From: Clostridiales bacterium
GTDB taxonomy: Bacteria; Bacillota; Clostridia; Christensenellales; Aristaeellaceae
Direction of reading: 5' to 3'
Length of the DNA: 64,000 nucleotides
Assembly: GCA_016930575.1 (NCBI GenBank)
Contig: JAFGGL010000036.1
Coordinates: 33,516-97,515, forward strand
Shown: one piece after another, positions 1 to 64,000 of the stretch
Numbering within the stretch: position 1 is the first letter of the stretch
Layout: each line of letters begins with the position of its first letter
Program-made: the position numbers and the translations under genes
The notes under the pieces: generated by a model
Databases searched by the model: none
The model's input: only the letters and a program-made list of their open reading frames with translations
Told to the model about the DNA's origin: nothing

Positions 1-2
1 TT

Positions 3-1184
3 TTAGAAGACAACGCGCCAAATCTGTGGGCGTTATTTGAAGAAAATCCCGAATGGCTTGCCGCCGTCACGCTGCCAAGCGGCAAGGTCGCCGCGCTTCC
101 CACCATCAATCCCCTGCCGATGCAAAACGCCATGTGGATCAACCGGGACTGGCTGGACGCCCTCAATCTGGACGAGCCGGCGGACTGGGATTCCCTGGTC
201 GGCGTCCTTACGGCTTTCAAGACGAAGGACCCAAACCACAACGGCAAGCAGGATGAGATACCCCTGTCCTTCCTCGGCCCGTGGGATCTGAAATTCCTCT
301 CGCACGCGTTCGGCGTCATCGCAAACGATTACAATATCTATGCAGACGATTCCGGGCAGGTTCGTTTCCTGTCGCAGCATGAGAACTTCGCGGATTTCAT
401 CAAAGCACTGGTCGATCTGAACGAGCAGGGGCTTTTGGATGAGGACGGCTTCTCGACCGCCGACGCGTTGCGCGCCGTGACCGAAGGCGACGCGACCGTG
501 ACCTACGGCATGTTCTTCGGGCCCAATCCTTACCAGTTGTTTCCTGTTACGCTCGGAGAGCAATTCACGTTGCTTCAGCCGCTTGCATATAACGGTACGC
601 AGATATATCGCGACCTGTACGGCCCGATCGCGACCGGCAGCTTCGCCATCACTTCCGCTTGTGCGAATCCGGGAGAGCTTCTTGCCTGGGTGGACATCCT
701 CTATTCGCAGGAAGGCGCGACCGAAGCGATGGCAGGCGTCGAAGGCGAGAACTTCATATGGAATGAGGACGGCACCTGGCAGTACGCCGTGGATCTTGAG
801 ACGTATTCTACCTACGTGCTGTACGATTTGAGCGTTTACGATACGGGCAACATGCCCTGGCTGTCTCCCGTTTCATTCTATGCCGCCTATGATACCGAGA
901 GCCTGCGGCAAACCACCGATATGCTGATCGGGCTTGAGCAGTATACCGTGAGCCCCTTCCCCTATTACTACGTGTTAACGCCGGAGCAGCTTGATACTGT
1001 CGCTCCCCTTCAGTCGGCGCTTGGTTTATATGTGGATGAAAGCATCGCCAGGTTCGTCCTCGGCGAACTTGATATCAACGCGCCGGAGGACGTTGACGCC
1101 TTCTACGACGGATTGACCCAGCGCAGTGTGCAGGAATTTTTGGCTTTTTGGCAGGAGATTTACGATCAGCAAAGAATCCGGTGA
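3..1184 (+). CDS. ABC transporter extracellular solute-binding protein (5' truncated by window edge)
   Basis: Frame is open from base 3 (LEDNAPNLWALFEENPEWLAAVTLPSGKVAALP...MWINRDWLDALNLDEPADWDSLVGVLTAFKTKDPNHNGKQDEIPLSF), typical of sugar/lipoprotein-type family 1 solute-binding proteins. Confidence 0.8.
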   Translation, partial: LEDNAPNLWALFEENPEWLAAVTLPSGKVAALPTINPLPMQNAMWINRDWLDALNLDEPADWDSLVGVLTAFKTKDPNHNGKQDEIPLSFLGPWDLKFLSHAFGVIANDYNIYADDSGQVRFLSQHENFADFIKALVDLNEQGLLDEDGFSTADALRAVTEGDATVTYGMFFGPNPYQLFPVTLGEQFTLLQPLAYNGTQIYRDLYGPIATGSFAITSACANPGELLAWVDILYSQEGATEAMAGVEGENFIWNEDGTWQYAVDLETYSTYVLYDLSVYDTGNMPWLSPVSFYAAYDTESLRQTTDMLIGLEQYTVSPFPYYYVLTPEQLDTVAPLQSALGLYVDESIARFVLGELDINAPEDVDAFYDGLTQRSVQEFLAFWQEIYDQQRIR

Positions 1185-1225
1185 AACACGCAATCTAAGC
1201 TTCCACAGAGGAGGTTGAGGATACG

Positions 1226-1612
1226 ATGAAAAAATGTCCTCGCTGTGAACTCAATTACATTGCCGACGACGAGAAACTCTGCAAGGTCTGTATCCGAGAG
1301 ATCAAGGGCGGACAGAAACAGGACGAATTCGAGCTCTGCTCCATCTGCAATGCCGCGCCTGCGCTGCCGGGCAAGGATATCTGCCTTGGCTGCTACAAGG
1401 AGATCCACAATCATCAGCCGTCGGAGCATAAGCGCACCACATCCGTCGATGAGGAGATCGAGCTTAGCAGCGCAAGCACGATGGATGAGATGATCCCGGA
1501 CGTCAAGGAGGACATGGAGGGCGCCGATTTCGAAGATGAAGACGGCGACCTGTCGCTGGAAACGATCATCGAGGAAGAAGACGACGATGACGACGACGAG
1601 GAATACGATTGA
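1226..1612 (+). CDS. Small zinc-ribbon protein (CPRC...CKVC, CSIC...CLGC) with highly acidic C-terminus; function unknown
   Basis: Open ORF with upstream GGAGG; two CxxC pairs and an EEEDDDDDDEEYD tail. Confidence 0.65.
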   Translation: MKKCPRCELNYIADDEKLCKVCIREIKGGQKQDEFELCSICNAAPALPGKDICLGCYKEIHNHQPSEHKRTTSVDEEIELSSASTMDEMIPDVKEDMEGADFEDEDGDLSLETIIEEEDDDDDDEEYD

Positions 1613-1642
1613 CCGTGAATAACCCGGCAAGTGAGGCGTGAC

Positions 1643-2335
1643 ATGGCGATCTATGCGATTGGCGACCTGCATTTACCAGGCGGGCAGGAAAAACCGATGA
1701 ACGTATTCGGCAGCCACTGGGACGATCACGTCTCCCAAATCATCACACGCTGGAAGCAAACCGTGCAGCCTGAGGATCTTGTGCTGATCCCCGGAGATAT
1801 CAGCTGGGCGATGTACTTTGACCAGGCGAAAGCCGATTTGACTTTGATCGCGGGACTTCCCGGCGAAAAGGTGTTGCTGCGCGGAAACCACGATTACTGG
1901 TGGGCTTCCATCGGCAAGATCAGGGACTGGCTTCCGGATACCATGCATGCGCTGCAAAACGACGCTTTCAGGTGGCGGGATTTCGTCATCTGCGGCACAA
2001 GGGGATGGGTATTCCCTACCGCGCTAAGTCCCCTGGATGAACAGGATACAAGGGTTTTCAACCGGGAACTGATTCGACTGGAGCTTTCACTGCAGGAGGC
2101 CCAAAAGCATGGGCTTCCGATGATCGTGATGATGCACTATCCCCCGCTTTTGAAGGATACGGCCGATACGGCGTTTACCGGAACGCTTGAAAAGTACGGC
2201 GTTTCTCTGTGCTGCTATGGACACCTGCACGATACGGGAATCGCCAACGCGTTTCACGGCAGCCATCACAGCATATCTTATCATCTGGTGTCCTGCGACG
2301 CGATCAATTTTACGCCAAAGCTGCTTAAACAATAG
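1643..2335 (+). CDS. Metallophosphoesterase
   Basis: MAIYAIGDLHL...IPGDISWAM...LRGNHDYWW...YGHLHD calcineurin-like phosphoesterase motifs. Confidence 0.9.
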   Translation: MAIYAIGDLHLPGGQEKPMNVFGSHWDDHVSQIITRWKQTVQPEDLVLIPGDISWAMYFDQAKADLTLIAGLPGEKVLLRGNHDYWWASIGKIRDWLPDTMHALQNDAFRWRDFVICGTRGWVFPTALSPLDEQDTRVFNRELIRLELSLQEAQKHGLPMIVMMHYPPLLKDTADTAFTGTLEKYGVSLCCYGHLHDTGIANAFHGSHHSISYHLVSCDAINFTPKLLKQ

Positions 2336-2360
2336 CCGAATACGCATTCCCAATATCGTC

Positions 2361-2383
2361 AACCGCTGAAAAGCGGTTTTTTT
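2361..2383 (+). terminator. Intrinsic terminator after metallophosphoesterase
   Basis: AACCGCT-GAAA-AGCGGTT followed by a T run. Confidence 0.85.
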
Positions 2384-2514
2384 GTTATACGCGTTCCGGT
2401 GGCATCCGGTTCCCAAATTAGGCGTCGTTTGGCGAATAACGGCATATTTTGTGGTTTCTCCCCACCACACTCCCCACCAAATACAATTTTCCAAAAAACC
2501 TTTATTTCGTCTGC

Positions 2515-2565
2515 GTTTCAGCGCAGCAGAAAGTTAATAATTTTCTGCAAAAAAGTCGCTGAAAC
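2515..2565. repeat. Nested inverted repeat directly upstream of the mraZ promoter
   Basis: Outer arms GTTTCAGCG (2515-2523)/CGCTGAAAC (2557-2565); inner arms GCAGAAA (2526-2532)/TTTCTGC (2542-2548). Confidence 0.75.
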
Positions 2566-2567
2566 CC

Positions 2568-2635
2568 TTGACAAGTGGTAGATAGTGCGAGATAATGGGG
2601 ATAGATAAAAATATTGTGGTAGATTGTGGGGAAAG
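2568..2635 (+). promoter_or_regulatory. SigA-type promoter with MraZ-box-like direct repeats
   Basis: TTGACA (2568-2573), 17 nt, GATAAT (2591-2596); GTGGTAGATA/GTGCGAGATA/ATGGGGATAG at 10-bp period, then GTGGTAGATT/GTGGGGAAAG at 2616-2635. Confidence 0.7.
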
Positions 2636-2647
2636 GAGCGATTTCTC

Positions 2648-3139
2648 ATGGATGATAAAAATACGAACGCATCCGCCGCTTCCGAACCCCGGAATTACGG
2701 TTTCTTCGGCTGCCATACCCACTCGGTCGACGAGAAAGGCCGCATCATCATCCCCAACGCCTACCGCGAAGCATTGGGCGAGAGTTTCTCCATCGGACCG
2801 ACGCGCTCTTTTGACGGCGTGGCGCTCTATCCCGACGCCGTATACGACCAGATCTTAACCGAACTCAACTCGCTCAATCAGCGCAGGCCGTACGTGCAGC
2901 AGTACACCATGCAGTTTTACAAGCTGTCCAACCGCGATATGCAAAAGGACGGGCAGGGCCGCATCCTTCTCCCCCAAAAGATCAGGCAGCGCTTTCTGGA
3001 AGAGGCCAAGGAAGTGGAGATCAGCGGCAGCAACAACTTCATCCGCATCATGGACGCGTCCAAGGCTGCGGAGATCGAAACCAGCTTCAACGAGAACCTC
3101 CCGACTATTCTGGAGCAGATGGGCAGCAACGAACCGTAA
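2648..3139 (+). CDS. mraZ: Transcriptional regulator MraZ
   Basis: HSVDEKGRIIIPNAYREALGESF and DGQGRILLPQKIRQ double AbrB-like MraZ motifs; start chosen after AAAGGAG. Confidence 0.93.
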   Translation: MDDKNTNASAASEPRNYGFFGCHTHSVDEKGRIIIPNAYREALGESFSIGPTRSFDGVALYPDAVYDQILTELNSLNQRRPYVQQYTMQFYKLSNRDMQKDGQGRILLPQKIRQRFLEEAKEVEISGSNNFIRIMDASKAAEIETSFNENLPTILEQMGSNEP

Positions 3140-3159
3140 GCCCGGAAGGAGCAAGCAAT

Positions 3160-3732
3160 ATGTCGCAATATGTATTGACCCCGCCGATCAGGAACAACGC
3201 CTATGCCGGAGCGCAAAATACCGGACGCTTGTATGTGCGCCCGAACGTCTACCTGCCCAACAGCGAGATCGATTTTAAAACCGGGATGCTCAGGCAGTCA
3301 GCGCGCCGGGTCGGCCGTACGCAAGCGCTGCGCAGCGAAGCCGGGCGCCTAGATACGGAGTACGTAAAACTGGAATCAATGCTCAAAGCGCGCGCCAATG
3401 AAAAGGGCAGGCGGATGCCGCTGAAATCCGCGGTCCTGCTGATTTTCGCAATCGTGATGCTGTTTTCCGTCATCCTGCTCGTACAGCAGGGCAATATCAT
3501 CGCCAAGGAAGAAACCGTCCGCCAGATGAATATAAAGATCCAGGCGACGCGTGATGAGATCGCGAGCATTTCGGCGAAGATCGACGAAGCGTCCGATCCG
3601 GTGCAGATCTGTTATATAGCCGCTAGGGACCTTGATATGATCCCCGCCGATTCGGCACAGGCGATCTACCTGACGGCTCTGAGCACGCGCCCGAGCCAGG
3701 ACCCCATCGTTGTCCGCGCGGGCAATGACTGA
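3160..3732 (+). CDS. FtsL/DivIC-like septum formation protein (single TM plus coiled coil)
   Basis: Position between mraZ and murE, TM segment SAVLLIFAIVMLFSVILLVQQ followed by a coiled coil; sequence itself is divergent. Confidence 0.65.
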   Translation: MSQYVLTPPIRNNAYAGAQNTGRLYVRPNVYLPNSEIDFKTGMLRQSARRVGRTQALRSEAGRLDTEYVKLESMLKARANEKGRRMPLKSAVLLIFAIVMLFSVILLVQQGNIIAKEETVRQMNIKIQATRDEIASISAKIDEASDPVQICYIAARDLDMIPADSAQAIYLTALSTRPSQDPIVVRAGND

Positions 3733-3777
3733 GTACCGCTTCAAACATGTCAAATATGCTGACGCCAAGCAAAATCA

Positions 3778-3806
3778 TTGCCAAACCATCCGGTTTCGCG
3801 TACAAT
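3778..3806 (+). promoter_or_regulatory. Candidate internal promoter upstream of murE
   Basis: TTGCCA-17 nt-TACAAT in the 123-bp gap between the ftsL-like gene and murE. Confidence 0.5.
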
Positions 3807-3855
3807 AGAAAAGCGTTATCAAACTCCGCCTTTTTTCTGTTTGGAGGACTAAAGA

Positions 3856-5319
3856 ATGCTGCTAAAGGACCTTGTGTTAAGCGTTCCCGGCGCTGTGGAA
3901 AGCAGAGGAAACCTTAATATCGAAATCGGCGATTTAACCATGAACAGCCGCGATGCCGCCCATAACGGGCTTTTCTTCTGCATCAGCGGCTCGCGCGTCG
4001 ACGCGCATGATTTTGCGCCCCAGGCCGTCGACAACGGCTGTACGGCGCTTGTGGTGTCCCGTTTCATTGATGGGCTGAACGTGCCGCAAATCAAGGTGCA
4101 AAACGTCCGCTCCGCGATGGCCTATATTTCCTCCGCGTTTTTCGGCCATCCGGCGCGTACGCTGCGGTTGATCGGGGTGTCGGGCACCAAGGGGAAAACG
4201 ACGACCACCTATTTATTGAAGTCCATTATGGAGGAAGCCGGCTTCAAGGTCGGACTGATCGGAACGACAGGCAACATGATCGGCGACAGATACATCAAAA
4301 GCACCCTGACTACGCCGGATTCCATCGATCTGCACCGCACCTTCCGCCAGATGCTTGACGAAGGCGTGGAGATCGTCTGTATGGAGGTCAGCGCGCACGC
4401 GATCGACATGCACCGTGTCGACGGGCTGTTCTTCGAGGCCGCCTGCTATACCAATCTGTCGCAGGATCATCTGGATTATTTCCACACGATGGAGAACTAC
4501 TTCGCGGCGAAGAAGAAATTCTTTACCTGCAATTTCGCGCTGAACGTATCGCTGAACATCGACGACGATACCAGCCTGCAGATTCTTAACGACATGACCG
4601 TTCCCTACCTGACCTACGGCATCCGCGTGAATTCCGACCTTTACGCAAGGGATATCGAGATCTCCGAGAACGGAATCCACTTTCTGATTCAACTGCGTAA
4701 TATTGAGACCTTTGAGGTCAACATGCAGATGACCGGCATGTTCAACGTCTACAACGCGCTGGCCGCCGCGTCGCTTGCGATGATCTTCGGCGTCGACGTA
4801 GCCGCCATTCAGAAAGGGCTGCACAACGTGAAGTCCGTTCCCGGCCGCATCGAGCTTCTGGATCTGCCGCTACCGTTCAAGGTCATATTGGACTACTCCC
4901 ATTCGCCGGATGCGCTGGAGAACATCCTGACCACCGTGCGCACCTTTACGCAGAACCGCCTGATCGTGGTGTTCGGCTGCGGCGGCGACCGCGACCAGGG
5001 CAAGCGCCCCCTGATGGGCGAGATCGGCGGTCAGCTTGCGGATTTCTGTATCCTGACGAGCGACAACCCCAGGACCGAAGACCCCTATACCATTCTGGAA
5101 GCAATCGAGGAGGGTATCAAACAGACGTCCGGCAAATATACCGTGATCGAAAATCGCCGTGACGCGATCCGCCACGCGTTTGATATCGCCGAAGACGGCG
5201 ATATTGTGATTCTGGCCGGCAAGGGGCACGAAACCTATCAGGAGATCATGGGCGTCAAGCGCCCGTTTGATGAGAAGGCTGTCGTCAACGAACTGCTGGA
5301 GGAAAAACATCCCAACTAA
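3856..5319 (+). CDS. murE: UDP-N-acetylmuramoyl-tripeptide synthetase MurE
   Basis: GVSGTKGKTTTTYLLKSIMEEAG; TTPDSIDLHRTFRQM; DYSHSPDALENIL; SDNPRTEDP. Confidence 0.95.
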   Translation: MLLKDLVLSVPGAVESRGNLNIEIGDLTMNSRDAAHNGLFFCISGSRVDAHDFAPQAVDNGCTALVVSRFIDGLNVPQIKVQNVRSAMAYISSAFFGHPARTLRLIGVSGTKGKTTTTYLLKSIMEEAGFKVGLIGTTGNMIGDRYIKSTLTTPDSIDLHRTFRQMLDEGVEIVCMEVSAHAIDMHRVDGLFFEAACYTNLSQDHLDYFHTMENYFAAKKKFFTCNFALNVSLNIDDDTSLQILNDMTVPYLTYGIRVNSDLYARDIEISENGIHFLIQLRNIETFEVNMQMTGMFNVYNALAAASLAMIFGVDVAAIQKGLHNVKSVPGRIELLDLPLPFKVILDYSHSPDALENILTTVRTFTQNRLIVVFGCGGDRDQGKRPLMGEIGGQLADFCILTSDNPRTEDPYTILEAIEEGIKQTSGKYTVIENRRDAIRHAFDIAEDGDIVILAGKGHETYQEIMGVKRPFDEKAVVNELLEEKHPN

Positions 5320-5341
5320 TTTCGTATGCTGAGGTGTTCAA

Positions 5342-6343
5342 ATGTTTCTAACGGTGCTGATCTTTATCCTGTCCGTTGTGTCCGTCCTGGTCATCGCGCG
5401 CTATTTTTTGCCCCTGCTGCAAAAGCTGAAACTCGGGCAGCCGATCCACGAACTAGCGCTGGAATCGCACCAGGCCAAGCAGGGGACGCCGACGATGGGC
5501 GGGCTGATGTTCGCCGCGGTCACGTCCGTATTTACGCTCGTGTTCTCAGCCGTTGCGGGTTTTTCGGTATCTACGCTGATTCTAATTCTCTTCTCCCTGC
5601 TCTCCATGATGATCGGTTTCGCGGACGACTACACGAAGATCCGGCAGCAGCATAACCGGGGCCTGGTTTGGTGGCAGAAGGTGATCGCGCAGCTGCTGAT
5701 CGGCTTTCTGTTTTCGGTGTATTGCTATTATACCCCCGCCGTGGGCAGTTCCGTCATCGTTCCGTTCACAAACCTGGAATGGAATCTCGGCATTTGGTAT
5801 CCGCCGCTGATGACGCTTGTCATCATCTTCATCGTTAACAGCGCAAACCTTCTTGACGGAATGGACGGGCTGCTTGCAAGCACTTCTTCCATCGCAAGCA
5901 TCGCGTGGGCCGCGATCGCCATGTTTATGCTTCTGACGTCGGCGGTATCCGCGCTCAACGATCTGTACGGCATTCTGTTCTTCAGCCTGGCGCTTGCGGG
6001 CTCGCTGTTTGCGTTCCTTCGGTATAATTATCATCCTGCCAGGTTATTTATGGGCGACACCGGCAGCATGTTTCTCGGCGCGGCGATGCTCGGCGTTTCG
6101 ATGCTGCTTCGCCAGCCTTTGCTGCTGCTGCTCATCGCGTTTACGATGATCGTCAGCTCCGTATCGGTCATTATACAGCGCATCTACTACAAGTTGACCC
6201 ACGGGAAGCGCATATTCCTGAGCTCCCCCATCCATTATCATTTTGAGAAAGCCGGCATGAATGAACCGCAGATCGTCGCTATGTATTCGGCGGTCGAGAG
6301 CATCCTTGCGGTGCTTGCCGTGCTGTCCCTGCCATGGATATAA
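5342..6343 (+). CDS. mraY: Phospho-N-acetylmuramoyl-pentapeptide transferase MraY
   Basis: GTPTMGG, FADDYTKIRQQHNRGL, NSANLLDGMDGL, FMGDTGSMFLGA. Confidence 0.96.
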   Translation: MFLTVLIFILSVVSVLVIARYFLPLLQKLKLGQPIHELALESHQAKQGTPTMGGLMFAAVTSVFTLVFSAVAGFSVSTLILILFSLLSMMIGFADDYTKIRQQHNRGLVWWQKVIAQLLIGFLFSVYCYYTPAVGSSVIVPFTNLEWNLGIWYPPLMTLVIIFIVNSANLLDGMDGLLASTSSIASIAWAAIAMFMLLTSAVSALNDLYGILFFSLALAGSLFAFLRYNYHPARLFMGDTGSMFLGAAMLGVSMLLRQPLLLLLIAFTMIVSSVSVIIQRIYYKLTHGKRIFLSSPIHYHFEKAGMNEPQIVAMYSAVESILAVLAVLSLPWI

Positions 6344-6359
6344 TCGGGAGGCCCGTATA

Positions 6360-7730
6360 GTGATCGAAACAAACGCCCGCGTACTGATCGTCGGCATGGC
6401 ACGCAGCGGCATCGCCGCCGCAAAACTCCTGTTGCGTCACGGCGCCGTACCCCTGCTTAACGATAAGAAGCCGGCGGATGCATTCGATCACGACCTGGAT
6501 GCCTTTTTGCATACGCCATGCGAATTCCGTCTGGGTGAAGATCCCGTATCGCTGCTGCCCGAATGCGATCTTGTCGTGATCAGCCCGGGCGTGCCGCTGG
6601 ATTCGCCGGTCGTTACAAAGGCGGAGTCTCACGTGGTACCATTGATCGGCGAGCTGGAACTAGCCTTTTCGCTGCTCAAAGGCCGCGTGATCGCCGTGAC
6701 CGGAACCAACGGCAAAACGACCACCGTTTCGCTGTTGGGAGAGTTGTTTGCCAATGCCGGGCAGACCGTGCATGTCGGCGGCAATATCGGGTTCCCGCTC
6801 AGCGCAATTGCGATGGAAAGCAGGCCCGGCGACGTCGTTGTGACCGAGGTCTCCAGCTTTCAGTTGGAAACCATACGGACTTTCCGCCCGGAAACCGCCG
6901 CGCTGCTCAACATCACGGAGGATCACCTTAACAGGCATACCACCATGGACGCCTATACCGCGTTGAAGAAGCGCGTCTTCGAGAACCAAACGGAAGACGA
7001 TTTGGCCGTTTTAAACTATGACGATACAGTGGTCCGCGGGCTATCCGGACAATTGCGACCGAAGGTTGTATGGTTTTCAAGGCAAAACGCTGTAGATAAC
7101 GGCGTTTGCCTGCGGGACGGCACCGTAATCTCTGTAATAAACGGCAAACAGACGCCGGTATGCGGCGCGGACGAGATCCGCATTCCCGGCCCGCACAACC
7201 TGGAAAACGCGATGGCGGCCGCCGTGATCGGCATCGCGTACGGCGTCTCCCCGGAGATCATCAGGGAAACGCTGCGGACGTTTGCGGGCGTTGAACACAG
7301 AATTGAAACCGTTCGCACGGTGCGCGGCGTGACCTTCATCAACGATTCGAAAGGCACCAACGTCGCAAGCACGCTGATGGCCGTTCAGAGCATGACGAAA
7401 CCGACCGTGATCATACTGGGCGGGTACGACAAGCACACCGATTTTAACGTACTGGCCGCCGCGATTGCGAAATCAGACTTCATTCATCACGCGGTATTGA
7501 TCGGTGAGACGGCGGAGCAGATCGCACACTCGTTATCCGTAAACGGCTTTCATACCTTTACGCATGCGCGCGATCTGGGCAACGCCGTGTACAAAGCCGC
7601 GGACAAAGCGGCGCCCGGCGGCAACGTGCTATTCTCCCCGGCATGCGCGAGTTTTGATATGTTCCGCGACTACGAGCACCGTGGCGCGGTGTTCAAGGAG
7701 ATCGTAGACCGCATGACAGAACAAACCTGA
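6360..7730 (+). CDS. murD: UDP-N-acetylmuramoylalanine--D-glutamate ligase MurD
   Basis: GTG start (MIETNARVLIVGMARSGIAAAKLL); VTGTNGKTTTVSLLGELF; ITEDHLNRH; FSPACASFDMF. Confidence 0.95.
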   Translation: MIETNARVLIVGMARSGIAAAKLLLRHGAVPLLNDKKPADAFDHDLDAFLHTPCEFRLGEDPVSLLPECDLVVISPGVPLDSPVVTKAESHVVPLIGELELAFSLLKGRVIAVTGTNGKTTTVSLLGELFANAGQTVHVGGNIGFPLSAIAMESRPGDVVVTEVSSFQLETIRTFRPETAALLNITEDHLNRHTTMDAYTALKKRVFENQTEDDLAVLNYDDTVVRGLSGQLRPKVVWFSRQNAVDNGVCLRDGTVISVINGKQTPVCGADEIRIPGPHNLENAMAAAVIGIAYGVSPEIIRETLRTFAGVEHRIETVRTVRGVTFINDSKGTNVASTLMAVQSMTKPTVIILGGYDKHTDFNVLAAAIAKSDFIHHAVLIGETAEQIAHSLSVNGFHTFTHARDLGNAVYKAADKAAPGGNVLFSPACASFDMFRDYEHRGAVFKEIVDRMTEQT

Positions 7731-7740
7731 ACGGGAGCGG

Positions 7741-8592
7741 ATGATGCGCACAGAGCGGGATTTCCCAAATCCATACGACGGCAGAGCATACGCCCCCGTC
7801 CCGGGGAGCGGGCAACCTTATTATAGCGCGCCCTACGGCGGCGCCGCGTATCCTGTTCCGCCTGCGCAGCGCTCCAATCGCACCATGGTCCGCTTTATCG
7901 TTTTTCTGGTGATCATCAGCGTCGCGTTGATTGTGCTCCAAACCGTCGTTTTCAGGCTGAAGACCGTGTATGTGATCGGAAACGACTCCATTTCCGCGGA
8001 GCATATCGCCTCTCTTTCCGGGCTGACGCGCGGGGATAATATCTTCTCGATATCCGAGGATTCCGTCCGGGAGAGTTTAAAGGAGGATCACTGGATCATC
8101 CTCAACCGCCTCTACAAGCAGTATCCCGGCGAAGTATACCTGTTTGTGGACGAGCGCGAGATCGTCGCTACGCTGCGGTATCTCGGCATACAGTATACGC
8201 TGGATATCGACGGCATGGTGCTGGAGGAATACTCCGCCATGGATTACCGGGGCGAAGTGCCCACGGTATACGGGTTCAACGTATCCAACGCCACCGTCGG
8301 CGAGTTTCTTTCCGTACACGAAAAGGCGCAGCTTACCGCATATTCCGCCATCGTATCGGAACTGACGATTCAGCGTTACGAGGACCAAATCAAAAGCATC
8401 AACGTATCCGACACAGACGCGCTTTCCCTGCTGACCAAGAGCGAAATAACCGTACAGCTTGGCAGCAGCGACTATATGCGCGCCAAGATCGGCGCAATGC
8501 GTACCGATATCGCCTACCTGCGGCAACTCGGCGAAACCTCGGGCGTGCTGGACGTCACTACGCCCGAGGACGGCAAATTCAGACGGGAGTAA
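7741..8592 (+). CDS. ftsQ: FtsQ/DivIB cell division protein (POTRA)
   Basis: N-terminal TM followed by a POTRA-like segment VYVIGNDSISAEHIASLSGLTRGDNIF; end of dcw cluster. Confidence 0.85.
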   Translation: MMRTERDFPNPYDGRAYAPVPGSGQPYYSAPYGGAAYPVPPAQRSNRTMVRFIVFLVIISVALIVLQTVVFRLKTVYVIGNDSISAEHIASLSGLTRGDNIFSISEDSVRESLKEDHWIILNRLYKQYPGEVYLFVDEREIVATLRYLGIQYTLDIDGMVLEEYSAMDYRGEVPTVYGFNVSNATVGEFLSVHEKAQLTAYSAIVSELTIQRYEDQIKSINVSDTDALSLLTKSEITVQLGSSDYMRAKIGAMRTDIAYLRQLGETSGVLDVTTPEDGKFRRE

Positions 8593-8595
8593 GCA

Positions 8596-9396
8596 ATGGA
8601 CCCAAACATTGTAAAACAAAAACTCAGGCCCATCCGCTGCTTTCTGCTGGATATGGACGGCACGTTCTATCTGGGCAGCCGCCTGCTGGACGGCTCGCTG
8701 CAGTTTCTTGACAAAGTACAGGCATCCGGCAGACAGGCGCTGTTCCTCACCAACAACTCCAGCAAATCCGCCGGCGTGTATGTGGAGAAACTCAAGGGTA
8801 TGGGCGTGAAAGCCCCCTTCCTTCGCGTGCTGACTTCGGGGCAGGCGACCGCGGAGTACGCACTGAAAGCATTTCCCGGGAAACGTGCGTATGTGCTTGG
8901 CACGGATATGCTGCTCGGCGAGTTAAAATCTGCGGGGCTATCGATCGATAACCAAAACCCGGATTTCGTGCTGATCGGATATGACACCACCCTGGATTAC
9001 CGGAAGATGACCGGAGTCTGCGATTTCGTGCGCGCCGGGTTGCCCTACATCGCTACCCATCCGGATCTCAACTGTCCGACCGAGACGGGGTTTGCTCCCG
9101 ATATCGGCGCGATCATCGCGTTCGTCGAAGCCAGCACGGGGCGCAGGCCCGATACCGTCATCGGCAAGCCGAACCGCGGGATCGTGGATGCGGCGACGCG
9201 CATGACCGGCCTGCGCGCCGCTCAGCTTGCGATGGTCGGCGACAGACTCTATACGGACGTCGCCATGAGCGCTTTGCACGGGATACTCGGCGTTCTCGTG
9301 CTGACGGGCGAAGCTAAACAGGCTGATCTTGTAAATTCTCAGTTTCAGCCGGATTTGATCTTCGATCGCCTGTCGGATATGATAGAATACCTGTAA
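8596..9396 (+). CDS. HAD-IIA family hydrolase (NagD-like)
   Basis: FLLDMDGTFYLGSRLLDG, FLTNNSSKS, GKPNRGIVDAA, MVGDRLYTDVAM. Confidence 0.92.
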   Translation: MDPNIVKQKLRPIRCFLLDMDGTFYLGSRLLDGSLQFLDKVQASGRQALFLTNNSSKSAGVYVEKLKGMGVKAPFLRVLTSGQATAEYALKAFPGKRAYVLGTDMLLGELKSAGLSIDNQNPDFVLIGYDTTLDYRKMTGVCDFVRAGLPYIATHPDLNCPTETGFAPDIGAIIAFVEASTGRRPDTVIGKPNRGIVDAATRMTGLRAAQLAMVGDRLYTDVAMSALHGILGVLVLTGEAKQADLVNSQFQPDLIFDRLSDMIEYL

Positions 9397-9418
9397 ACGA
9401 CCGATAAGGATGTGCCCG

Positions 9419-11110
9419 ATGAAACACATTACATGCCTGCTTTTCTGTCTCTTTGTTTTCGCTGCGCCTCTCTCCGCTTATGCCGCGTCGGACGACGTCG
9501 GGTATCAGCCCATGCAGTACGGCGACAGCGGCGCAGACGTATTGCTGATCCAGGAGCAATTGCAGATGCTCGGCTATTACGGCGGCAAGGTAACCGGCAA
9601 CTATCTGGACGGCACACGGGCCGCCGTTTTGCAGTTTCAAGCCGATTACGGGCTGGAGCAGACCGGGATGGTCGACGGCGAAACCGAAGCGGCCATTTTC
9701 AACGCGGACTACCGCGTGCTGACCACCGGCGATTCGGGCGACGACGTGATACGCATCCAGGAACGGCTAACCACGCTGGATTATTACCATGGCAAAATTT
9801 CCGGAGATTATCTGGAAGGCACGACTTTCGGCATTGAGAAGTTCCAGGAAAAGATGGGGCTGGCGGCCACGGGCACGGCTGATATCCAAACCCAGCGCCT
9901 GCTGTTTTCCAATGCCGCGATGTCGCGTTTTCAGGAAGAGAGTACGGATACATCCGAACTCGGCGATATCAACGATATCGTCATCACCTCCGACGGCGCG
10001 GATGAAAAGCAGCCGGTCTACGATATCGAATATAACGGCCGGCTGACTCGCGGCTCGCAGGGCAGCCGCGTCAAGCAGGTGCAGCAGCGCCTGACAGAAC
10101 TCGGCTACTTTGTCGGCCCGATCAGCGGCAATTACATGAACCTGACCATCGCCGCCGTGGAAGCGTTTCAGGCAAACAACGGCTTAACGGTGGACGGCAT
10201 CACGGGCTCACAGACCTGGTCGGCGATGTTCGATGCGGATTATGCACTGGACGCTTCCGCCACCCCGCGCCCAACGCCTGTGCCGACGCCCATCCCCTAC
10301 GCGCTGACCGTGGACGTGAAAAACCAGGCCGTCATCGCCTACGGGCTGGATGTAAACGGCGAGCACACCATACCTGTCCGTTTCATGGTCTGTTCCACGG
10401 GGACGACCGCAATGCCGAGCGACGTCGGCGTGTTCACGATGGACGGCACGAAAGCGCGCTGGGCGTTCTTCTCTCTTTACGGCAGCTATGCGCAGTTTTG
10501 GACAAAGATCAACGAAAACATCGCATTCCATTCCGTTATCTATAATGAAGTCGATCTTCATGCCCTGAGCCGCAAGAGTTATAACATGCTCGGTTCGCGT
10601 GCGTCCCACGGCTGCATCCGCCTGCTGAACCACGACGCGCTGTGGATATACGAAAATGTCGGCGCGGGCACTAAGGTCACGATCACGGAGGATCTGCCGC
10701 TGGATACGGAACTGCGCGCCGCATTGAATCCAAAAGATCTTTCCTCCAACTGGGACAGCGCGCCCGTGACGCCTGTGCCGACCGCTTCGCCCGCCTACCA
10801 AAGCGGCGCTATACCTCCCATGCCGTTTCGGTCGATGAAAGATAACTCCACCGGCGAAGACGTGTACTGGCTGCAGATGAAGCTCAAGGAATTGGGCTAC
10901 TATACCGGCTACATGGCGACGGGCACCTATCTGGGCGGCACGGTGAAGGCCGTCAAGGCGTTCCAGAAAGCGAACGGTCTGGGAATCGACGGCGTGGCAG
11001 GCATCCAGACCCTGAACGCCATCTATGCCGACGTCCTCAACCCCGAAACCCCGACGCCGGCGGTCTCGGATTCTCCGACGCCGGCACCGGCCCAAACGCC
11101 TGCGGAATAA
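9419..11110 (+). CDS. L,D-transpeptidase (YkuD) with four peptidoglycan-binding domains
   Basis: Signal peptide; PG_binding_1 repeats (GDSGADVLLIQEQLQMLGYYGGKVTGNY..., etc.); catalytic SHGCIRLLNHDALWIY; Pro/Thr-rich linkers. Confidence 0.92.
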   Translation: MKHITCLLFCLFVFAAPLSAYAASDDVGYQPMQYGDSGADVLLIQEQLQMLGYYGGKVTGNYLDGTRAAVLQFQADYGLEQTGMVDGETEAAIFNADYRVLTTGDSGDDVIRIQERLTTLDYYHGKISGDYLEGTTFGIEKFQEKMGLAATGTADIQTQRLLFSNAAMSRFQEESTDTSELGDINDIVITSDGADEKQPVYDIEYNGRLTRGSQGSRVKQVQQRLTELGYFVGPISGNYMNLTIAAVEAFQANNGLTVDGITGSQTWSAMFDADYALDASATPRPTPVPTPIPYALTVDVKNQAVIAYGLDVNGEHTIPVRFMVCSTGTTAMPSDVGVFTMDGTKARWAFFSLYGSYAQFWTKINENIAFHSVIYNEVDLHALSRKSYNMLGSRASHGCIRLLNHDALWIYENVGAGTKVTITEDLPLDTELRAALNPKDLSSNWDSAPVTPVPTASPAYQSGAIPPMPFRSMKDNSTGEDVYWLQMKLKELGYYTGYMATGTYLGGTVKAVKAFQKANGLGIDGVAGIQTLNAIYADVLNPETPTPAVSDSPTPAPAQTPAE

Positions 11111-11223
11111 AATACACAATACATACAGCAGGACGCGCGGAACGCTTTGTGCTTCTGCGTGTTTATGATATACTTGCTTTTGGATATTTTCAAAAGATTC
11201 CCAAGATTAGGAGGCTGTAATCC

Positions 11224-11916
11224 ATGGAATACTCCAGAGAAGTGGAAGAAATGGCATGTGTGAAGCAGGGCCCGAATCACGGTCCGGCTCCCATCCCCGA
11301 AGAGGGCGCGTGGGTGCAAAGCCGCCAGATAACGGATATCAGCGGATTCACCCATGGCGTCGGCTGGTGCGCGCCGCAGCAAGGCGCTTGCAAACTGACT
11401 TTGAATGTCAAGAAGGGCGTTATCGTGGAAGCGCTGGTGGAGACACTCGGATGCTCGGGCATGACGCATTCCGCGGCAATGGCCAGCGAGATACTGCCCG
11501 GGAAAACCATATTGGAAGCGATGAACACCGACCTCGTTTGCGACGCCATCAACACCGCGATGCGCGAGCTCTTTTTACAAATCGCCTACGGGCGTTCGCA
11601 AAGCGCCTTTTCGGAAGGCGGCCTGGAGATCGGCGCGGGGCTGGAGGATTTGGGCAAAGGCCACAGAAGCCAGATCGGCACGATGTACGGGACGCTGAAA
11701 AAAGGCCCCCGCTATCTGGAAATGGCGGAAGGCTACGTGATGGAACTCGGGCTTGACAAAGACCGCGAGATCATCGGGTATAAGTACGTGCATCTGGGCA
11801 AGATGATGGAGGACATCCGCAAGGGCGTAGCTCCCAAGGAAGCGCTGGAGAAGAACACGGGAACCTACGGGCGCTTTAAAGATGCGGTCGAAACCATCGA
11901 TCCGCGTAAAGAATAG
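11224..11916 (+). CDS. NifU-N/IscU-like iron-sulfur scaffold-type protein
   Basis: GACKLTLNVKKGVIVEALVETLGCSGMTHSAAMASEILPGKTILEAMNTDLVCDAINTAM; always recognised as partner of the GGGtGRT gene. Confidence 0.8.
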   Translation: MEYSREVEEMACVKQGPNHGPAPIPEEGAWVQSRQITDISGFTHGVGWCAPQQGACKLTLNVKKGVIVEALVETLGCSGMTHSAAMASEILPGKTILEAMNTDLVCDAINTAMRELFLQIAYGRSQSAFSEGGLEIGAGLEDLGKGHRSQIGTMYGTLKKGPRYLEMAEGYVMELGLDKDREIIGYKYVHLGKMMEDIRKGVAPKEALEKNTGTYGRFKDAVETIDPRKE

Positions 11917-11937
11917 ATTGAACAGAGGAGACAGAGT

Positions 11938-12936
11938 ATGGCTGTATTTGAAGGATATGACCGCCGGATGCCGCATATCGAGAAAGTGCTTGCGGAATAC
12001 GGTTTTGATAATTTGGAATCGATGGCGAAATTCGTAAAGGACAAAGGCGTCGACGTACGTGCCATCGTGCTTGGCGTGCAGAAGATCGCGTTTGAGAACG
12101 CCGTCTGGGCATACACACTGGGCGCTGCGATCGCGATGAAAAAGAACGTGAAGAGTGCCGCGGACGCGGCCGAGGCCATCGGCGTCGGCCTGCAGGCGTT
12201 CTGTATCCCAGGCTCGGTCGCCGACCAGCGCCAGGTGGGCCTGGGGCACGGCAACCTGGGCGCGATGCTGCTGCGCGAGGAGACCGGCTGTTTTTGCTTC
12301 CTCGCCGGGCACGAAAGCTTCGCAGCCGCCGAGGGCGCCATCGGCATCGCGCGCACCGCCAACAAGGTGCGCAAGATCCCTCTGCGCGTGATCCTGAACG
12401 GACTCGGCAAGGACGCCGCCTATATCATCAGCCGCATCAACGGCTTTACCTATGTGAAAACGGAAATGGACTATACCAAAGGCGAAGCCAAGGTCGTTAA
12501 GGAAACGCCGTATTCGGACGGCGAGCGCGCCAGGGTGCGCTGCTACGGCTGCGACGACGTGGTGGAAGGCGTTTCAGTGATGATGCAGGAGCACGTGGAC
12601 GTATCCATCACCGGCAACTCCACCAACCCGACGCGTTTCTGCCACCCGGTGGCGGGCACGTACAAGAAGTGGTGCGCGGAAAACGGCAGGAAGTATTTCT
12701 CCGTCGCAAGCGGCGGCGGTACGGGCCGCACCCTGCATCCCGACAATATGGCCGCCGGCCCCGCAAGCTACGGCTTTACGGACACGCTTGGCCGCATGCA
12801 CTCGGACGCGCAGTTCGCGGGCTCGTCCTCCGTGCCCGCCCACGTGGAGATGATGGGCCTCATCGGCATGGGCAACAATCCCATGGTCGGCGCGACCGTC
12901 GCGGTTGCCGTTGCGATTGAGGAAGCTACGAAATAA
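11938..12936 (+). CDS. GGGtGRT family protein
   Basis: Contains the signature SVASGGGTGRTLHPDNMAAGPASYGFTDTLGRMHSDAQFAG. Confidence 0.9.
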   Translation: MAVFEGYDRRMPHIEKVLAEYGFDNLESMAKFVKDKGVDVRAIVLGVQKIAFENAVWAYTLGAAIAMKKNVKSAADAAEAIGVGLQAFCIPGSVADQRQVGLGHGNLGAMLLREETGCFCFLAGHESFAAAEGAIGIARTANKVRKIPLRVILNGLGKDAAYIISRINGFTYVKTEMDYTKGEAKVVKETPYSDGERARVRCYGCDDVVEGVSVMMQEHVDVSITGNSTNPTRFCHPVAGTYKKWCAENGRKYFSVASGGGTGRTLHPDNMAAGPASYGFTDTLGRMHSDAQFAGSSSVPAHVEMMGLIGMGNNPMVGATVAVAVAIEEATK

Positions 12937-12951
12937 GAATTCTATGTAATC

Positions 12952-12978
12952 AAAAAAGACCTCCGAATTCGGAGATCT
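12952..12978. terminator. Palindromic (bidirectional) terminator, copy 1
   Basis: AAAAAAGACCTCCGAATTCGGAGATCTTT; same core as the copy at 14073-14102 with one stem mismatch (ATCTTT versus GTCTTT). Confidence 0.85.
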
Positions 12979-13047
12979 TTATTACACTTCTGTTCTGTTT
13001 ACTATTCTTGATACGCCTATGCATCTTCGATAACACATATAGGATTC

Positions 13048-14034
13048 TTATAATATTTCATTTGCTTTTGGAACGCTATACGATATTCCAATTATTCTAT
13101 TGTCTCTATTTCTTGTTACTCGAATCTGCTTTAGTGAATCATCAATAGAAAAATAACCTGCTTGCGCCATATCGTAAATATAGTCTTCCTTTATTTTTGA
13201 ATCTGCACTTTCCCTGTATTTTGCTTTCATTACTAACAATGGTGGTAAAAGAACACCATGTGAATAATAAGGTTCTTGGCTATCCTCTGTAGATAATGAC
13301 ATAGTTATTATACCAATAACTCCACCATTCACTGAAATAATTGGCCCCCCACTCATTCCATGATCATATCTAGCATTTGTCCTGAAACACGGAAACTTTA
13401 ATAATATAGAATCTCTTTTATTACCATATATTTCTACAATTTCGCCTTTTGATGCATTCAAGCTGTTGTTTATTGTTCTTTGAAATCTCGATAAATCCCC
13501 ATTGAAAGTAACTAACTTTTTACTGTATCCAATTGCCATAGTTTGTTGATAAAGCTTTGGAATTCCGGGACTTAAGGTAAATTGCATTAAAGGTACTCTG
13601 ACATCATCTATTGTCGGTATGTCTATTGTGAGTAAAGCTATATCCGATTCATTTGAATACGTAATATTGGTTATTGGTAATAAACCGCCAAAATACTGAC
13701 CCTCAACTAATACTATGTTTGTACAGTATAATACATAAAGGTTTAGCTCAGTGAAATCAATAACTCCATTTTTAACAACTCCTTCTCGCTCTTTTTTATC
13801 AGTTAAGTCTTTTAGTACATGTTTAGCAGTTAATAAAAAGCCGTTACTACTAATACAAAAAGCTGTACCTAATAAATCCAGACTTTTTTCATTGTCATGT
13901 ATAATTGGGAAAACGGATGTTTGAAAAAAATGAGGTTCAAGAAGTCCCACTTGAAAGTTTTTCTCTTCAAAAGACAAATGACATCTGCTACTCATAATTT
14001 CATCCTTTATTTCTTTCATAGACTTCGATTTCAT
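13048..14034 (-). CDS. Trypsin-like (S1/HtrA-like) serine protease, AT-rich, probably horizontally acquired
   Basis: Triad context GFLLTAKHVLKD (His), NESDIALLTIDIP (Asp), DHGMSGGPIIS (Ser); start at 14034 preceded by GGAGG; the longer ORF to 14184 runs out of frame through the SPFH gene. Confidence 0.85.
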   Translation of the reverse strand: MKSKSMKEIKDEIMSSRCHLSFEEKNFQVGLLEPHFFQTSVFPIIHDNEKSLDLLGTAFCISSNGFLLTAKHVLKDLTDKKEREGVVKNGVIDFTELNLYVLYCTNIVLVEGQYFGGLLPITNITYSNESDIALLTIDIPTIDDVRVPLMQFTLSPGIPKLYQQTMAIGYSKKLVTFNGDLSRFQRTINNSLNASKGEIVEIYGNKRDSILLKFPCFRTNARYDHGMSGGPIISVNGGVIGIITMSLSTEDSQEPYYSHGVLLPPLLVMKAKYRESADSKIKEDYIYDMAQAGYFSIDDSLKQIRVTRNRDNRIIGISYSVPKANEIL

Positions 14035-14072
14035 AGGAGAAACCTCCGTAACTAAAATTACTATTCTATCTG

Positions 14073-14102
14073 AAAAAGACCTCCGAATTCGGAGGTCTTT
14101 TT
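14073..14102. terminator. Palindromic (bidirectional) terminator, copy 2
   Basis: Perfect 30-bp palindrome AAAAAGACCTCCGAATTCGGAGGTCTTTTT. Confidence 0.9.
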
Positions 14103-14111
14103 CATTATTGT

Positions 14112-15170
14112 TTATTCCGATTTCTGTCCGCACTCCGGGCAGAACTTGGCGTCCGCATCCATCTTCGCGCCGCACTTGGTGCATGTCTTTTCCTGCGGAG
14201 ACTGTGCAGCGCCGCAGTGGGGGCAGAACTTGCTGCCCTTGGCGATCCGCTTGCCGCAGCTGACGCAGGGAACAGTCTCCGGCTGCGTCGCCGGCGGCTG
14301 GTTAGCGGCGTTCATGCTCTGGGCGAACATCTGCCCCATCGCCGCGCCCGCGCCCATACCGACGCCCATGCCGGCCATTCCCCCGCCGCTTTGATTGTTT
14401 GCGGCCTCGCGCATTGCTTCGGCGGCCTGGTACTGCGTATACTTGTTCAAATCGCCCGCGACGCCCATAGAGGTGCGCTTGTCGATAGCCTTTTCCACGT
14501 CCTCCGGCAGGCTGATGTTTTCGATGATGAAATTTGTCAGCGTAAGCCCCAGCGCTTCCACCTGCGGGTTGAGCGCCTTTTGCACGAACGCCGAGAGTTC
14601 CTGATAGTTGGCCGCCATATCCAGGGCGGGAATCTTGCTCTCGGCGATCGCGTCGCTTAAGCCCGAGATCAGCGTGCGTTTGATCTGGCCTTCCACATCC
14701 TCCACGGTGAACATGCCGTTGGTGCCGAAGACCTCTTTCAAAAACACTTCGGGATCCTTCACGCGGAACGCGAAGATGCCGAACGCGCGGATACGGATCA
14801 TGCCGAATTCGGCGTCGCGCATCATCACCGGATTGCTCGTTCCCCACTTGCGGTCCAGGAACTGCTTGGTGTTGACGAAGTACACATCCGACTTGAACGG
14901 CGACTTGAAGCCGAACTTCCACGCCTTGAGCGCCGTCATGATCGGCATGTTGCCGGTGGACAGCTCGTAGCGGCCGGGCTCGAAGATATCGGCGAGCTGC
15001 CCTTCGTTGACGAACACGGCCAGCTGGCTTTCGCGCACCGTAAGCTGCGCGCCCATCATGATCTCTTTGCCGTCCATGTCGTAGCGGTGCACCATGGTGT
15101 TCTGGGTCGAATCTTTCCATTCGATAACGTCGATAAACTGGCTTGTTACGATCTTTTTAAATAATCCCAT
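14112..15170 (-). CDS. SPFH-domain protein with C-terminal double zinc ribbon (YdjI-like)
   Basis: MGLFKKIVTSQFIDVIEWKDSTQNTMVHRYDMDGKEIMMGAQLTVRESQLAVFVNEGQ...; CVSCGKRI..CPHCG, CTKCGAKM..CPECG. Confidence 0.9.
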   Translation of the reverse strand: MGLFKKIVTSQFIDVIEWKDSTQNTMVHRYDMDGKEIMMGAQLTVRESQLAVFVNEGQLADIFEPGRYELSTGNMPIMTALKAWKFGFKSPFKSDVYFVNTKQFLDRKWGTSNPVMMRDAEFGMIRIRAFGIFAFRVKDPEVFLKEVFGTNGMFTVEDVEGQIKRTLISGLSDAIAESKIPALDMAANYQELSAFVQKALNPQVEALGLTLTNFIIENISLPEDVEKAIDKRTSMGVAGDLNKYTQYQAAEAMREAANNQSGGGMAGMGVGMGAGAAMGQMFAQSMNAANQPPATQPETVPCVSCGKRIAKGSKFCPHCGAAQSPQEKTCTKCGAKMDADAKFCPECGQKSE

Positions 15171-15182
15171 GCCGGTATCCTC

Positions 15183-15995
15183 CTATTTTTCTTCGCTCCA
15201 TGTGCAATCTGCCGCGAAATCTATCAGCCCGTTGAGCGTTTTAAGTTCAGCCAGGCTCATTGTAAGACCTAAATAATGCTGTATCTGTCCGATCGTTTCT
15301 TCGATATACGCCTTTACCTTCATATCCGGCGTGACGCCCGCCGCGCCGCAAGAGCGCGGGCTGAACACGATGCGCACTTCTTCGGGCGAAACGACCGCGA
15401 TGTGGATGTTCATCATCTCGTACTCTTCCCCGAAGAAATTCCTGAGCGCCGTCGCCAGCCGTTCGCTGCCGTAATGCCAGCGCTCGGTAATGAACATATC
15501 CCCCTGCGGTATTGAGATCCGGGCGAAAAAGCACGGGCTCTGCGGATCGTCCGAGCAGCGGTACAGACGCTGCTGCTTCAATATCTCTTTCTTCGTCGGC
15601 GCAAGACGGGACAGCAGATACTTCATCCAGCGTTCACGGGCGGCGGAGAAATTCGTTTCCTCGTTATATTCGACATCCGAATTATCGGTATGGATCTGGT
15701 TTAAAAGCAGCTCAACCTCGCGGATGATTGTAAGCTGCTGCTCCTTATCGTCTATAATCATGAAAACCGGGATCTGCGGCTGCTTTTCATCCATCCATTG
15801 TTCGAGCGTTTCAAACCCTTCGTCGATCCCGATGGCGTCGATATGGTGCTTGCGCAAGCATTCCACCGCTTCCTCAAAGGTCTTTCGCACCCGCGGCGGC
15901 TTGAAGCCCATCGTTTCCCATCCGTCGGCATCGCTGAACATCTTCTCTATCGTCGGCGACTTCGTTACAATCAGGAGCCTATACACAAACGTCAA
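15183..15995 (-). CDS. Hypothetical protein with receiver-like N-terminal domain
   Basis: YRLLIVTKSPTIEKMF...HHIDAIGIDEGFETLEQWMDEKQPQIPVFMIIDDKEQQ pattern resembles a degenerate REC fold; directly upstream of the SPFH gene. Confidence 0.6.
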   Translation of the reverse strand: MTFVYRLLIVTKSPTIEKMFSDADGWETMGFKPPRVRKTFEEAVECLRKHHIDAIGIDEGFETLEQWMDEKQPQIPVFMIIDDKEQQLTIIREVELLLNQIHTDNSDVEYNEETNFSAARERWMKYLLSRLAPTKKEILKQQRLYRCSDDPQSPCFFARISIPQGDMFITERWHYGSERLATALRNFFGEEYEMMNIHIAVVSPEEVRIVFSPRSCGAAGVTPDMKVKAYIEETIGQIQHYLGLTMSLAELKTLNGLIDFAADCTWSEEK

Positions 15996-16175
15996 CCTCC
16001 AATAGTTTCAGGATAGCTAACATTATACTCAATTCCGGCGGAATTTTCAATTGCTTCGGGAAATAGGGTTCGCCTTTGCGCCTGGAAAGGCTCCGTATGA
16101 TCCCCTTCCTTGCAAGATTGACCGGTTCTGTTATAATAGCATGCAGAAATCAAACATGCAGAAAGGGCTTATAGA

Positions 16176-16694
16176 ATGACAAATCCCGCTTTTACGATCA
16201 CCATGGAAAACGGCGACGTCATGACCGGGGAGCTTTATCCGGATACCGCGCCGCAGTCCGTCGGCAATTTTACCGTTTTGGCCAACAGCGGCTATTACGA
16301 CGGCCTTACCTTCCACCGCTGCATTCCGGGATTTATGATTCAGGGCGGATGCCCGCTGGGCACGGGCACGGGCGGCCCCGGCTATTCCATCAAGGGCGAA
16401 TTTGCGCAAAACGGGTATCCAAATACGCTCAGGCATACCAAGGGCGTGCTCAGCATGGCGCGCAGCATGATGAAGGACTCAGCCGGTTCGCAATTCTTTA
16501 TCATGACGAGCGACAGCCCGCATCTGGACGGTGCATACGCCGCGTTCGGCAAGGTGCTTCACGGCCTGGACGCTGCGGACGCCATCGTCAATTCGCCGAC
16601 GGATTCCCGCGATAAACCGCACACGCCACAGGTGATTCATTCTATACGCGTGGAAACGGACGGGGCCGAGTACCCGTTTACGAAGCTTAAATAA
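16176..16694 (+). CDS. Peptidyl-prolyl cis-trans isomerase, cyclophilin type
   Basis: NFTVLANSGYYDGLTFHRCIPGFMIQGGCPLGTGTGGPGYSIKGEF...GSQFFIMTSDSPHLDGAYAAFGKV. Confidence 0.96.
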   Translation: MTNPAFTITMENGDVMTGELYPDTAPQSVGNFTVLANSGYYDGLTFHRCIPGFMIQGGCPLGTGTGGPGYSIKGEFAQNGYPNTLRHTKGVLSMARSMMKDSAGSQFFIMTSDSPHLDGAYAAFGKVLHGLDAADAIVNSPTDSRDKPHTPQVIHSIRVETDGAEYPFTKLK

Positions 16695-16726
16695 TATAGA
16701 TTTCCTTATTCTGAAAGGGGCAGTGC

Positions 16727-19081
16727 ATGAATAAAACGCGTGAGTTTCGTGTGCTGGAATTTGATAAGATCAGAGAAAAACTCGCCGCATACAGCGTTAC
16801 GCCGCTTGGCGCTGCGCTTTGCCTGGGGTTGAAGCCGGAATCTGATTTTGATCAGGTGAACCATGCACTCAATGAAACGCAGGAAGCGGTCACGCTGACC
16901 GAATATACAAACGGGAATCCTATCCGCACATTTGAGAACGTATCCGACGAGCTGCAGCTGGCCCGCAAGGGCGCGATGCTTTCGCCGCGGTCGCTTCTCA
17001 ATATCGCGGGCTGCATGGCGGCAGCCAGGGCGGCTCGTGTCATGCTGCAAAAAGATGACGTACGAACGCCTATACTCACCTCCCTCGCCTCGCTGATCAC
17101 CGTTAACCAGGCGCTGGAGCAGGAGATCACAGGCGCGATACTCGGCGACGAGGAGATCGCCGACCGCGCGTCGGCGGAGCTTGCGCAGATCCGCAAAAAG
17201 ATGCGCATCGTCAGCGACCGGGTGCGCGATAAACTGAACGGCATCATCCGCGGTTCCGGCTACGCCAAATTCCTGCAGGAATCCATCATCACCGTGCGCA
17301 ACGGGCGCTACTGCGTGCCGGTCAAGGCCGAGTTTCGCGGGAGCGTACCGGGGCTTGTGCACGACCAGAGTTCGACGGGCGCGACGCTGTTCATCGAGCC
17401 GATGAGCGTGGTGGAACTCGGCAATGATTTGAAGCAACTCCAGGCGCAGGAGCAAAAAGAGATCACCCGCATCCTCCAGGCGCTTACCGATCAGGTCGGC
17501 GCTTATGCCGACGAACTGACGAGCAATATCGATATTCTTGCGAAGCTGGATTTCGCCTTCGCCAAGGCTATGCTTGCCAGGAACATGGACGCGGTGCAGC
17601 CTGAAATCAACGCCAACGGTTTCATCAGCATCATCCGCGGTAGGCACCCGCTGCTGGATCCGCAAACCGTCGTGCCCTGTAACATTTATATTGGGAAAGG
17701 GTTCACCACGCTGGTTATTACAGGCCCCAACACCGGCGGCAAAACCGTGACTCTGAAGACCGTCGGGCTGCTCACGTTGATGATGCAGTCCGGTCTGCAC
17801 GTTCCCGCTGAGACCGGCACGGAGCTCGCGGTGTTTGACCATGTATACGCCGATATCGGCGACGAGCAGTCCATCGAGCAGTCGCTGTCCACCTTCTCCG
17901 GGCATATGAAGAACATCGTGGAGATTTTGGATCAGGTGCGGGGAAACGACCTGGCGCTGTTTGACGAACTCGGCGCGGGCACCGATCCCACCGAAGGCGC
18001 GGCACTGGCGCAGACCATACTCATGTTTATGCTCGATCGCTCCATCCGCACGCTCGCGACCACGCATTACAGCGAGCTGAAGGTATTCGCGATGTCCACC
18101 GAGGGTGCGGAAAACGCCAGCGTGGAGTTCGATATCGAAACCCTGCGCCCCACGTTCCGCCTGTCTATCGGCATTCCGGGCAAATCCAACGCCTTTGAGA
18201 TCAGCCACAAACTCGGTTTAGACGCTGAACTGATCGAAAACGCCAGGGAGCTACTTTCCAAAAACGACGTACGCTTTGAAGACGTCATCGCAAACGCGGA
18301 ATACCACCGCGGCGTCGCCGAAAAGGAGCGCGCCATCGCAGAAACAGCCCGCCAGGAGACCGTTCGCCTGCGCGATGAGGCGGAAAAGCTGCGCGACCGG
18401 ATCGAGGACAAGCGCAGCGAAAACATCCGCCGCGCCAGGGACGACGCCAAGCGCATCCTGGAAAACGCGAAAAAAGAAGCGGAAGTCGTCCTTGCCGACC
18501 TCAAGAAGATGCGCAAGAACGCCTCCGCGCCGGACGCGGAAGCGATCGCCCTGCGCAAGCGTCTCAACGACGGCATTGACAAGCTGAGCGAGGAACTGAC
18601 GAGAGAAACCGTCTCCACGCATCAGGCGCCCATGACCGTGCGCGTCGGCGAGCATGTGGAAATCGTGCACCTGAAAACCAGGGGCACCGTTTTAAGCCTT
18701 CCCAACAGCAAGGGCGAGGTGGAGGTCCAGGCGGGCATCCTCAAGGTGAAAGCGCATATTAGCCAGCTCCGCGTTTTGGAAACCAAACAGAAGAAACAGT
18801 CCGCCGTCAACGCCAGGACCGGCGCGCTGACCCGTAACGTTCCGCTGGAACTGGATATACGAGGGCATGCGGTCGACGAGGCGTTGCCGGAGATCGACCG
18901 CTATCTGGACGAAGCGATACTCGCCGGCATGCACGAGGTGAACATCATCCACGGCAAGGGGACCGGCGTGCTGCGCAGGGGCGTGCAGCAGCATCTGAAA
19001 ACGCACATGAATGTAAAAACATACCGCCTCGGCGCATACGGCGAAGGAGAAGACGGCGTGACTGTGGTAACGTTAAAATGA
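16727..19081 (+). CDS. mutS2: Endonuclease MutS2 with Smr domain
   Basis: Walker A TGPNTGGKTVTLKTVGLL, LFDELGAGTDPTEGAALA, C-terminal Smr LDIRGHAVDEALPEIDRYLDEA...IIHGKGTGVLRRGVQQHL. Confidence 0.96.
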   Translation: MNKTREFRVLEFDKIREKLAAYSVTPLGAALCLGLKPESDFDQVNHALNETQEAVTLTEYTNGNPIRTFENVSDELQLARKGAMLSPRSLLNIAGCMAAARAARVMLQKDDVRTPILTSLASLITVNQALEQEITGAILGDEEIADRASAELAQIRKKMRIVSDRVRDKLNGIIRGSGYAKFLQESIITVRNGRYCVPVKAEFRGSVPGLVHDQSSTGATLFIEPMSVVELGNDLKQLQAQEQKEITRILQALTDQVGAYADELTSNIDILAKLDFAFAKAMLARNMDAVQPEINANGFISIIRGRHPLLDPQTVVPCNIYIGKGFTTLVITGPNTGGKTVTLKTVGLLTLMMQSGLHVPAETGTELAVFDHVYADIGDEQSIEQSLSTFSGHMKNIVEILDQVRGNDLALFDELGAGTDPTEGAALAQTILMFMLDRSIRTLATTHYSELKVFAMSTEGAENASVEFDIETLRPTFRLSIGIPGKSNAFEISHKLGLDAELIENARELLSKNDVRFEDVIANAEYHRGVAEKERAIAETARQETVRLRDEAEKLRDRIEDKRSENIRRARDDAKRILENAKKEAEVVLADLKKMRKNASAPDAEAIALRKRLNDGIDKLSEELTRETVSTHQAPMTVRVGEHVEIVHLKTRGTVLSLPNSKGEVEVQAGILKVKAHISQLRVLETKQKKQSAVNARTGALTRNVPLELDIRGHAVDEALPEIDRYLDEAILAGMHEVNIIHGKGTGVLRRGVQQHLKTHMNVKTYRLGAYGEGEDGVTVVTLK

Positions 19082-19108
19082 CCGTGAAAAGGTAAAGGAG
19101 TATCAATC

Positions 19109-19807
19109 ATGGATACGCAAAGCATACTTTTGGTCGACGATGATCAGAACGTAAGCCACCTGATCCGCCTCTATCTGGAAAAGGAAGGATATCAGGTATA
19201 CGAAGCTTCTCGGGGCGACGATGGCATTGCAGCGTTCAAGCAGCATTCCCCTTCGCTGGTGCTTTTGGATATTATGCTCCCGGGCATCGACGGGCTGGAC
19301 GTGCTGCGCGAGATACGTAAAACCAGCAAGGTCCCCGTGATCATGCTGACGGCGAAGGATGAAACTTTCGACAAGGTGCTGGGATTGGAGCTCGGCGCCG
19401 ACGACTACATAACAAAACCGTTTAAGAACAAGGAACTCGTTGCCCGCGTAAAAGCCGTGCTCCGGCGCACCCGCGACAGCGAGGAAACCAAGGAAGTCTC
19501 GGACATGCTGCAGTTTCCTAAACTCACCGTCAGCCTGCAAAGCTATGAGGTGACCTTTAGGGACAAGGCGGTGGAAATGCCGCCCAAGGAACTGGAACTG
19601 CTGCATTATCTGGCGTCGCACCCGAATATAGTGTTTACCAGGGAACAGCTTCTGCAGCGCGTGTGGGGTTTCGACTTCTATGGCGACAGCCGCACGGTGG
19701 ATGTACACGTCAAGCGGCTCAGGGAGAAACTGACGGACTGCGAGCAGTACGGCTGGGAGATCCATACGGTATGGCGCGTCGGATACAAGTTCGAGATCAA
19801 ACGGTAA
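19109..19807 (+). CDS. OmpR/PhoB-family response regulator
   Basis: ILLVDDDQNVSHLIRLYLEKEGY...LLDIMLPGIDGLDVLREIR; winged-helix C-terminus. Confidence 0.95.
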   Translation: MDTQSILLVDDDQNVSHLIRLYLEKEGYQVYEASRGDDGIAAFKQHSPSLVLLDIMLPGIDGLDVLREIRKTSKVPVIMLTAKDETFDKVLGLELGADDYITKPFKNKELVARVKAVLRRTRDSEETKEVSDMLQFPKLTVSLQSYEVTFRDKAVEMPPKELELLHYLASHPNIVFTREQLLQRVWGFDFYGDSRTVDVHVKRLREKLTDCEQYGWEIHTVWRVGYKFEIKR

Positions 19808-19820
19808 CAAGGTGAAATGA

Positions 19821-21305
19821 ATGTTTAACGAACTGTTTTCAAAACTGTTTCTGATATTACTGGTCATCGTACTGGTCGTTGTGCTGATCGGCGCCGGTTT
19901 TTCGGCGTATACGATACGCAACAACATGATCGAAAGCCGGATGGAGCACCTGCTGCTGCAGGCGCGCGAGATCGCGCACCTGGTCAGCCAGGAGACCGAT
20001 GCGAAACTCAACCAGTATCTGGATGTGGAAAGCTCCTTTGCGCAGTATTTGCAATGGAAGGCCAACCGAGTATACAGTGATTACAGTGCATATATCCTGA
20101 TCGTCGACCGCAACGGGCGAATCCTCAACAACATCAACAAAGTACTGTTGAAGAGCCCCGATACCGTATCGGATCTGACGGTCAACGATATCCGGGGCGC
20201 GCTGCGTGACGTGCTCTCCGGCAGGGAAGTGATCACCAAAATCGTAAACGAAGCCGACGGCACCGTGTTTACGGTCGCTGTGCCGATGACCGAGAACGAA
20301 CTCGTACTGGGCGCTGTGTTTATCCATACCGGGGCGCAGATCATCGAAACGGAATACAGGGATATCGTCATACAGATCATCCTGGGCTTTCTGATCGCCG
20401 CGGTGCTGGCGCTCGTGTTCGCGGTATTCTTCACCCGCAGCATCGTAAAGCCCCTGACCACGATGACCAAGGCGGCCGAAACAATGAGCCAGGGCGATTT
20501 CTCCGTGCGCACGGACGCATCGGGTTTTTATGAGGTTGACAATCTCGCGCGATCTTTCAACATCATGGCAAGCAAGCTTAACATGATCGAAGACAGCCGG
20601 CGGGAATTTGTCGGCAACGTCAGCCACGAGCTGCGAAGCCCGATCACCAGCATCCACGGTTACGTGGACGGCATGCTGGACGGCACGATACCCGAGGAGG
20701 AATTTCCCAAATATCTGCGTATCGTCAGCGACGAGACCATGCGGATGAAGCGTCTGATCGCCGACCTGCTTGAGCTGAGCCGCATGGAGGACGGCGTATC
20801 GACACTCGACCAAAAGGACTACGATTTGCACGAATCCATCCGGAGGGTGCTGATCGGGCGTATGAACGATATCGATAAAAAGCATGTCCATTTGCATCTG
20901 GACTTCGGGGACGAGCCCTGCTACGTGTTTGCCGACCAGGCGAGAATAGAACAGGTGATTTTCAATATCACCGACAACGCGATCAAGTTCCTGCACAACG
21001 GCGGAAACTTGACAATCCGCACGGCGATGGTGCATGATATAGTGACTGTTTCGGTGCTGAACGACGGCGCATCCATCCTGCCGGAAGACCAGCCGCATGT
21101 GTTTGAACGCTTCTACAAATCGGATAAGGCGCACACCGTCGGCAAGGATTCGGGCACGGGGCTCGGTCTTAGCATCTGCAAGCGAATCGTCGAAATGCAC
21201 GGGCAAACCATCCGCCTCGTACCCACGCAAAAGGGCGCGGCGTTTGAGTTTACGCTCAGAAAAACTGTCGCGACGCGTAAACCGATTGCACGCAATACCG
21301 AGTGA
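19821..21305 (+). CDS. Sensor histidine kinase (HAMP, HisKA, HATPase)
   Basis: FVGNVSHELRSPITSIHGYVDGMLDGTI; DNAIKFLHNGGNL; GTGLGLSICKRIVEMHG. Confidence 0.96.
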   Translation: MFNELFSKLFLILLVIVLVVVLIGAGFSAYTIRNNMIESRMEHLLLQAREIAHLVSQETDAKLNQYLDVESSFAQYLQWKANRVYSDYSAYILIVDRNGRILNNINKVLLKSPDTVSDLTVNDIRGALRDVLSGREVITKIVNEADGTVFTVAVPMTENELVLGAVFIHTGAQIIETEYRDIVIQIILGFLIAAVLALVFAVFFTRSIVKPLTTMTKAAETMSQGDFSVRTDASGFYEVDNLARSFNIMASKLNMIEDSRREFVGNVSHELRSPITSIHGYVDGMLDGTIPEEEFPKYLRIVSDETMRMKRLIADLLELSRMEDGVSTLDQKDYDLHESIRRVLIGRMNDIDKKHVHLHLDFGDEPCYVFADQARIEQVIFNITDNAIKFLHNGGNLTIRTAMVHDIVTVSVLNDGASILPEDQPHVFERFYKSDKAHTVGKDSGTGLGLSICKRIVEMHGQTIRLVPTQKGAAFEFTLRKTVATRKPIARNTE

Positions 21306-21329
21306 AGACAGGGAAGGAGAGTACCGGAT

Positions 21330-21839
21330 ATGGAGCGGCATATCTTCTTGGTGGGTATGCCCGGAAGCGGCAAAAGCGCGCTGGGACGGCGCGTCGCGCT
21401 TGAGATTCAGATGCCATATCTGGACACGGACGCCTACCTTTCCGAGATCACCGGCATGAACACCGCGCAGATCTACGAGGCCTTCGGCGAGGACGCATTC
21501 CGAGACGGCGAAACCAATCTGCTGCGCGCGCTGATCAACGCGACGCCGGGCATCATCTCCACCGGCGGCGGCACGGTACTGCGGGAGGAAAACCAGAAAA
21601 TCATGCGGGCGCAGGGGTACATCGTGCTCATCGACCGCCCGATCGACGATATACTCATGGACATTCGCGCAGAAAAACGTCCGCTCCTTGCGCAGAAAGG
21701 CCGGGAAGAGATCGCGCGCATTTACGACGAACGCATTCCGATATACCGGCAGATCGCCGATGTTGTACTGGACAACGGCAACGGATTCCACAACGGACTG
21801 GCCGCTCTTTCAAGTATCGCCAGGCGGCTGAGAGTCTGA
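21330..21839 (+). CDS. aroK: Shikimate kinase
   Basis: IFLVGMPGSGKSALGRRVALEIQMPYLDTDAYLSEITGM; STGGGTVLREENQ. Confidence 0.9.
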   Translation: MERHIFLVGMPGSGKSALGRRVALEIQMPYLDTDAYLSEITGMNTAQIYEAFGEDAFRDGETNLLRALINATPGIISTGGGTVLREENQKIMRAQGYIVLIDRPIDDILMDIRAEKRPLLAQKGREEIARIYDERIPIYRQIADVVLDNGNGFHNGLAALSSIARRLRV

Positions 21840-21908
21840 CAATCAAACGCTCCCCGGTCATGTACGACGACCGGGATTTATCATATCCGAAATAATAGGA
21901 GGTATCTT

Positions 21909-22700
21909 ATGAACCACTTTACCGTCACCCAGCCTTTGCCGGACGTCTGGCACATACAGGACGTCGGACAGGTGTGCTTTACATTGATTCGCGGGGAAAA
22001 GGACACGCTGCTGTTCGATACCGGCATGGGCTTTTACGATGTGGCTTCGTGCGTGGCTCCCTATGTGCGAGGAAAACTGCACGTGGTGTTCTCGCACGCG
22101 CATTACGACCATACCTGCGGCCAGCATTACTTCGCCGAATCGTTCGTACATCCCGACGATTTGAACCGCTGCCGTAAAACCGTTGACCGCAGGCATCGCG
22201 CACTGACGCTGAAACGGGCGCGTGCGCGCGGTATTCTGGAAGACGCCTATCCGGCGGAGCAGTTTGTAAACGGGACGCCGGAGACGGTCAAGCCGCTGAC
22301 AGAGATGTCGATAGACCTGGGTGGTCTGGAGGTGCGGTTCCTGCTTTCGCCGGGGCACACCAAGGGTTCCATCGTTGCTTATATCGAAAAGAAATCGCTG
22401 CTTCTGACCGGCGATACCTGGAATCCGCATACCTGGCTGTTTTTTCCGGAATGCCAGCCGCTGGCCGTCTATACCAGGACCGTACGGCATCTGCGCAACC
22501 TGCAGGCGGAGCATGTGCTGCGCTCCCATGACGCCTCCATGGTTTCGATGGAACAGTTCAGGGCCTACGCCGACGGATTGAGCGAAGAGACCTTCTCTCA
22601 AGCGGAACCCTGCCCTGTTCCCCCGTATACGCATATCCACACTTATTGCTGCTATCCCGAGCCGGAGAGTAAACTGGTGTTCAACGGGGACAAACGCTGA
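21909..22700 (+). CDS. MBL-fold metallohydrolase
   Basis: LLFDTGMGFYDV, FSHAHYDHTCGQHYF, LLSPGHTKGSIVAYIEKKSLLLTGDT. Confidence 0.92.
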   Translation: MNHFTVTQPLPDVWHIQDVGQVCFTLIRGEKDTLLFDTGMGFYDVASCVAPYVRGKLHVVFSHAHYDHTCGQHYFAESFVHPDDLNRCRKTVDRRHRALTLKRARARGILEDAYPAEQFVNGTPETVKPLTEMSIDLGGLEVRFLLSPGHTKGSIVAYIEKKSLLLTGDTWNPHTWLFFPECQPLAVYTRTVRHLRNLQAEHVLRSHDASMVSMEQFRAYADGLSEETFSQAEPCPVPPYTHIHTYCCYPEPESKLVFNGDKR

Positions 22701-22711
22701 ACAATGAATAT

Positions 22712-22744
22712 CCAAAAACCCCTGAGAATTCCTCAGGGGTTTTA
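22712..22744. terminator. Bidirectional terminator between the MBL hydrolase and tRNA-Val
   Basis: AAAAACCCCTGAG-AATTC-CTCAGGGGTTTTA. Confidence 0.85.
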
Positions 22745-22821
22745 TGGTGGGATTAAATGGGCTCGAACCATCGACCTCCACGATGTCAACGTGGCACTCT
22801 AACCAACTGAGCTATAATCCC
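22745..22821 (-). tRNA. tRNA-Val (anticodon GAC), CCA encoded
   Basis: Reverse complement GGGATTATAGCTCAGTTGGTTAGAGTGCCACGTTGACATCGTGGAGGTCGATGGTTCGAGCCCATTTAATCCCACCA folds as a cloverleaf; anticodon loop TTGACAT. Confidence 0.95.
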
Positions 22822-22926
22822 CCGCTGTTTTCAGCCAAGTTATCGTAGCATAGTTTGATTTTTTTTGCAAGCTTGACAGGACAAGTTCCGTATGTATGCG
22901 AACGGTAAAAAGCTTCGTCTGCCGGA

Positions 22927-22955
22927 TTGATATTGCACGGGTCTCGGATTATAAT
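22927..22955 (+). promoter_or_regulatory. Candidate promoter for the sortase gene
   Basis: TTGATA-17 nt-TATAAT. Confidence 0.6.
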
Positions 22956-22988
22956 AGAATAGATACAATCAAAACACGGGAGGCGAAG

Positions 22989-23978
22989 ATGCGGATGGAC
23001 AGAAAGAGACGGACGGATAAATATATTGCGCCCGCCGCTCCGCCTTCCGCATCAGCCGCACCGCCGCGGGAAAAGAAAGCCGCATATTCGCATCAGGTGC
23101 AGGGATACCGCCCGGAGGAAGAAAAGCGTCCCAAAAAACGTAAAAGTGCGATCTACATTATCGTGCTTGCCGTCCTTTCGGCCGTGTTCGTATACGCGTC
23201 GGCTCAGCTCGTTATATACCTGGCGCACAGCCATCAGGCCAAGCAGGAAGAGCAGATGATTCAGCAAATGATCGCGGAAAACGAAACCGAGGAGGCACAA
23301 GCGGCAATCGCCGAACCCGATACTGCCCAAACCGCGGTCCCCGAACCAGGCGAACCTACAAAAGCGCCGCCACAACCGCGTACGTTCCGCCAGGCGGCGG
23401 AAAAGCCCGACGTGCTCATCCAGTTCACCAAGGCGCTGTCGCTCAATCCCGATACAATTGGGCAACTGAAGATGGGTGAATCGATCAACACCTATGTGGT
23501 GCAGCGCGACAACAGCTACTACCTGCGCCATTCCTTTTCGGGCGAGTACAGCTTCTCGGGCGCGATCTTCCTGGACGTCTCCTGTTCCATTTATCCGCAA
23601 AGCCGCAACCTGATCATCCACGGCCATAACATGCAGGACGGCACGGCGTTTGGCAAGCTGTCCCGGTTTGAAAACATCGATTATCTGAACAAGTATCCGT
23701 TCATCGAATTCTCGACGCTCTACGAATCCGCCCTCTATATCCCCTTTGCCGTCGTCTATTATTCCATCGATACGGATTCGGAGGAATATCTGGATATTTA
23801 TCAGATCAATATGATGACTGTCGGCGAGTTTGTCCGCTTCGTTTCCAAAGCGCAGATGATGTCAGAGTACCGCATCCCGGTTTACGTTGCCGGAGGGGAC
23901 AAAATACTCACCATCACGACCTGCACATCCGGAAACGACGATATGCGGTTCGCGGTATTCGCGGTCAAAAAGCAATAG
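22989..23978 (+). CDS. Class B sortase
   Basis: N-terminal TM; LIIHGHNMQDGTAFGKLSRF, LTITTCTSGNDDMRFAVFAVKK (catalytic His, Cys, Arg). Confidence 0.92.
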   Translation: MRMDRKRRTDKYIAPAAPPSASAAPPREKKAAYSHQVQGYRPEEEKRPKKRKSAIYIIVLAVLSAVFVYASAQLVIYLAHSHQAKQEEQMIQQMIAENETEEAQAAIAEPDTAQTAVPEPGEPTKAPPQPRTFRQAAEKPDVLIQFTKALSLNPDTIGQLKMGESINTYVVQRDNSYYLRHSFSGEYSFSGAIFLDVSCSIYPQSRNLIIHGHNMQDGTAFGKLSRFENIDYLNKYPFIEFSTLYESALYIPFAVVYYSIDTDSEEYLDIYQINMMTVGEFVRFVSKAQMMSEYRIPVYVAGGDKILTITTCTSGNDDMRFAVFAVKKQ

Positions 23979-23996
23979 CGTATAGGAGGGTCAACC

Positions 23997-26258
23997 GTGC
24001 CATTTGCCATTCATCCCTGGAAACTGATACAAACGGGATTGGATCTTGAAGCGATCCGCTTGTCGGAAAGCCTGATGTCCGCGGGCAACGGCTATATGGG
24101 CATGCGCGGGAATTTTGAGGAGGATTTTTCAGGCGATACCCATATCGGCACCTACATCGGCGGGGTATGGTTCCCCGACAAAACGCGCGTTGGCTGGTGG
24201 AAAAACGGATATCCCGAGTATTTCGGAAAGACGATCAACGCGGTGCGGATGAACGGCGTCCGTGTGCGCGTCGACGGCGAGACCGTCGATCTGGCCACGC
24301 TGCCCTGCGAGGATTACTTGGGCGAGCTGGATATGCAATCGGGCGTCATCAGCCGCAGCTTCACCGTGCAGACGCAGAAGGGGAAATCGCGGATCGCCGT
24401 CCGCCGCTTCCTCTCCGCCGCGCAGAAGGAACTGATGGCCGTATCCTATGCCGTCACGCCGGATCATGAGGCGGAGGTCGAGTGTATACCCTATCTGGAC
24501 GGGCGCGTGAAAAACCTGGACAGCAACTATGATGAGACCTTCTGGGAGATGCTCCAGGAAGAAGAGACCGAAAACGCCCTCGGACTGTTGGCGAAGACCA
24601 GGCAGAACACGTTCGGCACACCGCGTTTCGCCGTCGCCGCGGCGATGAGCGTGTGGGCGGACGAACTGGAATTGAAGGACAAAACGCTCAACGAAGGCTA
24701 TGTGGAAGCGTGCTATTCCGGAACCGTTCCCGCCAACCAAACGGCAAAGATCGAAAAATATGTTCTTTGTTTTACGGACCGCGACCAAAACGAGAAGTTG
24801 CTGATGACGCTTGCGCTGAAAGCCGCCGCCAGGGCGCGCGAGACGGGCTTTGAAAGCCTTTGTGAAACGCATTGCGGCGTATGGAGGGCGCGCTGGGCCG
24901 CCTGCGACGTGGAGATCCTGGGCGACGAAAAAGCGCAGCAGGGCATACGCTACAACCTTTATCAGCTGCTGAGCACCTATTCGGGCGACGATGCGCGTCT
25001 GAATATCGGCCCAAAGGGCTTCTCCGGCGAGAAGTACGGCGGCGGCGCCTATTGGGATACCGAGGGCTTTTGCTTTTCGATGTACATGGCGGTGGCCGGG
25101 GAGCATGTGGCCAGGCAATTGCTGCTTTACCGCCATATGCAGCTGGACGGCGCGTACCACAACGCGCGCATGCAGGGGCTTCCCGGCGCGCTGTTCCCCA
25201 TGGTCACCTTCACGGGCGTGGAATGCCACAACGAATGGGAGATCACTTTTGAGGAGATCCACCGTAACGCAGCGATTGCGCATGCGATTTTTGACTATTC
25301 AACATACACGGGGGATGAAGGATACGCGCTCAGCGAGGGGCTGGATGTGCTGTGCGGCATTGCGCGTTTCTACGCCGGCCGCGTTCACTTCAACAAGCGG
25401 CTGCAAAAGTATATGATCCACGGCGTGACCGGCCCAAATGAATACGAAAACAACGTCAACAACAACTGGTACACCAACCGCATGGCTGCCTGGAGTATCG
25501 CGTATTTCTGCGAGACGTATGAAAAAGCGTCCGAAGAGCGCAGGGATTCGCTTGGGATCGCTTCCGGCGAGATAAACCGTATGCGCGAAATATCCGAAAC
25601 CATGTACTACCCCGAGGATACGAAGAAGGGCGTTTTCATCCAGCACGATACCTTTTTGGACAAGGATCTCATGCCCGCGTCCGCGCTCACTGCGGAGGAC
25701 AGGCCCATCAACAAACGCTGGTCTTGGGACCGTATCCTGCGCTCGTGTTTTCTGAAGCAGGCCGACGTGCTGCAAGGATTGTATTTTTTGAATCACCTGT
25801 ATGATCTGGATACAAAGAAGCGCAATTTTGATTTTTACGAGCCGATGACCGTGCACGAATCAAGCCTCTCGCCCTGCGTGCACGCCATCCTGGCTGCGGA
25901 ACTCAAGTACCATGAAAAAGCCGTGGAGATGTTCGAGCGCACGGCAAGGCTGGATTTGGACAACATCAATCGCGACACGGACGACGGTCTGCACGTCACC
26001 AGCATGGCGGGCAGCTGGCTTTCGATCGTACACGGCTTTGCGGGCATGCGCACCGTGAACGGCCTGAGTTTCCGCCCCTTCCTACCCGGGAAGTGGAAAG
26101 GGTATGCCTTCCAATTGCTGTACCGCGGCAGGCGGCTGCGCGCGGAGATCGGACAAAAAAGCGTGAAACTCGTCCTTCTGGAGGGCGAAGCGCTCACGCT
26201 GCGATTGTATGATACATCCTATAAACTGAAAACCACGGTATCCGCCGCGCTGCAATGA
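23997..26258 (+). CDS. Glycoside hydrolase family 65 (maltose phosphorylase-like)
   Basis: ECHNEWEITFEEIHRNAAIAHAI, HGVTGPNEYENNVNNNWYTN, GLHVTSMAGSWLSIVHGFAGMR. Confidence 0.93.
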   Translation: MPFAIHPWKLIQTGLDLEAIRLSESLMSAGNGYMGMRGNFEEDFSGDTHIGTYIGGVWFPDKTRVGWWKNGYPEYFGKTINAVRMNGVRVRVDGETVDLATLPCEDYLGELDMQSGVISRSFTVQTQKGKSRIAVRRFLSAAQKELMAVSYAVTPDHEAEVECIPYLDGRVKNLDSNYDETFWEMLQEEETENALGLLAKTRQNTFGTPRFAVAAAMSVWADELELKDKTLNEGYVEACYSGTVPANQTAKIEKYVLCFTDRDQNEKLLMTLALKAAARARETGFESLCETHCGVWRARWAACDVEILGDEKAQQGIRYNLYQLLSTYSGDDARLNIGPKGFSGEKYGGGAYWDTEGFCFSMYMAVAGEHVARQLLLYRHMQLDGAYHNARMQGLPGALFPMVTFTGVECHNEWEITFEEIHRNAAIAHAIFDYSTYTGDEGYALSEGLDVLCGIARFYAGRVHFNKRLQKYMIHGVTGPNEYENNVNNNWYTNRMAAWSIAYFCETYEKASEERRDSLGIASGEINRMREISETMYYPEDTKKGVFIQHDTFLDKDLMPASALTAEDRPINKRWSWDRILRSCFLKQADVLQGLYFLNHLYDLDTKKRNFDFYEPMTVHESSLSPCVHAILAAELKYHEKAVEMFERTARLDLDNINRDTDDGLHVTSMAGSWLSIVHGFAGMRTVNGLSFRPFLPGKWKGYAFQLLYRGRRLRAEIGQKSVKLVLLEGEALTLRLYDTSYKLKTTVSAALQ

Positions 26259-27464
26259 TCACAGCGAGCGCAGCAGATCCAGCGCCTTCTTTCCCTGGGT
26301 GATATTGTTCTTTTCTTTCAATACGAATTCACTTGCGCGTCGGCCGATGCCGTCGCGTTCATGCTGCGGCAACGCCATCAGACCGCGCACGGCGTCCCGT
26401 ATTCCCTGCGCGTCCTGCGGTTTGATGTAGTTCAAATATTCGTCGTACTCCAAAGGGATGCCGTCCAGCCTGCAGCATAGCACGGGTTTCCCCGCGCGCA
26501 TGTACTCCATGGTCTTTGACGGGAAGGAATACCGCGTATAGATGCCCCCGTTGGTGCGCGGATTGATGAGGATGGCCGCTTTCCCCTGCAGGTACACCGC
26601 CTGCGCCTGGCGCACGAAGCCGAAATAACGGATATTGTCCAGCTTCGCCTGCGCTTCCCGAATCGCGTCCTCCATATCCCCTTTCCCGCACAGCCAAAGC
26701 TGATATTCGCTCATCCCGCTGAACGCGTTCAGCAGGATATCGATGCCCAGTTCGCGGTTGAGCGTGCCGGTATAGAGCACGGCCGGGCGCGCGTCGTCCG
26801 GCATGTCGATCGGCTCCGGTTCCGCGTTTATCGCCGCCGTCATTCCTTCGATCACGCAGAGTTTCTGATGCAAGGCAAACAGCGGCACCGCCATCTGTTT
26901 TGTCAGCATGATCAATCCGTTCATCTCCGCGACCAGCCAAATACTCTTCCTGCCCCGCATATATTCGATTTTCTTCATTATGCCCTGGCGTCCGGAAGCC
27001 ACGCCCAAGTCGCCCGGAAGATCGGTGACGATCATGCAGGCTTTCAAATCCGGTATCCTTCGCTTCACAACCGCGGCTGCGCGCATATACGGCAGGTACA
27101 GTGAATAGATGACCACCGTGCGGTTGAGCGGCGATTGCATTGCCCAGGCCTCGATTTCCCTCTCGGCGGCGCGCTTGCGCCGCTTTTGCTTGAAATACGG
27201 CAGGTTGAGGCTGCCGATCTCCCGGAAGCCGACGCCGACAGCCTTGCCGCGCAGGCGGAGTTTGCGGTACTGCCGTGGATAGACGCCCACAGGCAGCGAA
27301 TTGAGAACGGAGAGCATCTCCCCTTCTTCCAGGTTCTTTCGTATGCCTTCGATCATCGCCCATTGAAAGCCGTTGGCCTGGTTCTGCAGTCCCGTGCGTG
27401 ATAGCGCGGATGTCTCCCGCGCATCATCCGGATGATAAAGCAGCGACAAAAACAGGATGTTCAT
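26259..27464 (-). CDS. Glycosyltransferase (GT4-like)
   Basis: VLYTGTLNRELGIDILLNAFSGM...FPSKTMEYMRAGKPVLCCRLDGIP. Confidence 0.88.
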   Translation of the reverse strand: MNILFLSLLYHPDDARETSALSRTGLQNQANGFQWAMIEGIRKNLEEGEMLSVLNSLPVGVYPRQYRKLRLRGKAVGVGFREIGSLNLPYFKQKRRKRAAEREIEAWAMQSPLNRTVVIYSLYLPYMRAAAVVKRRIPDLKACMIVTDLPGDLGVASGRQGIMKKIEYMRGRKSIWLVAEMNGLIMLTKQMAVPLFALHQKLCVIEGMTAAINAEPEPIDMPDDARPAVLYTGTLNRELGIDILLNAFSGMSEYQLWLCGKGDMEDAIREAQAKLDNIRYFGFVRQAQAVYLQGKAAILINPRTNGGIYTRYSFPSKTMEYMRAGKPVLCCRLDGIPLEYDEYLNYIKPQDAQGIRDAVRGLMALPQHERDGIGRRASEFVLKEKNNITQGKKALDLLRSL

Positions 27465-28669
27465 GATAAAACCTCCCGGTACAGTTCGTAGTAGGCGCGC
27501 GCCATGTTTTGCTTACTAAAGCGCATTGCCCGCTGAAGGCAGGCGTCCGCATAGTTCGCGTCCGATTCGCAGATTTGCTTCACGGCGACCGCCAGCTCCT
27601 GTATATCGCCCTTCGCTACCACCGTGCCGCAGCTTTCATCGACGGCTTCGCGGCACCCGCCCGTATCGTATACGACGATCGGCGTTCCGCAGGCAAGCGC
27701 TTCCAGGTTTACAAGCGGCATGGTATCGTCCAGCGTCGGGTTGACAAAACAGTCGGCCGCCGTATACCACGCGGCAAGTTCTTGCTGCGAAGCCGTACGT
27801 TCCAAACCAAGTACATTCTTTGGAAGGGCGCTGAGCTGTTCACGTGTAAGCCCGATGATCACGATGCGGTATGGTTCATTCAGCAGCTCTGAAAGTCCAA
27901 TCAGCGAATCCAGCCCTTTACGCCTGTCCCAATCGGACGCGACGGACAGCAGCACGCGCTTTCTTTCCAATCCGTAGTGTTTGCGTAGATGGGATGCGAC
28001 AGGTTGAAATCGTTCCGTATCCACGCCGTTATAGATCACACGCGTTTGCGCGTTATGCAAATAGGATTCCCTGACGATATCCGCAAGCCATCGGCACGGC
28101 GTGACGATCGTCAGATTCGGAAGGCTTGAAAACAGCCGTTTTTTCAAGCGGTAGTTTCTCCTGCTGCCGTCAAAGCCGACGCATTCGGGATAGCTGTGTT
28201 TCTCCGGACACCGTATGCACTGCGTTTTCCACCGCTCACACCCCGCATAATTAAAATACGCACAGTGCCCCGTCATCGGCCAGCAATCGTGCAGCGTCCA
28301 GACAACGGGAATACCGGCCTGTTCCAGGTAGCGGAACCAGCGTTTCAGATTGATATAGCAGCCGTGCAGATTGTGAAGGTGAACGACATCCACTTGGTTT
28401 TCCCTGCAGAATTTGATTAGTTGGCCGGTGGCGATTAGGCTGCCGTATCCTTCCGCATCCAGCAGTTTGCGGATCGCGCCGTGGAATTTCCGCCCCGCCG
28501 GGCTGCCGAACCTAAGGGCGTCCACGCCGTTCTCCCGGGAACTCTCCCCGATGCCGAAGGCGGCCAGCGCGCGGGTATCCGGCTGCGCGGCGGTGTACGC
28601 GGCGATCTCCGCGACGATCCGCCCCGTGCTTCCATTGGGATAAACGGTATTTACCTGCAGCACGTTCAC
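27461..28669 (-). CDS. Glycosyltransferase family 4 (WcaC-like)
   Basis: MNVLQVNTVYPNGSTGRIV...WTLHDCWPMTGHCAYFNYAGCERWKTQC...NPTLDDTMPLVNLEALACGTPIVVYDTGG. Confidence 0.93.
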   Translation of the reverse strand: MNVLQVNTVYPNGSTGRIVAEIAAYTAAQPDTRALAAFGIGESSRENGVDALRFGSPAGRKFHGAIRKLLDAEGYGSLIATGQLIKFCRENQVDVVHLHNLHGCYINLKRWFRYLEQAGIPVVWTLHDCWPMTGHCAYFNYAGCERWKTQCIRCPEKHSYPECVGFDGSRRNYRLKKRLFSSLPNLTIVTPCRWLADIVRESYLHNAQTRVIYNGVDTERFQPVASHLRKHYGLERKRVLLSVASDWDRRKGLDSLIGLSELLNEPYRIVIIGLTREQLSALPKNVLGLERTASQQELAAWYTAADCFVNPTLDDTMPLVNLEALACGTPIVVYDTGGCREAVDESCGTVVAKGDIQELAVAVKQICESDANYADACLQRAMRFSKQNMARAYYELYREVLS

Positions 28670-29862
28670 GGCTGTTCTCCGGCCAATTCTTTAAGCATTC
28701 GTTCGAGCGTGTCCATCAGGCCCTGCTTTGCGAAATGCGTTTCATAGTACCGCCTGGCATTTTTACCCATACCGCCGCGCCGCTCGTCTGCCGTGAACTT
28801 CATCACGATTTCAGCAAAGGCCTTGGGATCGTCGCTCGGCGCGCAAAGCCCGCACTGCGCCTCTCTGATAATATCCTCCGCCTCGCCGCTGATCGAGCCG
28901 AGGATGGGTTTCCCGGCGGCCATATAGCTTTGCACCTTACCGGGTAGGGTGAAGCTTACGTACTCCTCGCCGCGCATGCTTACAAGCAATGCGTCTGCCA
29001 TTGCGAAGAATTTCGGCATTTCCTCCACCGGCCTGCGCCCGTAGAAGACCACCTGTTCATCCAGCTTGAGTTCTTTCGCCAAAGTCCTGCAGCTTTCGTA
29101 GTTCGCGCCGTTGCCCAGGATATGCCAGCGTATGGGCTGTTTTTTCAGGATGGCCGCGGCCTGCACCAGCGTTTCCACGCCCTGCACGCGCCCGATATTG
29201 CCCGCAAACACAAGCTCCGTGACCTCCGACGGCGTATGCGCGGGCAGCGCGCCGAACACGTCGTCGGCAAACTGCGGCAGGTAGTTTTCCTTGGAAACGT
29301 CGATATGATGTACGTCTTTCAGGTACGTCCGGAAACGCCTGGACGAGTATACGAGCCTGTCCGCACGCTGGTAGATATTCCGGCTGACCCGTTTCATCCA
29401 CGTATAGAACCATTGCCCCTCCCGCACGTTCATCGCGGCAAGGCACGCGGGCCAGATATCCATCACGTGCAGCATCACCTTCGTTTTGAAAAACGCTCGG
29501 TACACCATCGCGGGCACGGCCATCAGCACAGGCGATGTGTTGTATGCGTAAACCACATCGAAGTCATGCCGTAAAAATAGCGCTTTCAGCGAACCGGAAA
29601 GCATGTAGCTCGCGTAGTTGAGCGCCAGGCCGGCCTTTGTGTTCCTGCGGCCGATCTCAAAACAGCGGCGCACGTCCACGCCGTTTATCGTTTCCCTGCG
29701 CTTCCTGAAAAAGCGGTATTCCCTGGGTATCTTCCCGGTCGGATAATCCGGCAGGCCGACGACGGCCGTCACCGAATGCCCGCGCTTGACAAGATCCTCG
29801 CAGATCTCGTGGATGCGGAACGGTTCCGGTTTATAATGCTGATAAACGACGAGAATCTTCAT
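28666..29862 (-). CDS. Glycosyltransferase family 4 (WbuB-like)
   Basis: MKILVVYQHYKPEPFRIHEICEDLVKRGHSVTAVVGLPDYPTG...LPGKVQSYMAAGKPILGSISGEAEDII. Confidence 0.93.
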   Translation of the reverse strand: MKILVVYQHYKPEPFRIHEICEDLVKRGHSVTAVVGLPDYPTGKIPREYRFFRKRRETINGVDVRRCFEIGRRNTKAGLALNYASYMLSGSLKALFLRHDFDVVYAYNTSPVLMAVPAMVYRAFFKTKVMLHVMDIWPACLAAMNVREGQWFYTWMKRVSRNIYQRADRLVYSSRRFRTYLKDVHHIDVSKENYLPQFADDVFGALPAHTPSEVTELVFAGNIGRVQGVETLVQAAAILKKQPIRWHILGNGANYESCRTLAKELKLDEQVVFYGRRPVEEMPKFFAMADALLVSMRGEEYVSFTLPGKVQSYMAAGKPILGSISGEAEDIIREAQCGLCAPSDDPKAFAEIVMKFTADERRGGMGKNARRYYETHFAKQGLMDTLERMLKELAGEQP

Positions 29863-31175
29863 GCGTTCATCGCGCGGAAGCGCTTGTACATGCCGGCCGC
29901 GCCTTCCTCAGCGTCGCGCAGCACGGTTTGAGCATCGATGGTCGTGTACTCCCCGTCGCGGAAAAGCACCTTGCCGTCTACCATCGTTAGTGTTACGTCG
30001 CTGCCCTGCAGGGCGTAGATAAGGTTCGATTCAGGATGGACATGGGGTGTCATATGCGGCGTACGGATGTTCAGCAAGATCAGATCGGCGATATAGCCTT
30101 CTTTCAGCAATCCCAGATTTTCATGTCCCATGGCTTTCGCGCCGACGCTCGTGGCCGCCGCCAGTACCTGCGCGGGGGGTATCACCGTCGGGTCCAGCGT
30201 CGTGCCTTTCTGCAGCAGCGGCATCAGCTTGATTTCCTCCCAGAGATTCAGGTTGTCGTTGCTGGCGACGCTGTCGGTCCCCAGGGCCACGCTGCAGCCG
30301 CGTCCGAGCATCTTCGCAATCGGCGCGACGCCGCTGGCGAGCTTCAGGTTGCTTACGGGATTGTGCACGACCGTTATCCCATATTTCGCGGCGAGATCGA
30401 TATCCTCGTCGCTGAACCATACGCAATGTGCCGCGATGACCTTCGCGTCCAGCGCGCCGCAGGATTGAAGGTACTTCAGCGGCGTCATCCTTCTGCGCCG
30501 TATGCAGCCTTCATGCTCTGCTTTCGTCTCGCTGACGTGGGTATGGAATGGGATATCCATATCAATGGCCGCGCGCGCTGCCGCCTTCATCAACGCCGGG
30601 GTCGACGTGTATTCGGCGTGCGGCGCGATGGACACACGGATGCGGTCGTTGCATGTGCGGTTCCAGTTCTTCGCCAGTTCCACGCCCTCTTCCAGGTCCT
30701 TGCAGCTGCCGTCGGTATCCACAACCCCGTGGCCGATCAGCGCGCGCATACCGTTATCGCGCACCGCTTTCACGATGCTGTCGGTGTACATGTACATATC
30801 GCAGAAGGAGGTGGTGCCGAACCTAAGCATCTCCATACACCCAAGGTCCGTAGCGGTACGGATCAGTCCGCGGTTCCACTGCGCTTCCAGCTTGAAGATC
30901 ACCTGGTTGAGCCAGTCGGAAAGCATCAGATCCGCGCCTGCTGAGCGCAGGAAAGTCATCGGCGTGTGCGTGTGCAGGTTCACAAGCCCCGGCATGCAGA
31001 TGCAGCCGGACGCGTCGATCTGCTGCTCCGCTTCAAACGGCGGCGCATTTTCGGCGGTTCCGGCGTAGGCGATCAGGTTGCCGTCAACCTGCACCTCCGC
31101 GTTTTGAACAAACGGGATATTCGGCTCGTTCTCCACACCGGGAACCAACGCGCAGCCAAAAATTCGGGTACGCAA
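29859..31175 (-). CDS. Amidohydrolase, 5-methylthioadenosine/S-adenosylhomocysteine deaminase-like
   Basis: MPGLVNLHTHTPMTFLRS, HVSETKAEHEGC, AAHCVWFSDEDIDL, ALGTDSVASNDNLNLWEEIK. Confidence 0.92.
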   Translation of the reverse strand: MRTRIFGCALVPGVENEPNIPFVQNAEVQVDGNLIAYAGTAENAPPFEAEQQIDASGCICMPGLVNLHTHTPMTFLRSAGADLMLSDWLNQVIFKLEAQWNRGLIRTATDLGCMEMLRFGTTSFCDMYMYTDSIVKAVRDNGMRALIGHGVVDTDGSCKDLEEGVELAKNWNRTCNDRIRVSIAPHAEYTSTPALMKAAARAAIDMDIPFHTHVSETKAEHEGCIRRRRMTPLKYLQSCGALDAKVIAAHCVWFSDEDIDLAAKYGITVVHNPVSNLKLASGVAPIAKMLGRGCSVALGTDSVASNDNLNLWEEIKLMPLLQKGTTLDPTVIPPAQVLAAATSVGAKAMGHENLGLLKEGYIADLILLNIRTPHMTPHVHPESNLIYALQGSDVTLTMVDGKVLFRDGEYTTIDAQTVLRDAEEGAAGMYKRFRAMNA

Positions 31176-31309
31176 ATCCTTTGCCCTCCCATTTCCTGTA
31201 TGCTGAGATTATACCATTGATCCCTAGGCTCTGCAACGATACAGCGCGGGTTGATGTACGCCCGGTTTTCTGATACGATACTGTCGACTACAGCATACGG
31301 AGGCGGACG

Positions 31310-32038
31310 ATGCAATACCAGATCGATACCATCCCGGTATGGGAAGCGCTTGAATACCAGGGGTCGTGTTTACTATGCACCCTGCACGCGAAAACCGAAG
31401 CGGGCGAGATCGAGCGCGCGCTCGGTTCCAGCGTGATGGAGCCCGGCATCCGCGTGCGTACCAACGTGCTGGGTATCTGCGCCGCGCACCAGCGGATGAT
31501 GTTTCAAAACGGGAACCGGCTCGGACACGCGCTGCTGATGGATACGCATGCGGAAGAAGTGCTTAAGAAGCTGGAAAAACTGAAAGCGCGTTCATGGCAC
31601 GGCCGCGACGCGGACGGGAAACAGCTTGCCGGTAAGCTGCGCGCGCTATCGTCGCGATGTATCGTCTGCGAGACCATCAACACGCACATGAAGCGGTATG
31701 TCCATACCCTGCTGTACCTGTGGAAGACCGATCCGAAGTTCAAAAAACAATTCTGCGGTTCCAACGGCGTATGCATCCCCCACGCCGCCGATTTGATCGA
31801 AGCCTCGCAAAAGCACCTGAATGCGCGGCAGCGCGTTGAGTTTACGGAACTGTGCCTGGACCTTCTGTACAACCACCTTGCGGAAGATGAAAAAGATCTG
31901 AATTGGTTCACGCAGAAGTTTGATTATAAAAACAAAAGCAAGTCATGGGAAAACAGTAAAAACGCAATCGAACGCACGGTGAATCGACTGCGCGGCTATT
32001 GCCTCGGGAACGTCCCCTACGAAAAACCGAAGAAATGA
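31310..32038 (+). CDS. DUF6062-like protein of unknown function
   Basis: MQYQIDTIPVWEALEYQGSCLLCTLHAKTEAGEIERALGSSVMEPGIR; conserved Cys-rich CLLC and CVVCE-like motifs. Confidence 0.75.
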   Translation: MQYQIDTIPVWEALEYQGSCLLCTLHAKTEAGEIERALGSSVMEPGIRVRTNVLGICAAHQRMMFQNGNRLGHALLMDTHAEEVLKKLEKLKARSWHGRDADGKQLAGKLRALSSRCIVCETINTHMKRYVHTLLYLWKTDPKFKKQFCGSNGVCIPHAADLIEASQKHLNARQRVEFTELCLDLLYNHLAEDEKDLNWFTQKFDYKNKSKSWENSKNAIERTVNRLRGYCLGNVPYEKPKK

Positions 32039-32491
32039 TTATTCCTCTTTATACTGTTCCATTTTCACATTCGCTTCGTTGAAAAGCTCCAGCGTGAACG
32101 GATCGGGATAGCTGTGCTCGTAGATCACATGCCTGATGCCGACGTTCACGATCATCTTGGCGCACACCGAGCAGGGCTGGTGCGTGCAGTACAGCGTCGC
32201 CCCGTCCACCGAGATGCCCAGCTTCGCCGCCTGGATGATGGCGTTTTGCTCCGCGTGGATGGCATAGCAGGTCTCCGCGTGTGTGCCTGAAGGGATGTTC
32301 ATCTTGTCGCGCAGGCATTCGCCGCGCTCCCGGCAGGTTCTGATGCCCGCGGGCGCGCCGTTGTATCCGGTGGTCATGATGCGCTTGTCTTTCACGATCA
32401 CGGCCCCGATGGACCTGCCCTGCCGGTAGCAGCTGGACCAGCCCGCGATCAGCCGCGCCATTTCCATAAACCTGCGATCCCATTTATTCAT
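32039..32491 (-). CDS. dCMP deaminase family protein (ComEB-like)
   Basis: Start MNKWDRRFMEMARLIAGWSSCYRQGRSIGAVIVKDKRIMTTGYNGAPAG; HAEQNAIIQAAK; PCSVCAKMIVN; longer ORF start to 32686 judged spurious. Confidence 0.93.
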   Translation of the reverse strand: MNKWDRRFMEMARLIAGWSSCYRQGRSIGAVIVKDKRIMTTGYNGAPAGIRTCRERGECLRDKMNIPSGTHAETCYAIHAEQNAIIQAAKLGISVDGATLYCTHQPCSVCAKMIVNVGIRHVIYEHSYPDPFTLELFNEANVKMEQYKEE

Positions 32492-32562
32492 ACGTTCACC
32501 TCGTTTGTTTTGCATTATAGCATGACAACGCCCGTTTTGAAAACCGTCCGGCGCGCTGCGGC

Positions 32563-32604
32563 GCGAATGTTCGCATTTGCGAAACGGCAAAAGCATGGTA
32601 TAAT
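32563..32604 (+). promoter_or_regulatory. Promoter with triple half-site operator upstream of the AAA ATPase
   Basis: GCGAA-TG-TTCGC-ATTT-GCGAA overlapping TTTGCG (32576-32581)-17 nt-TATAAT (32599-32604). Confidence 0.55.
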
Positions 32605-32638
32605 TTGTGAATAGAAACGGAGCTAAAGGAGTGCCCGC

Positions 32639-33706
32639 ATGGATCGCAAAGACGAAATCATCAAGCTGCAGATGGATGTTATCCAACAGATGACCGAATC
32701 CAATTTGAAACGCATCGCGGATGATTTATGGGGCCTTCCTACGCTGAAGGCGGGCGGCGAGCCCGTTGTGAAGCAAAACGATACAAAGACCGGCATCGGC
32801 GAAAGCACGAAACCGCAGGAGGTCCCCAAGCCGGAACCGGAAGTCGTCGAGACGATTGAGGACCTAAAAAAAGAACTGGAAAGCTACATCGGGCTTCAGA
32901 TCGTCAAGCAGGAAGTGGAAAGCCTGGTCAACCTCGTCACCATCCAGAAACTCCGCGTGAAAAACGATCTGCCCGTGGAGGACCTTTCGCTGCATTTGGT
33001 GTTTTCCGGCAATCCGGGCACGGGCAAAACCATGATCGCACGGCTGATGTCGCGCATCTATAAGGTACTGGGTATCCTCTCCAAGGGCCACCTGGTGGAG
33101 ACCGACCGCAGCGGGCTGGTTGCCGGATACGTCGGCCAGACGGCCATCAAGACCTCCGAGGTCATCAAAAAAGCGCTGGGCGGCGTGCTGTTCATCGACG
33201 AGGCCTACGCCCTGACCGGCGCAACCGAAAACGACTACGGGCAGGAAGCCGTCAATACGCTATTAAAGGCCATGGAAGACAACCGGGACGATCTGGTGAT
33301 CATCGTAGCAGGATATCCCGCGCTGATGCGGGGATTCATCAAATCCAACCCGGGACTGGAAAGCCGCTTCAACCGCTTCCTGTATTTCGAAGATTATTCC
33401 GCCAAGGAAATGCTGGATATTTTCGATATGCGCTGTAAACAAAGCGGTTATACGCTGGACTATGACACGCATAGGCAACTGGAAGGCTATCTGCAGAAAT
33501 TCAGCGAGAACAACCTGCACTTCGGCAACGCGCGCGGCGTGCGCAACCTCTTTGAACGCGCGGTCAGCGCGCAGGCAAACCGGCTTGCAAAGCAAAAAGA
33601 AGTCACCCGCGACGAGCTGATGAAGCTGACGAGCGAAGACGTACGCATCGCAGCGGGCGAAGAGAAGCAGGCGGCCAAACCCGCCGATACATTGACAAAC
33701 GAGTGA
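32639..33706 (+). CDS. AAA ATPase, CbbX/SpoVK-like
   Basis: LHLVFSGNPGTGKTMIARLMSRIYKVLGILSKGHLVETDRSGLVAGYVGQTAIKT, GGVLFIDEAYAL, NARGVRNLFERAV. Confidence 0.93.
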   Translation: MDRKDEIIKLQMDVIQQMTESNLKRIADDLWGLPTLKAGGEPVVKQNDTKTGIGESTKPQEVPKPEPEVVETIEDLKKELESYIGLQIVKQEVESLVNLVTIQKLRVKNDLPVEDLSLHLVFSGNPGTGKTMIARLMSRIYKVLGILSKGHLVETDRSGLVAGYVGQTAIKTSEVIKKALGGVLFIDEAYALTGATENDYGQEAVNTLLKAMEDNRDDLVIIVAGYPALMRGFIKSNPGLESRFNRFLYFEDYSAKEMLDIFDMRCKQSGYTLDYDTHRQLEGYLQKFSENNLHFGNARGVRNLFERAVSAQANRLAKQKEVTRDELMKLTSEDVRIAAGEEKQAAKPADTLTNE

Positions 33707-33747
33707 TTTGCGGTATGATACCCGTGTACTGACGCAGGATCGGAGGA

Positions 33748-34746
33748 ATGCTTTTGACGCAAGGAACGCAGGCTGTCATTTCATTGGAAAACATGGATTC
33801 ATGTTTATCGCTGTTTGGCTCGAACGACCAGAACCTCCCGCTCTTTGAAAGTGAACTGGATGTTACCTTGTCCGTTCGCGGCTCTGAGTTGAAAATAACA
33901 GGCGCCGATGACAATGTCAGCATGGCTTCTCAGGTGGTTGAAAAGCTGAGTGATCTGCTGCGCAGGAACGCCCAGGTAGACCGCACAACGCTCCGGTACG
34001 CCATAGCGCTGGCCAAAAGAGGCGAACTGGACCGTATAGACGATATCGCGTTTGAAGTCGTCGCCATCACGCACCGGGGGCGGCCCATCCGCTGTAAAAC
34101 GCTTGGGCAATACGAATACGTACAGTCCATCCGCGAACACGAACTCACCTTCGCGGTCGGCCCGGCCGGCACTGGCAAGACATACCTCGCCATGGCGCTG
34201 GCGATCGTCGCGCTGCGCAACAAGCAGGTCGAACGCATCGTGCTCACGCGGCCCGCCGTGGAAGCGGGCGAGAAGCTTGGGTTCCTGCCCGGCGACTTAA
34301 GCCAGAAGGTAGACCCCTATCTGCGCCCGCTCTACGACGCGCTGTTTGACATGATGGGCGCGGAATCCTACCAGCGGCTGCAGGAGCGCGGAGTGCTGGA
34401 GATCGCGCCGCTTGCATATATGCGCGGCCGGACGCTGTCGGACAGCTTTATCATCCTGGACGAGGCGCAGAACACCACCCCCGAACAAATGAAGATGTTT
34501 TTGACCCGTATGGGCGCCGGCTCGCACGCAGTTGTGACCGGCGACGTTACGCAGACAGACCTTCCCCCGGGCAAGCAGTCCGGGCTTTTGCAGGCGATGT
34601 CTGTGCTGCGGGATATAGAGAATATCGGCATGGTAAAACTCGATCATTCCGACGTCGTGCGCCACGATATGGTGCAGAACATCGTCAAAGCCTATGAAAA
34701 GCATGAGGAGGCCCTTCTGAGGAGGAATGCAGACGATGGCACCTAA
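33748..34746 (+). CDS. phoH: PhoH family protein
   Basis: FAVGPAGTGKTYLAMALAI, RPAVEAGEKLGFLPGDLSQKVDPYLRPLYDAL, FIILDEAQNTTPEQMKMFLTRMG. Confidence 0.96.
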   Translation: MLLTQGTQAVISLENMDSCLSLFGSNDQNLPLFESELDVTLSVRGSELKITGADDNVSMASQVVEKLSDLLRRNAQVDRTTLRYAIALAKRGELDRIDDIAFEVVAITHRGRPIRCKTLGQYEYVQSIREHELTFAVGPAGTGKTYLAMALAIVALRNKQVERIVLTRPAVEAGEKLGFLPGDLSQKVDPYLRPLYDALFDMMGAESYQRLQERGVLEIAPLAYMRGRTLSDSFIILDEAQNTTPEQMKMFLTRMGAGSHAVVTGDVTQTDLPPGKQSGLLQAMSVLRDIENIGMVKLDHSDVVRHDMVQNIVKAYEKHEEALLRRNADDGT

Positions 34747-37030
34747 AATGCCGGTCAACACCCTCGCAAAACTCTCCATCGGAAAGTTTTTCGACAATCT
34801 TTGTAAGGCTCTGCAAACGAAAACCGCAAAATGCTTCTATATCCTTCTTGCGGCTTCTGTTTTGCTGATCGTTTTGTTTTTCGTCGCCATCACGCCCGAA
34901 CGCTACCACCTGCAGGTGGGCGACATCGCCTATAAAACCATCACGGCTTCCAAGGACGTTGTGGACGAAACCGCTACCGCAAGACAGCGGGAAGAGGCCG
35001 CACGCCTCGTGGAGCCGATCTACCTGCACAAGGAGGGCGTGGCTGCGGAGGTGCTGCAGACCCTGACCTCCGTTCTGACACAGGTCAACGCCGTGCAGCA
35101 ATACGGTAAAAGCACGCTGGAGCAATACGCGCCCGGCGACGCGAAGGCACAGCGTGCGTATGTGTTCAATACAGCGGAGCTGGAATACGCCGCTTCGCTC
35201 GCGCCTTCGCTCAGTCTTGCCTCGTATCAGTTGGATACGCTGCTGCGCGCGTCGGACGACGATATACAAAACATGAACCTGAACATCACCGCCGCGGTGG
35301 AAAACACCATGAGTTCCACCGTGCGCGAGGGGTATGTGAACGAGGCCATCGACTACCTGCAGCAGATCATCGGCTACAAAACCGGAATCGACCTGCTGCA
35401 AAACGTCGTTACGCCGATTTTGCGCAAGGTCATCCAGCCCAATATGATCATTGACACCGAAGCGACCGAAGCGCTGCGGCAGGAAGCGCGCGACGCGGTG
35501 GAACCCGTCGTGTACAAGCAGGGGCAAAACATCATCGTCGCCCGGGAGCGCGTGACCGCCAACCAGCTGGAAATGCTGCGCAGCCTGGGATTATTGGATG
35601 ACGAGAACATCGATATGATCTCCTATCTCGGCGGCGGGCTGATCGTGCTGCTGGCGATGGCTGTGCTCACGATCATCCTGTGGCTGTTCGGCAGGGGCAA
35701 TTTCGTCGACCCGATGAAGCTGACGATACTCCTGATCGTGCTGTGCATTTCCTTTACCGCGTGCATCGGCGGGAAACTGATCCATATTGCCGCGCCGCCC
35801 ATCCTGCTGGGCGCGATGGCGGTCACCAGCCTGCTTGGCATGGCGTACGGCTTTGCCGCCAACATTTCTTTGGCGATACTCGTCAGTTCCCTGATCCTCG
35901 GCGGGGATTCGACTTTCGGCACCGAGATGGTCAACCTGATTCTGCCGGCATTGATCAGCGGGTTCGTCGTGATCATGATGATCAGGCGCAGGCCCAACAG
36001 GCAGCAGATCCTCATCGCCGGCGTCGTTGCCGCCGTGATCAATATGCTGATCATCCTGTCCGTCAGCTTTATGACGAACACATCGATCGCGGACGGATTC
36101 ACCAACGCCCTGTGGTCGGCGGCGGGCGCGGTGGTCGCGTCGCTCTTATGCGTAGGATTGGATCTGGTCTTTGAGACCACGTTCCGGCTTGCCACGCCCG
36201 GGAAACTGCTGGAGCTTTCCAACCCGAACCATCCGCTGCTTCGCCGGCTTTTGCTGGAAGCGCCGGGAACCTATCACCATTCCATCATCGTGGCCAACCT
36301 GGCCGAAAGCGCAGCCGAGGCCATCGGCGCCAATCCGCTGCTGGCGCGCGTCGGCGCGTATTTCCACGATATCGGCAAGATGAAGCGGCCGATCTACTTC
36401 AAGGAAAACCAATTCGGCGAGGACCCGCACCAGATGACCAACCCCTTCGTATCCGCCGCCATCCTGATCGCACATACGACAGATGGCCTGGCGCTTGCGC
36501 AGAGCTACCGGCTGCCGCTGGAGATACAGGATATCATCGTCGAGCATCACGGGGATACGCCTGTGATCTACTTCTACCAGAAGGCTATGGAGGAATCCGA
36601 CGACCAACTGGTGGACATCGACGATTTTCGCTACGACGGCCGCCGTCCGCATACCAAGGAAAGCGCGATCATCATGCTGGCGGACACGGTGGAAGCCGCT
36701 GTGCGCTCCATGCCGGACCCGACGCCCAAAACCATCCGCGCGAATATCGAGAAGCTCGTTTCGAATAAGATTCAGGACGGCCAGCTGAGCCAGGCGCCGA
36801 TCACGCTGTCGGATATCGATAAGATATCCGAAGCCTTTGCCACGGTATTAAACGGCGTGTTCCACGAGCGGATCGAATACCCGGAGCCTCCCGCGAAGCG
36901 GGAAAAACCCAAAACGGCCTACAATCCCGCCTCGGCTTCCGCGCCCGCTCCGGCAGTCAAGAAACCAAAACCCGCGGCAGAGAAGAAGTCCGACGCGGCT
37001 TTAAACCCGGAGGAGCCGAATAAGCCATGA
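34736..37030 (+). CDS. 7TMR-HD family phosphohydrolase (PgpH-like cyclic-di-AMP phosphodiesterase)
   Basis: 7TM-HDED extracellular region, multiple TMs, HD domain APGTYHHSIIVANLAESAAEAIGANPLLARVGAYFHDIGKMKRP. Confidence 0.94.
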   Translation: MAPKMPVNTLAKLSIGKFFDNLCKALQTKTAKCFYILLAASVLLIVLFFVAITPERYHLQVGDIAYKTITASKDVVDETATARQREEAARLVEPIYLHKEGVAAEVLQTLTSVLTQVNAVQQYGKSTLEQYAPGDAKAQRAYVFNTAELEYAASLAPSLSLASYQLDTLLRASDDDIQNMNLNITAAVENTMSSTVREGYVNEAIDYLQQIIGYKTGIDLLQNVVTPILRKVIQPNMIIDTEATEALRQEARDAVEPVVYKQGQNIIVARERVTANQLEMLRSLGLLDDENIDMISYLGGGLIVLLAMAVLTIILWLFGRGNFVDPMKLTILLIVLCISFTACIGGKLIHIAAPPILLGAMAVTSLLGMAYGFAANISLAILVSSLILGGDSTFGTEMVNLILPALISGFVVIMMIRRRPNRQQILIAGVVAAVINMLIILSVSFMTNTSIADGFTNALWSAAGAVVASLLCVGLDLVFETTFRLATPGKLLELSNPNHPLLRRLLLEAPGTYHHSIIVANLAESAAEAIGANPLLARVGAYFHDIGKMKRPIYFKENQFGEDPHQMTNPFVSAAILIAHTTDGLALAQSYRLPLEIQDIIVEHHGDTPVIYFYQKAMEESDDQLVDIDDFRYDGRRPHTKESAIIMLADTVEAAVRSMPDPTPKTIRANIEKLVSNKIQDGQLSQAPITLSDIDKISEAFATVLNGVFHERIEYPEPPAKREKPKTAYNPASASAPAPAVKKPKPAAEKKSDAALNPEEPNKP

Positions 37031-37917
37031 AATTGATATGGGTTGAAGGCGCAAATATGTTTAAGGCCCCTACAGCCGAGGTCGCGGATTGCTGCGCAGC
37101 CGTGGAAAGCCTGACCCTCCCCTGCGGCGTGTATCTCACGCTGGTAAACGACGAACATATGCGTCAGATCAACAAAATCCACCGCGGCATCGACGAATCC
37201 ACCGACGTCCTCTCCTTCCCCACCGTCAACTATCCGCAGGGCGTGACCGCGTCCGGCGCGGCAGAGTTAATCAAACAGGAATACTCCGACGACGAGAAGG
37301 TCTATATCCTCGGCGAGATCTTCATCTCGTACGAGCATGTCCGCTCGCAGGCTGAACTCTACCGGCATTCCACAAGCCGCGAGCTGTGTTTTCTGCTGGC
37401 GCACGGCATCTACCATTGTTTCGGCTACGATCATGAACAGCCCAATACGCAAACCCGGATGCGGAACATGGAAGAAAAAGCGCTGGAACTCGCGGGCATC
37501 CCGCGTGATGAAATGCCCCTCTGCGAGCCTACGGACGAAGAGCTGGTCGCGCTGGCGAAAGAAGCGATGTACAAATCGTATAGCCCGTACAGCCGTTTCA
37601 AGGTCGGCGCGTGCGTGCTGAGCGAAGGCGGGCGTGTGTTTACCGGAACCAATATCGAAAACGCTTCCTACGGGCTGACGATATGCGCCGAACGGTCCGC
37701 GATCTTCAAAGCAGTCGGCGAAGGCGTGAAGGATTTCAAGGCCATCGCCATCACCGCCGAAAACGCGCCGCCCTGGCCCTGCGGCGCCTGCCGCCAGGTG
37801 CTCAACGAGTTCGCACCCGATATCCGCGTGCTCATCGCCTGGGGCAAGGATCAAACCGACGAAGCCAAACTCTCCGCATTGCTCCCCCACGGCTTCGGAC
37901 CAAATGATTTGCCCTGA
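37027..37917 (+). CDS. Fusion protein: YbeY endoribonuclease plus cytidine deaminase
   Basis: One ORF carrying YbeY signature LLAHGIYHCFGYDHE and Cdd signatures NIENASYGLTICAERSAIFKAV and PCGACRQVLNEF. Confidence 0.95.
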   Translation: MKLIWVEGANMFKAPTAEVADCCAAVESLTLPCGVYLTLVNDEHMRQINKIHRGIDESTDVLSFPTVNYPQGVTASGAAELIKQEYSDDEKVYILGEIFISYEHVRSQAELYRHSTSRELCFLLAHGIYHCFGYDHEQPNTQTRMRNMEEKALELAGIPRDEMPLCEPTDEELVALAKEAMYKSYSPYSRFKVGACVLSEGGRVFTGTNIENASYGLTICAERSAIFKAVGEGVKDFKAIAITAENAPPWPCGACRQVLNEFAPDIRVLIAWGKDQTDEAKLSALLPHGFGPNDLP

Positions 37918-37928
37918 AAGGACGCCGG

Positions 37929-38828
37929 ATGGAGAATAGTAAAGCATTCCGTTCGGGCTTTATCGCGATCATCGGCCGCCCGAACGTTGGGAAAAGCACG
38001 CTGCTCAACGGCCTGCTCGGAGAAAAAATTGCCATCGTTTCAAGCAAGCCGCAGACGACGCGCAACCGCATCGTGGGCGTGATCACAGACGAACAGTATC
38101 AGGCCGTGTTTATGGATACCCCCGGCATCCATACGCCGCACAACCGCCTGGGCGAGTATATGATGCAGACTGTGCACGATTCGCTGCTGGGCATCGATGC
38201 GTTGGCGCTGGTGATAGACGCCGCCAGGGTACAGGAAGCTGACCGGAAGCTCGCTCAGGAAATGAGCGGGCGGGACGTATGTAAGATCCTCGTGCTCAAT
38301 AAAATCGACCTGCTGCCGAAGGCGAAGCTGCTGTCCGTCATCCAATCCTTCGCGGACGCCGGATACGACGAGATCGTCCCCGTCAGCGCGCTGATGGGCG
38401 ACGGCACCGAATTACTGAAAAAAGTGCTGGTCAAGGCGCTGCCGGATGGGCCGAAGTATTTCCCGGACGACGCGCTGACCGACCAGCCCGAACGCTTTAT
38501 CTGCGCGGAAATGATACGCGAAAAGGCACTCCACCTGCTGAAGGATGAAGTGCCGCACGGTATCGGTATCGAAGTCCTTCAGGTGGAGAAGGTCTCGGAC
38601 AGGCTGACCGAGATCCACGCGACCATCTACTGCGAACGCCCTTCGCACAAGGGCATCATCATCGGCAGGCGGGGCGGCATGCTCCGGCAGATCGGCGCCG
38701 ACGCCCGGCAGGATATCGAAGCGCTTTTGAACACCCACGTACATCTGCAGCTCTGGGTGAAAGTGAGTCCGGACTGGCGCAACCATCCCGGCGATTTGAA
38801 AACGCTCGGGTATACGGCGGAAGACTAA
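37929..38828 (+). CDS. era: GTPase Era
   Basis: GFIAIIGRPNVGKSTLLNGLLGEKIAIVSSKPQTTRNRI; DTPGIH; NKID; KH-domain GMLRQIGADARQDIEALLNTHVHLQLWVKV. Confidence 0.97.
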   Translation: MENSKAFRSGFIAIIGRPNVGKSTLLNGLLGEKIAIVSSKPQTTRNRIVGVITDEQYQAVFMDTPGIHTPHNRLGEYMMQTVHDSLLGIDALALVIDAARVQEADRKLAQEMSGRDVCKILVLNKIDLLPKAKLLSVIQSFADAGYDEIVPVSALMGDGTELLKKVLVKALPDGPKYFPDDALTDQPERFICAEMIREKALHLLKDEVPHGIGIEVLQVEKVSDRLTEIHATIYCERPSHKGIIIGRRGGMLRQIGADARQDIEALLNTHVHLQLWVKVSPDWRNHPGDLKTLGYTAED

Positions 38829-40540
38829 TCGCGCTTCTTTCTGTTCTGCGCCGCTTCCACCATATTCCGCGCGTGCAGCTTGCCGCTGCTCCCGCCCAAG
38901 TCCTGCGTACCCAGCAGGCTGGCCACCGCGTCCACGCGCTCTTCGTAATCTAGTTCCCGCAGCGTCGTAATCGTACGGTCTCCGGAAACCTGCTTTTCAA
39001 CCAAATACTGATGGTCCGCCATCGCCGCGATCTGCGGCAAGTGCGAGACGCAGATGACTTGATGATGTCGCGCGATATCATCCATTTTTTCGGCGACGAC
39101 GCCGGCTACCCGGCCGCTGATTCCCGTATCGATCTCATCAAAGATCATCGTGGGTATCAGGCGCTTGTCCGCGGCCGCCGCCTTCATCGCCAGCATGATG
39201 CGCGACATTTCGCCGCCGGAGGCGATGCGCTTGAGCGGCTTGAGCGGCTCGCCGAGGTTCGGGGAGATGTGAAAGCCGACGTGGTCGTCGCCCTCGGGCG
39301 AAGGCTGCTGCCTGCCGCTTGAATCGTGCGGGGTGAACACACAGGCAAAGCTGGTGCGCTCCATGCCGAGGTCGTTGAGTTGTCGCTCGATGATGGCCTG
39401 AAATTTCCCGGCGACCTGCTTGCGCGAGGTCGAAAGCTTTGACGCCGCGCCGCGGTATTCCGACAGCGACTGCTTATATTCCGCTTCCGCTTTTTTTAGC
39501 GTTTCATCCATCGATTGGATGGTTTTGAGTTCCTGGGACAGCTCTTCATAGTAATCGCACAGCGTGTCGGCCTCCATGCCGTAGCGCTTCTCCAGCCTCC
39601 GGTACACGTCCAGGCGCGCCAGCACCTGCTCGTATTTCTCCTCGTCGTAATCCTCTTCATCGACCAACGCTCGCACGTCCAACGCAGTCTCCTCGGCCTC
39701 GTAGAACGCGCTCTGCAGCCGCTCCGCAAGCGCCTTGAAGCGATCGTCGTACTCGGCGATGCGCTGGCTTTCTTCCACGGCGCCGCGCAGCAGCGCGTTC
39801 ACGCCGAGGTTCGTGCCTTCGCTTGCCGTCATGTTCTGATATACGGCCTTCAGCGCGTTGGCGATCTTTTCGTGATCCGCAAAACGCATGCGCAGGTTCG
39901 TCAGCTTTTCTTTCTCACCGGCGACTGGCTTGGCTTCCTTCAGATCCTTGACGCGGGATTCCAGAAATTCCTGCCGCTGCGCGCGCTGCGCGTTTTCCCT
40001 GCGTATCGCGTTGAATTTCGCGCCCGCCTCATGCCACGCTTCGTATTGATCGTTTACATCTTTTAGAAGGATTTGATGCGTTTCGTCCCCGAACGCATCC
40101 AGGTAGGCAAGGTGATGGTGCTCGTCTAATAAGCTCTGGTGCTCGTGCTGGCCGTGGATGTCCACCAGGATCTCGGTCACCTGCCGCAGAAAATTGAGCT
40201 GCACGATCACGCCGCAGACGCGGCACACGTTGCGGTCGGACATGCTGATCTCCCGGAAAACGGACATCATTCCGCCGTCCGCTTCCAGTGATTCGGTTTT
40301 CAACAAATCTTTAATCTGCCGGTTATCGGAAATATCGAATATCGCTTCAACGGTCGCCTTTTCGCAGCCGGTGCGTATCAAATTCCTGTCCGCCCGCTCC
40401 CCAAGCACCAGGTTGATCGAATCCACAACGATGGATTTACCGGCGCCGGTCTCGCCCGTGAGCACATGCAGACCGTCGAAAAACTGCACGTTCAGTTCCT
40501 CAATCAGCGCGATGTTCCGTACGGTCATGGATTTGAGCAT
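38825..40540 (-). CDS. recN: DNA repair protein RecN
   Basis: MLKSMTVRNIALIEELNVQFFDGLHVLTGETGAGKSIVVDSINLVLGERAD; SGGEMSRIMLAMKA; DEIDTGISGRVAGVVAEKM. Confidence 0.96.
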   Translation of the reverse strand: MLKSMTVRNIALIEELNVQFFDGLHVLTGETGAGKSIVVDSINLVLGERADRNLIRTGCEKATVEAIFDISDNRQIKDLLKTESLEADGGMMSVFREISMSDRNVCRVCGVIVQLNFLRQVTEILVDIHGQHEHQSLLDEHHHLAYLDAFGDETHQILLKDVNDQYEAWHEAGAKFNAIRRENAQRAQRQEFLESRVKDLKEAKPVAGEKEKLTNLRMRFADHEKIANALKAVYQNMTASEGTNLGVNALLRGAVEESQRIAEYDDRFKALAERLQSAFYEAEETALDVRALVDEEDYDEEKYEQVLARLDVYRRLEKRYGMEADTLCDYYEELSQELKTIQSMDETLKKAEAEYKQSLSEYRGAASKLSTSRKQVAGKFQAIIERQLNDLGMERTSFACVFTPHDSSGRQQPSPEGDDHVGFHISPNLGEPLKPLKRIASGGEMSRIMLAMKAAAADKRLIPTMIFDEIDTGISGRVAGVVAEKMDDIARHHQVICVSHLPQIAAMADHQYLVEKQVSGDRTITTLRELDYEERVDAVASLLGTQDLGGSSGKLHARNMVEAAQNRKKRD

Positions 40541-40567
40541 CGTTTTATACGTCCCTTTCCGCACGGA

Positions 40568-41017
40568 TCAGCGAAGCATTTCGTTGATTTTTGTTAAAAT
40601 CTCTTCTACGTCGTCGATGCTGCGTACGATCAGCAGCACCGTGTTATCGCCCGCGAGCGTGCCTATCACTTCCGACCAGCCCAGGCTATCCAGCATCTCG
40701 GCGGCCACGTTTGCGCTGCCCGAAAGCGTCCGGATCACGACCTGGTTGTACGCTGCCGATACCGAAAGCACCGATTCGCTGAAGATACGCCGGAAGCGCT
40801 CATCCAGCGTATGCTCGACGTTTTCCACCATCGTATAGCGGTATACGCCTTCGTTGGAGAGGGTTTTCAACAGCCGGAGTTCCTTGATGTCGCGCGAAAC
40901 CGTTGCCTGTGTGACGTTGAAATTCAGCTTCTTCAGCGCTTCGGCAAGTTCTTCCTGGGTGTTGATGTCCTGTTGTCGGATGATTTCGAGAATCGCTTTC
41001 TGCCTGGTTGCTTTCAT
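40568..41017 (-). CDS. argR: Arginine repressor ArgR
   Basis: MKATRQKAILEIIRQQDINTQEELAEALKKLNFNVTQATVSRDIKELRLLK; C-terminal GTLAGDNTVLLIV. Confidence 0.95.
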   Translation of the reverse strand: MKATRQKAILEIIRQQDINTQEELAEALKKLNFNVTQATVSRDIKELRLLKTLSNEGVYRYTMVENVEHTLDERFRRIFSESVLSVSAAYNQVVIRTLSGSANVAAEMLDSLGWSEVIGTLAGDNTVLLIVRSIDDVEEILTKINEMLR

Positions 41018-41033
41018 TCGATATACCTCCTGT

Positions 41034-41870
41034 TTAACAGCTCCACTCGGATAGTTTGTCCCGGATACGGTGAAAAAAGCTTTGGGTACCAAAGCTGAAT
41101 AACTTGACCGTTTTATCGGACTTCTGAATCAAAATCGATTCGCATCTGTTCAGTTTGCATACCATTTTACCGTCCACATCCAACTGCACCTGCTGCTCCT
41201 TCTCGCATTCCAGTTCAACGGTGATCGCCTGCGACGCGTCGGCGACCACGGGCCGGTGCTGCAGCGAGTGCGGGCAGATCGGCGACAGCAGGATGCAGTC
41301 CACTCCCGGGCATACGATCGGTCCGCCCGCGGACAGCGAATACCCCGTGGAGCCCGTCGGCGTGGAGACGATCAGTCCGTCCGCCTTGTACCTTGCGACA
41401 AGCTCATGCTCCACCGATGCCTTCACGGTGATCAGGCGTGCGTATCCGGCGCGGCTGATTACGACGTCGTTGAGTGCGGTTTTCAGCACTTCTCCTTTGC
41501 GGATGACGTCCAGAGTCATTCTGTTTTCTATCGAATACTCCCCTGTTTTCAGGCGTTCACATATGGTGGGAAGCTGATCCAGATTGACCTCGATAAGAAA
41601 CCCGATATGGCCGGTGTTTACACCAAGCAGCGGGATATCCCATTTCAGCGCGGTCTGCACGCCGGTCAATAACGTACCGTCCCCACCGACGGCGATCACG
41701 AATTCCGGCTTTGCGACAGGGTCGAATTTCGTCCTGTTCCCTATGGCGTTTTTTAGCCACGGCTCGGTGGAAACCGTCATCCCTTCCGCATGCAAAACCG
41801 ACACGATCTGCTCCGCGATCGCGATCTGATCCTCTCGGTTGGGACGCATCATCAGGTAGGCTTTACGCAT
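41034..41870 (-). CDS. nadK: NAD kinase
   Basis: VIAVGGDGTLLTGVQTAL, GVNTGHIGFLIEV, DGLIVSTPTGSTGYSLSAGGPIV. Confidence 0.96.
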   Translation of the reverse strand: MRKAYLMMRPNREDQIAIAEQIVSVLHAEGMTVSTEPWLKNAIGNRTKFDPVAKPEFVIAVGGDGTLLTGVQTALKWDIPLLGVNTGHIGFLIEVNLDQLPTICERLKTGEYSIENRMTLDVIRKGEVLKTALNDVVISRAGYARLITVKASVEHELVARYKADGLIVSTPTGSTGYSLSAGGPIVCPGVDCILLSPICPHSLQHRPVVADASQAITVELECEKEQQVQLDVDGKMVCKLNRCESILIQKSDKTVKLFSFGTQSFFHRIRDKLSEWSC

Positions 41871-41903
41871 ATCCGGATCTCCTGTTTCGTATTCATTATG
41901 TAT

Positions 41904-41932
41904 ATTATATTGTGAATATTCATTCAATGCAA
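41904..41932 (-). promoter_or_regulatory. nadK-argR promoter with ARG-box-like operator in the spacer
   Basis: On the minus strand: TTGCAT (41932-41927), 17-nt spacer TGAATGAATATTCACAA, TATAAT (41909-41904); spacer contains TGAAT-N4-ATTCA. Confidence 0.6.
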
Positions 41933-42744
41933 GACAAACTATTCTGTGACACGGCGACGATACGCTCAATATCCCCGTCCGTTACCTGCTGCGAACCCTG
42001 TGCGGACGGCTGTAAAAGCGCCAGGTATTCGATATTGCCGGCGGGCCCCTTGACAGGCGAGAAATCAAGCATTGTCATGGGATATCCGATCTCTTCGGCG
42101 AAATCGCGGACGTCTTGAATCACGGATATATGGATGGCGGAATCGCGCACCACGCCGCGCTTGCCCACCTTCCCCCGTCCTGCTTCAAACTGCGGTTTGA
42201 CAAGTATGCAGAATATACCTTTTCCGCCCATCAGTTTCGCCGCCGCGTGGAGGATGAGCTTCACGGAGATAAAGGATACGTCCATCACCGTGATATCCGG
42301 CACGGCACCGCCGATCATCTCCGCAGTCAGGTAACGGGCGTTGGTACGCTCCAGTACCGTTACGCGGCTGTCCTGCCGTATCTTCAGATCCAGCTGTCCG
42401 TATCCGACGTCCACGGCGATCACATGCTTCGCGCCGCGCTGTAAAAGCACGTCCGTAAAGCCGCCGGTCGCCGCGCCGATATCCAGCGCCGTCATGCCGG
42501 AAACGTCCAGTCGGAAGCTTTTCAGCGCTTTTTCCAGCTTCAGCCCGCCGCGGCCTACGTAGGGATACGGTTTCAAGTCCCGGACGACGATCTCGTCGTC
42601 ATCCGCAACCTTTTCGGAAGATTTCAATACCTTCCGCTCCCGGATATACACCGCGCCGCTCATGATCAGCGCCTGTGCCTTTTCCCTGCTTGCCGCAAGA
42701 CCGCGCCGTACCATTGCGGCGTCCACGCGGTGTTTTTCAGCCAT
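41920..42744 (-). CDS. tlyA: TlyA family rRNA (cytidine-2'-O)-methyltransferase
   Basis: S4 domain, YPYVGRGGLKLEKALKSFRLDVSGMTALDIGAATGGFTDVLLQRGAKHVIAVDVGYGQL. Confidence 0.95.
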   Translation of the reverse strand: MAEKHRVDAAMVRRGLAASREKAQALIMSGAVYIRERKVLKSSEKVADDDEIVVRDLKPYPYVGRGGLKLEKALKSFRLDVSGMTALDIGAATGGFTDVLLQRGAKHVIAVDVGYGQLDLKIRQDSRVTVLERTNARYLTAEMIGGAVPDITVMDVSFISVKLILHAAAKLMGGKGIFCILVKPQFEAGRGKVGKRGVVRDSAIHISVIQDVRDFAEEIGYPMTMLDFSPVKGPAGNIEYLALLQPSAQGSQQVTDGDIERIVAVSQNSLSCIE

Positions 42745-44614
42745 CGTTCTTACCGCTTTGTTTGAGCGCTTCCATGATGACGCCGACGACTGTATCCGTA
42801 TCCAGGCCGGTTTCCTTCATCAATGCTTCATGGTCGCCATGCGGCACAAACATGGATGGAACAGCAATCGGATGGATGAACATGCCGCCGCCGTGTGTTA
42901 CGTCGTATTCCAGCACCGCGCTGCCAAACCCGCCGTCCAGCACGTGTTCCTCCAACGTGAATACGGGTTTCTCCGCCTTGGCGAGGCGCGACAGGCATTT
43001 CGTATCCAGTGGCTTGACGGTGGACGCGTTGATCACTTCCATCACAATCCCATCGCTTTGCAGGCGCCGCGCGGCATCCATCGCCGTACCCGTCATGCTG
43101 CCGACCGCGAGGATCACGCCGCGGTCTCCCTGCATCAGTGTTTTCCACTTTCCAAAGACGAAAGGCGTCGCCGGTTCGCTGGAATCAAAGACGACCGCTT
43201 TCTTGGGATAGCGTATGGCGCAGGGACCGTCGAATGATACGCTTGCCCGAATCATTTCCGTCAGTTCGCGTGAATCCGCGGGCGCCAGGATACGTATATT
43301 GGGGATATGCCTCAGATAGGCGATATCGAACAAACCCTGATGCGTTTCGCCGTCGCCGTTGGCAAAACCCGCGCGGTCCAGCATGAAAACGACGGGTAGG
43401 TTTTGGATGCATACGTCGTGCATCACCTGATCGTACCCGCGCTGCAGGAACGTGGAATACACGAAGAAATACGGGCGCATGCCTCCCTTTGCCAATCCCG
43501 CGCACATGGTGACGGCGTGCTCCTCCGCGATCCCGACGTCGAAAAACCGCTCTGGGTATTTCTCCTCAAATATCTCCGTCGCCGTCCCGAGTGTCATGGC
43601 GGCGGTCACCACCGCGATGCGGCTGTCCGTTGCCGCCATTCCGGTCAATACCTCCGCCGCGATGCTTCCGTTGGTTTTCTTCGTGTTTTTCTGGGTAAGT
43701 CCGTTTTCGATAAAAAACGGCGGCGTGCCGTGGAACACGTCGGGTTTCTCCTCCGCGTTCTGGTAGCCGTGTCCCTTAACGGTGTTCAGATGGATCGCCA
43801 CCGGCATCTCCATCCGCTGCGCCCTGCGGAATACCCGTTCCATCGCCTGGATATCATGCCCGTCTATCGGTCCCAGGTAGGCAAAGCCGAGTGCCGAAAA
43901 GAAACTCTCGTCCACAAACAGCGTACGGACCGCTCTTTTCAGCGTGTACAGCACGCGCGCCGCCGGTGCGCCGATCCACGGGATGCGCAGCAAGCCGCGC
44001 TGCACTTTACGTTTGGCCGAATACCATCCCCAGCTCGCCCTGAGATTGGCCAGATGCTTGCTCAACGCGCCGACGTTTTTGGTGATAGACATTTCGTTGT
44101 CGTTGAGAATGACGATCAGCTTGGTCTTCGTATTCCCGCAGTCGTTGAGCGCTTCGTAACACATGCCGCCCGTCAGCGCGCCGTCTCCGACGACTACGAC
44201 CACGTGATGGGTCTCCCCCCGCAGGTCCCTGGCGCGCGCAAGCCCAAGCGCCGCCGATATCCCCGTGCTTGCGTGGCCCGTTTCAAAACAGTCGTGCTCG
44301 CTTTCGGAGCATTTCGGAAACCCGGAAAGTCCGCCGAACTTACGGAGCGTGTTGAATCTATCGTATCGCCCTGTCAGAAGCTTATGGGCGTAGGACTGAT
44401 GCCCGACGTCGAAGACGATCTTGTCCCTGGGCGAGTGAAACGCGCGGTGCAGCGCGATGGTCATCTCCACCGCGCCGAGGTTGGATGAAAGATGCCCGCC
44501 GTTTTGCGAAACGGTATGGATGATGGTCTCCCGTATCTCTCCGGCCAGCCGCTCGCATTCCTCTGCGGACAGATCGATGATGTCTGTCGGGTTTTTGATA
44601 TCGCTAAGCTCCAA
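42737..44614 (-). CDS. dxs: 1-deoxy-D-xylulose-5-phosphate synthase
   Basis: Probable TTG start (M)ELSDIKNPTDI after AAAGGAGAC; GHQSYAHKLLTGR, VVGDGALTGGMCYEALN, YSTFLQRGYDQVMHDVCIQNLPVVFMLDRAGF. Confidence 0.95.
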   Translation of the reverse strand: MELSDIKNPTDIIDLSAEECERLAGEIRETIIHTVSQNGGHLSSNLGAVEMTIALHRAFHSPRDKIVFDVGHQSYAHKLLTGRYDRFNTLRKFGGLSGFPKCSESEHDCFETGHASTGISAALGLARARDLRGETHHVVVVVGDGALTGGMCYEALNDCGNTKTKLIVILNDNEMSITKNVGALSKHLANLRASWGWYSAKRKVQRGLLRIPWIGAPAARVLYTLKRAVRTLFVDESFFSALGFAYLGPIDGHDIQAMERVFRRAQRMEMPVAIHLNTVKGHGYQNAEEKPDVFHGTPPFFIENGLTQKNTKKTNGSIAAEVLTGMAATDSRIAVVTAAMTLGTATEIFEEKYPERFFDVGIAEEHAVTMCAGLAKGGMRPYFFVYSTFLQRGYDQVMHDVCIQNLPVVFMLDRAGFANGDGETHQGLFDIAYLRHIPNIRILAPADSRELTEMIRASVSFDGPCAIRYPKKAVVFDSSEPATPFVFGKWKTLMQGDRGVILAVGSMTGTAMDAARRLQSDGIVMEVINASTVKPLDTKCLSRLAKAEKPVFTLEEHVLDGGFGSAVLEYDVTHGGGMFIHPIAVPSMFVPHGDHEALMKETGLDTDTVVGVIMEALKQSGKNDG

Positions 44615-44627
44615 ATGCCTGTCTCCT

Positions 44628-45830
44628 TTACGGCTGTTTCGCGCCGTGTTTGGCGCCCAGCGACGCCTCCTTAAGAATACTGGAGGAAAAGGCGTAGTTG
44701 CTGTCGTTCTTTTCTTCATGCGCTTTCAGCGCGTAGCCGACCATCCTGTCGATCAGATCGGTATATTTGACGCCGTCCTCGTTCCACAGGTAAAACGCAA
44801 GCGAACCGGGGATGGTGTTGATCTCGGTGATGTAGAGGGCGTCTGCGGGCGTATCGTACATATAATCGATGCGCACAACCCCCTTGCAGTCCATGCGCTT
44901 GAATATCTCGATGGATAGGGCTTGGATTCTGTCTTTCAATTCCGGCTCGATCGGGGCGGGCAGGATACGCTTAAGCGAAGCCATGCCCTTAGTCGCGCTC
45001 TTCCCGCCCTGCAGGTATTTATCCATGAAGCTGAGCAGGTCGCCGCCCAGGATGGGCATTTCGATAGCCGAAGCCGTGACGTCGTCGTTATACCCGAGCA
45101 CAGAGCAGTTCAACTCCAGCGGGTTTTCAAGCCCCTGCTCGATGAGCACCTTGCGGTCGAACGCAAAGGCGAGTTCCAGGCCTTCGTGAAGCTCTCCGAA
45201 ATTCTTTGCCTTGGTAACGCCGATGGACGAGCCAAGCGACGCGGGTTTGACAAATACCGGGTAGGTCAGCGTTTCTTCGATCTTCTTGATGACCGCGACG
45301 GAATCCGTTTCCCACTGGCTGCGCAGCGCCCGGCAGCTGTCAAGCACCGGAAAGCCGCAGCCTTTGAAAAAGTCCTTCATGTAGGTCTTGTCCATACCGA
45401 CGGCCGAAGCCGCCACGCCGGAACTTGCGTACGGAATGTTGCACATTTCCAGCATCCCCTGCAAAGTGCCGTCTTCGCCGTGCATCCCGTGGAGTACGGG
45501 AATCACGCAATCCAGCCTTGCGACCAGCCGCTGTTTTTCACCTCTGAATATGCCCTTGGGCGGATCGACGGTCATCAGCGCGCCCGTTCCCGACGCCGAA
45601 TCCAGCCATACACGGGTGATGCCCTTCATAAAAGGATCGAAGTGCTGATAAGTCCTGATATCCAAAAGCGGCTCGCCTGTGTACCATTCCCCGCTCATGC
45701 TGATATAGATAGGCACGATCGTATACCGTTCAGGGTCCGCGGCCTTTATCATCTGCAACGCGCTGATGACGGAAACCTCATGCTCGCAGGAACGGCTGCC
45801 GAAAATCACGCCCAACTGCATTTTATCCAT
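44628..45830 (-). CDS. ddl: D-alanine--D-alanine ligase
   Basis: MQLGVIFGSRSCEHEVSVISALQM; LHGMHGEDGTLQGMLEM; VKPASLGSSIGVTKAKN; ITEINTIPGSLAFYLW. Confidence 0.95.
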   Translation of the reverse strand: MDKMQLGVIFGSRSCEHEVSVISALQMIKAADPERYTIVPIYISMSGEWYTGEPLLDIRTYQHFDPFMKGITRVWLDSASGTGALMTVDPPKGIFRGEKQRLVARLDCVIPVLHGMHGEDGTLQGMLEMCNIPYASSGVAASAVGMDKTYMKDFFKGCGFPVLDSCRALRSQWETDSVAVIKKIEETLTYPVFVKPASLGSSIGVTKAKNFGELHEGLELAFAFDRKVLIEQGLENPLELNCSVLGYNDDVTASAIEMPILGGDLLSFMDKYLQGGKSATKGMASLKRILPAPIEPELKDRIQALSIEIFKRMDCKGVVRIDYMYDTPADALYITEINTIPGSLAFYLWNEDGVKYTDLIDRMVGYALKAHEEKNDSNYAFSSSILKEASLGAKHGAKQP

Positions 45831-45842
45831 GCTGACCTCCCG

Positions 45843-47453
45843 TCAGTTTTCCTGATAATTATCAGGCAAATCGTTTTCATACAATACGGTATCGCCCTTG
45901 TTCGCCAATCGGCGCAACACCTCGGTGGATTCCTCAAGGCTGCTTACCTGATAAATGTTTTCATCCGGGAAACCCTCCTCGCGCAGCCCGTCGAGAATCG
46001 GCTGCACGCGCTTTTTCCCGACGATGACGGCGATATCCGCAGCTTTGGCGATCTGCGCGCCGAACGCCTTGTTGTACCCGGCTTCTTCCGAGCCGAGTTC
46101 CACCATGCCGGGCGTGATGACGATGCGACGCCCGGGGAACCTACTGAGCACAGCAAGCGACGCCTTCGCGCTGACGGGGTTGGCGTTGAAGCCGTCATTG
46201 ATGATTGTATAGGAATTCGGATTCCTGATCAACTCCATACGGCTTTGGATGGGCTCGATACGGCTGATGCCGCGCAGGATCTGCTGTTTCGTCAATCCGA
46301 GTTGCCTGGCTACCGCGGCAGCGGTGAGTATGTTTTGGATGTTGTGTTCTCCAAGAAGCCGTGTCGCAACATGCAGACGTTCACCGTTTTTGAGGCATAT
46401 ATCGAACGCGCTGCCTTCCGGTGATACTTCGGTATTCTCGCTCCACACGTCGGCGTTGCCGGGCGTTTGGCCCGTCAGCGTCTTCGGCTTTTTCGTCTTA
46501 TCATACAGCTGCCTGCAAACCGCGCCGTCGTCCGTAAAGAAGGAATGCCCGTCTTCGGACAGCGTCTCGATCAGTTCATACTTGGTTTTCGTTACGCGTT
46601 CGACGGTTTTGAACGTATCCAGATGCTGCGGTCCGACGGAAGTAAGAATCCCGATCTGCGGTTTCACCAAACGGCACAGCTCCCTGATATCGCCGACGTG
46701 CCTCGCCCCCATCTCGGCCACAAACACCTGGTGGGACGGCAATAGCCTCTCCCGTATCGTCCGTGACACGCCCATGGGCGTGTTGTAGCTTTTCGGCGTC
46801 ACCAGCACGGAGTATTTCTCCGCAAGTATCGTACCGAGTATATATTTCACGGAGGTCTTCCCGTAGCTTCCGGTGATGCCGATGCGGATCAGATCCGTCT
46901 GCGAAAGCAATTTCCTTCGCGCGCTGCGAAAGTAGCATTCACTGATGAACTTTTCCAAACCCCAGGCGATGAAACCGCAGGCCGCGATCAACCCCGGCAG
47001 CGACACGGGCCAAATTGAACCAATGATTACGCTGCCGGTCAGGCTCAGGTAATATGAGAGCGCTCCAAGGAGAACAAAGCAAAATCCGTACAGCCGCTTC
47101 ACACGCGCCGTGTACACGAACGGTTTTTTCGCTATGTTCACTTTCAGAAGCCGCGCGGTCAGGTATCCGATGCAAACGGCGAGTGCCAGAAAACCCGCAA
47201 TAACGGCGATCTGCGCCGCAAGGTTTTGAATGCTTTCATACAATTTCCATAGGACGGCAAGCAGCCCAAGGGAAACGGCGGCCGCGGCGAACCCCGGCGC
47301 CCAAGCCTGCACGGGATTGCGGCGGACGGAGCGGATATACCCCGGAAACTGGTAGCTCTCCAACTGGAACAGGTGAAAAATGCCCCGCGCCGCAAACAGG
47401 GAGACGAGTACGGGAACCAGTCCGGCAATTCCCCGGTAAAGCGCCTCCGTCAT
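45843..47453 (-). CDS. murF: MurF-like UDP-N-acetylmuramoyl-tripeptide--D-alanyl-D-alanine ligase with N-terminal membrane segments
   Basis: IRIGITGSYGKTSVKYILGTILAEKY, FVAEMGARHVGDIRELCRLVKPQIGILTSVGPQHLDTF, NDGFNANPVSAKASL; hydrophobic N-terminal helices. Confidence 0.9.
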   Translation of the reverse strand: MTEALYRGIAGLVPVLVSLFAARGIFHLFQLESYQFPGYIRSVRRNPVQAWAPGFAAAAVSLGLLAVLWKLYESIQNLAAQIAVIAGFLALAVCIGYLTARLLKVNIAKKPFVYTARVKRLYGFCFVLLGALSYYLSLTGSVIIGSIWPVSLPGLIAACGFIAWGLEKFISECYFRSARRKLLSQTDLIRIGITGSYGKTSVKYILGTILAEKYSVLVTPKSYNTPMGVSRTIRERLLPSHQVFVAEMGARHVGDIRELCRLVKPQIGILTSVGPQHLDTFKTVERVTKTKYELIETLSEDGHSFFTDDGAVCRQLYDKTKKPKTLTGQTPGNADVWSENTEVSPEGSAFDICLKNGERLHVATRLLGEHNIQNILTAAAVARQLGLTKQQILRGISRIEPIQSRMELIRNPNSYTIINDGFNANPVSAKASLAVLSRFPGRRIVITPGMVELGSEEAGYNKAFGAQIAKAADIAVIVGKKRVQPILDGLREEGFPDENIYQVSSLEESTEVLRRLANKGDTVLYENDLPDNYQEN

Positions 47454-48280
47454 CCTTCCCGCCCTCCCCAGAAAAACTGCCTGACGATCGTCAGAAACCT
47501 TGCGCTTTCTTCCAGAAACGCATAGTGCGACCTGCCCTCAAACACGACAAGACCCGCGTCGGGAATCTCTCGCTCCATGGTCTGCCCCATCCATAGCGGC
47601 GTTTCCTCGTCGTTTTCGCCCCAGATCAGCAGCACCGGCGCGGCGATCTGCTTAAGCAGCGGGGTGAGGTCCTCGGATACGATTTTTACAAACGAAGCGC
47701 GCATCCCCTCGCTCAAGGCCGCGTAATCCTTCGAGCCATACTTTTGAATCAGCTTCTCCTGCATGTTCTTCATCGGTTTTTCAAGCACCGGCGCTTTCAT
47801 CAGGAAACGGGCGGCGGCGCTGAGGCGCTTATATCGCGCGGTGCGTTTGCTTGCCTGTGCCGTTGCGGGTTTCTTGATTCCGGAACCGCCCGTAATCACC
47901 AGTTTGCCGACCATCTGCGGATTTCGGACCGCCAAATAAACCGCCACCCTGCCCCCGAAGGAATGGGCGATGATATCGACTTTATCGATATGATTGTCCT
48001 CGAGCAGTTGCATCACCTGCACGGCGAAGTCTTCCACGCCCCAGGGCGCTGGCGGTTCTTCACTTTTGCCGTGCGCGGGGAAATCCAGGGTCACGAGAGT
48101 TGTGCGCTCGTAAACCGTATCCGTAAACCCCGCGTAGATGTTCGCGTCGCAGCCCCATCCGTGCAAAAGCAGGACTGGTATCTCGCAGGTTTGTTCGTTC
48201 ACTCTGATTTCATAGTGGATATTACATCCGTTTATGCTCTTGAACAATTCCACACCTCGGTACATATCATTACTAGCCAT
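47450..48280 (-). CDS. Alpha/beta hydrolase
   Basis: VLLLHGWGCDANIY, IIAHSFGGRVAVYLAVR, LLIWGENDEETPL. Confidence 0.9.
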   Translation of the reverse strand: MASNDMYRGVELFKSINGCNIHYEIRVNEQTCEIPVLLLHGWGCDANIYAGFTDTVYERTTLVTLDFPAHGKSEEPPAPWGVEDFAVQVMQLLEDNHIDKVDIIAHSFGGRVAVYLAVRNPQMVGKLVITGGSGIKKPATAQASKRTARYKRLSAAARFLMKAPVLEKPMKNMQEKLIQKYGSKDYAALSEGMRASFVKIVSEDLTPLLKQIAAPVLLIWGENDEETPLWMGQTMEREIPDAGLVVFEGRSHYAFLEESARFLTIVRQFFWGGREG

Positions 48281-48354
48281 TCTACATCAAAATACGTAAA
48301 AAGGAAAGCGAGACGCATATGCTCCGGCAGTCGTGCAGGCACACCGTATTCCTG

Positions 48355-48383
48355 TTGACACCTAATTTTTGAAGTGCTACAAT
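48355..48383 (+). promoter_or_regulatory. Promoter for DUF3048 gene
   Basis: TTGACA-17 nt-TACAAT. Confidence 0.7.
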
Positions 48384-48443
48384 GACGAAGATATTACTCG
48401 GTATTTGTTACAAGCGAAAATGAAAATATGGGGGTAAAATACA

Positions 48444-49628
48444 TTGAAAAAGTGGACCTGCCTTCTGATTGCTGCCCTATTGGCGACGTCAGCGGCAATC
48501 CCGGCGCTCGCATCCGTACATTCGGATAATGAATTCACGCTGCCGCTTGAGGGCACGGTGCTCCTCAACGACCCGGTCCGGAAGATCACCCCCAACACCC
48601 CGCCGCGGCGCAATCCGATCATCCCGGGGGAAAGCCCAACGACCGGCCTGAGCTGGCTGGGTTTTTATCTGCCGATGCTCGTGCAATACAGCAACGGTTA
48701 TTGCGACGTTAAGGTAGACAACAAAACCGTCACGCTTGCCGGTGTAGGGGCACGCGCGCCATGGGGCGCGCAGTACGCGGATGTCATTTATGAAGGCATC
48801 CTTTACCGCACAGGCGAAACCCGTATGACCTTTGTATTCAGCGACAGCCTGGACGACGGCAATCCCGTATCGGTCGGGTCCGTGCGCTCCGCCCGTATGG
48901 GGCACGTCCTGCTTCGGGAAGAATGGCAGGGCGGGCTGGTGTTCCGCGGAGGTCCGGAAGCGACAGACAACGATATTCAGAAAACCCTCCGGTCTCTGGG
49001 CGTATATGAAGCCGGCGTCGCGTTCGATCTGGAAACCAATCTGACACGGAATTACAGCGAACGCATCAAGGGCGTGAAAGCGCCGGAAAACCTGGCTGCG
49101 GACATTATCGGTCTGCGCAGCCTGATCCCCGCCGACTACGTCTCCCAGCCGCGCGCGTTCCTGTTCGCGGATCTGAACCCTTATACCAGCGGGTATGATT
49201 TCGCCTATCAGGTCAACCTGGACTGGGGGGACGAACGCTATGTTTCACACTTCAAGTATGACGAGCTAAGCAATATTTACTACCGCTATTCCGGCGATGT
49301 GATATTCAAGAGCTTCGAATCCGCAGAAAACCGCGCGGAAGAAGATATGATCCCGCTGACCTTCGCCAATGTCATCATCCAGCGGGTCGAGTATGAATAC
49401 GTACATAACAGCAGAATCATGCCCATGATGCAGGGCATCGGCGAGGGCAACGCGGATATCTTTATCGGCGGGCGTTATATCCCGGGCTACTGGGTGCGCA
49501 AATCGCAGGACGAGCCGACCATATACTACGACAACCAGGGCAACGAGATCCAGTTGACTCGCGGCAAGACCTTCATCGCGCAATTCCCGCCGGACTGCAT
49601 ACTGACCTTCAGCGCGTTCGTTGACTGA
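48444..49628 (+). CDS. DUF3048 domain-containing (YerB-like) exported protein
   Basis: Signal peptide, ARAPWGAQYADVIYEGILYRTGETRMTFVFSDSLDDGNPVSVGSVRSARMG. Confidence 0.85.
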   Translation: MKKWTCLLIAALLATSAAIPALASVHSDNEFTLPLEGTVLLNDPVRKITPNTPPRRNPIIPGESPTTGLSWLGFYLPMLVQYSNGYCDVKVDNKTVTLAGVGARAPWGAQYADVIYEGILYRTGETRMTFVFSDSLDDGNPVSVGSVRSARMGHVLLREEWQGGLVFRGGPEATDNDIQKTLRSLGVYEAGVAFDLETNLTRNYSERIKGVKAPENLAADIIGLRSLIPADYVSQPRAFLFADLNPYTSGYDFAYQVNLDWGDERYVSHFKYDELSNIYYRYSGDVIFKSFESAENRAEEDMIPLTFANVIIQRVEYEYVHNSRIMPMMQGIGEGNADIFIGGRYIPGYWVRKSQDEPTIYYDNQGNEIQLTRGKTFIAQFPPDCILTFSAFVD

Positions 49629-49639
49629 TCCTACGGACA

Positions 49640-49672
49640 AAACCGCCTCCCTTATATAAATGAGACGGTTTC
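49640..49672. terminator. Candidate bidirectional terminator (convergent DUF3048/yigZ)
   Basis: AAACCGcCTC...GAGaCGGTTT imperfect hairpin. Confidence 0.55.
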
Positions 49673-50301
49673 TATTCGCCCCATGGGTGATAAAACGTCT
49701 GTTCTTCCCTACTTGTTTCGGTTTTTCCGTCGGTGATCCTAAGCATCTCCTCTAGCACATGCGATTCGTCAGCCGTGCGGCACAGCAGGGTAAGCTCCAC
49801 ATGCTGCGTATACTCCTTGTTCACGACCGTCACGGGAAGGGATTGTAAAGCGTGTTCAGCCTTGTCCCACTGCGGATAGGCGATCCGCAAATGCCATCTT
49901 GCGCTTTCATCCATCGTGCATATCCCGGCCGCATCCAGCGCACGCACCGCGGCGCTCGCATATGTCCGCGCCAATCCGCTCGCACCCAGCAACACCCCGC
50001 CGAAGTAGCGTGTCACTACCACGATGCAGTTCGTAAGATTTTTTTTAAGCATCACCTCCACGATCGGTTTTCCCGCCGTACCGGAGGGCTCTCCGTCGTC
50101 GCTGTAGCGGATGATGCTCTTGTTCTGCCCGATGATATAGGCAAAGCAGTTGTGCGACGCGCTTCGGTGTTCCTTCCTTCTTCCGTCCAAAATCGCAAGG
50201 GCGCCCTCAGCGTTTGAGACCGGAGCGGCAAACCCGATAAAGCGGCTCTTCTTCTCCGTGTATTCCGTTTCCGCTCTTTTTCGCAGGGTCTGATACGCCA
50301 T
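49672..50301 (-). CDS. YigZ/IMPACT family protein
   Basis: EKKSRFIGFAAPVSNAEGALAIL...ASHNCFAYIIGQNKSIIRYSDDGEPSGTAGKPIVEVM. Confidence 0.95.
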   Translation of the reverse strand: MAYQTLRKRAETEYTEKKSRFIGFAAPVSNAEGALAILDGRRKEHRSASHNCFAYIIGQNKSIIRYSDDGEPSGTAGKPIVEVMLKKNLTNCIVVVTRYFGGVLLGASGLARTYASAAVRALDAAGICTMDESARWHLRIAYPQWDKAEHALQSLPVTVVNKEYTQHVELTLLCRTADESHVLEEMLRITDGKTETSREEQTFYHPWGE

Positions 50302-50472
50302 TCATTGTTCCCCTCTTCATTTTCTATACAATATTCTATCCGGTTTATATCCGCACAGCAATAGAACATTTGTTTGCTTTCCTGCGCCGTTTACGATATA
50401 ATACCCAGTGTGCGGACATTGACAAACAATCCGCTTCACCGTATGATGAAATGGAAATTCAGGAGGTCTACC

Positions 50473-50967
50473 ATGGTCATACTCGGCGTTGATCCGGGCC
50501 TTGCCGCGCTCGGATGGGGCGTGATTGAGCATAAGCAAAACAAACAAACGCTTGTGGGCTTCGGCTGCATCATCACGCCGCCCGATTTGGCGTTCCCCAA
50601 GCGCCTTCTGAGAATCCAGACGGAATTCCGCGAAATCATACAAAAACACGCTCCCGATGAGATCGCCTTTGAAGAATTGTTTTTTTCAAGGAATGTCACC
50701 ACGGCGCTGACCGTTGGCGCCGCCAGGGGCGTATGCGTCACACATGCAGCGGAGTATACCGGGAACGTTTACGAGTACACGCCCAAGCAGGTGAAGCAGG
50801 CGCTGACCGGCTACGGGCACGCCGACAAGAAGCAGATACAGGAAATGGTTAAGCTTTTGTTGTCCATGGATGCAATCCCCAAACCGGACGATGCCGCGGA
50901 CGCCCTGGCCGTCGCGCTCACCCACGCGGCGATGGGCGCGATGCGCTGGCAGTTTATCATGAAGTGA
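50473..50967 (+). CDS. ruvC: Holliday junction resolvase RuvC
   Basis: MVILGVDPGLAALGWGVIEH; AFEELFFSRNVTTALTVGAARG; DDAADALAVALTHA. Confidence 0.96.
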   Translation: MVILGVDPGLAALGWGVIEHKQNKQTLVGFGCIITPPDLAFPKRLLRIQTEFREIIQKHAPDEIAFEELFFSRNVTTALTVGAARGVCVTHAAEYTGNVYEYTPKQVKQALTGYGHADKKQIQEMVKLLLSMDAIPKPDDAADALAVALTHAAMGAMRWQFIMK

Positions 50968-50976
50968 GGTCAGCCG

Positions 50977-51594
50977 ATGATTGCGTTGATTGAAGGAACG
51001 GTCTACGAGAAGACCGTAAACGAAGTGCTGCTGATGACCGGTGGCGTCGCCTATCGTCTCCTTTGCAGCATGAATACCATCGCCTCCGTACCGTCCTCCG
51101 GGCAGCCGTGCGCGCTGTATACGCATTTGATCATCCGCGATGAAACGATGGAACTGTACGGCTTTTTGAGCCGCGACGAGCACAACCTGTTTTTGGATCT
51201 GATCGGCGTCAGCGGCGTCGGCCCCAAGTCGGCCATCGGAGTGCTTGGCAGCCTGCCGCTGCAGGACCTGCGGCTGGCGATCCTAACGGGCGACGTGGAC
51301 ATGCTCAGCCGAGCGCAGGGCATCGGCAAAAAAACCGCGCAGCGTATAACGCTTGAGCTCAGGGACAAGCTGTCCAAAGACGCGCTGTCGTCCGATGCCG
51401 CATCCGCGGCGTACGCGGCGATGGAAACGGATACGGCGGCGAAGGATATGCTGTCGGAAGCGATGCTCGCTTTAAAAACACTCGGTTATTCGCCGATGGA
51501 GGCTGCCGACGCCATCAAGAACGTTAAAGGGGACGCGGGGACTTCGGACGAACTGATCAAACAGGCGCTGCGCTATATGGCGCAGAAACAGTAG
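50977..51594 (+). CDS. ruvA: Holliday junction branch migration protein RuvA
   Basis: MIALIEGTVYEKTVNEVLLMTGGVAYRL; GVSGVGPKSAIGVLGSL; GIGKKTAQRITLELRDKL. Confidence 0.96.
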   Translation: MIALIEGTVYEKTVNEVLLMTGGVAYRLLCSMNTIASVPSSGQPCALYTHLIIRDETMELYGFLSRDEHNLFLDLIGVSGVGPKSAIGVLGSLPLQDLRLAILTGDVDMLSRAQGIGKKTAQRITLELRDKLSKDALSSDAASAAYAAMETDTAAKDMLSEAMLALKTLGYSPMEAADAIKNVKGDAGTSDELIKQALRYMAQKQ

Positions 51595-51611
51595 GATAAA
51601 GGAGCGCGGGC

Positions 51612-52649
51612 ATGGACGACGACCGTATGATCAAAACCGGTTTCAAGCAGGGCGACGACGAGCAGGAACCTACCCTGCGCCCCAAGGCCCTCAGGGATTA
51701 TGTGGGACAGGAACCGATCAAAAGGAATTTGCGCATCTCCATCAAAGCCGCACTGGAGCGGCGGGAAGCGATCGACCACCTGTTGCTGTACGGGCCCCCC
51801 GGTTTGGGTAAAACGACGCTTGCGGGGATCATCGCCGCGGAGATGGGACAGAATATACGCGTCACCAGCGGCCCCGCCATCGACCGCCCCGGCGATCTGG
51901 CGAGCATACTGACCAACCTCAACGACGGCGATCTGCTGTTCATCGACGAGATCCACCGACTGAACCGCTCGGTGGAAGAAGTGCTCTACCCCGCTATGGA
52001 GGACTGCGCGCTGGATATCATGATCGGAAAAGGGCCATCCGCCCGCAGCATCCGCCTGGACCTGCCGAAGTTCACGCTGGTCGGCGCCACCACACGCCCG
52101 GGTTTGATCTCCGCGCCGCTGCGCGACCGTTTCGGGATGCTGTTCCGGCTGGAATTGTATACCAGCGAGGAGCTCTCCGCCATCCTCAAACGCAACGCCA
52201 GGATCCTGTGCGTGGAGACCGATGACGACGGCATACTGGAAATCGCTTCACGCAGCCGGGGCACGCCCCGCATCGCCAACCGGATGCTCAGGCGCGTGCG
52301 CGATTACGCGCAGGTAAAGTGCGGCGGGTGCATCACGCTGGAAACTGCCAGGGACGCGCTGGATCTGCTGGACGTGGACCGTATCGGGCTGGACCGCGTG
52401 GACCGCAGGATGCTTGGCACCATGATAGACAAATTCGGCGGCGGGCCCGTAGGGCTGGATACGCTCAGCGCGATGACGGGCGAAGACGTGAATACCATCG
52501 AGGACGTGTACGAACCCTATCTTTTGCAGCTTGGGTTCATCGTACGCACGCCGCGCGGGCGCATTGTGACGAAGTCCGCCTATGAGCATCTGGGACGTAA
52601 ACCCATGGACGACGCCGATTACGACGATGACGAGCAATTGAGGATATAA
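51612..52649 (+). CDS. ruvB: Holliday junction branch migration helicase RuvB
   Basis: [67 protein letters not shown]. Confidence 0.97.
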
Positions 52650-52652
52650 CGC

Positions 52653-53678
52653 TTGAAGACCAGCGATTTTCATTACGACCTGCCGCAGGAATTAATCGCG
52701 CAAACGCCCGTAAGCCCGCGAGACAGCTCGCGGCTTTTGGTGTACGACCGTAAGGATGGCTCCATACAGCACCTGCACTTTTATGATCTGCCCTCGCTGC
52801 TCAAGTCGGGTGACGCGCTGGTGCTGAACGAAACGAGAGTTATCCCCGCAAGGCTGCTGGGCGCCAAGGAAGGCTCCGGCATCCCGATCGAAATCCTGTT
52901 GTTGAAACGAAGTAATCAAACCGACTGGGAAGCGCTCGTCCGCCCCGGGCGGCGCTTGCTGTCGGGTGCGTTCTGTACCTTCGGCAACGGCAAGCTGCGC
53001 GCGGAGATCCTCTCCACGCTCGACCAGGGCCTGCGTTTGGTACGCTTCCACTTCAAAGGCGTATTTGAAACGCTTCTGGACGAACTCGGGCAGATGCCGC
53101 TGCCGCCCTATATCCGGACACAGCTCAAGGATAACAGCCAGTACCAGACCGTATACGCGAAATACGACGGCAGCGCCGCGGCGCCGACGGCCGGCCTGCA
53201 CTTCACGCCGAAGTTGCTCTCCGCGATCCGTAAAATGGGCGTGGACGTAATCCCCATCCTGCTGCACGTGGGGCTTGGCACCTTCCGGCCCGTCGCCGCG
53301 GAAAACGTGGAAGACCACCGGATGCATTCGGAGTACTACGAAGTCAGCCCGGAAGCGGCGGACAGGATCAACGCCGCCAGAAAAAACGGCCGCCGCCGCG
53401 TATGCGTCGGCACGACCAGCGTGCGGACGCTGGAATCCGTCGCGGACGCAGACGGCATCATCCGTCCCGGACGCGGCGATACGGACATTTTCATCACGCC
53501 CGGGTATGCTTTCCGCGCCATGGACGCCCTGATCACCAATTTTCATCTGCCGGAGAGTACGCTGCTGATTCTGGTATCCGCATTCATGGGCAGAGAAGAA
53601 GCGATGCGCGTTTACCGCATCGCCGTTGAGCAGAAATACCGGTTTTTCTCGTTCGGGGACGCGATGATGATACTATGA
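52653..53678 (+). CDS. queA: S-adenosylmethionine:tRNA ribosyltransferase-isomerase QueA
   Basis: [74 protein letters not shown] start. Confidence 0.96.
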
Positions 53679-53682
53679 TCCC

Positions 53683-54327
53683 CTATTCATCCTCCGCCGT
53701 TTCGGCGGTTTTTTTGCGTCCGATCTTGTTCTCGGTACCGTCCCGGAGTCGCCGGATATTCGTCCTGTGCCTGAGCAGGCCGAGGAGGAACAGCGCCGCG
53801 GCAAACACGCACGCGAACCACTGGTCGAAGTGGAAAACGCAGGTCAGCACCAAAAAGCAAAACAGCATCGTCAGGCTTCCGAGGCTGATGTATTTCTTCC
53901 AGAATACAACGATCAGGCACAGGGCGATCGCAATGCCGCCCAGCAGCGGATCCACAAATAGCACGACCGCCGTGGAAGACGCGATGCCTTTCCCGCCTTT
54001 GAAGGAGAAAAACAAAGGCCAGTTGTGCCCGAGAATGGCGCCTAAGCCGCCGGCCATGATCCCGAAGCGTTCGATGCCAAACGTGGCGCCGGGCAGCAAA
54101 AGGCTTCCGATCCAGCAGGCGATGACGGCCTTCAGAGAATCGCCCAGAAAGGTAACGGCGCCCCTGCGGATGCCAAGAACGCGCAGCACATTGCTGGCGC
54201 CCGTGTTCCTGCTTCCTTCCTCGCGGATGTTCACGCCCGCCTGTTTGGAGATGAGGATTCCCGTGGAAATACACCCAAGCAGATATCCGATCGCCAATAC
54301 GGCGGCTGTTAACAGAATTTCGTTCAT
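53683..54327 (-). CDS. plsY: Glycerol-3-phosphate acyltransferase PlsY
   Basis: AIGYLLGCISTGILISKQAGVNIREEGSRNTGASNVLRVLG; GHNWPLFFSFKGGKGIASS. Confidence 0.95.
   Translation of the reverse strand: MNEILLTAAVLAIGYLLGCISTGILISKQAGVNIREEGSRNTGASNVLRVLGIRRGAVTFLGDSLKAVIACWIGSLLLPGATFGIERFGIMAGGLGAILGHNWPLFFSFKGGKGIASSTAVVLFVDPLLGGIAIALCLIVVFWKKYISLGSLTMLFCFLVLTCVFHFDQWFACVFAAALFLLGLLRHRTNIRRLRDGTENKIGRKKTAETAEDE
53694..53718 (+). terminator. Intrinsic terminator for the ruv-queA operon, inside the plsY 3' coding end
   Basis: CCGCC-GTTTC-GGCGG-TTTTTTT. Confidence 0.85.
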
Positions 54328-55643
54328 AGCGTCTCCAATTCATCGCTTTCATTGACGGGGTTCTCCTGTTCGACCCGTATCATGCTCACAAGCGCGGCGG
54401 TATCGAACGGTATTTCGTCCAGCGCCTTCCGGATGGCTTTCTCGCTTGCCGTGTGCGTGATGATCACCAGCGTGACACGCCCGTCCTTCTGCACGCCTTT
54501 TTGCTGCACGGCGGCGATGCTGACGCCCGCGTCCGCAAACGCGCTTGCGATGGTGCGCAGCACGCCGGGTTTATCCGAGGCGAGCATGCGGATATAGAAC
54601 GGGCATTTCCAGTCCTTGATGTTTTTCAGCGCGATTTTCGGGTTCAGTTCGTTGGCGAAGGTCGGATAACGGTGTTTCGTGGTGGTCGCCGCGCGCTCCA
54701 GATCGCCGACGATGGCGCTCGCGGTCGGCAGATCGCCCGCGCCCCTGCCTAAAAGCATCATTTCCTTGCAGGCGTGCCCGAACAGGTACACCGCGTTGAA
54801 GGACCCGTTCACGTTCGCCAGGGGATGGTCGCTCGCGATAAATGTCGGGTGCACGCGCGTTTCCACGTTCAGGCCGTCGCGCTTGGCGATCGCCAGGAGT
54901 TTGAGCGTATAGCCGAGTTCCTCCCCGCAGCGGATGTCCTCCGCGGTGACTTTGGTTATACCCTCCACGAAAACGTCCTCAAACGGCACGCGGCCGTGGA
55001 AAGCGATCGAGGCCAGGATGCTCAGCTTATAGGCGGCGTCCAACCCTTCCACATCGGAGGACGGATCCGGTTCCGCAAGCCCTAAGCGCTGCGCGTCTTT
55101 TAGAGCCGTTTCGTAGTCCGCGTTCTCCCTGCTCATCCTGGAGAGGATGTAGTTGGTCGTTCCGTTGATGATCCCGAGCACTTTAGAGATACGGTTGGCC
55201 TGCAGGCTTTCCTCCAGCGAGTGGATAATGGGGATTGCAGCGCAGACCGCGGCTTCGTAGTAAAGTCCCGCGCCGGATTTCTTCGCGGCTTTCTGCAACT
55301 CGTGCCAATGCAGGGCGAAAGCGACCTTGTTGGCCGTAATGACCGTTTTCCCGTTTTTTAGGGCATGCAGCATATGGGTATAGGCGGGTTCTTCCCCGCC
55401 CAGGAATTCGACCACCATTTCGATCTCGGGATCTTCCAGCACGTCCTCGGGCTCGATCGTCAGCACATCTGGCGGAAACTCGATATCGCGCTTTTTGTCA
55501 AGCGAGCGCACCAGCACTTTTTTTACGTAGAACGTAAGCCCTGCACGGTGAGCGATGTCGCCCGCGAAGTTTTCCAGCAGCCGCCATACGCCGCTTCCGA
55601 CGTTCCCGCACCCCAGAAACCCGATGGTGACTCTTTTGATCAT
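54324..55643 (-). CDS. hom: Homoserine dehydrogenase with ACT domain
   Basis: TIGFLGCGNVGSGVWRLL; VIGNGT-like KVLGIINGTTNYILSRM; EPDPSSDVEGLDAAYKLSILA. Confidence 0.96.
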   Translation of the reverse strand: MIKRVTIGFLGCGNVGSGVWRLLENFAGDIAHRAGLTFYVKKVLVRSLDKKRDIEFPPDVLTIEPEDVLEDPEIEMVVEFLGGEEPAYTHMLHALKNGKTVITANKVAFALHWHELQKAAKKSGAGLYYEAAVCAAIPIIHSLEESLQANRISKVLGIINGTTNYILSRMSRENADYETALKDAQRLGLAEPDPSSDVEGLDAAYKLSILASIAFHGRVPFEDVFVEGITKVTAEDIRCGEELGYTLKLLAIAKRDGLNVETRVHPTFIASDHPLANVNGSFNAVYLFGHACKEMMLLGRGAGDLPTASAIVGDLERAATTTKHRYPTFANELNPKIALKNIKDWKCPFYIRMLASDKPGVLRTIASAFADAGVSIAAVQQKGVQKDGRVTLVIITHTASEKAIRKALDEIPFDTAALVSMIRVEQENPVNESDELETL

Positions 55644-56431
55644 TGCTGCGCTTTCCTTTCGTACTTGCGGTTCCTGTTGTACAGAATCCGCAACCCCTTC
55701 AGGGTCAGCAGGCCGTCAAAGTGATCGATCACACAATCTTCTTCCCGGATCAGATTCGCCAGGCCGCCGGTGGCGACGACCTCAGCCTCCGGCGCGTTCA
55801 GCTCAATACGCATGCGTTTGACGATGTAATCGACCATACCGATGGTGCCATAAATGACACCGGATTGTAAGTTGGTGATCGTCGTGCGCCCGATGACGGT
55901 TTCGGGCCGTATCAATTCAAAACGCGGCAGCTTGGACGCGCTGCCCACCAGCGCTTCGCTGGACAGCTTGATGCCCGGGCAGATGCATCCGCCGAGGAAA
56001 CAGCCCTGCGCATCGATCGCGCCGAAGGTCGTCGCCGTCCCGAAGTCGATAAAGACGCACGGGCCGCCGTACACCTCATAGGCGGCCACGGCGTTGGCAA
56101 TACGATCGCTGCCGAGTTCACGCGGATTTTCGTATTTGATGTTGATACCGGTTTTGATACCGGGCTCGATCATCAGCGGCAGCATGTTGAAGTAATTCCT
56201 GCACATATGCTCCAGCGTGAAGTTCATCGTGGGAACCACGCTGGAGATCGCAATACCGTCCACGTCGGAAAGCTTGATGCCTTTCTGTGCGAACAGATTG
56301 GTGAACAGGATGCCGTATTCGTCGGACGTATAGGTGATATTCGTGGAAAACCGCCCGTACTTCACCAGATCCTCGCCTTCAAACAGCGCGGATTTGATAT
56401 TCATATTGCCAACGTCGATGGTCAGAATCAT
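55640..56431 (-). CDS. coaX: Type III pantothenate kinase
   Basis: MILTIDVGNMNIKSALFEGEDLV; PRELGSDRIANAVAAYEVYGGPCVFIDFGTATTFGAID; ATGGLANLI. Confidence 0.95.
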   Translation of the reverse strand: MILTIDVGNMNIKSALFEGEDLVKYGRFSTNITYTSDEYGILFTNLFAQKGIKLSDVDGIAISSVVPTMNFTLEHMCRNYFNMLPLMIEPGIKTGINIKYENPRELGSDRIANAVAAYEVYGGPCVFIDFGTATTFGAIDAQGCFLGGCICPGIKLSSEALVGSASKLPRFELIRPETVIGRTTITNLQSGVIYGTIGMVDYIVKRMRIELNAPEAEVVATGGLANLIREEDCVIDHFDGLLTLKGLRILYNRNRKYERKAQQ

Positions 56432-56447
56432 GCGGTATTTCCCCTCT

Positions 56448-57086
56448 TTACCTTTGCTTTTTCACCGCCATGACCGCGACCATAACGGCCGGAACAATGA
56501 TCATGGTTGCGATCGCCTCGGGAATACCATTGGGCAAGGCGACGCCGAAGAACAGGAATTTCCCCGCCGCGCCAAGATATTGGTCAAGGCCGATGTTTGC
56601 AATAATCTCCGTGATCCGAACTTGATATACAAGAAAAAGAGCCAGAAGCACGAACACCGTGTTGGTCAGGCTGCCCACCAGGGCGGACACGGACCAGGCG
56701 ATGGAATCCATGCCCTTTTTCTTGGGAAGCAAAGATCTGATCAGCTTAAATGCGCCCCATGCGGCGATCGGGATGAGCAGCCGTGGAACGACGGATATCA
56801 GCGGGTTGATGAAGAGCGGGTCAAACGGCGTGGCCGGAGCGATCAATCCCTTGAGCATCGTGCCCGCTCCGAATACGAATGCCAGAATCAGCCCGACCAG
56901 CGGCCCTTCCGCCAGCAGCCCGATCAATACGGGAATCGTGATAAGGGTGATTTCGATTGACGTGCCGGGCAGACGCAGCAGCCCGATCGGGGTGTAGATC
57001 ATGATGATGATGAGAGCGGCGAGCATACCTGTGATCGTGAGGCGGATGATTTGTTTCCTGGATAGTGTTCTTGCGTTTGCAGCCAT
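56448..57086 (-). CDS. ECF transporter S component; pantothenate substrate suggested by coaX neighbour
   Basis: Multiple TMs; LPGTSIEITLITIPVLIGLLAEGPLVGLILAFVFGAGTMLKG; immediately upstream of coaX. Confidence 0.8.
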   Translation of the reverse strand: MAANARTLSRKQIIRLTITGMLAALIIIMIYTPIGLLRLPGTSIEITLITIPVLIGLLAEGPLVGLILAFVFGAGTMLKGLIAPATPFDPLFINPLISVVPRLLIPIAAWGAFKLIRSLLPKKKGMDSIAWSVSALVGSLTNTVFVLLALFLVYQVRITEIIANIGLDQYLGAAGKFLFFGVALPNGIPEAIATMIIVPAVMVAVMAVKKQR

Positions 57087-57305
57087 AGCTTTTTCCTCCG
57101 TTCGGGTTCAGATGTGATACCCGACATCGTTAAGTAACGGGTGCCCGTATAATATCGCCAGCGTCCAATCATAGCGTATTGGCATTGGCTTTATCTATTA
57201 TAGCTGGTATACCGCGTATTGTAAACACGCCGCGTTTTTACGCCGGCCCTGTCTTTCTATTTTGCACAAACTGGAGTATAATATACCCGGAGAGGGGGCT
57301 CGGAT

Positions 57306-58508
57306 GTGGCAAAAAGCAGAATAGGTATGATGGGCGGAAGCTTCAACCCTATTCATCGCCGTCATTTGCAGATTGCCGCGTGCGCCCTGGAAGAACTTTC
57401 ACTTGACCGTATCCTGTTTATCCCCAACGGAAACCCGCCGCATAAACAACGGGAGTTGGCGGACGCCGGGCACCGTTTGGAAATGACACGGCTTGCCGTG
57501 ATACCATACGACAAGTTCACAGTATCGGATATCGAGATCACCCGCAGCGGCGTGATCTATACCGTTGATACGCTTCATTTGCTGCGCCGGGAATTCCCGG
57601 ACGCGGATTTCGTATGCCTGATCGGCGAGGATACGATGCTGGAACTGGAGCACTGGCGGAAGCCGGAGGAAGTGTTCCGTTTGTGCTCCTTTGCGGTTTG
57701 TATGCGAAGCGGCCAAACCGCGGAAACACAATCCATTGCAGAGGCACTGCGCGCCAGGGGGGCAAAGCTGCGGTTCCTCTCCCTCGCGCCTGTTGCTGTC
57801 AGCGCGTCGGATATCCGCCGTCGGATCGCTATGGGTGAAAATGTCGATACAATGCTAACGCCGGAGGTGTACGAGTATATCCGCGTCACGGGCTTGTACG
57901 GCTGCCCGTTGCTGTCCGAAAATTCACAGATCGCATACGAAATGCTGCGCGAGAATCTGAGCGACGAAAGGCTATTGCATTCCATGGCCGCCGCCCGCAC
58001 GGCAAACCGGTTAGCGAAAATCCACGGGCTGAACGCAGGCGATTGCGAACTCGCCGGGCTGCTGCACGACTGCGCTAAGTGTATGGACTTGAAAACCCTG
58101 CAGCAGCTCGCGCGCGAGCACCGGCTCAAGCTGACGGACGTCGAACTTCAGTCCAACGGGCTTTTGCACGGCCCGGTCGGCGCGGTGATTGCCGAAACGG
58201 AATACGGCATCCGCAAACCCGAGATCCTCAGCGCGATCGCTGCCCATACGACGGGCTGCGCGGGGATGTCGGAGTTTGATATGGTGATCTTTCTCGCCGA
58301 CAAGATCGAACCGTATCGAAACGATATTCCGGCGCTTGACGAGATCCGCGCGCTGGCCGATATGGATTTGTACGAAGCAAGCTATCATATGCTTATGAAT
58401 TCCAAAGCGCATGTCATTCAGACACACAGGCCGCTCCATCCGGCGACGGACCAAACCATACGATGGATGCGCGACCGCATCCGCGAAAGGAGAGAACCGC
58501 GTTCATGA
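57306..58508 (+). CDS. Fusion: nicotinate-nucleotide adenylyltransferase (NadD) plus YqeK-type HD domain phosphohydrolase
   Basis: MMGGSFNPIHRRHLQIAACALEELSLDRILFIPNGNPPHK (NadD); HSMAAARTANRLAKIHGL..LAGLLHDCAKCMDLKTL (YqeK HD); GTG start. Confidence 0.94.
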   Translation: MAKSRIGMMGGSFNPIHRRHLQIAACALEELSLDRILFIPNGNPPHKQRELADAGHRLEMTRLAVIPYDKFTVSDIEITRSGVIYTVDTLHLLRREFPDADFVCLIGEDTMLELEHWRKPEEVFRLCSFAVCMRSGQTAETQSIAEALRARGAKLRFLSLAPVAVSASDIRRRIAMGENVDTMLTPEVYEYIRVTGLYGCPLLSENSQIAYEMLRENLSDERLLHSMAAARTANRLAKIHGLNAGDCELAGLLHDCAKCMDLKTLQQLAREHRLKLTDVELQSNGLLHGPVGAVIAETEYGIRKPEILSAIAAHTTGCAGMSEFDMVIFLADKIEPYRNDIPALDEIRALADMDLYEASYHMLMNSKAHVIQTHRPLHPATDQTIRWMRDRIRERREPRS

Positions 58509-58861
58509 CATCAAAGGAGATTGCTCTGAAGGCCGCACAAATCCTGCACGACAAAGGCGCGCAAAACATCACGGTGCTCGATGTGTCCAAGATGACGGTG
58601 ATCACCGAAGCCATGGTGATCGCATCGGGACGGAACGTGCTGCAGGCAAGGGCGCTGGCGGAAGACGTGGAAGAACAACTGGAAAAGCTGGAGCTTTCCC
58701 CCATCCGCAAGGACGGACATCCGGGCAGCCGCTGGGTCGTGCTGGATTACGGCGCGGTGTTTATTCATGTTTTTCTCCCGCAGGAACGCGAGTTTTATCA
58801 TCTGGATAAGCTTTGGGAGCAGGAAGACAACCGCATCCCGCTCCCATTCGACGAAGAGTAA
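58505..58861 (+). CDS. rsfS: Ribosome silencing factor RsfS
   Basis: DKGAQNITVLDVSKMTVITEAMVIASGRNVLQARALAEDVEE...DGHPGSRWVVLDYGAVFIHVFLPQEREFYHLDKLW. Confidence 0.96.
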   Translation: MTSKEIALKAAQILHDKGAQNITVLDVSKMTVITEAMVIASGRNVLQARALAEDVEEQLEKLELSPIRKDGHPGSRWVVLDYGAVFIHVFLPQEREFYHLDKLWEQEDNRIPLPFDEE

Positions 58862-58876
58862 TTTCCTTCTGCTGTT

Positions 58877-61426
58877 TTACTTTACGGCCATCGCGACCGT
58901 CGCCGTCCATCCCAGGTCGATCGCCTTTTGATGCGCGGTGGCATACGCCCCGATCGCCGCGACCTGCGCGGCGGTGCGCGGGAAATGAACGCACAGGTGG
59001 CCGGGGAAATTGTTTGTTGAACAGTGGTCCACGCCGTGCGCCACGTCGTGCGTTGTGGCTATATATACGCTGCCGTTACTGAATACCACCCATACGGGTT
59101 TGGGCGTCCAGGTCACTTCTCCGCCGAACGCCTGATAGAGCTTCTCGGTATCTTCGGCGGTCGTCGGGTAGCCGTCGGCATGCGCGCCGAATGAGAACAA
59201 TGTAATATGCCAGCTGATCCCCGTGTTATAGTCGTAGACCGTCACGTTGGGGTATTTTCTCGTAACGGCGCGTACCTCGTCATACCAGTTTGCATATCTC
59301 ACGTTCGCGGGATTGATTCCGCCGGATATGCTCGGCGCGGTCGACGCTGTTACCGCATCCTCCTGCTCCTGCATTTCCTTGACCAGCGCGGTCAGCGTCA
59401 GTTTTCCGGCAATGCCGTCCGCCGTCAGGCGCTGTGCTTTCTGGAATGCGATCAGCGCCAGACTTGTCACCGGGCCGAAGATGCCGTCGGCGCTGCCTTT
59501 GAGGTAACCCAACGCGATCAGGTGTTCCTGCATCTGGCGCACGGTATTGGAGACCGTACCCTGCGTCAACGTCTCGGACGTATCCAAAGCGGTCGCGGTA
59601 TCGGAATACAGCGCGGCCAGGGTATTGCTTCCTGCGATGCCGTCGCGCACCAGGCTGTTCTCGCGCTGGAAGGCCAGGACCGCCGCCTTGGTCTGCAATC
59701 CGTATCTGCCGTCCGCATCGCCGCTGAGATACCCGAGAACGATCAGCCGCTCCTGCATCCGGGCGACTTCAAGGCCGCTGTCGCCGTAGCGCAGCGTGGA
59801 ATAGGTGTTTTCTTCGGCGATGGCGTTTGCGGGCGCGGCCAGCGCCTTTTTCGAATATAGCAGTTTCTGCGTTTCGTACCCCGCCTTGCCGTCAACAGTC
59901 AGGCCGTTGACCTTCTGGAACAGATTGACCGCTTCCATATCGTCGTTCAAGTATACGCCGTCAAGCCGCGAGATATAATATCCGAGTTCAAACAGCCGCT
60001 GCTGCAGGCTCAGGACTTCATTGCCGATGGATCCGGCTTCGATCGTGGTCACGTCTTCCGTGATATTCACGTTCGCGGCCGGCGTTTCCGCGGGCGCGTT
60101 GCCGTTATAGATGGCGCTGCCTGAGAACAGCACGCCGATGGTCTCGCTGCCGCAGATGCCGTCGGCCTTCAGGAAGTTGCATTCCTGGAAGGTCAATACA
60201 GCCTGATAGGTCCCGCTGCCGAATTTGCCGTCGATCTTGCCATTGTAATATCCCAGGGTGTACAGGCGTGCCTGCACAAGCTTCACGTCGTTGCAGCTGT
60301 CGCCCATTCGGACCGTATCCGACGGCGGCGTCAAGGTTGCCGTCGGGACGGGCGTCGGCGTGACGACCTCGTTTGCGGAGCGGGCGGAAGCGCTGTAGAG
60401 TATGGTTTGCACATCGGTGCTTGCGACGCCGTCGACCGCAATGCCCATCTTTTTCTGGAACGCCTTCAAAGCCTTTTCAGTAAAGCTTCCGAACGTGCCG
60501 GTGATCTCGCCTTCGTAGTACCCGAGTGCCTGCAGGCGGGTCTGCAGTTGTTTCACAAGCTCGCCCTTATCGCCGTACGCAAGCGACATCCCGTAGATCG
60601 GCGGGACGGTTTTTATATTCTTGCGATACCCCGAATAGTTCTTCGGCGTACCCTCAAACAGCAGATATAGAAGTTCCTGATCGGCAACGCCGTCTATAGT
60701 TAAGCCGTTTCGCTTTTCAAACGTCTGTACGGCGTCGCGTGTGTCCGCGCCGTAGCTGCCGTCCGCGTCGCTTTTCAGAAATAGCAGTTCCCTGAGCCCT
60801 TCCTGCAGCGCGTTGACGAACGTGCCGGTATCGCCGATGCTGAGTACGGGATATTTCGCCGCTGCCGGGTTGATCGTCGGTTCGGGAATCGGCGTCGGGG
60901 TGGGAATCGGCGAAAGATTGATATGATCGGTCATGATATAGCCGGTCTTGCCGTTGTATTTTACCTTTGCGTACTTGTTGACAGTTACCGAGCTGACCGT
61001 GATGATCGCGTTTTGCGGAACGATTTGAACGACGTCCGCCGTCGGGCTTGCCGATTTGCGCATGTTCACGCGCGCGGTGGTCGTAGTCTGATACGGGTAT
61101 CCGCTTACGCCCGGCAGAAGGCTTAGAATATACTCGGGGTCTTCCAGCAGGCTGTCTCCGTTGATATACTTCTTCACGGCATAGCCGACGACGCCGTTGA
61201 ATTCTACTTTATAATAGCTGCCGTATTCGCCAAGCAGCGTGACCGTATCGCCCTTTTGGATATAGGCAAGCACCACAGAGGATGACGATGCGGATTTGCG
61301 CAAATTCACGCTGTCCGCCGATCGTACGTCATACGGATAGGTCGCTGCCGAGACGGTTGCGACCGCCGACACGGCAAGCGCGATGCCGCATAAAATAGCT
61401 ATCATTCTTTGCGGGCGAGTTCTCAT
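58877..61426 (-). CDS. Secreted protein: SH3b domains, an array of peptidoglycan-binding repeats, and a C-terminal His/Cys-rich domain of unknown function
   Basis: Signal peptide; two SH3-like segments (SVNLRKSASSSSVVLAYIQKGDTVTLLGEYG, RVNMRKSASPTADVVQIV); about seven PG_binding_1 repeats; C-term HADGYPTTAEDTEKLYQAFGGEVTWTPKPVWVVFSNGSVYIATTHDVAHG...NFPGHLCVHFPRT. Confidence 0.92.
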   Translation of the reverse strand: MRTRPQRMIAILCGIALAVSAVATVSAATYPYDVRSADSVNLRKSASSSSVVLAYIQKGDTVTLLGEYGSYYKVEFNGVVGYAVKKYINGDSLLEDPEYILSLLPGVSGYPYQTTTTARVNMRKSASPTADVVQIVPQNAIITVSSVTVNKYAKVKYNGKTGYIMTDHINLSPIPTPTPIPEPTINPAAAKYPVLSIGDTGTFVNALQEGLRELLFLKSDADGSYGADTRDAVQTFEKRNGLTIDGVADQELLYLLFEGTPKNYSGYRKNIKTVPPIYGMSLAYGDKGELVKQLQTRLQALGYYEGEITGTFGSFTEKALKAFQKKMGIAVDGVASTDVQTILYSASARSANEVVTPTPVPTATLTPPSDTVRMGDSCNDVKLVQARLYTLGYYNGKIDGKFGSGTYQAVLTFQECNFLKADGICGSETIGVLFSGSAIYNGNAPAETPAANVNITEDVTTIEAGSIGNEVLSLQQRLFELGYYISRLDGVYLNDDMEAVNLFQKVNGLTVDGKAGYETQKLLYSKKALAAPANAIAEENTYSTLRYGDSGLEVARMQERLIVLGYLSGDADGRYGLQTKAAVLAFQRENSLVRDGIAGSNTLAALYSDTATALDTSETLTQGTVSNTVRQMQEHLIALGYLKGSADGIFGPVTSLALIAFQKAQRLTADGIAGKLTLTALVKEMQEQEDAVTASTAPSISGGINPANVRYANWYDEVRAVTRKYPNVTVYDYNTGISWHITLFSFGAHADGYPTTAEDTEKLYQAFGGEVTWTPKPVWVVFSNGSVYIATTHDVAHGVDHCSTNNFPGHLCVHFPRTAAQVAAIGAYATAHQKAIDLGWTATVAMAVK

Positions 61427-61477
61427 ACTGTCTCCTCCATAATTGCGGAAATGCAGACTTTGCCATTAAACATTTCT

Positions 61478-61506
61478 ATTTTATGAAATTGTGTAAAATA
61501 TGTCAA
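61478..61506 (-). promoter_or_regulatory. Promoter for the large PG-binding protein
   Basis: Minus strand TTGACA-17 nt-TAAAAT. Confidence 0.75.
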
Positions 61507-61532
61507 GTTATTTATTAATATTTGCGTAATAT

Positions 61533-63287
61533 TTATTCCGCCATCTGATGGCTGCCCAAAAGCCGGCGTATCAACTGCTCCACATAGCGCTGCGCGTATT
61601 GGGAATCGGAGAGGATCTCATCCTGCGATTTGACCTGGTCCCCCATCAGCGCGGTGAACTGGCTGACCTTCAGTCCCAGCGCGTCCTGCATGTCCTGATC
61701 GCTGCCGCCCTTGGACACCAGATAGTAGCACAAAATGCTGTCCTCCTGTCCCATGCGGTGCGCCCTGTCTTCCGCCTGGCTGTGCACCGCAGGCGACCAG
61801 TCCAGCTCGCCGAACACCACGCATGTCGCCCGTTGGAGGTTTAGCCCCGAGGCCGATCGCAGCGAGATGCAGCAGAGGTTGCTCCTGCCGTTCATGAAGC
61901 GTTCCAGCGAGGCTTCCTTCTGCTTCTGGGTCTCCCTGCCGGTGATGAAGCAGGGCCTGAACGCGCGCAGATCCTTTTGATAGCTATCCATTACCTGGTG
62001 GTGATGCGCAAACAGCAGCACTTTCTCGCCGCCCTCTAAAAGCGCGCGAACAAACTGTGCCACGAACGGCGCCTTGGCTATGCCCGTGGCCTGCCGCTCG
62101 CCCTGCTCGATCTCCATCTTCAGCACCGAGCGTTGCGAGCCGGTCAAGTCTTCATCGTGGCGTAGTTGATCCAGTTTCCCGGCCAGCTGCTGCATGAGCT
62201 TTTGGTAAATCGCGTGGTTACTCTCGATCGTCATCACCAGCCGCCGCTTCGGGGGCAGGTCGTAGAGCACGTCCTGCTTGGTCCTGCGCAACATGATGCC
62301 CTCGCGCCGCAGATAATCGCCGAGCAGTTCCGGCTTCAGGACGATCTGGTTGCCGTAACCGTAGCACCATTCGCGGGTAAAGCTTTCGTAATTGCCCAGA
62401 AAATGAAAATCCAGGATGTTGATGACGTTCCAGATCTCCGCGCCGCGGTTGTAGATCGGCGTGCCGCTTAAGCCCACCACGCGCCCGGCATGGTCTGCCA
62501 GCAGGCTTGCGGCGGAATATTTCTCCGTGCCGCTGTGGCGCAGTTCCTGGATCTCGTCGAAGATCACGTATTCCAGTTCCGATTCCGCCAGGTATTGCTT
62601 CCAGCCGCGCAGCAGCAGGTAATGCATCAGGTAGATATCGGCCTGCGGTAAAGCGTACGACTTCAAGCCCTTGACGATGTGGATTGAGAGCGGCTCGCCG
62701 CCTGTCTTCTGCACGAAGCGATGGATCTCCGATTCCCAGTTTCGTATCAGGTGCGCGGGCGCCACGACGATGGCCGGATACGCCGTGATGTGCGATAAAA
62801 GCGCCAGCGATTGCACGGTTTTGCCAAGCCCCATCTCATCGGCGAGCAGGCAGCGCTCCGTGCGCAGTAAAAAGGCAAGGCCTTCCTCCTGGAACGCCGT
62901 CAGCGTTCCGCGGAAGCTTGCCCTGTCCGGCTTGATCCGCGCCGGCGTTCGCAGCGCCGCCTGCCGTGCCTTAACATACGCACGCGCTTCCTCCAGCGCT
63001 TTCGTCCAGCGGGTTTTATCGCGCTCCGCCACGGAAAGCGGATAGCGCATCATCAGCCAGTTTATATCCGCGATGATGCGCCGGTGCGCCGTAAAACGCG
63101 CCTCTCCCCTGCGGCGCGATACCGCGCCCGGGAACAGGCGCTTGCAAAGTTCCGTCACGTTCGGGTCCGCCCTGATGACCCAGCAATTGCTCCGTCGGTT
63201 GTAACTCAGCATGCCGTAGGTCTGCTCCCCGTCCGCCTGCGCGCCGTCGATGCGCAGATAGGGCGGCAGGTCGTGCGGATGATTCAT
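61533..63287 (-). CDS. SNF2-family DEAD/DEAH helicase
   Basis: LLADEMGLGKTVQSLALLSH, VIFDEIQELRHSG, VVGLSGTPIYNRGAEIWNVINIL, SQAEDRAHRMGQEDSILCYYLV. Confidence 0.95.
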   Translation of the reverse strand: MNHPHDLPPYLRIDGAQADGEQTYGMLSYNRRSNCWVIRADPNVTELCKRLFPGAVSRRRGEARFTAHRRIIADINWLMMRYPLSVAERDKTRWTKALEEARAYVKARQAALRTPARIKPDRASFRGTLTAFQEEGLAFLLRTERCLLADEMGLGKTVQSLALLSHITAYPAIVVAPAHLIRNWESEIHRFVQKTGGEPLSIHIVKGLKSYALPQADIYLMHYLLLRGWKQYLAESELEYVIFDEIQELRHSGTEKYSAASLLADHAGRVVGLSGTPIYNRGAEIWNVINILDFHFLGNYESFTREWCYGYGNQIVLKPELLGDYLRREGIMLRRTKQDVLYDLPPKRRLVMTIESNHAIYQKLMQQLAGKLDQLRHDEDLTGSQRSVLKMEIEQGERQATGIAKAPFVAQFVRALLEGGEKVLLFAHHHQVMDSYQKDLRAFRPCFITGRETQKQKEASLERFMNGRSNLCCISLRSASGLNLQRATCVVFGELDWSPAVHSQAEDRAHRMGQEDSILCYYLVSKGGSDQDMQDALGLKVSQFTALMGDQVKSQDEILSDSQYAQRYVEQLIRRLLGSHQMAE

Positions 63288-63646
63288 GGCAGGCTAACCC
63301 CCCAAAGCTGCGACAATACGACCTGCTCCGCCCGTTTTCCGTTGATTTCGGGCGGAATGCGCACATTGAACCAACTGACGACGACGATGCTTTCAATCCC
63401 GTCGTGTGCCAGATAGCGCTCAAGCTGTTTCATCAGCCGCTTTTTGTTGGGTTTCCCCTTTTTGATCTCGATGCCGACGCCGCCCGCAAGGTAATCGATC
63501 CGGCAGCCCTTTCCCAGCTTTGCTTCGTGCGTAAACGCGATATCACCCGCGGCTAGCGCTTCGCGGACGTGGTAGTGGATATCCATTTCAAAAAGCACAT
63601 AGGGAATCCGTATCTCCCTGAGCGCGCCGAGTACCGCTTCGATCAC
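63284..63646 (-). CDS. Small PD-(D/E)XK-like nuclease
   Basis: HEAKLGKGCRIDYLAGGVGIEIKKGKPNKKRLMKQLERYLAHDGIESIVVVSW (ID-x7-IEIKK pattern); stop overlaps helicase start as ATGA; GTG start. Confidence 0.7.
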   Translation of the reverse strand: MIEAVLGALREIRIPYVLFEMDIHYHVREALAAGDIAFTHEAKLGKGCRIDYLAGGVGIEIKKGKPNKKRLMKQLERYLAHDGIESIVVVSWFNVRIPPEINGKRAEQVVLSQLWGVSLP

Positions 63647-63675
63647 GATAAGCCGCCTTTCCGCACCATCGCTTT

Positions 63676-63960
63676 TTAGAGTATGATCTGCTTGTGTGTG
63701 TTGCTTTCCCGGTAGATCACAAACCGCCGGCCGATAACCAAAACCGGTTCCGCGCCTGTTTTTTTACATAACTGTGCGCATGCTTCCTTTGCCGATAAGC
63801 CGCTGTTTTGCTGCACCGCGCACTTGATCAGTTCGCGGGCTTCCAGCGCGTCGTACGCTTCCTTGAGCGTGGCGTCGGTGACGCCGTCCTTCCCGATAAA
63901 CAGGATGGTATCCAGCCCGTTTGCCATTGCGCGCAGCATGGCCCTCTGCTTGCCTGTCAT
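63676..63960 (-). CDS. yhbY: YhbY-family (CRM domain) RNA-binding protein
   Basis: MTGKQRAMLRAMANGLDTILFIGKDGVTDATLKEAYDALEARELIKCAVQQN...CKKTGAEPVLVIGRRFVIYRES. Confidence 0.94.
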   Translation of the reverse strand: MTGKQRAMLRAMANGLDTILFIGKDGVTDATLKEAYDALEARELIKCAVQQNSGLSAKEACAQLCKKTGAEPVLVIGRRFVIYRESNTHKQIIL

Positions 63961-63969
63961 ATATCTCTC

Positions 63970-64000
63970 CTATTCGACGAAATCAAATTCCGTCGTGCCG
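63970..64000 (-). CDS. C-terminal end of a gene upstream of yhbY, probably obg (truncated by window edge)
   Basis: Minus-strand frame reads ...GTTEFDFVE stop; acidic/aromatic C-terminus and yhbY linkage fit Obg, but only nine residues are visible. Confidence 0.4.
   Translation of the reverse strand, partial: GTTEFDFVE

Follow-up and report, generated by a model that had tools for sequence, protein, structure and literature searches.

A single AT-rich protease gene between two copies of one putative terminator: possible duplication of the GGGtGRT terminator as a foreign gene came in

We have analysed a stretch of 64,000 nucleotides (the window) from a Clostridiales bacterium, in which one AT-rich gene for a predicted serine protease is the sole gene between two nearly identical palindromes, T1 and T2. 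The joint explanation that we favour, at a probability of roughly one half, is that the terminator of a resident gene for a GGGtGRT protein was duplicated as the foreign protease gene came in. The palindrome would then be a rho-independent terminator native to GGGtGRT. The protease gene would have been placed 3′ of GGGtGRT in a single event or in two closely linked ones, which left a second copy of the terminator, and perhaps some 40 bp of the GGGtGRT 3′ end with it, beyond the protease. T2 would now terminate the SPFH gene, and the protease would be transcribed away from T2, by a weak promoter or by read-through from SPFH, and terminated by T1. We infer the common origin of insertion and duplication; as to the mechanism, 3′-end integration, short-homology recombination and template switching would each do. 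If insertion and duplication were one event, the locus would show cleanly how a single gene can enter a chromosome with terminators already insulating it, and the GGGtGRT 3′ end would be worth examining for accessory-gene capture in the family. The evidence at present is one locus, with no empty site.

The features of the locus are listed in Table 1. GGGtGRT and SPFH are convergent, with each palindrome just past the end of one of them, and the immediate neighbours of the insert are housekeeping genes. The gene coordinates of a first-pass annotation of this DNA were right, and the families have been assigned with Pfam. GGGtGRT is paired with a NifU-like neighbour (11224-11916), an arrangement kept in a relative of the same genus (G003), and SPFH with a gene for a 270-aa protein that has no Pfam match (15183-15995), an arrangement kept across the genus. 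The wider gene order around GGGtGRT and SPFH is not conserved in the genus relatives.

Table 1. Features of the protease locus, in window coordinates
Feature	Position	Strand	Remarks
GGGtGRT protein gene	11938-12936	+	PF14057, Pfam E 1.3e-187; resident neighbour
T1, putative terminator palindrome, copy 1	12953-12980	.	28 bp; hairpin folding
Trypsin_2 serine protease gene (predicted), AT-rich, 328 aa	13048-14034	-	PF13365 E 2.9e-13
Candidate degenerate copy of GGGtGRT 3′ end and 3′ UTR	14033-14072	+	resembles 12913-12952
T2, putative terminator palindrome, copy 2	14073-14100	.	28 bp; hairpin folding
SPFH/Band 7 protein gene, zinc ribbons	14112-15170	-	PF13421, Pfam E 1.4e-91; resident neighbour

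The protease gene stands apart from its GC-rich surroundings, as had been noted at first sight. Its GC content is 0.319 (31.9%), against 0.569 (sd 0.020) in the 25 other genes of the window, its GC3 is 0.226 (22.6%) against 0.732, and its codon index is 0.32 against 0.63-0.78; a composition equal to the genome mean, which the first-pass annotation had named as grounds for giving up its proposal, is not what we find. The AT-rich stretch spans the DNA from the GGGtGRT stop codon to that of SPFH. We scanned a 333-kb sample of the organism's own genome (14% of it) for hairpins and AT-rich stretches. No other stretch of this sample has a GC content as low as that of the protease segment (the all-N sequence L108 left out), and the exact repeats at the edges of the other AT-rich stretches reach at most 12 bp, compared with 22 bp here. 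The gene has apparently been imported.

The protein matches the Trypsin_2 profile with 51.2 bits, against a cut-off of 27.6, and the trypsin-like triad claimed earlier can be read from the sequence in the expected motifs (H72, D131 and S228, the last in GMSGGP). By profile and His/Asp/Ser triad it is a predicted member of the Trypsin_2 proteases. Close relatives were not found in genome contigs, viral contigs, phages or plasmids, and searches of the family, order and phylum gave only weak partial matches of a generic trypsin or HtrA-like kind. The protein shares the triad, the GMSGGP motif and the Pfam family with HtrA-like proteases, but the similarity is mostly confined to the region of the serine motif, and it differs from them in having no PDZ match in Pfam, no signal peptide evident by eye and no close homologue. 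A single-sequence structure model was unusable (pLDDT 35). A link with defence, raised in the first-pass annotation, was not borne out: the PADLOC matches are partial trypsin matches of 27-36 bits and the neighbours are housekeeping genes, and we have rejected a known anti-phage defence protease (Lamassu LmuA, RT-protease).

The two palindromes have the sequence AAAAAGACCTCCGAATTCGGAG(A/G)TCTTT and are identical at 27 of 28 positions, the exception being one G/A difference. That the same palindrome occurs twice, with starts 1120 bp apart, is thus confirmed. Dinucleotide shuffles lead us to expect 0 matches. In the organism's own genome (2.35 Mb) there are two copies, T1 and T2; there is no match in 307 family relatives with two mismatches allowed, and the 20-bp core has no match in the GTDB r220 contigs. 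These counts reject a genome-wide repeat, and equally the repeat common at convergent gene ends that had been considered as an objection: the palindrome is unique to this locus. One viral match (L088) is a chance one that overlaps a ribosome-binding site. Of the 32,384 hairpin pairs in the 333-kb sample, T1/T2 ranks first with a score of 26, and no other exceeds 18. Because the palindromes are unique to the locus and no other hairpin pair in the sample is nearly as alike, T1 and T2 share descent, and an independent origin is very unlikely. The longest exact stretch that they have in common is 22 nt. That the two copies are nearly identical and that GC content shows no amelioration speaks for a recent event. 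Recency is not assured, as selection on terminators could also preserve their likeness.

The palindromes are predicted from their folding to act as terminators. T2 forms a perfect stem on both strands, at -24.5 kcal/mol on either (z about -8), and has the stable G+C stem and U run of a rho-independent bidirectional terminator on both. T1 has these features on the minus strand, where an unbroken stem of -18.0 kcal/mol is followed by a U6 tail, and more weakly on the plus strand (-14.2 kcal/mol). At its G-to-A difference the minus strand, that of the protease, still pairs as G-U, and the plus strand, that of GGGtGRT, has one A-C mismatch. T1 would terminate GGGtGRT (+) and the protease (-), and T2 would terminate SPFH (-) and so set it apart from the protease. 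The hexamers TGTAAT (window 12945-12950) and ATTACA (12981-12986) flank T1 and can extend its stem.

As had been pointed out, the protease start codon is close to T2, at a distance of 38 nt. A good ribosome-binding site is present (GGAGG, 14043-14047). Of the hexamers resembling a -10 element the best, TAGAAT, lies 28 nt ahead of the ATG, and no acceptable -35 was found. Read-through of T2 could give some low-level expression of the protease.

GGGtGRT and SPFH are not adjacent in the genus relatives examined: they are found on separate contigs, in different surroundings, and each is followed by a distinct hairpin of its own. The ancestral bidirectional terminator, shared by the two genes, from which the first-pass annotation had started is thus not supported. 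Of its proposed terminator-mediated cassette gain, the foreign composition and the shared descent of locus-unique terminators stand, and the whole is plausible, as a single case. T1 looks native to GGGtGRT, because in G003 a similar hairpin, GAGACCTTCGATTTTCGGGGGTCTC, follows this gene equally far from the stop codon. GAGACCTTCGATTTTCGGGGGTCTC is the best match to the palindrome among 57 gene tails, a match not far outside the reach of unrelated hairpins. Neither an empty site nor a close sister genome was found in the collections searched.

The flanks of the palindromes may tell where the second copy came from. The ATTCTAT that was said to be shared on the left is present at both, but not at the same offset: it starts at 12939 and 14063, 1124 apart, which implies a 4-nt indel. 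A third copy lies at 13094, and a shared 7-mer in such a position occurs in 4-6% of shuffled or random flanks. A gapped comparison of longer left flanks is somewhat stronger, with the left flank of T2 aligned in register with the last GGGtGRT codons and the 3′ UTR. The score of this 40-nt flank is reached by GC-matched 40-mers in 0.1-2% of cases, depending on the scoring, and after multiple testing (six flank comparisons) the resemblance is marginal. That this place holds a degenerate copy of the 3′ end and UTR of GGGtGRT is thus only suggested; the ribosome-binding site of the protease gene lies in the same 40 nt, as would a -10 element of its promoter. The right flanks of T1 and T2 are not related (p 0.63). 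As the left flanks align and the right ones do not, the source of the duplicated unit would be GGGtGRT and not SPFH.

One specific form of our favoured explanation is that the locus is the remnant of a site-specific integrative element with the GGGtGRT 3′ end and terminator as attachment site. T1 and T2 would lie in attL and attR, the flank of T2 would be the displaced 3′ end, and the integrase and other cargo would have been lost and the protease left. Elements and islands integrated at gene 3′ ends do resemble the locus in their AT-rich foreign cargo, in a direct repeat that includes the terminator and in the possible in-register displaced 3′ end, and AT-rich accessory DNA lies past GGGtGRT in several relatives, G003 among them. 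The locus differs from them in having one gene and no integrase, and no empty or circular form was seen. With no recombinase in the insert either, a marginal flank similarity and no repeated GGGtGRT 3′ end in relatives, we consider such a remnant rather unlikely.

We have also compared the locus with other types of mobile element. The insert has no transposase and no terminal inverted repeat, and there is no attC at the palindromes. An insertion sequence or MITE is rejected by the inverted-repeat score (p 0.77) and by the protease being the sole gene of the insert. Integron cassettes likewise consist of a gene followed by a palindromic site, but the locus has no integrase and neither palindrome has a GTTRRRY/RYYYAAC core (one core-like match is at 13802), so this type is rejected too. 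In the dif (pdif) modules of Acinetobacter plasmids a gene unit lies between 28-bp palindromic sites, with conserved XerC/XerD arms around a 6-bp centre (PMC6449649). The arrangement, length and symmetry agree with the locus. In contrast, T1 and T2 are G+C hairpins with tails of A/T, as terminators are, and they are the only two sites in the genome; by eye, their arms do not show the conserved inner motif of XerC/XerD.

Alternatively, the terminator may have been duplicated independently of the protease, by a rearrangement that joined SPFH to GGGtGRT and copied the terminator through template switching or gene conversion, the protease having arrived earlier or separately. GGGtGRT and SPFH being unlinked in relatives, a rearrangement did take place in one lineage or the other. 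Moreover, GGGtGRT of G003 (L090) is followed directly by a different AT-rich gene, a 435-aa orphan, without a repeated terminator, which shows that an accessory gene at this place need not carry the signature. However, the insert edges coincide with T1 and T2, and several independent events would be needed within one kilobase, which makes this course of events distinctly unlikely.

The first-pass annotation had itself proposed recombination through the terminator; a unit of protease plus terminator would have come from a close relative, by way of short homology at the palindrome. The gene-plus-terminator architecture and the nearly identical copies agree with this. Against it, 28 bp offer little homology for RecA-dependent exchange, no donor with the terminator is found in the 307 family genomes or, by its core, in GTDB r220, and the 333-kb sample holds no other terminator-bracketed gene; we hold this route to be improbable. 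An assembly artefact joining two sequences at a common short palindrome is the least credible reading: the source assembly is fragmented (78 contigs) and T1 and T2 share an exact stretch of up to 22 nt, but a substitution tells the copies apart and their flanks differ, so they are two real sequences, and a 28-bp repeat is normally no obstacle to assembly from 150-base reads.

Returning to duplication upon gene entry, one may ask whether the GGGtGRT 3′ end with its terminator is an attachment or short-homology site that captures single AT-rich accessory genes as gene-plus-terminator units, insulated in transcription on both sides. We regard this generalization as doubtful. The check for other palindrome-bracketed genes came back empty for the 333-kb sample, and no precedent for terminator-bracketed capture was found in open-access papers, within a limited coverage. 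The 3′ side of GGGtGRT is rejected as a proven hotspot, since AT-rich DNA occurs there in some relatives and the DNA downstream of SPFH, taken as control, does not clearly differ. A strong score as a repeated GGGtGRT 3′ end in G048 (L050) was also rejected: from about 2560, just past GGGtGRT, this sequence holds a GC-rich repeated motif, CCCCCTAGGGG...GGGTTGTCGGTTACGGCGTAGG, unrelated to the palindrome. In two further relatives the DNA just past GGGtGRT is AT-rich and accessory, with a NERD nuclease-related gene in one (G012, L132) and an ISL3 transposase in the other (G103, L041).
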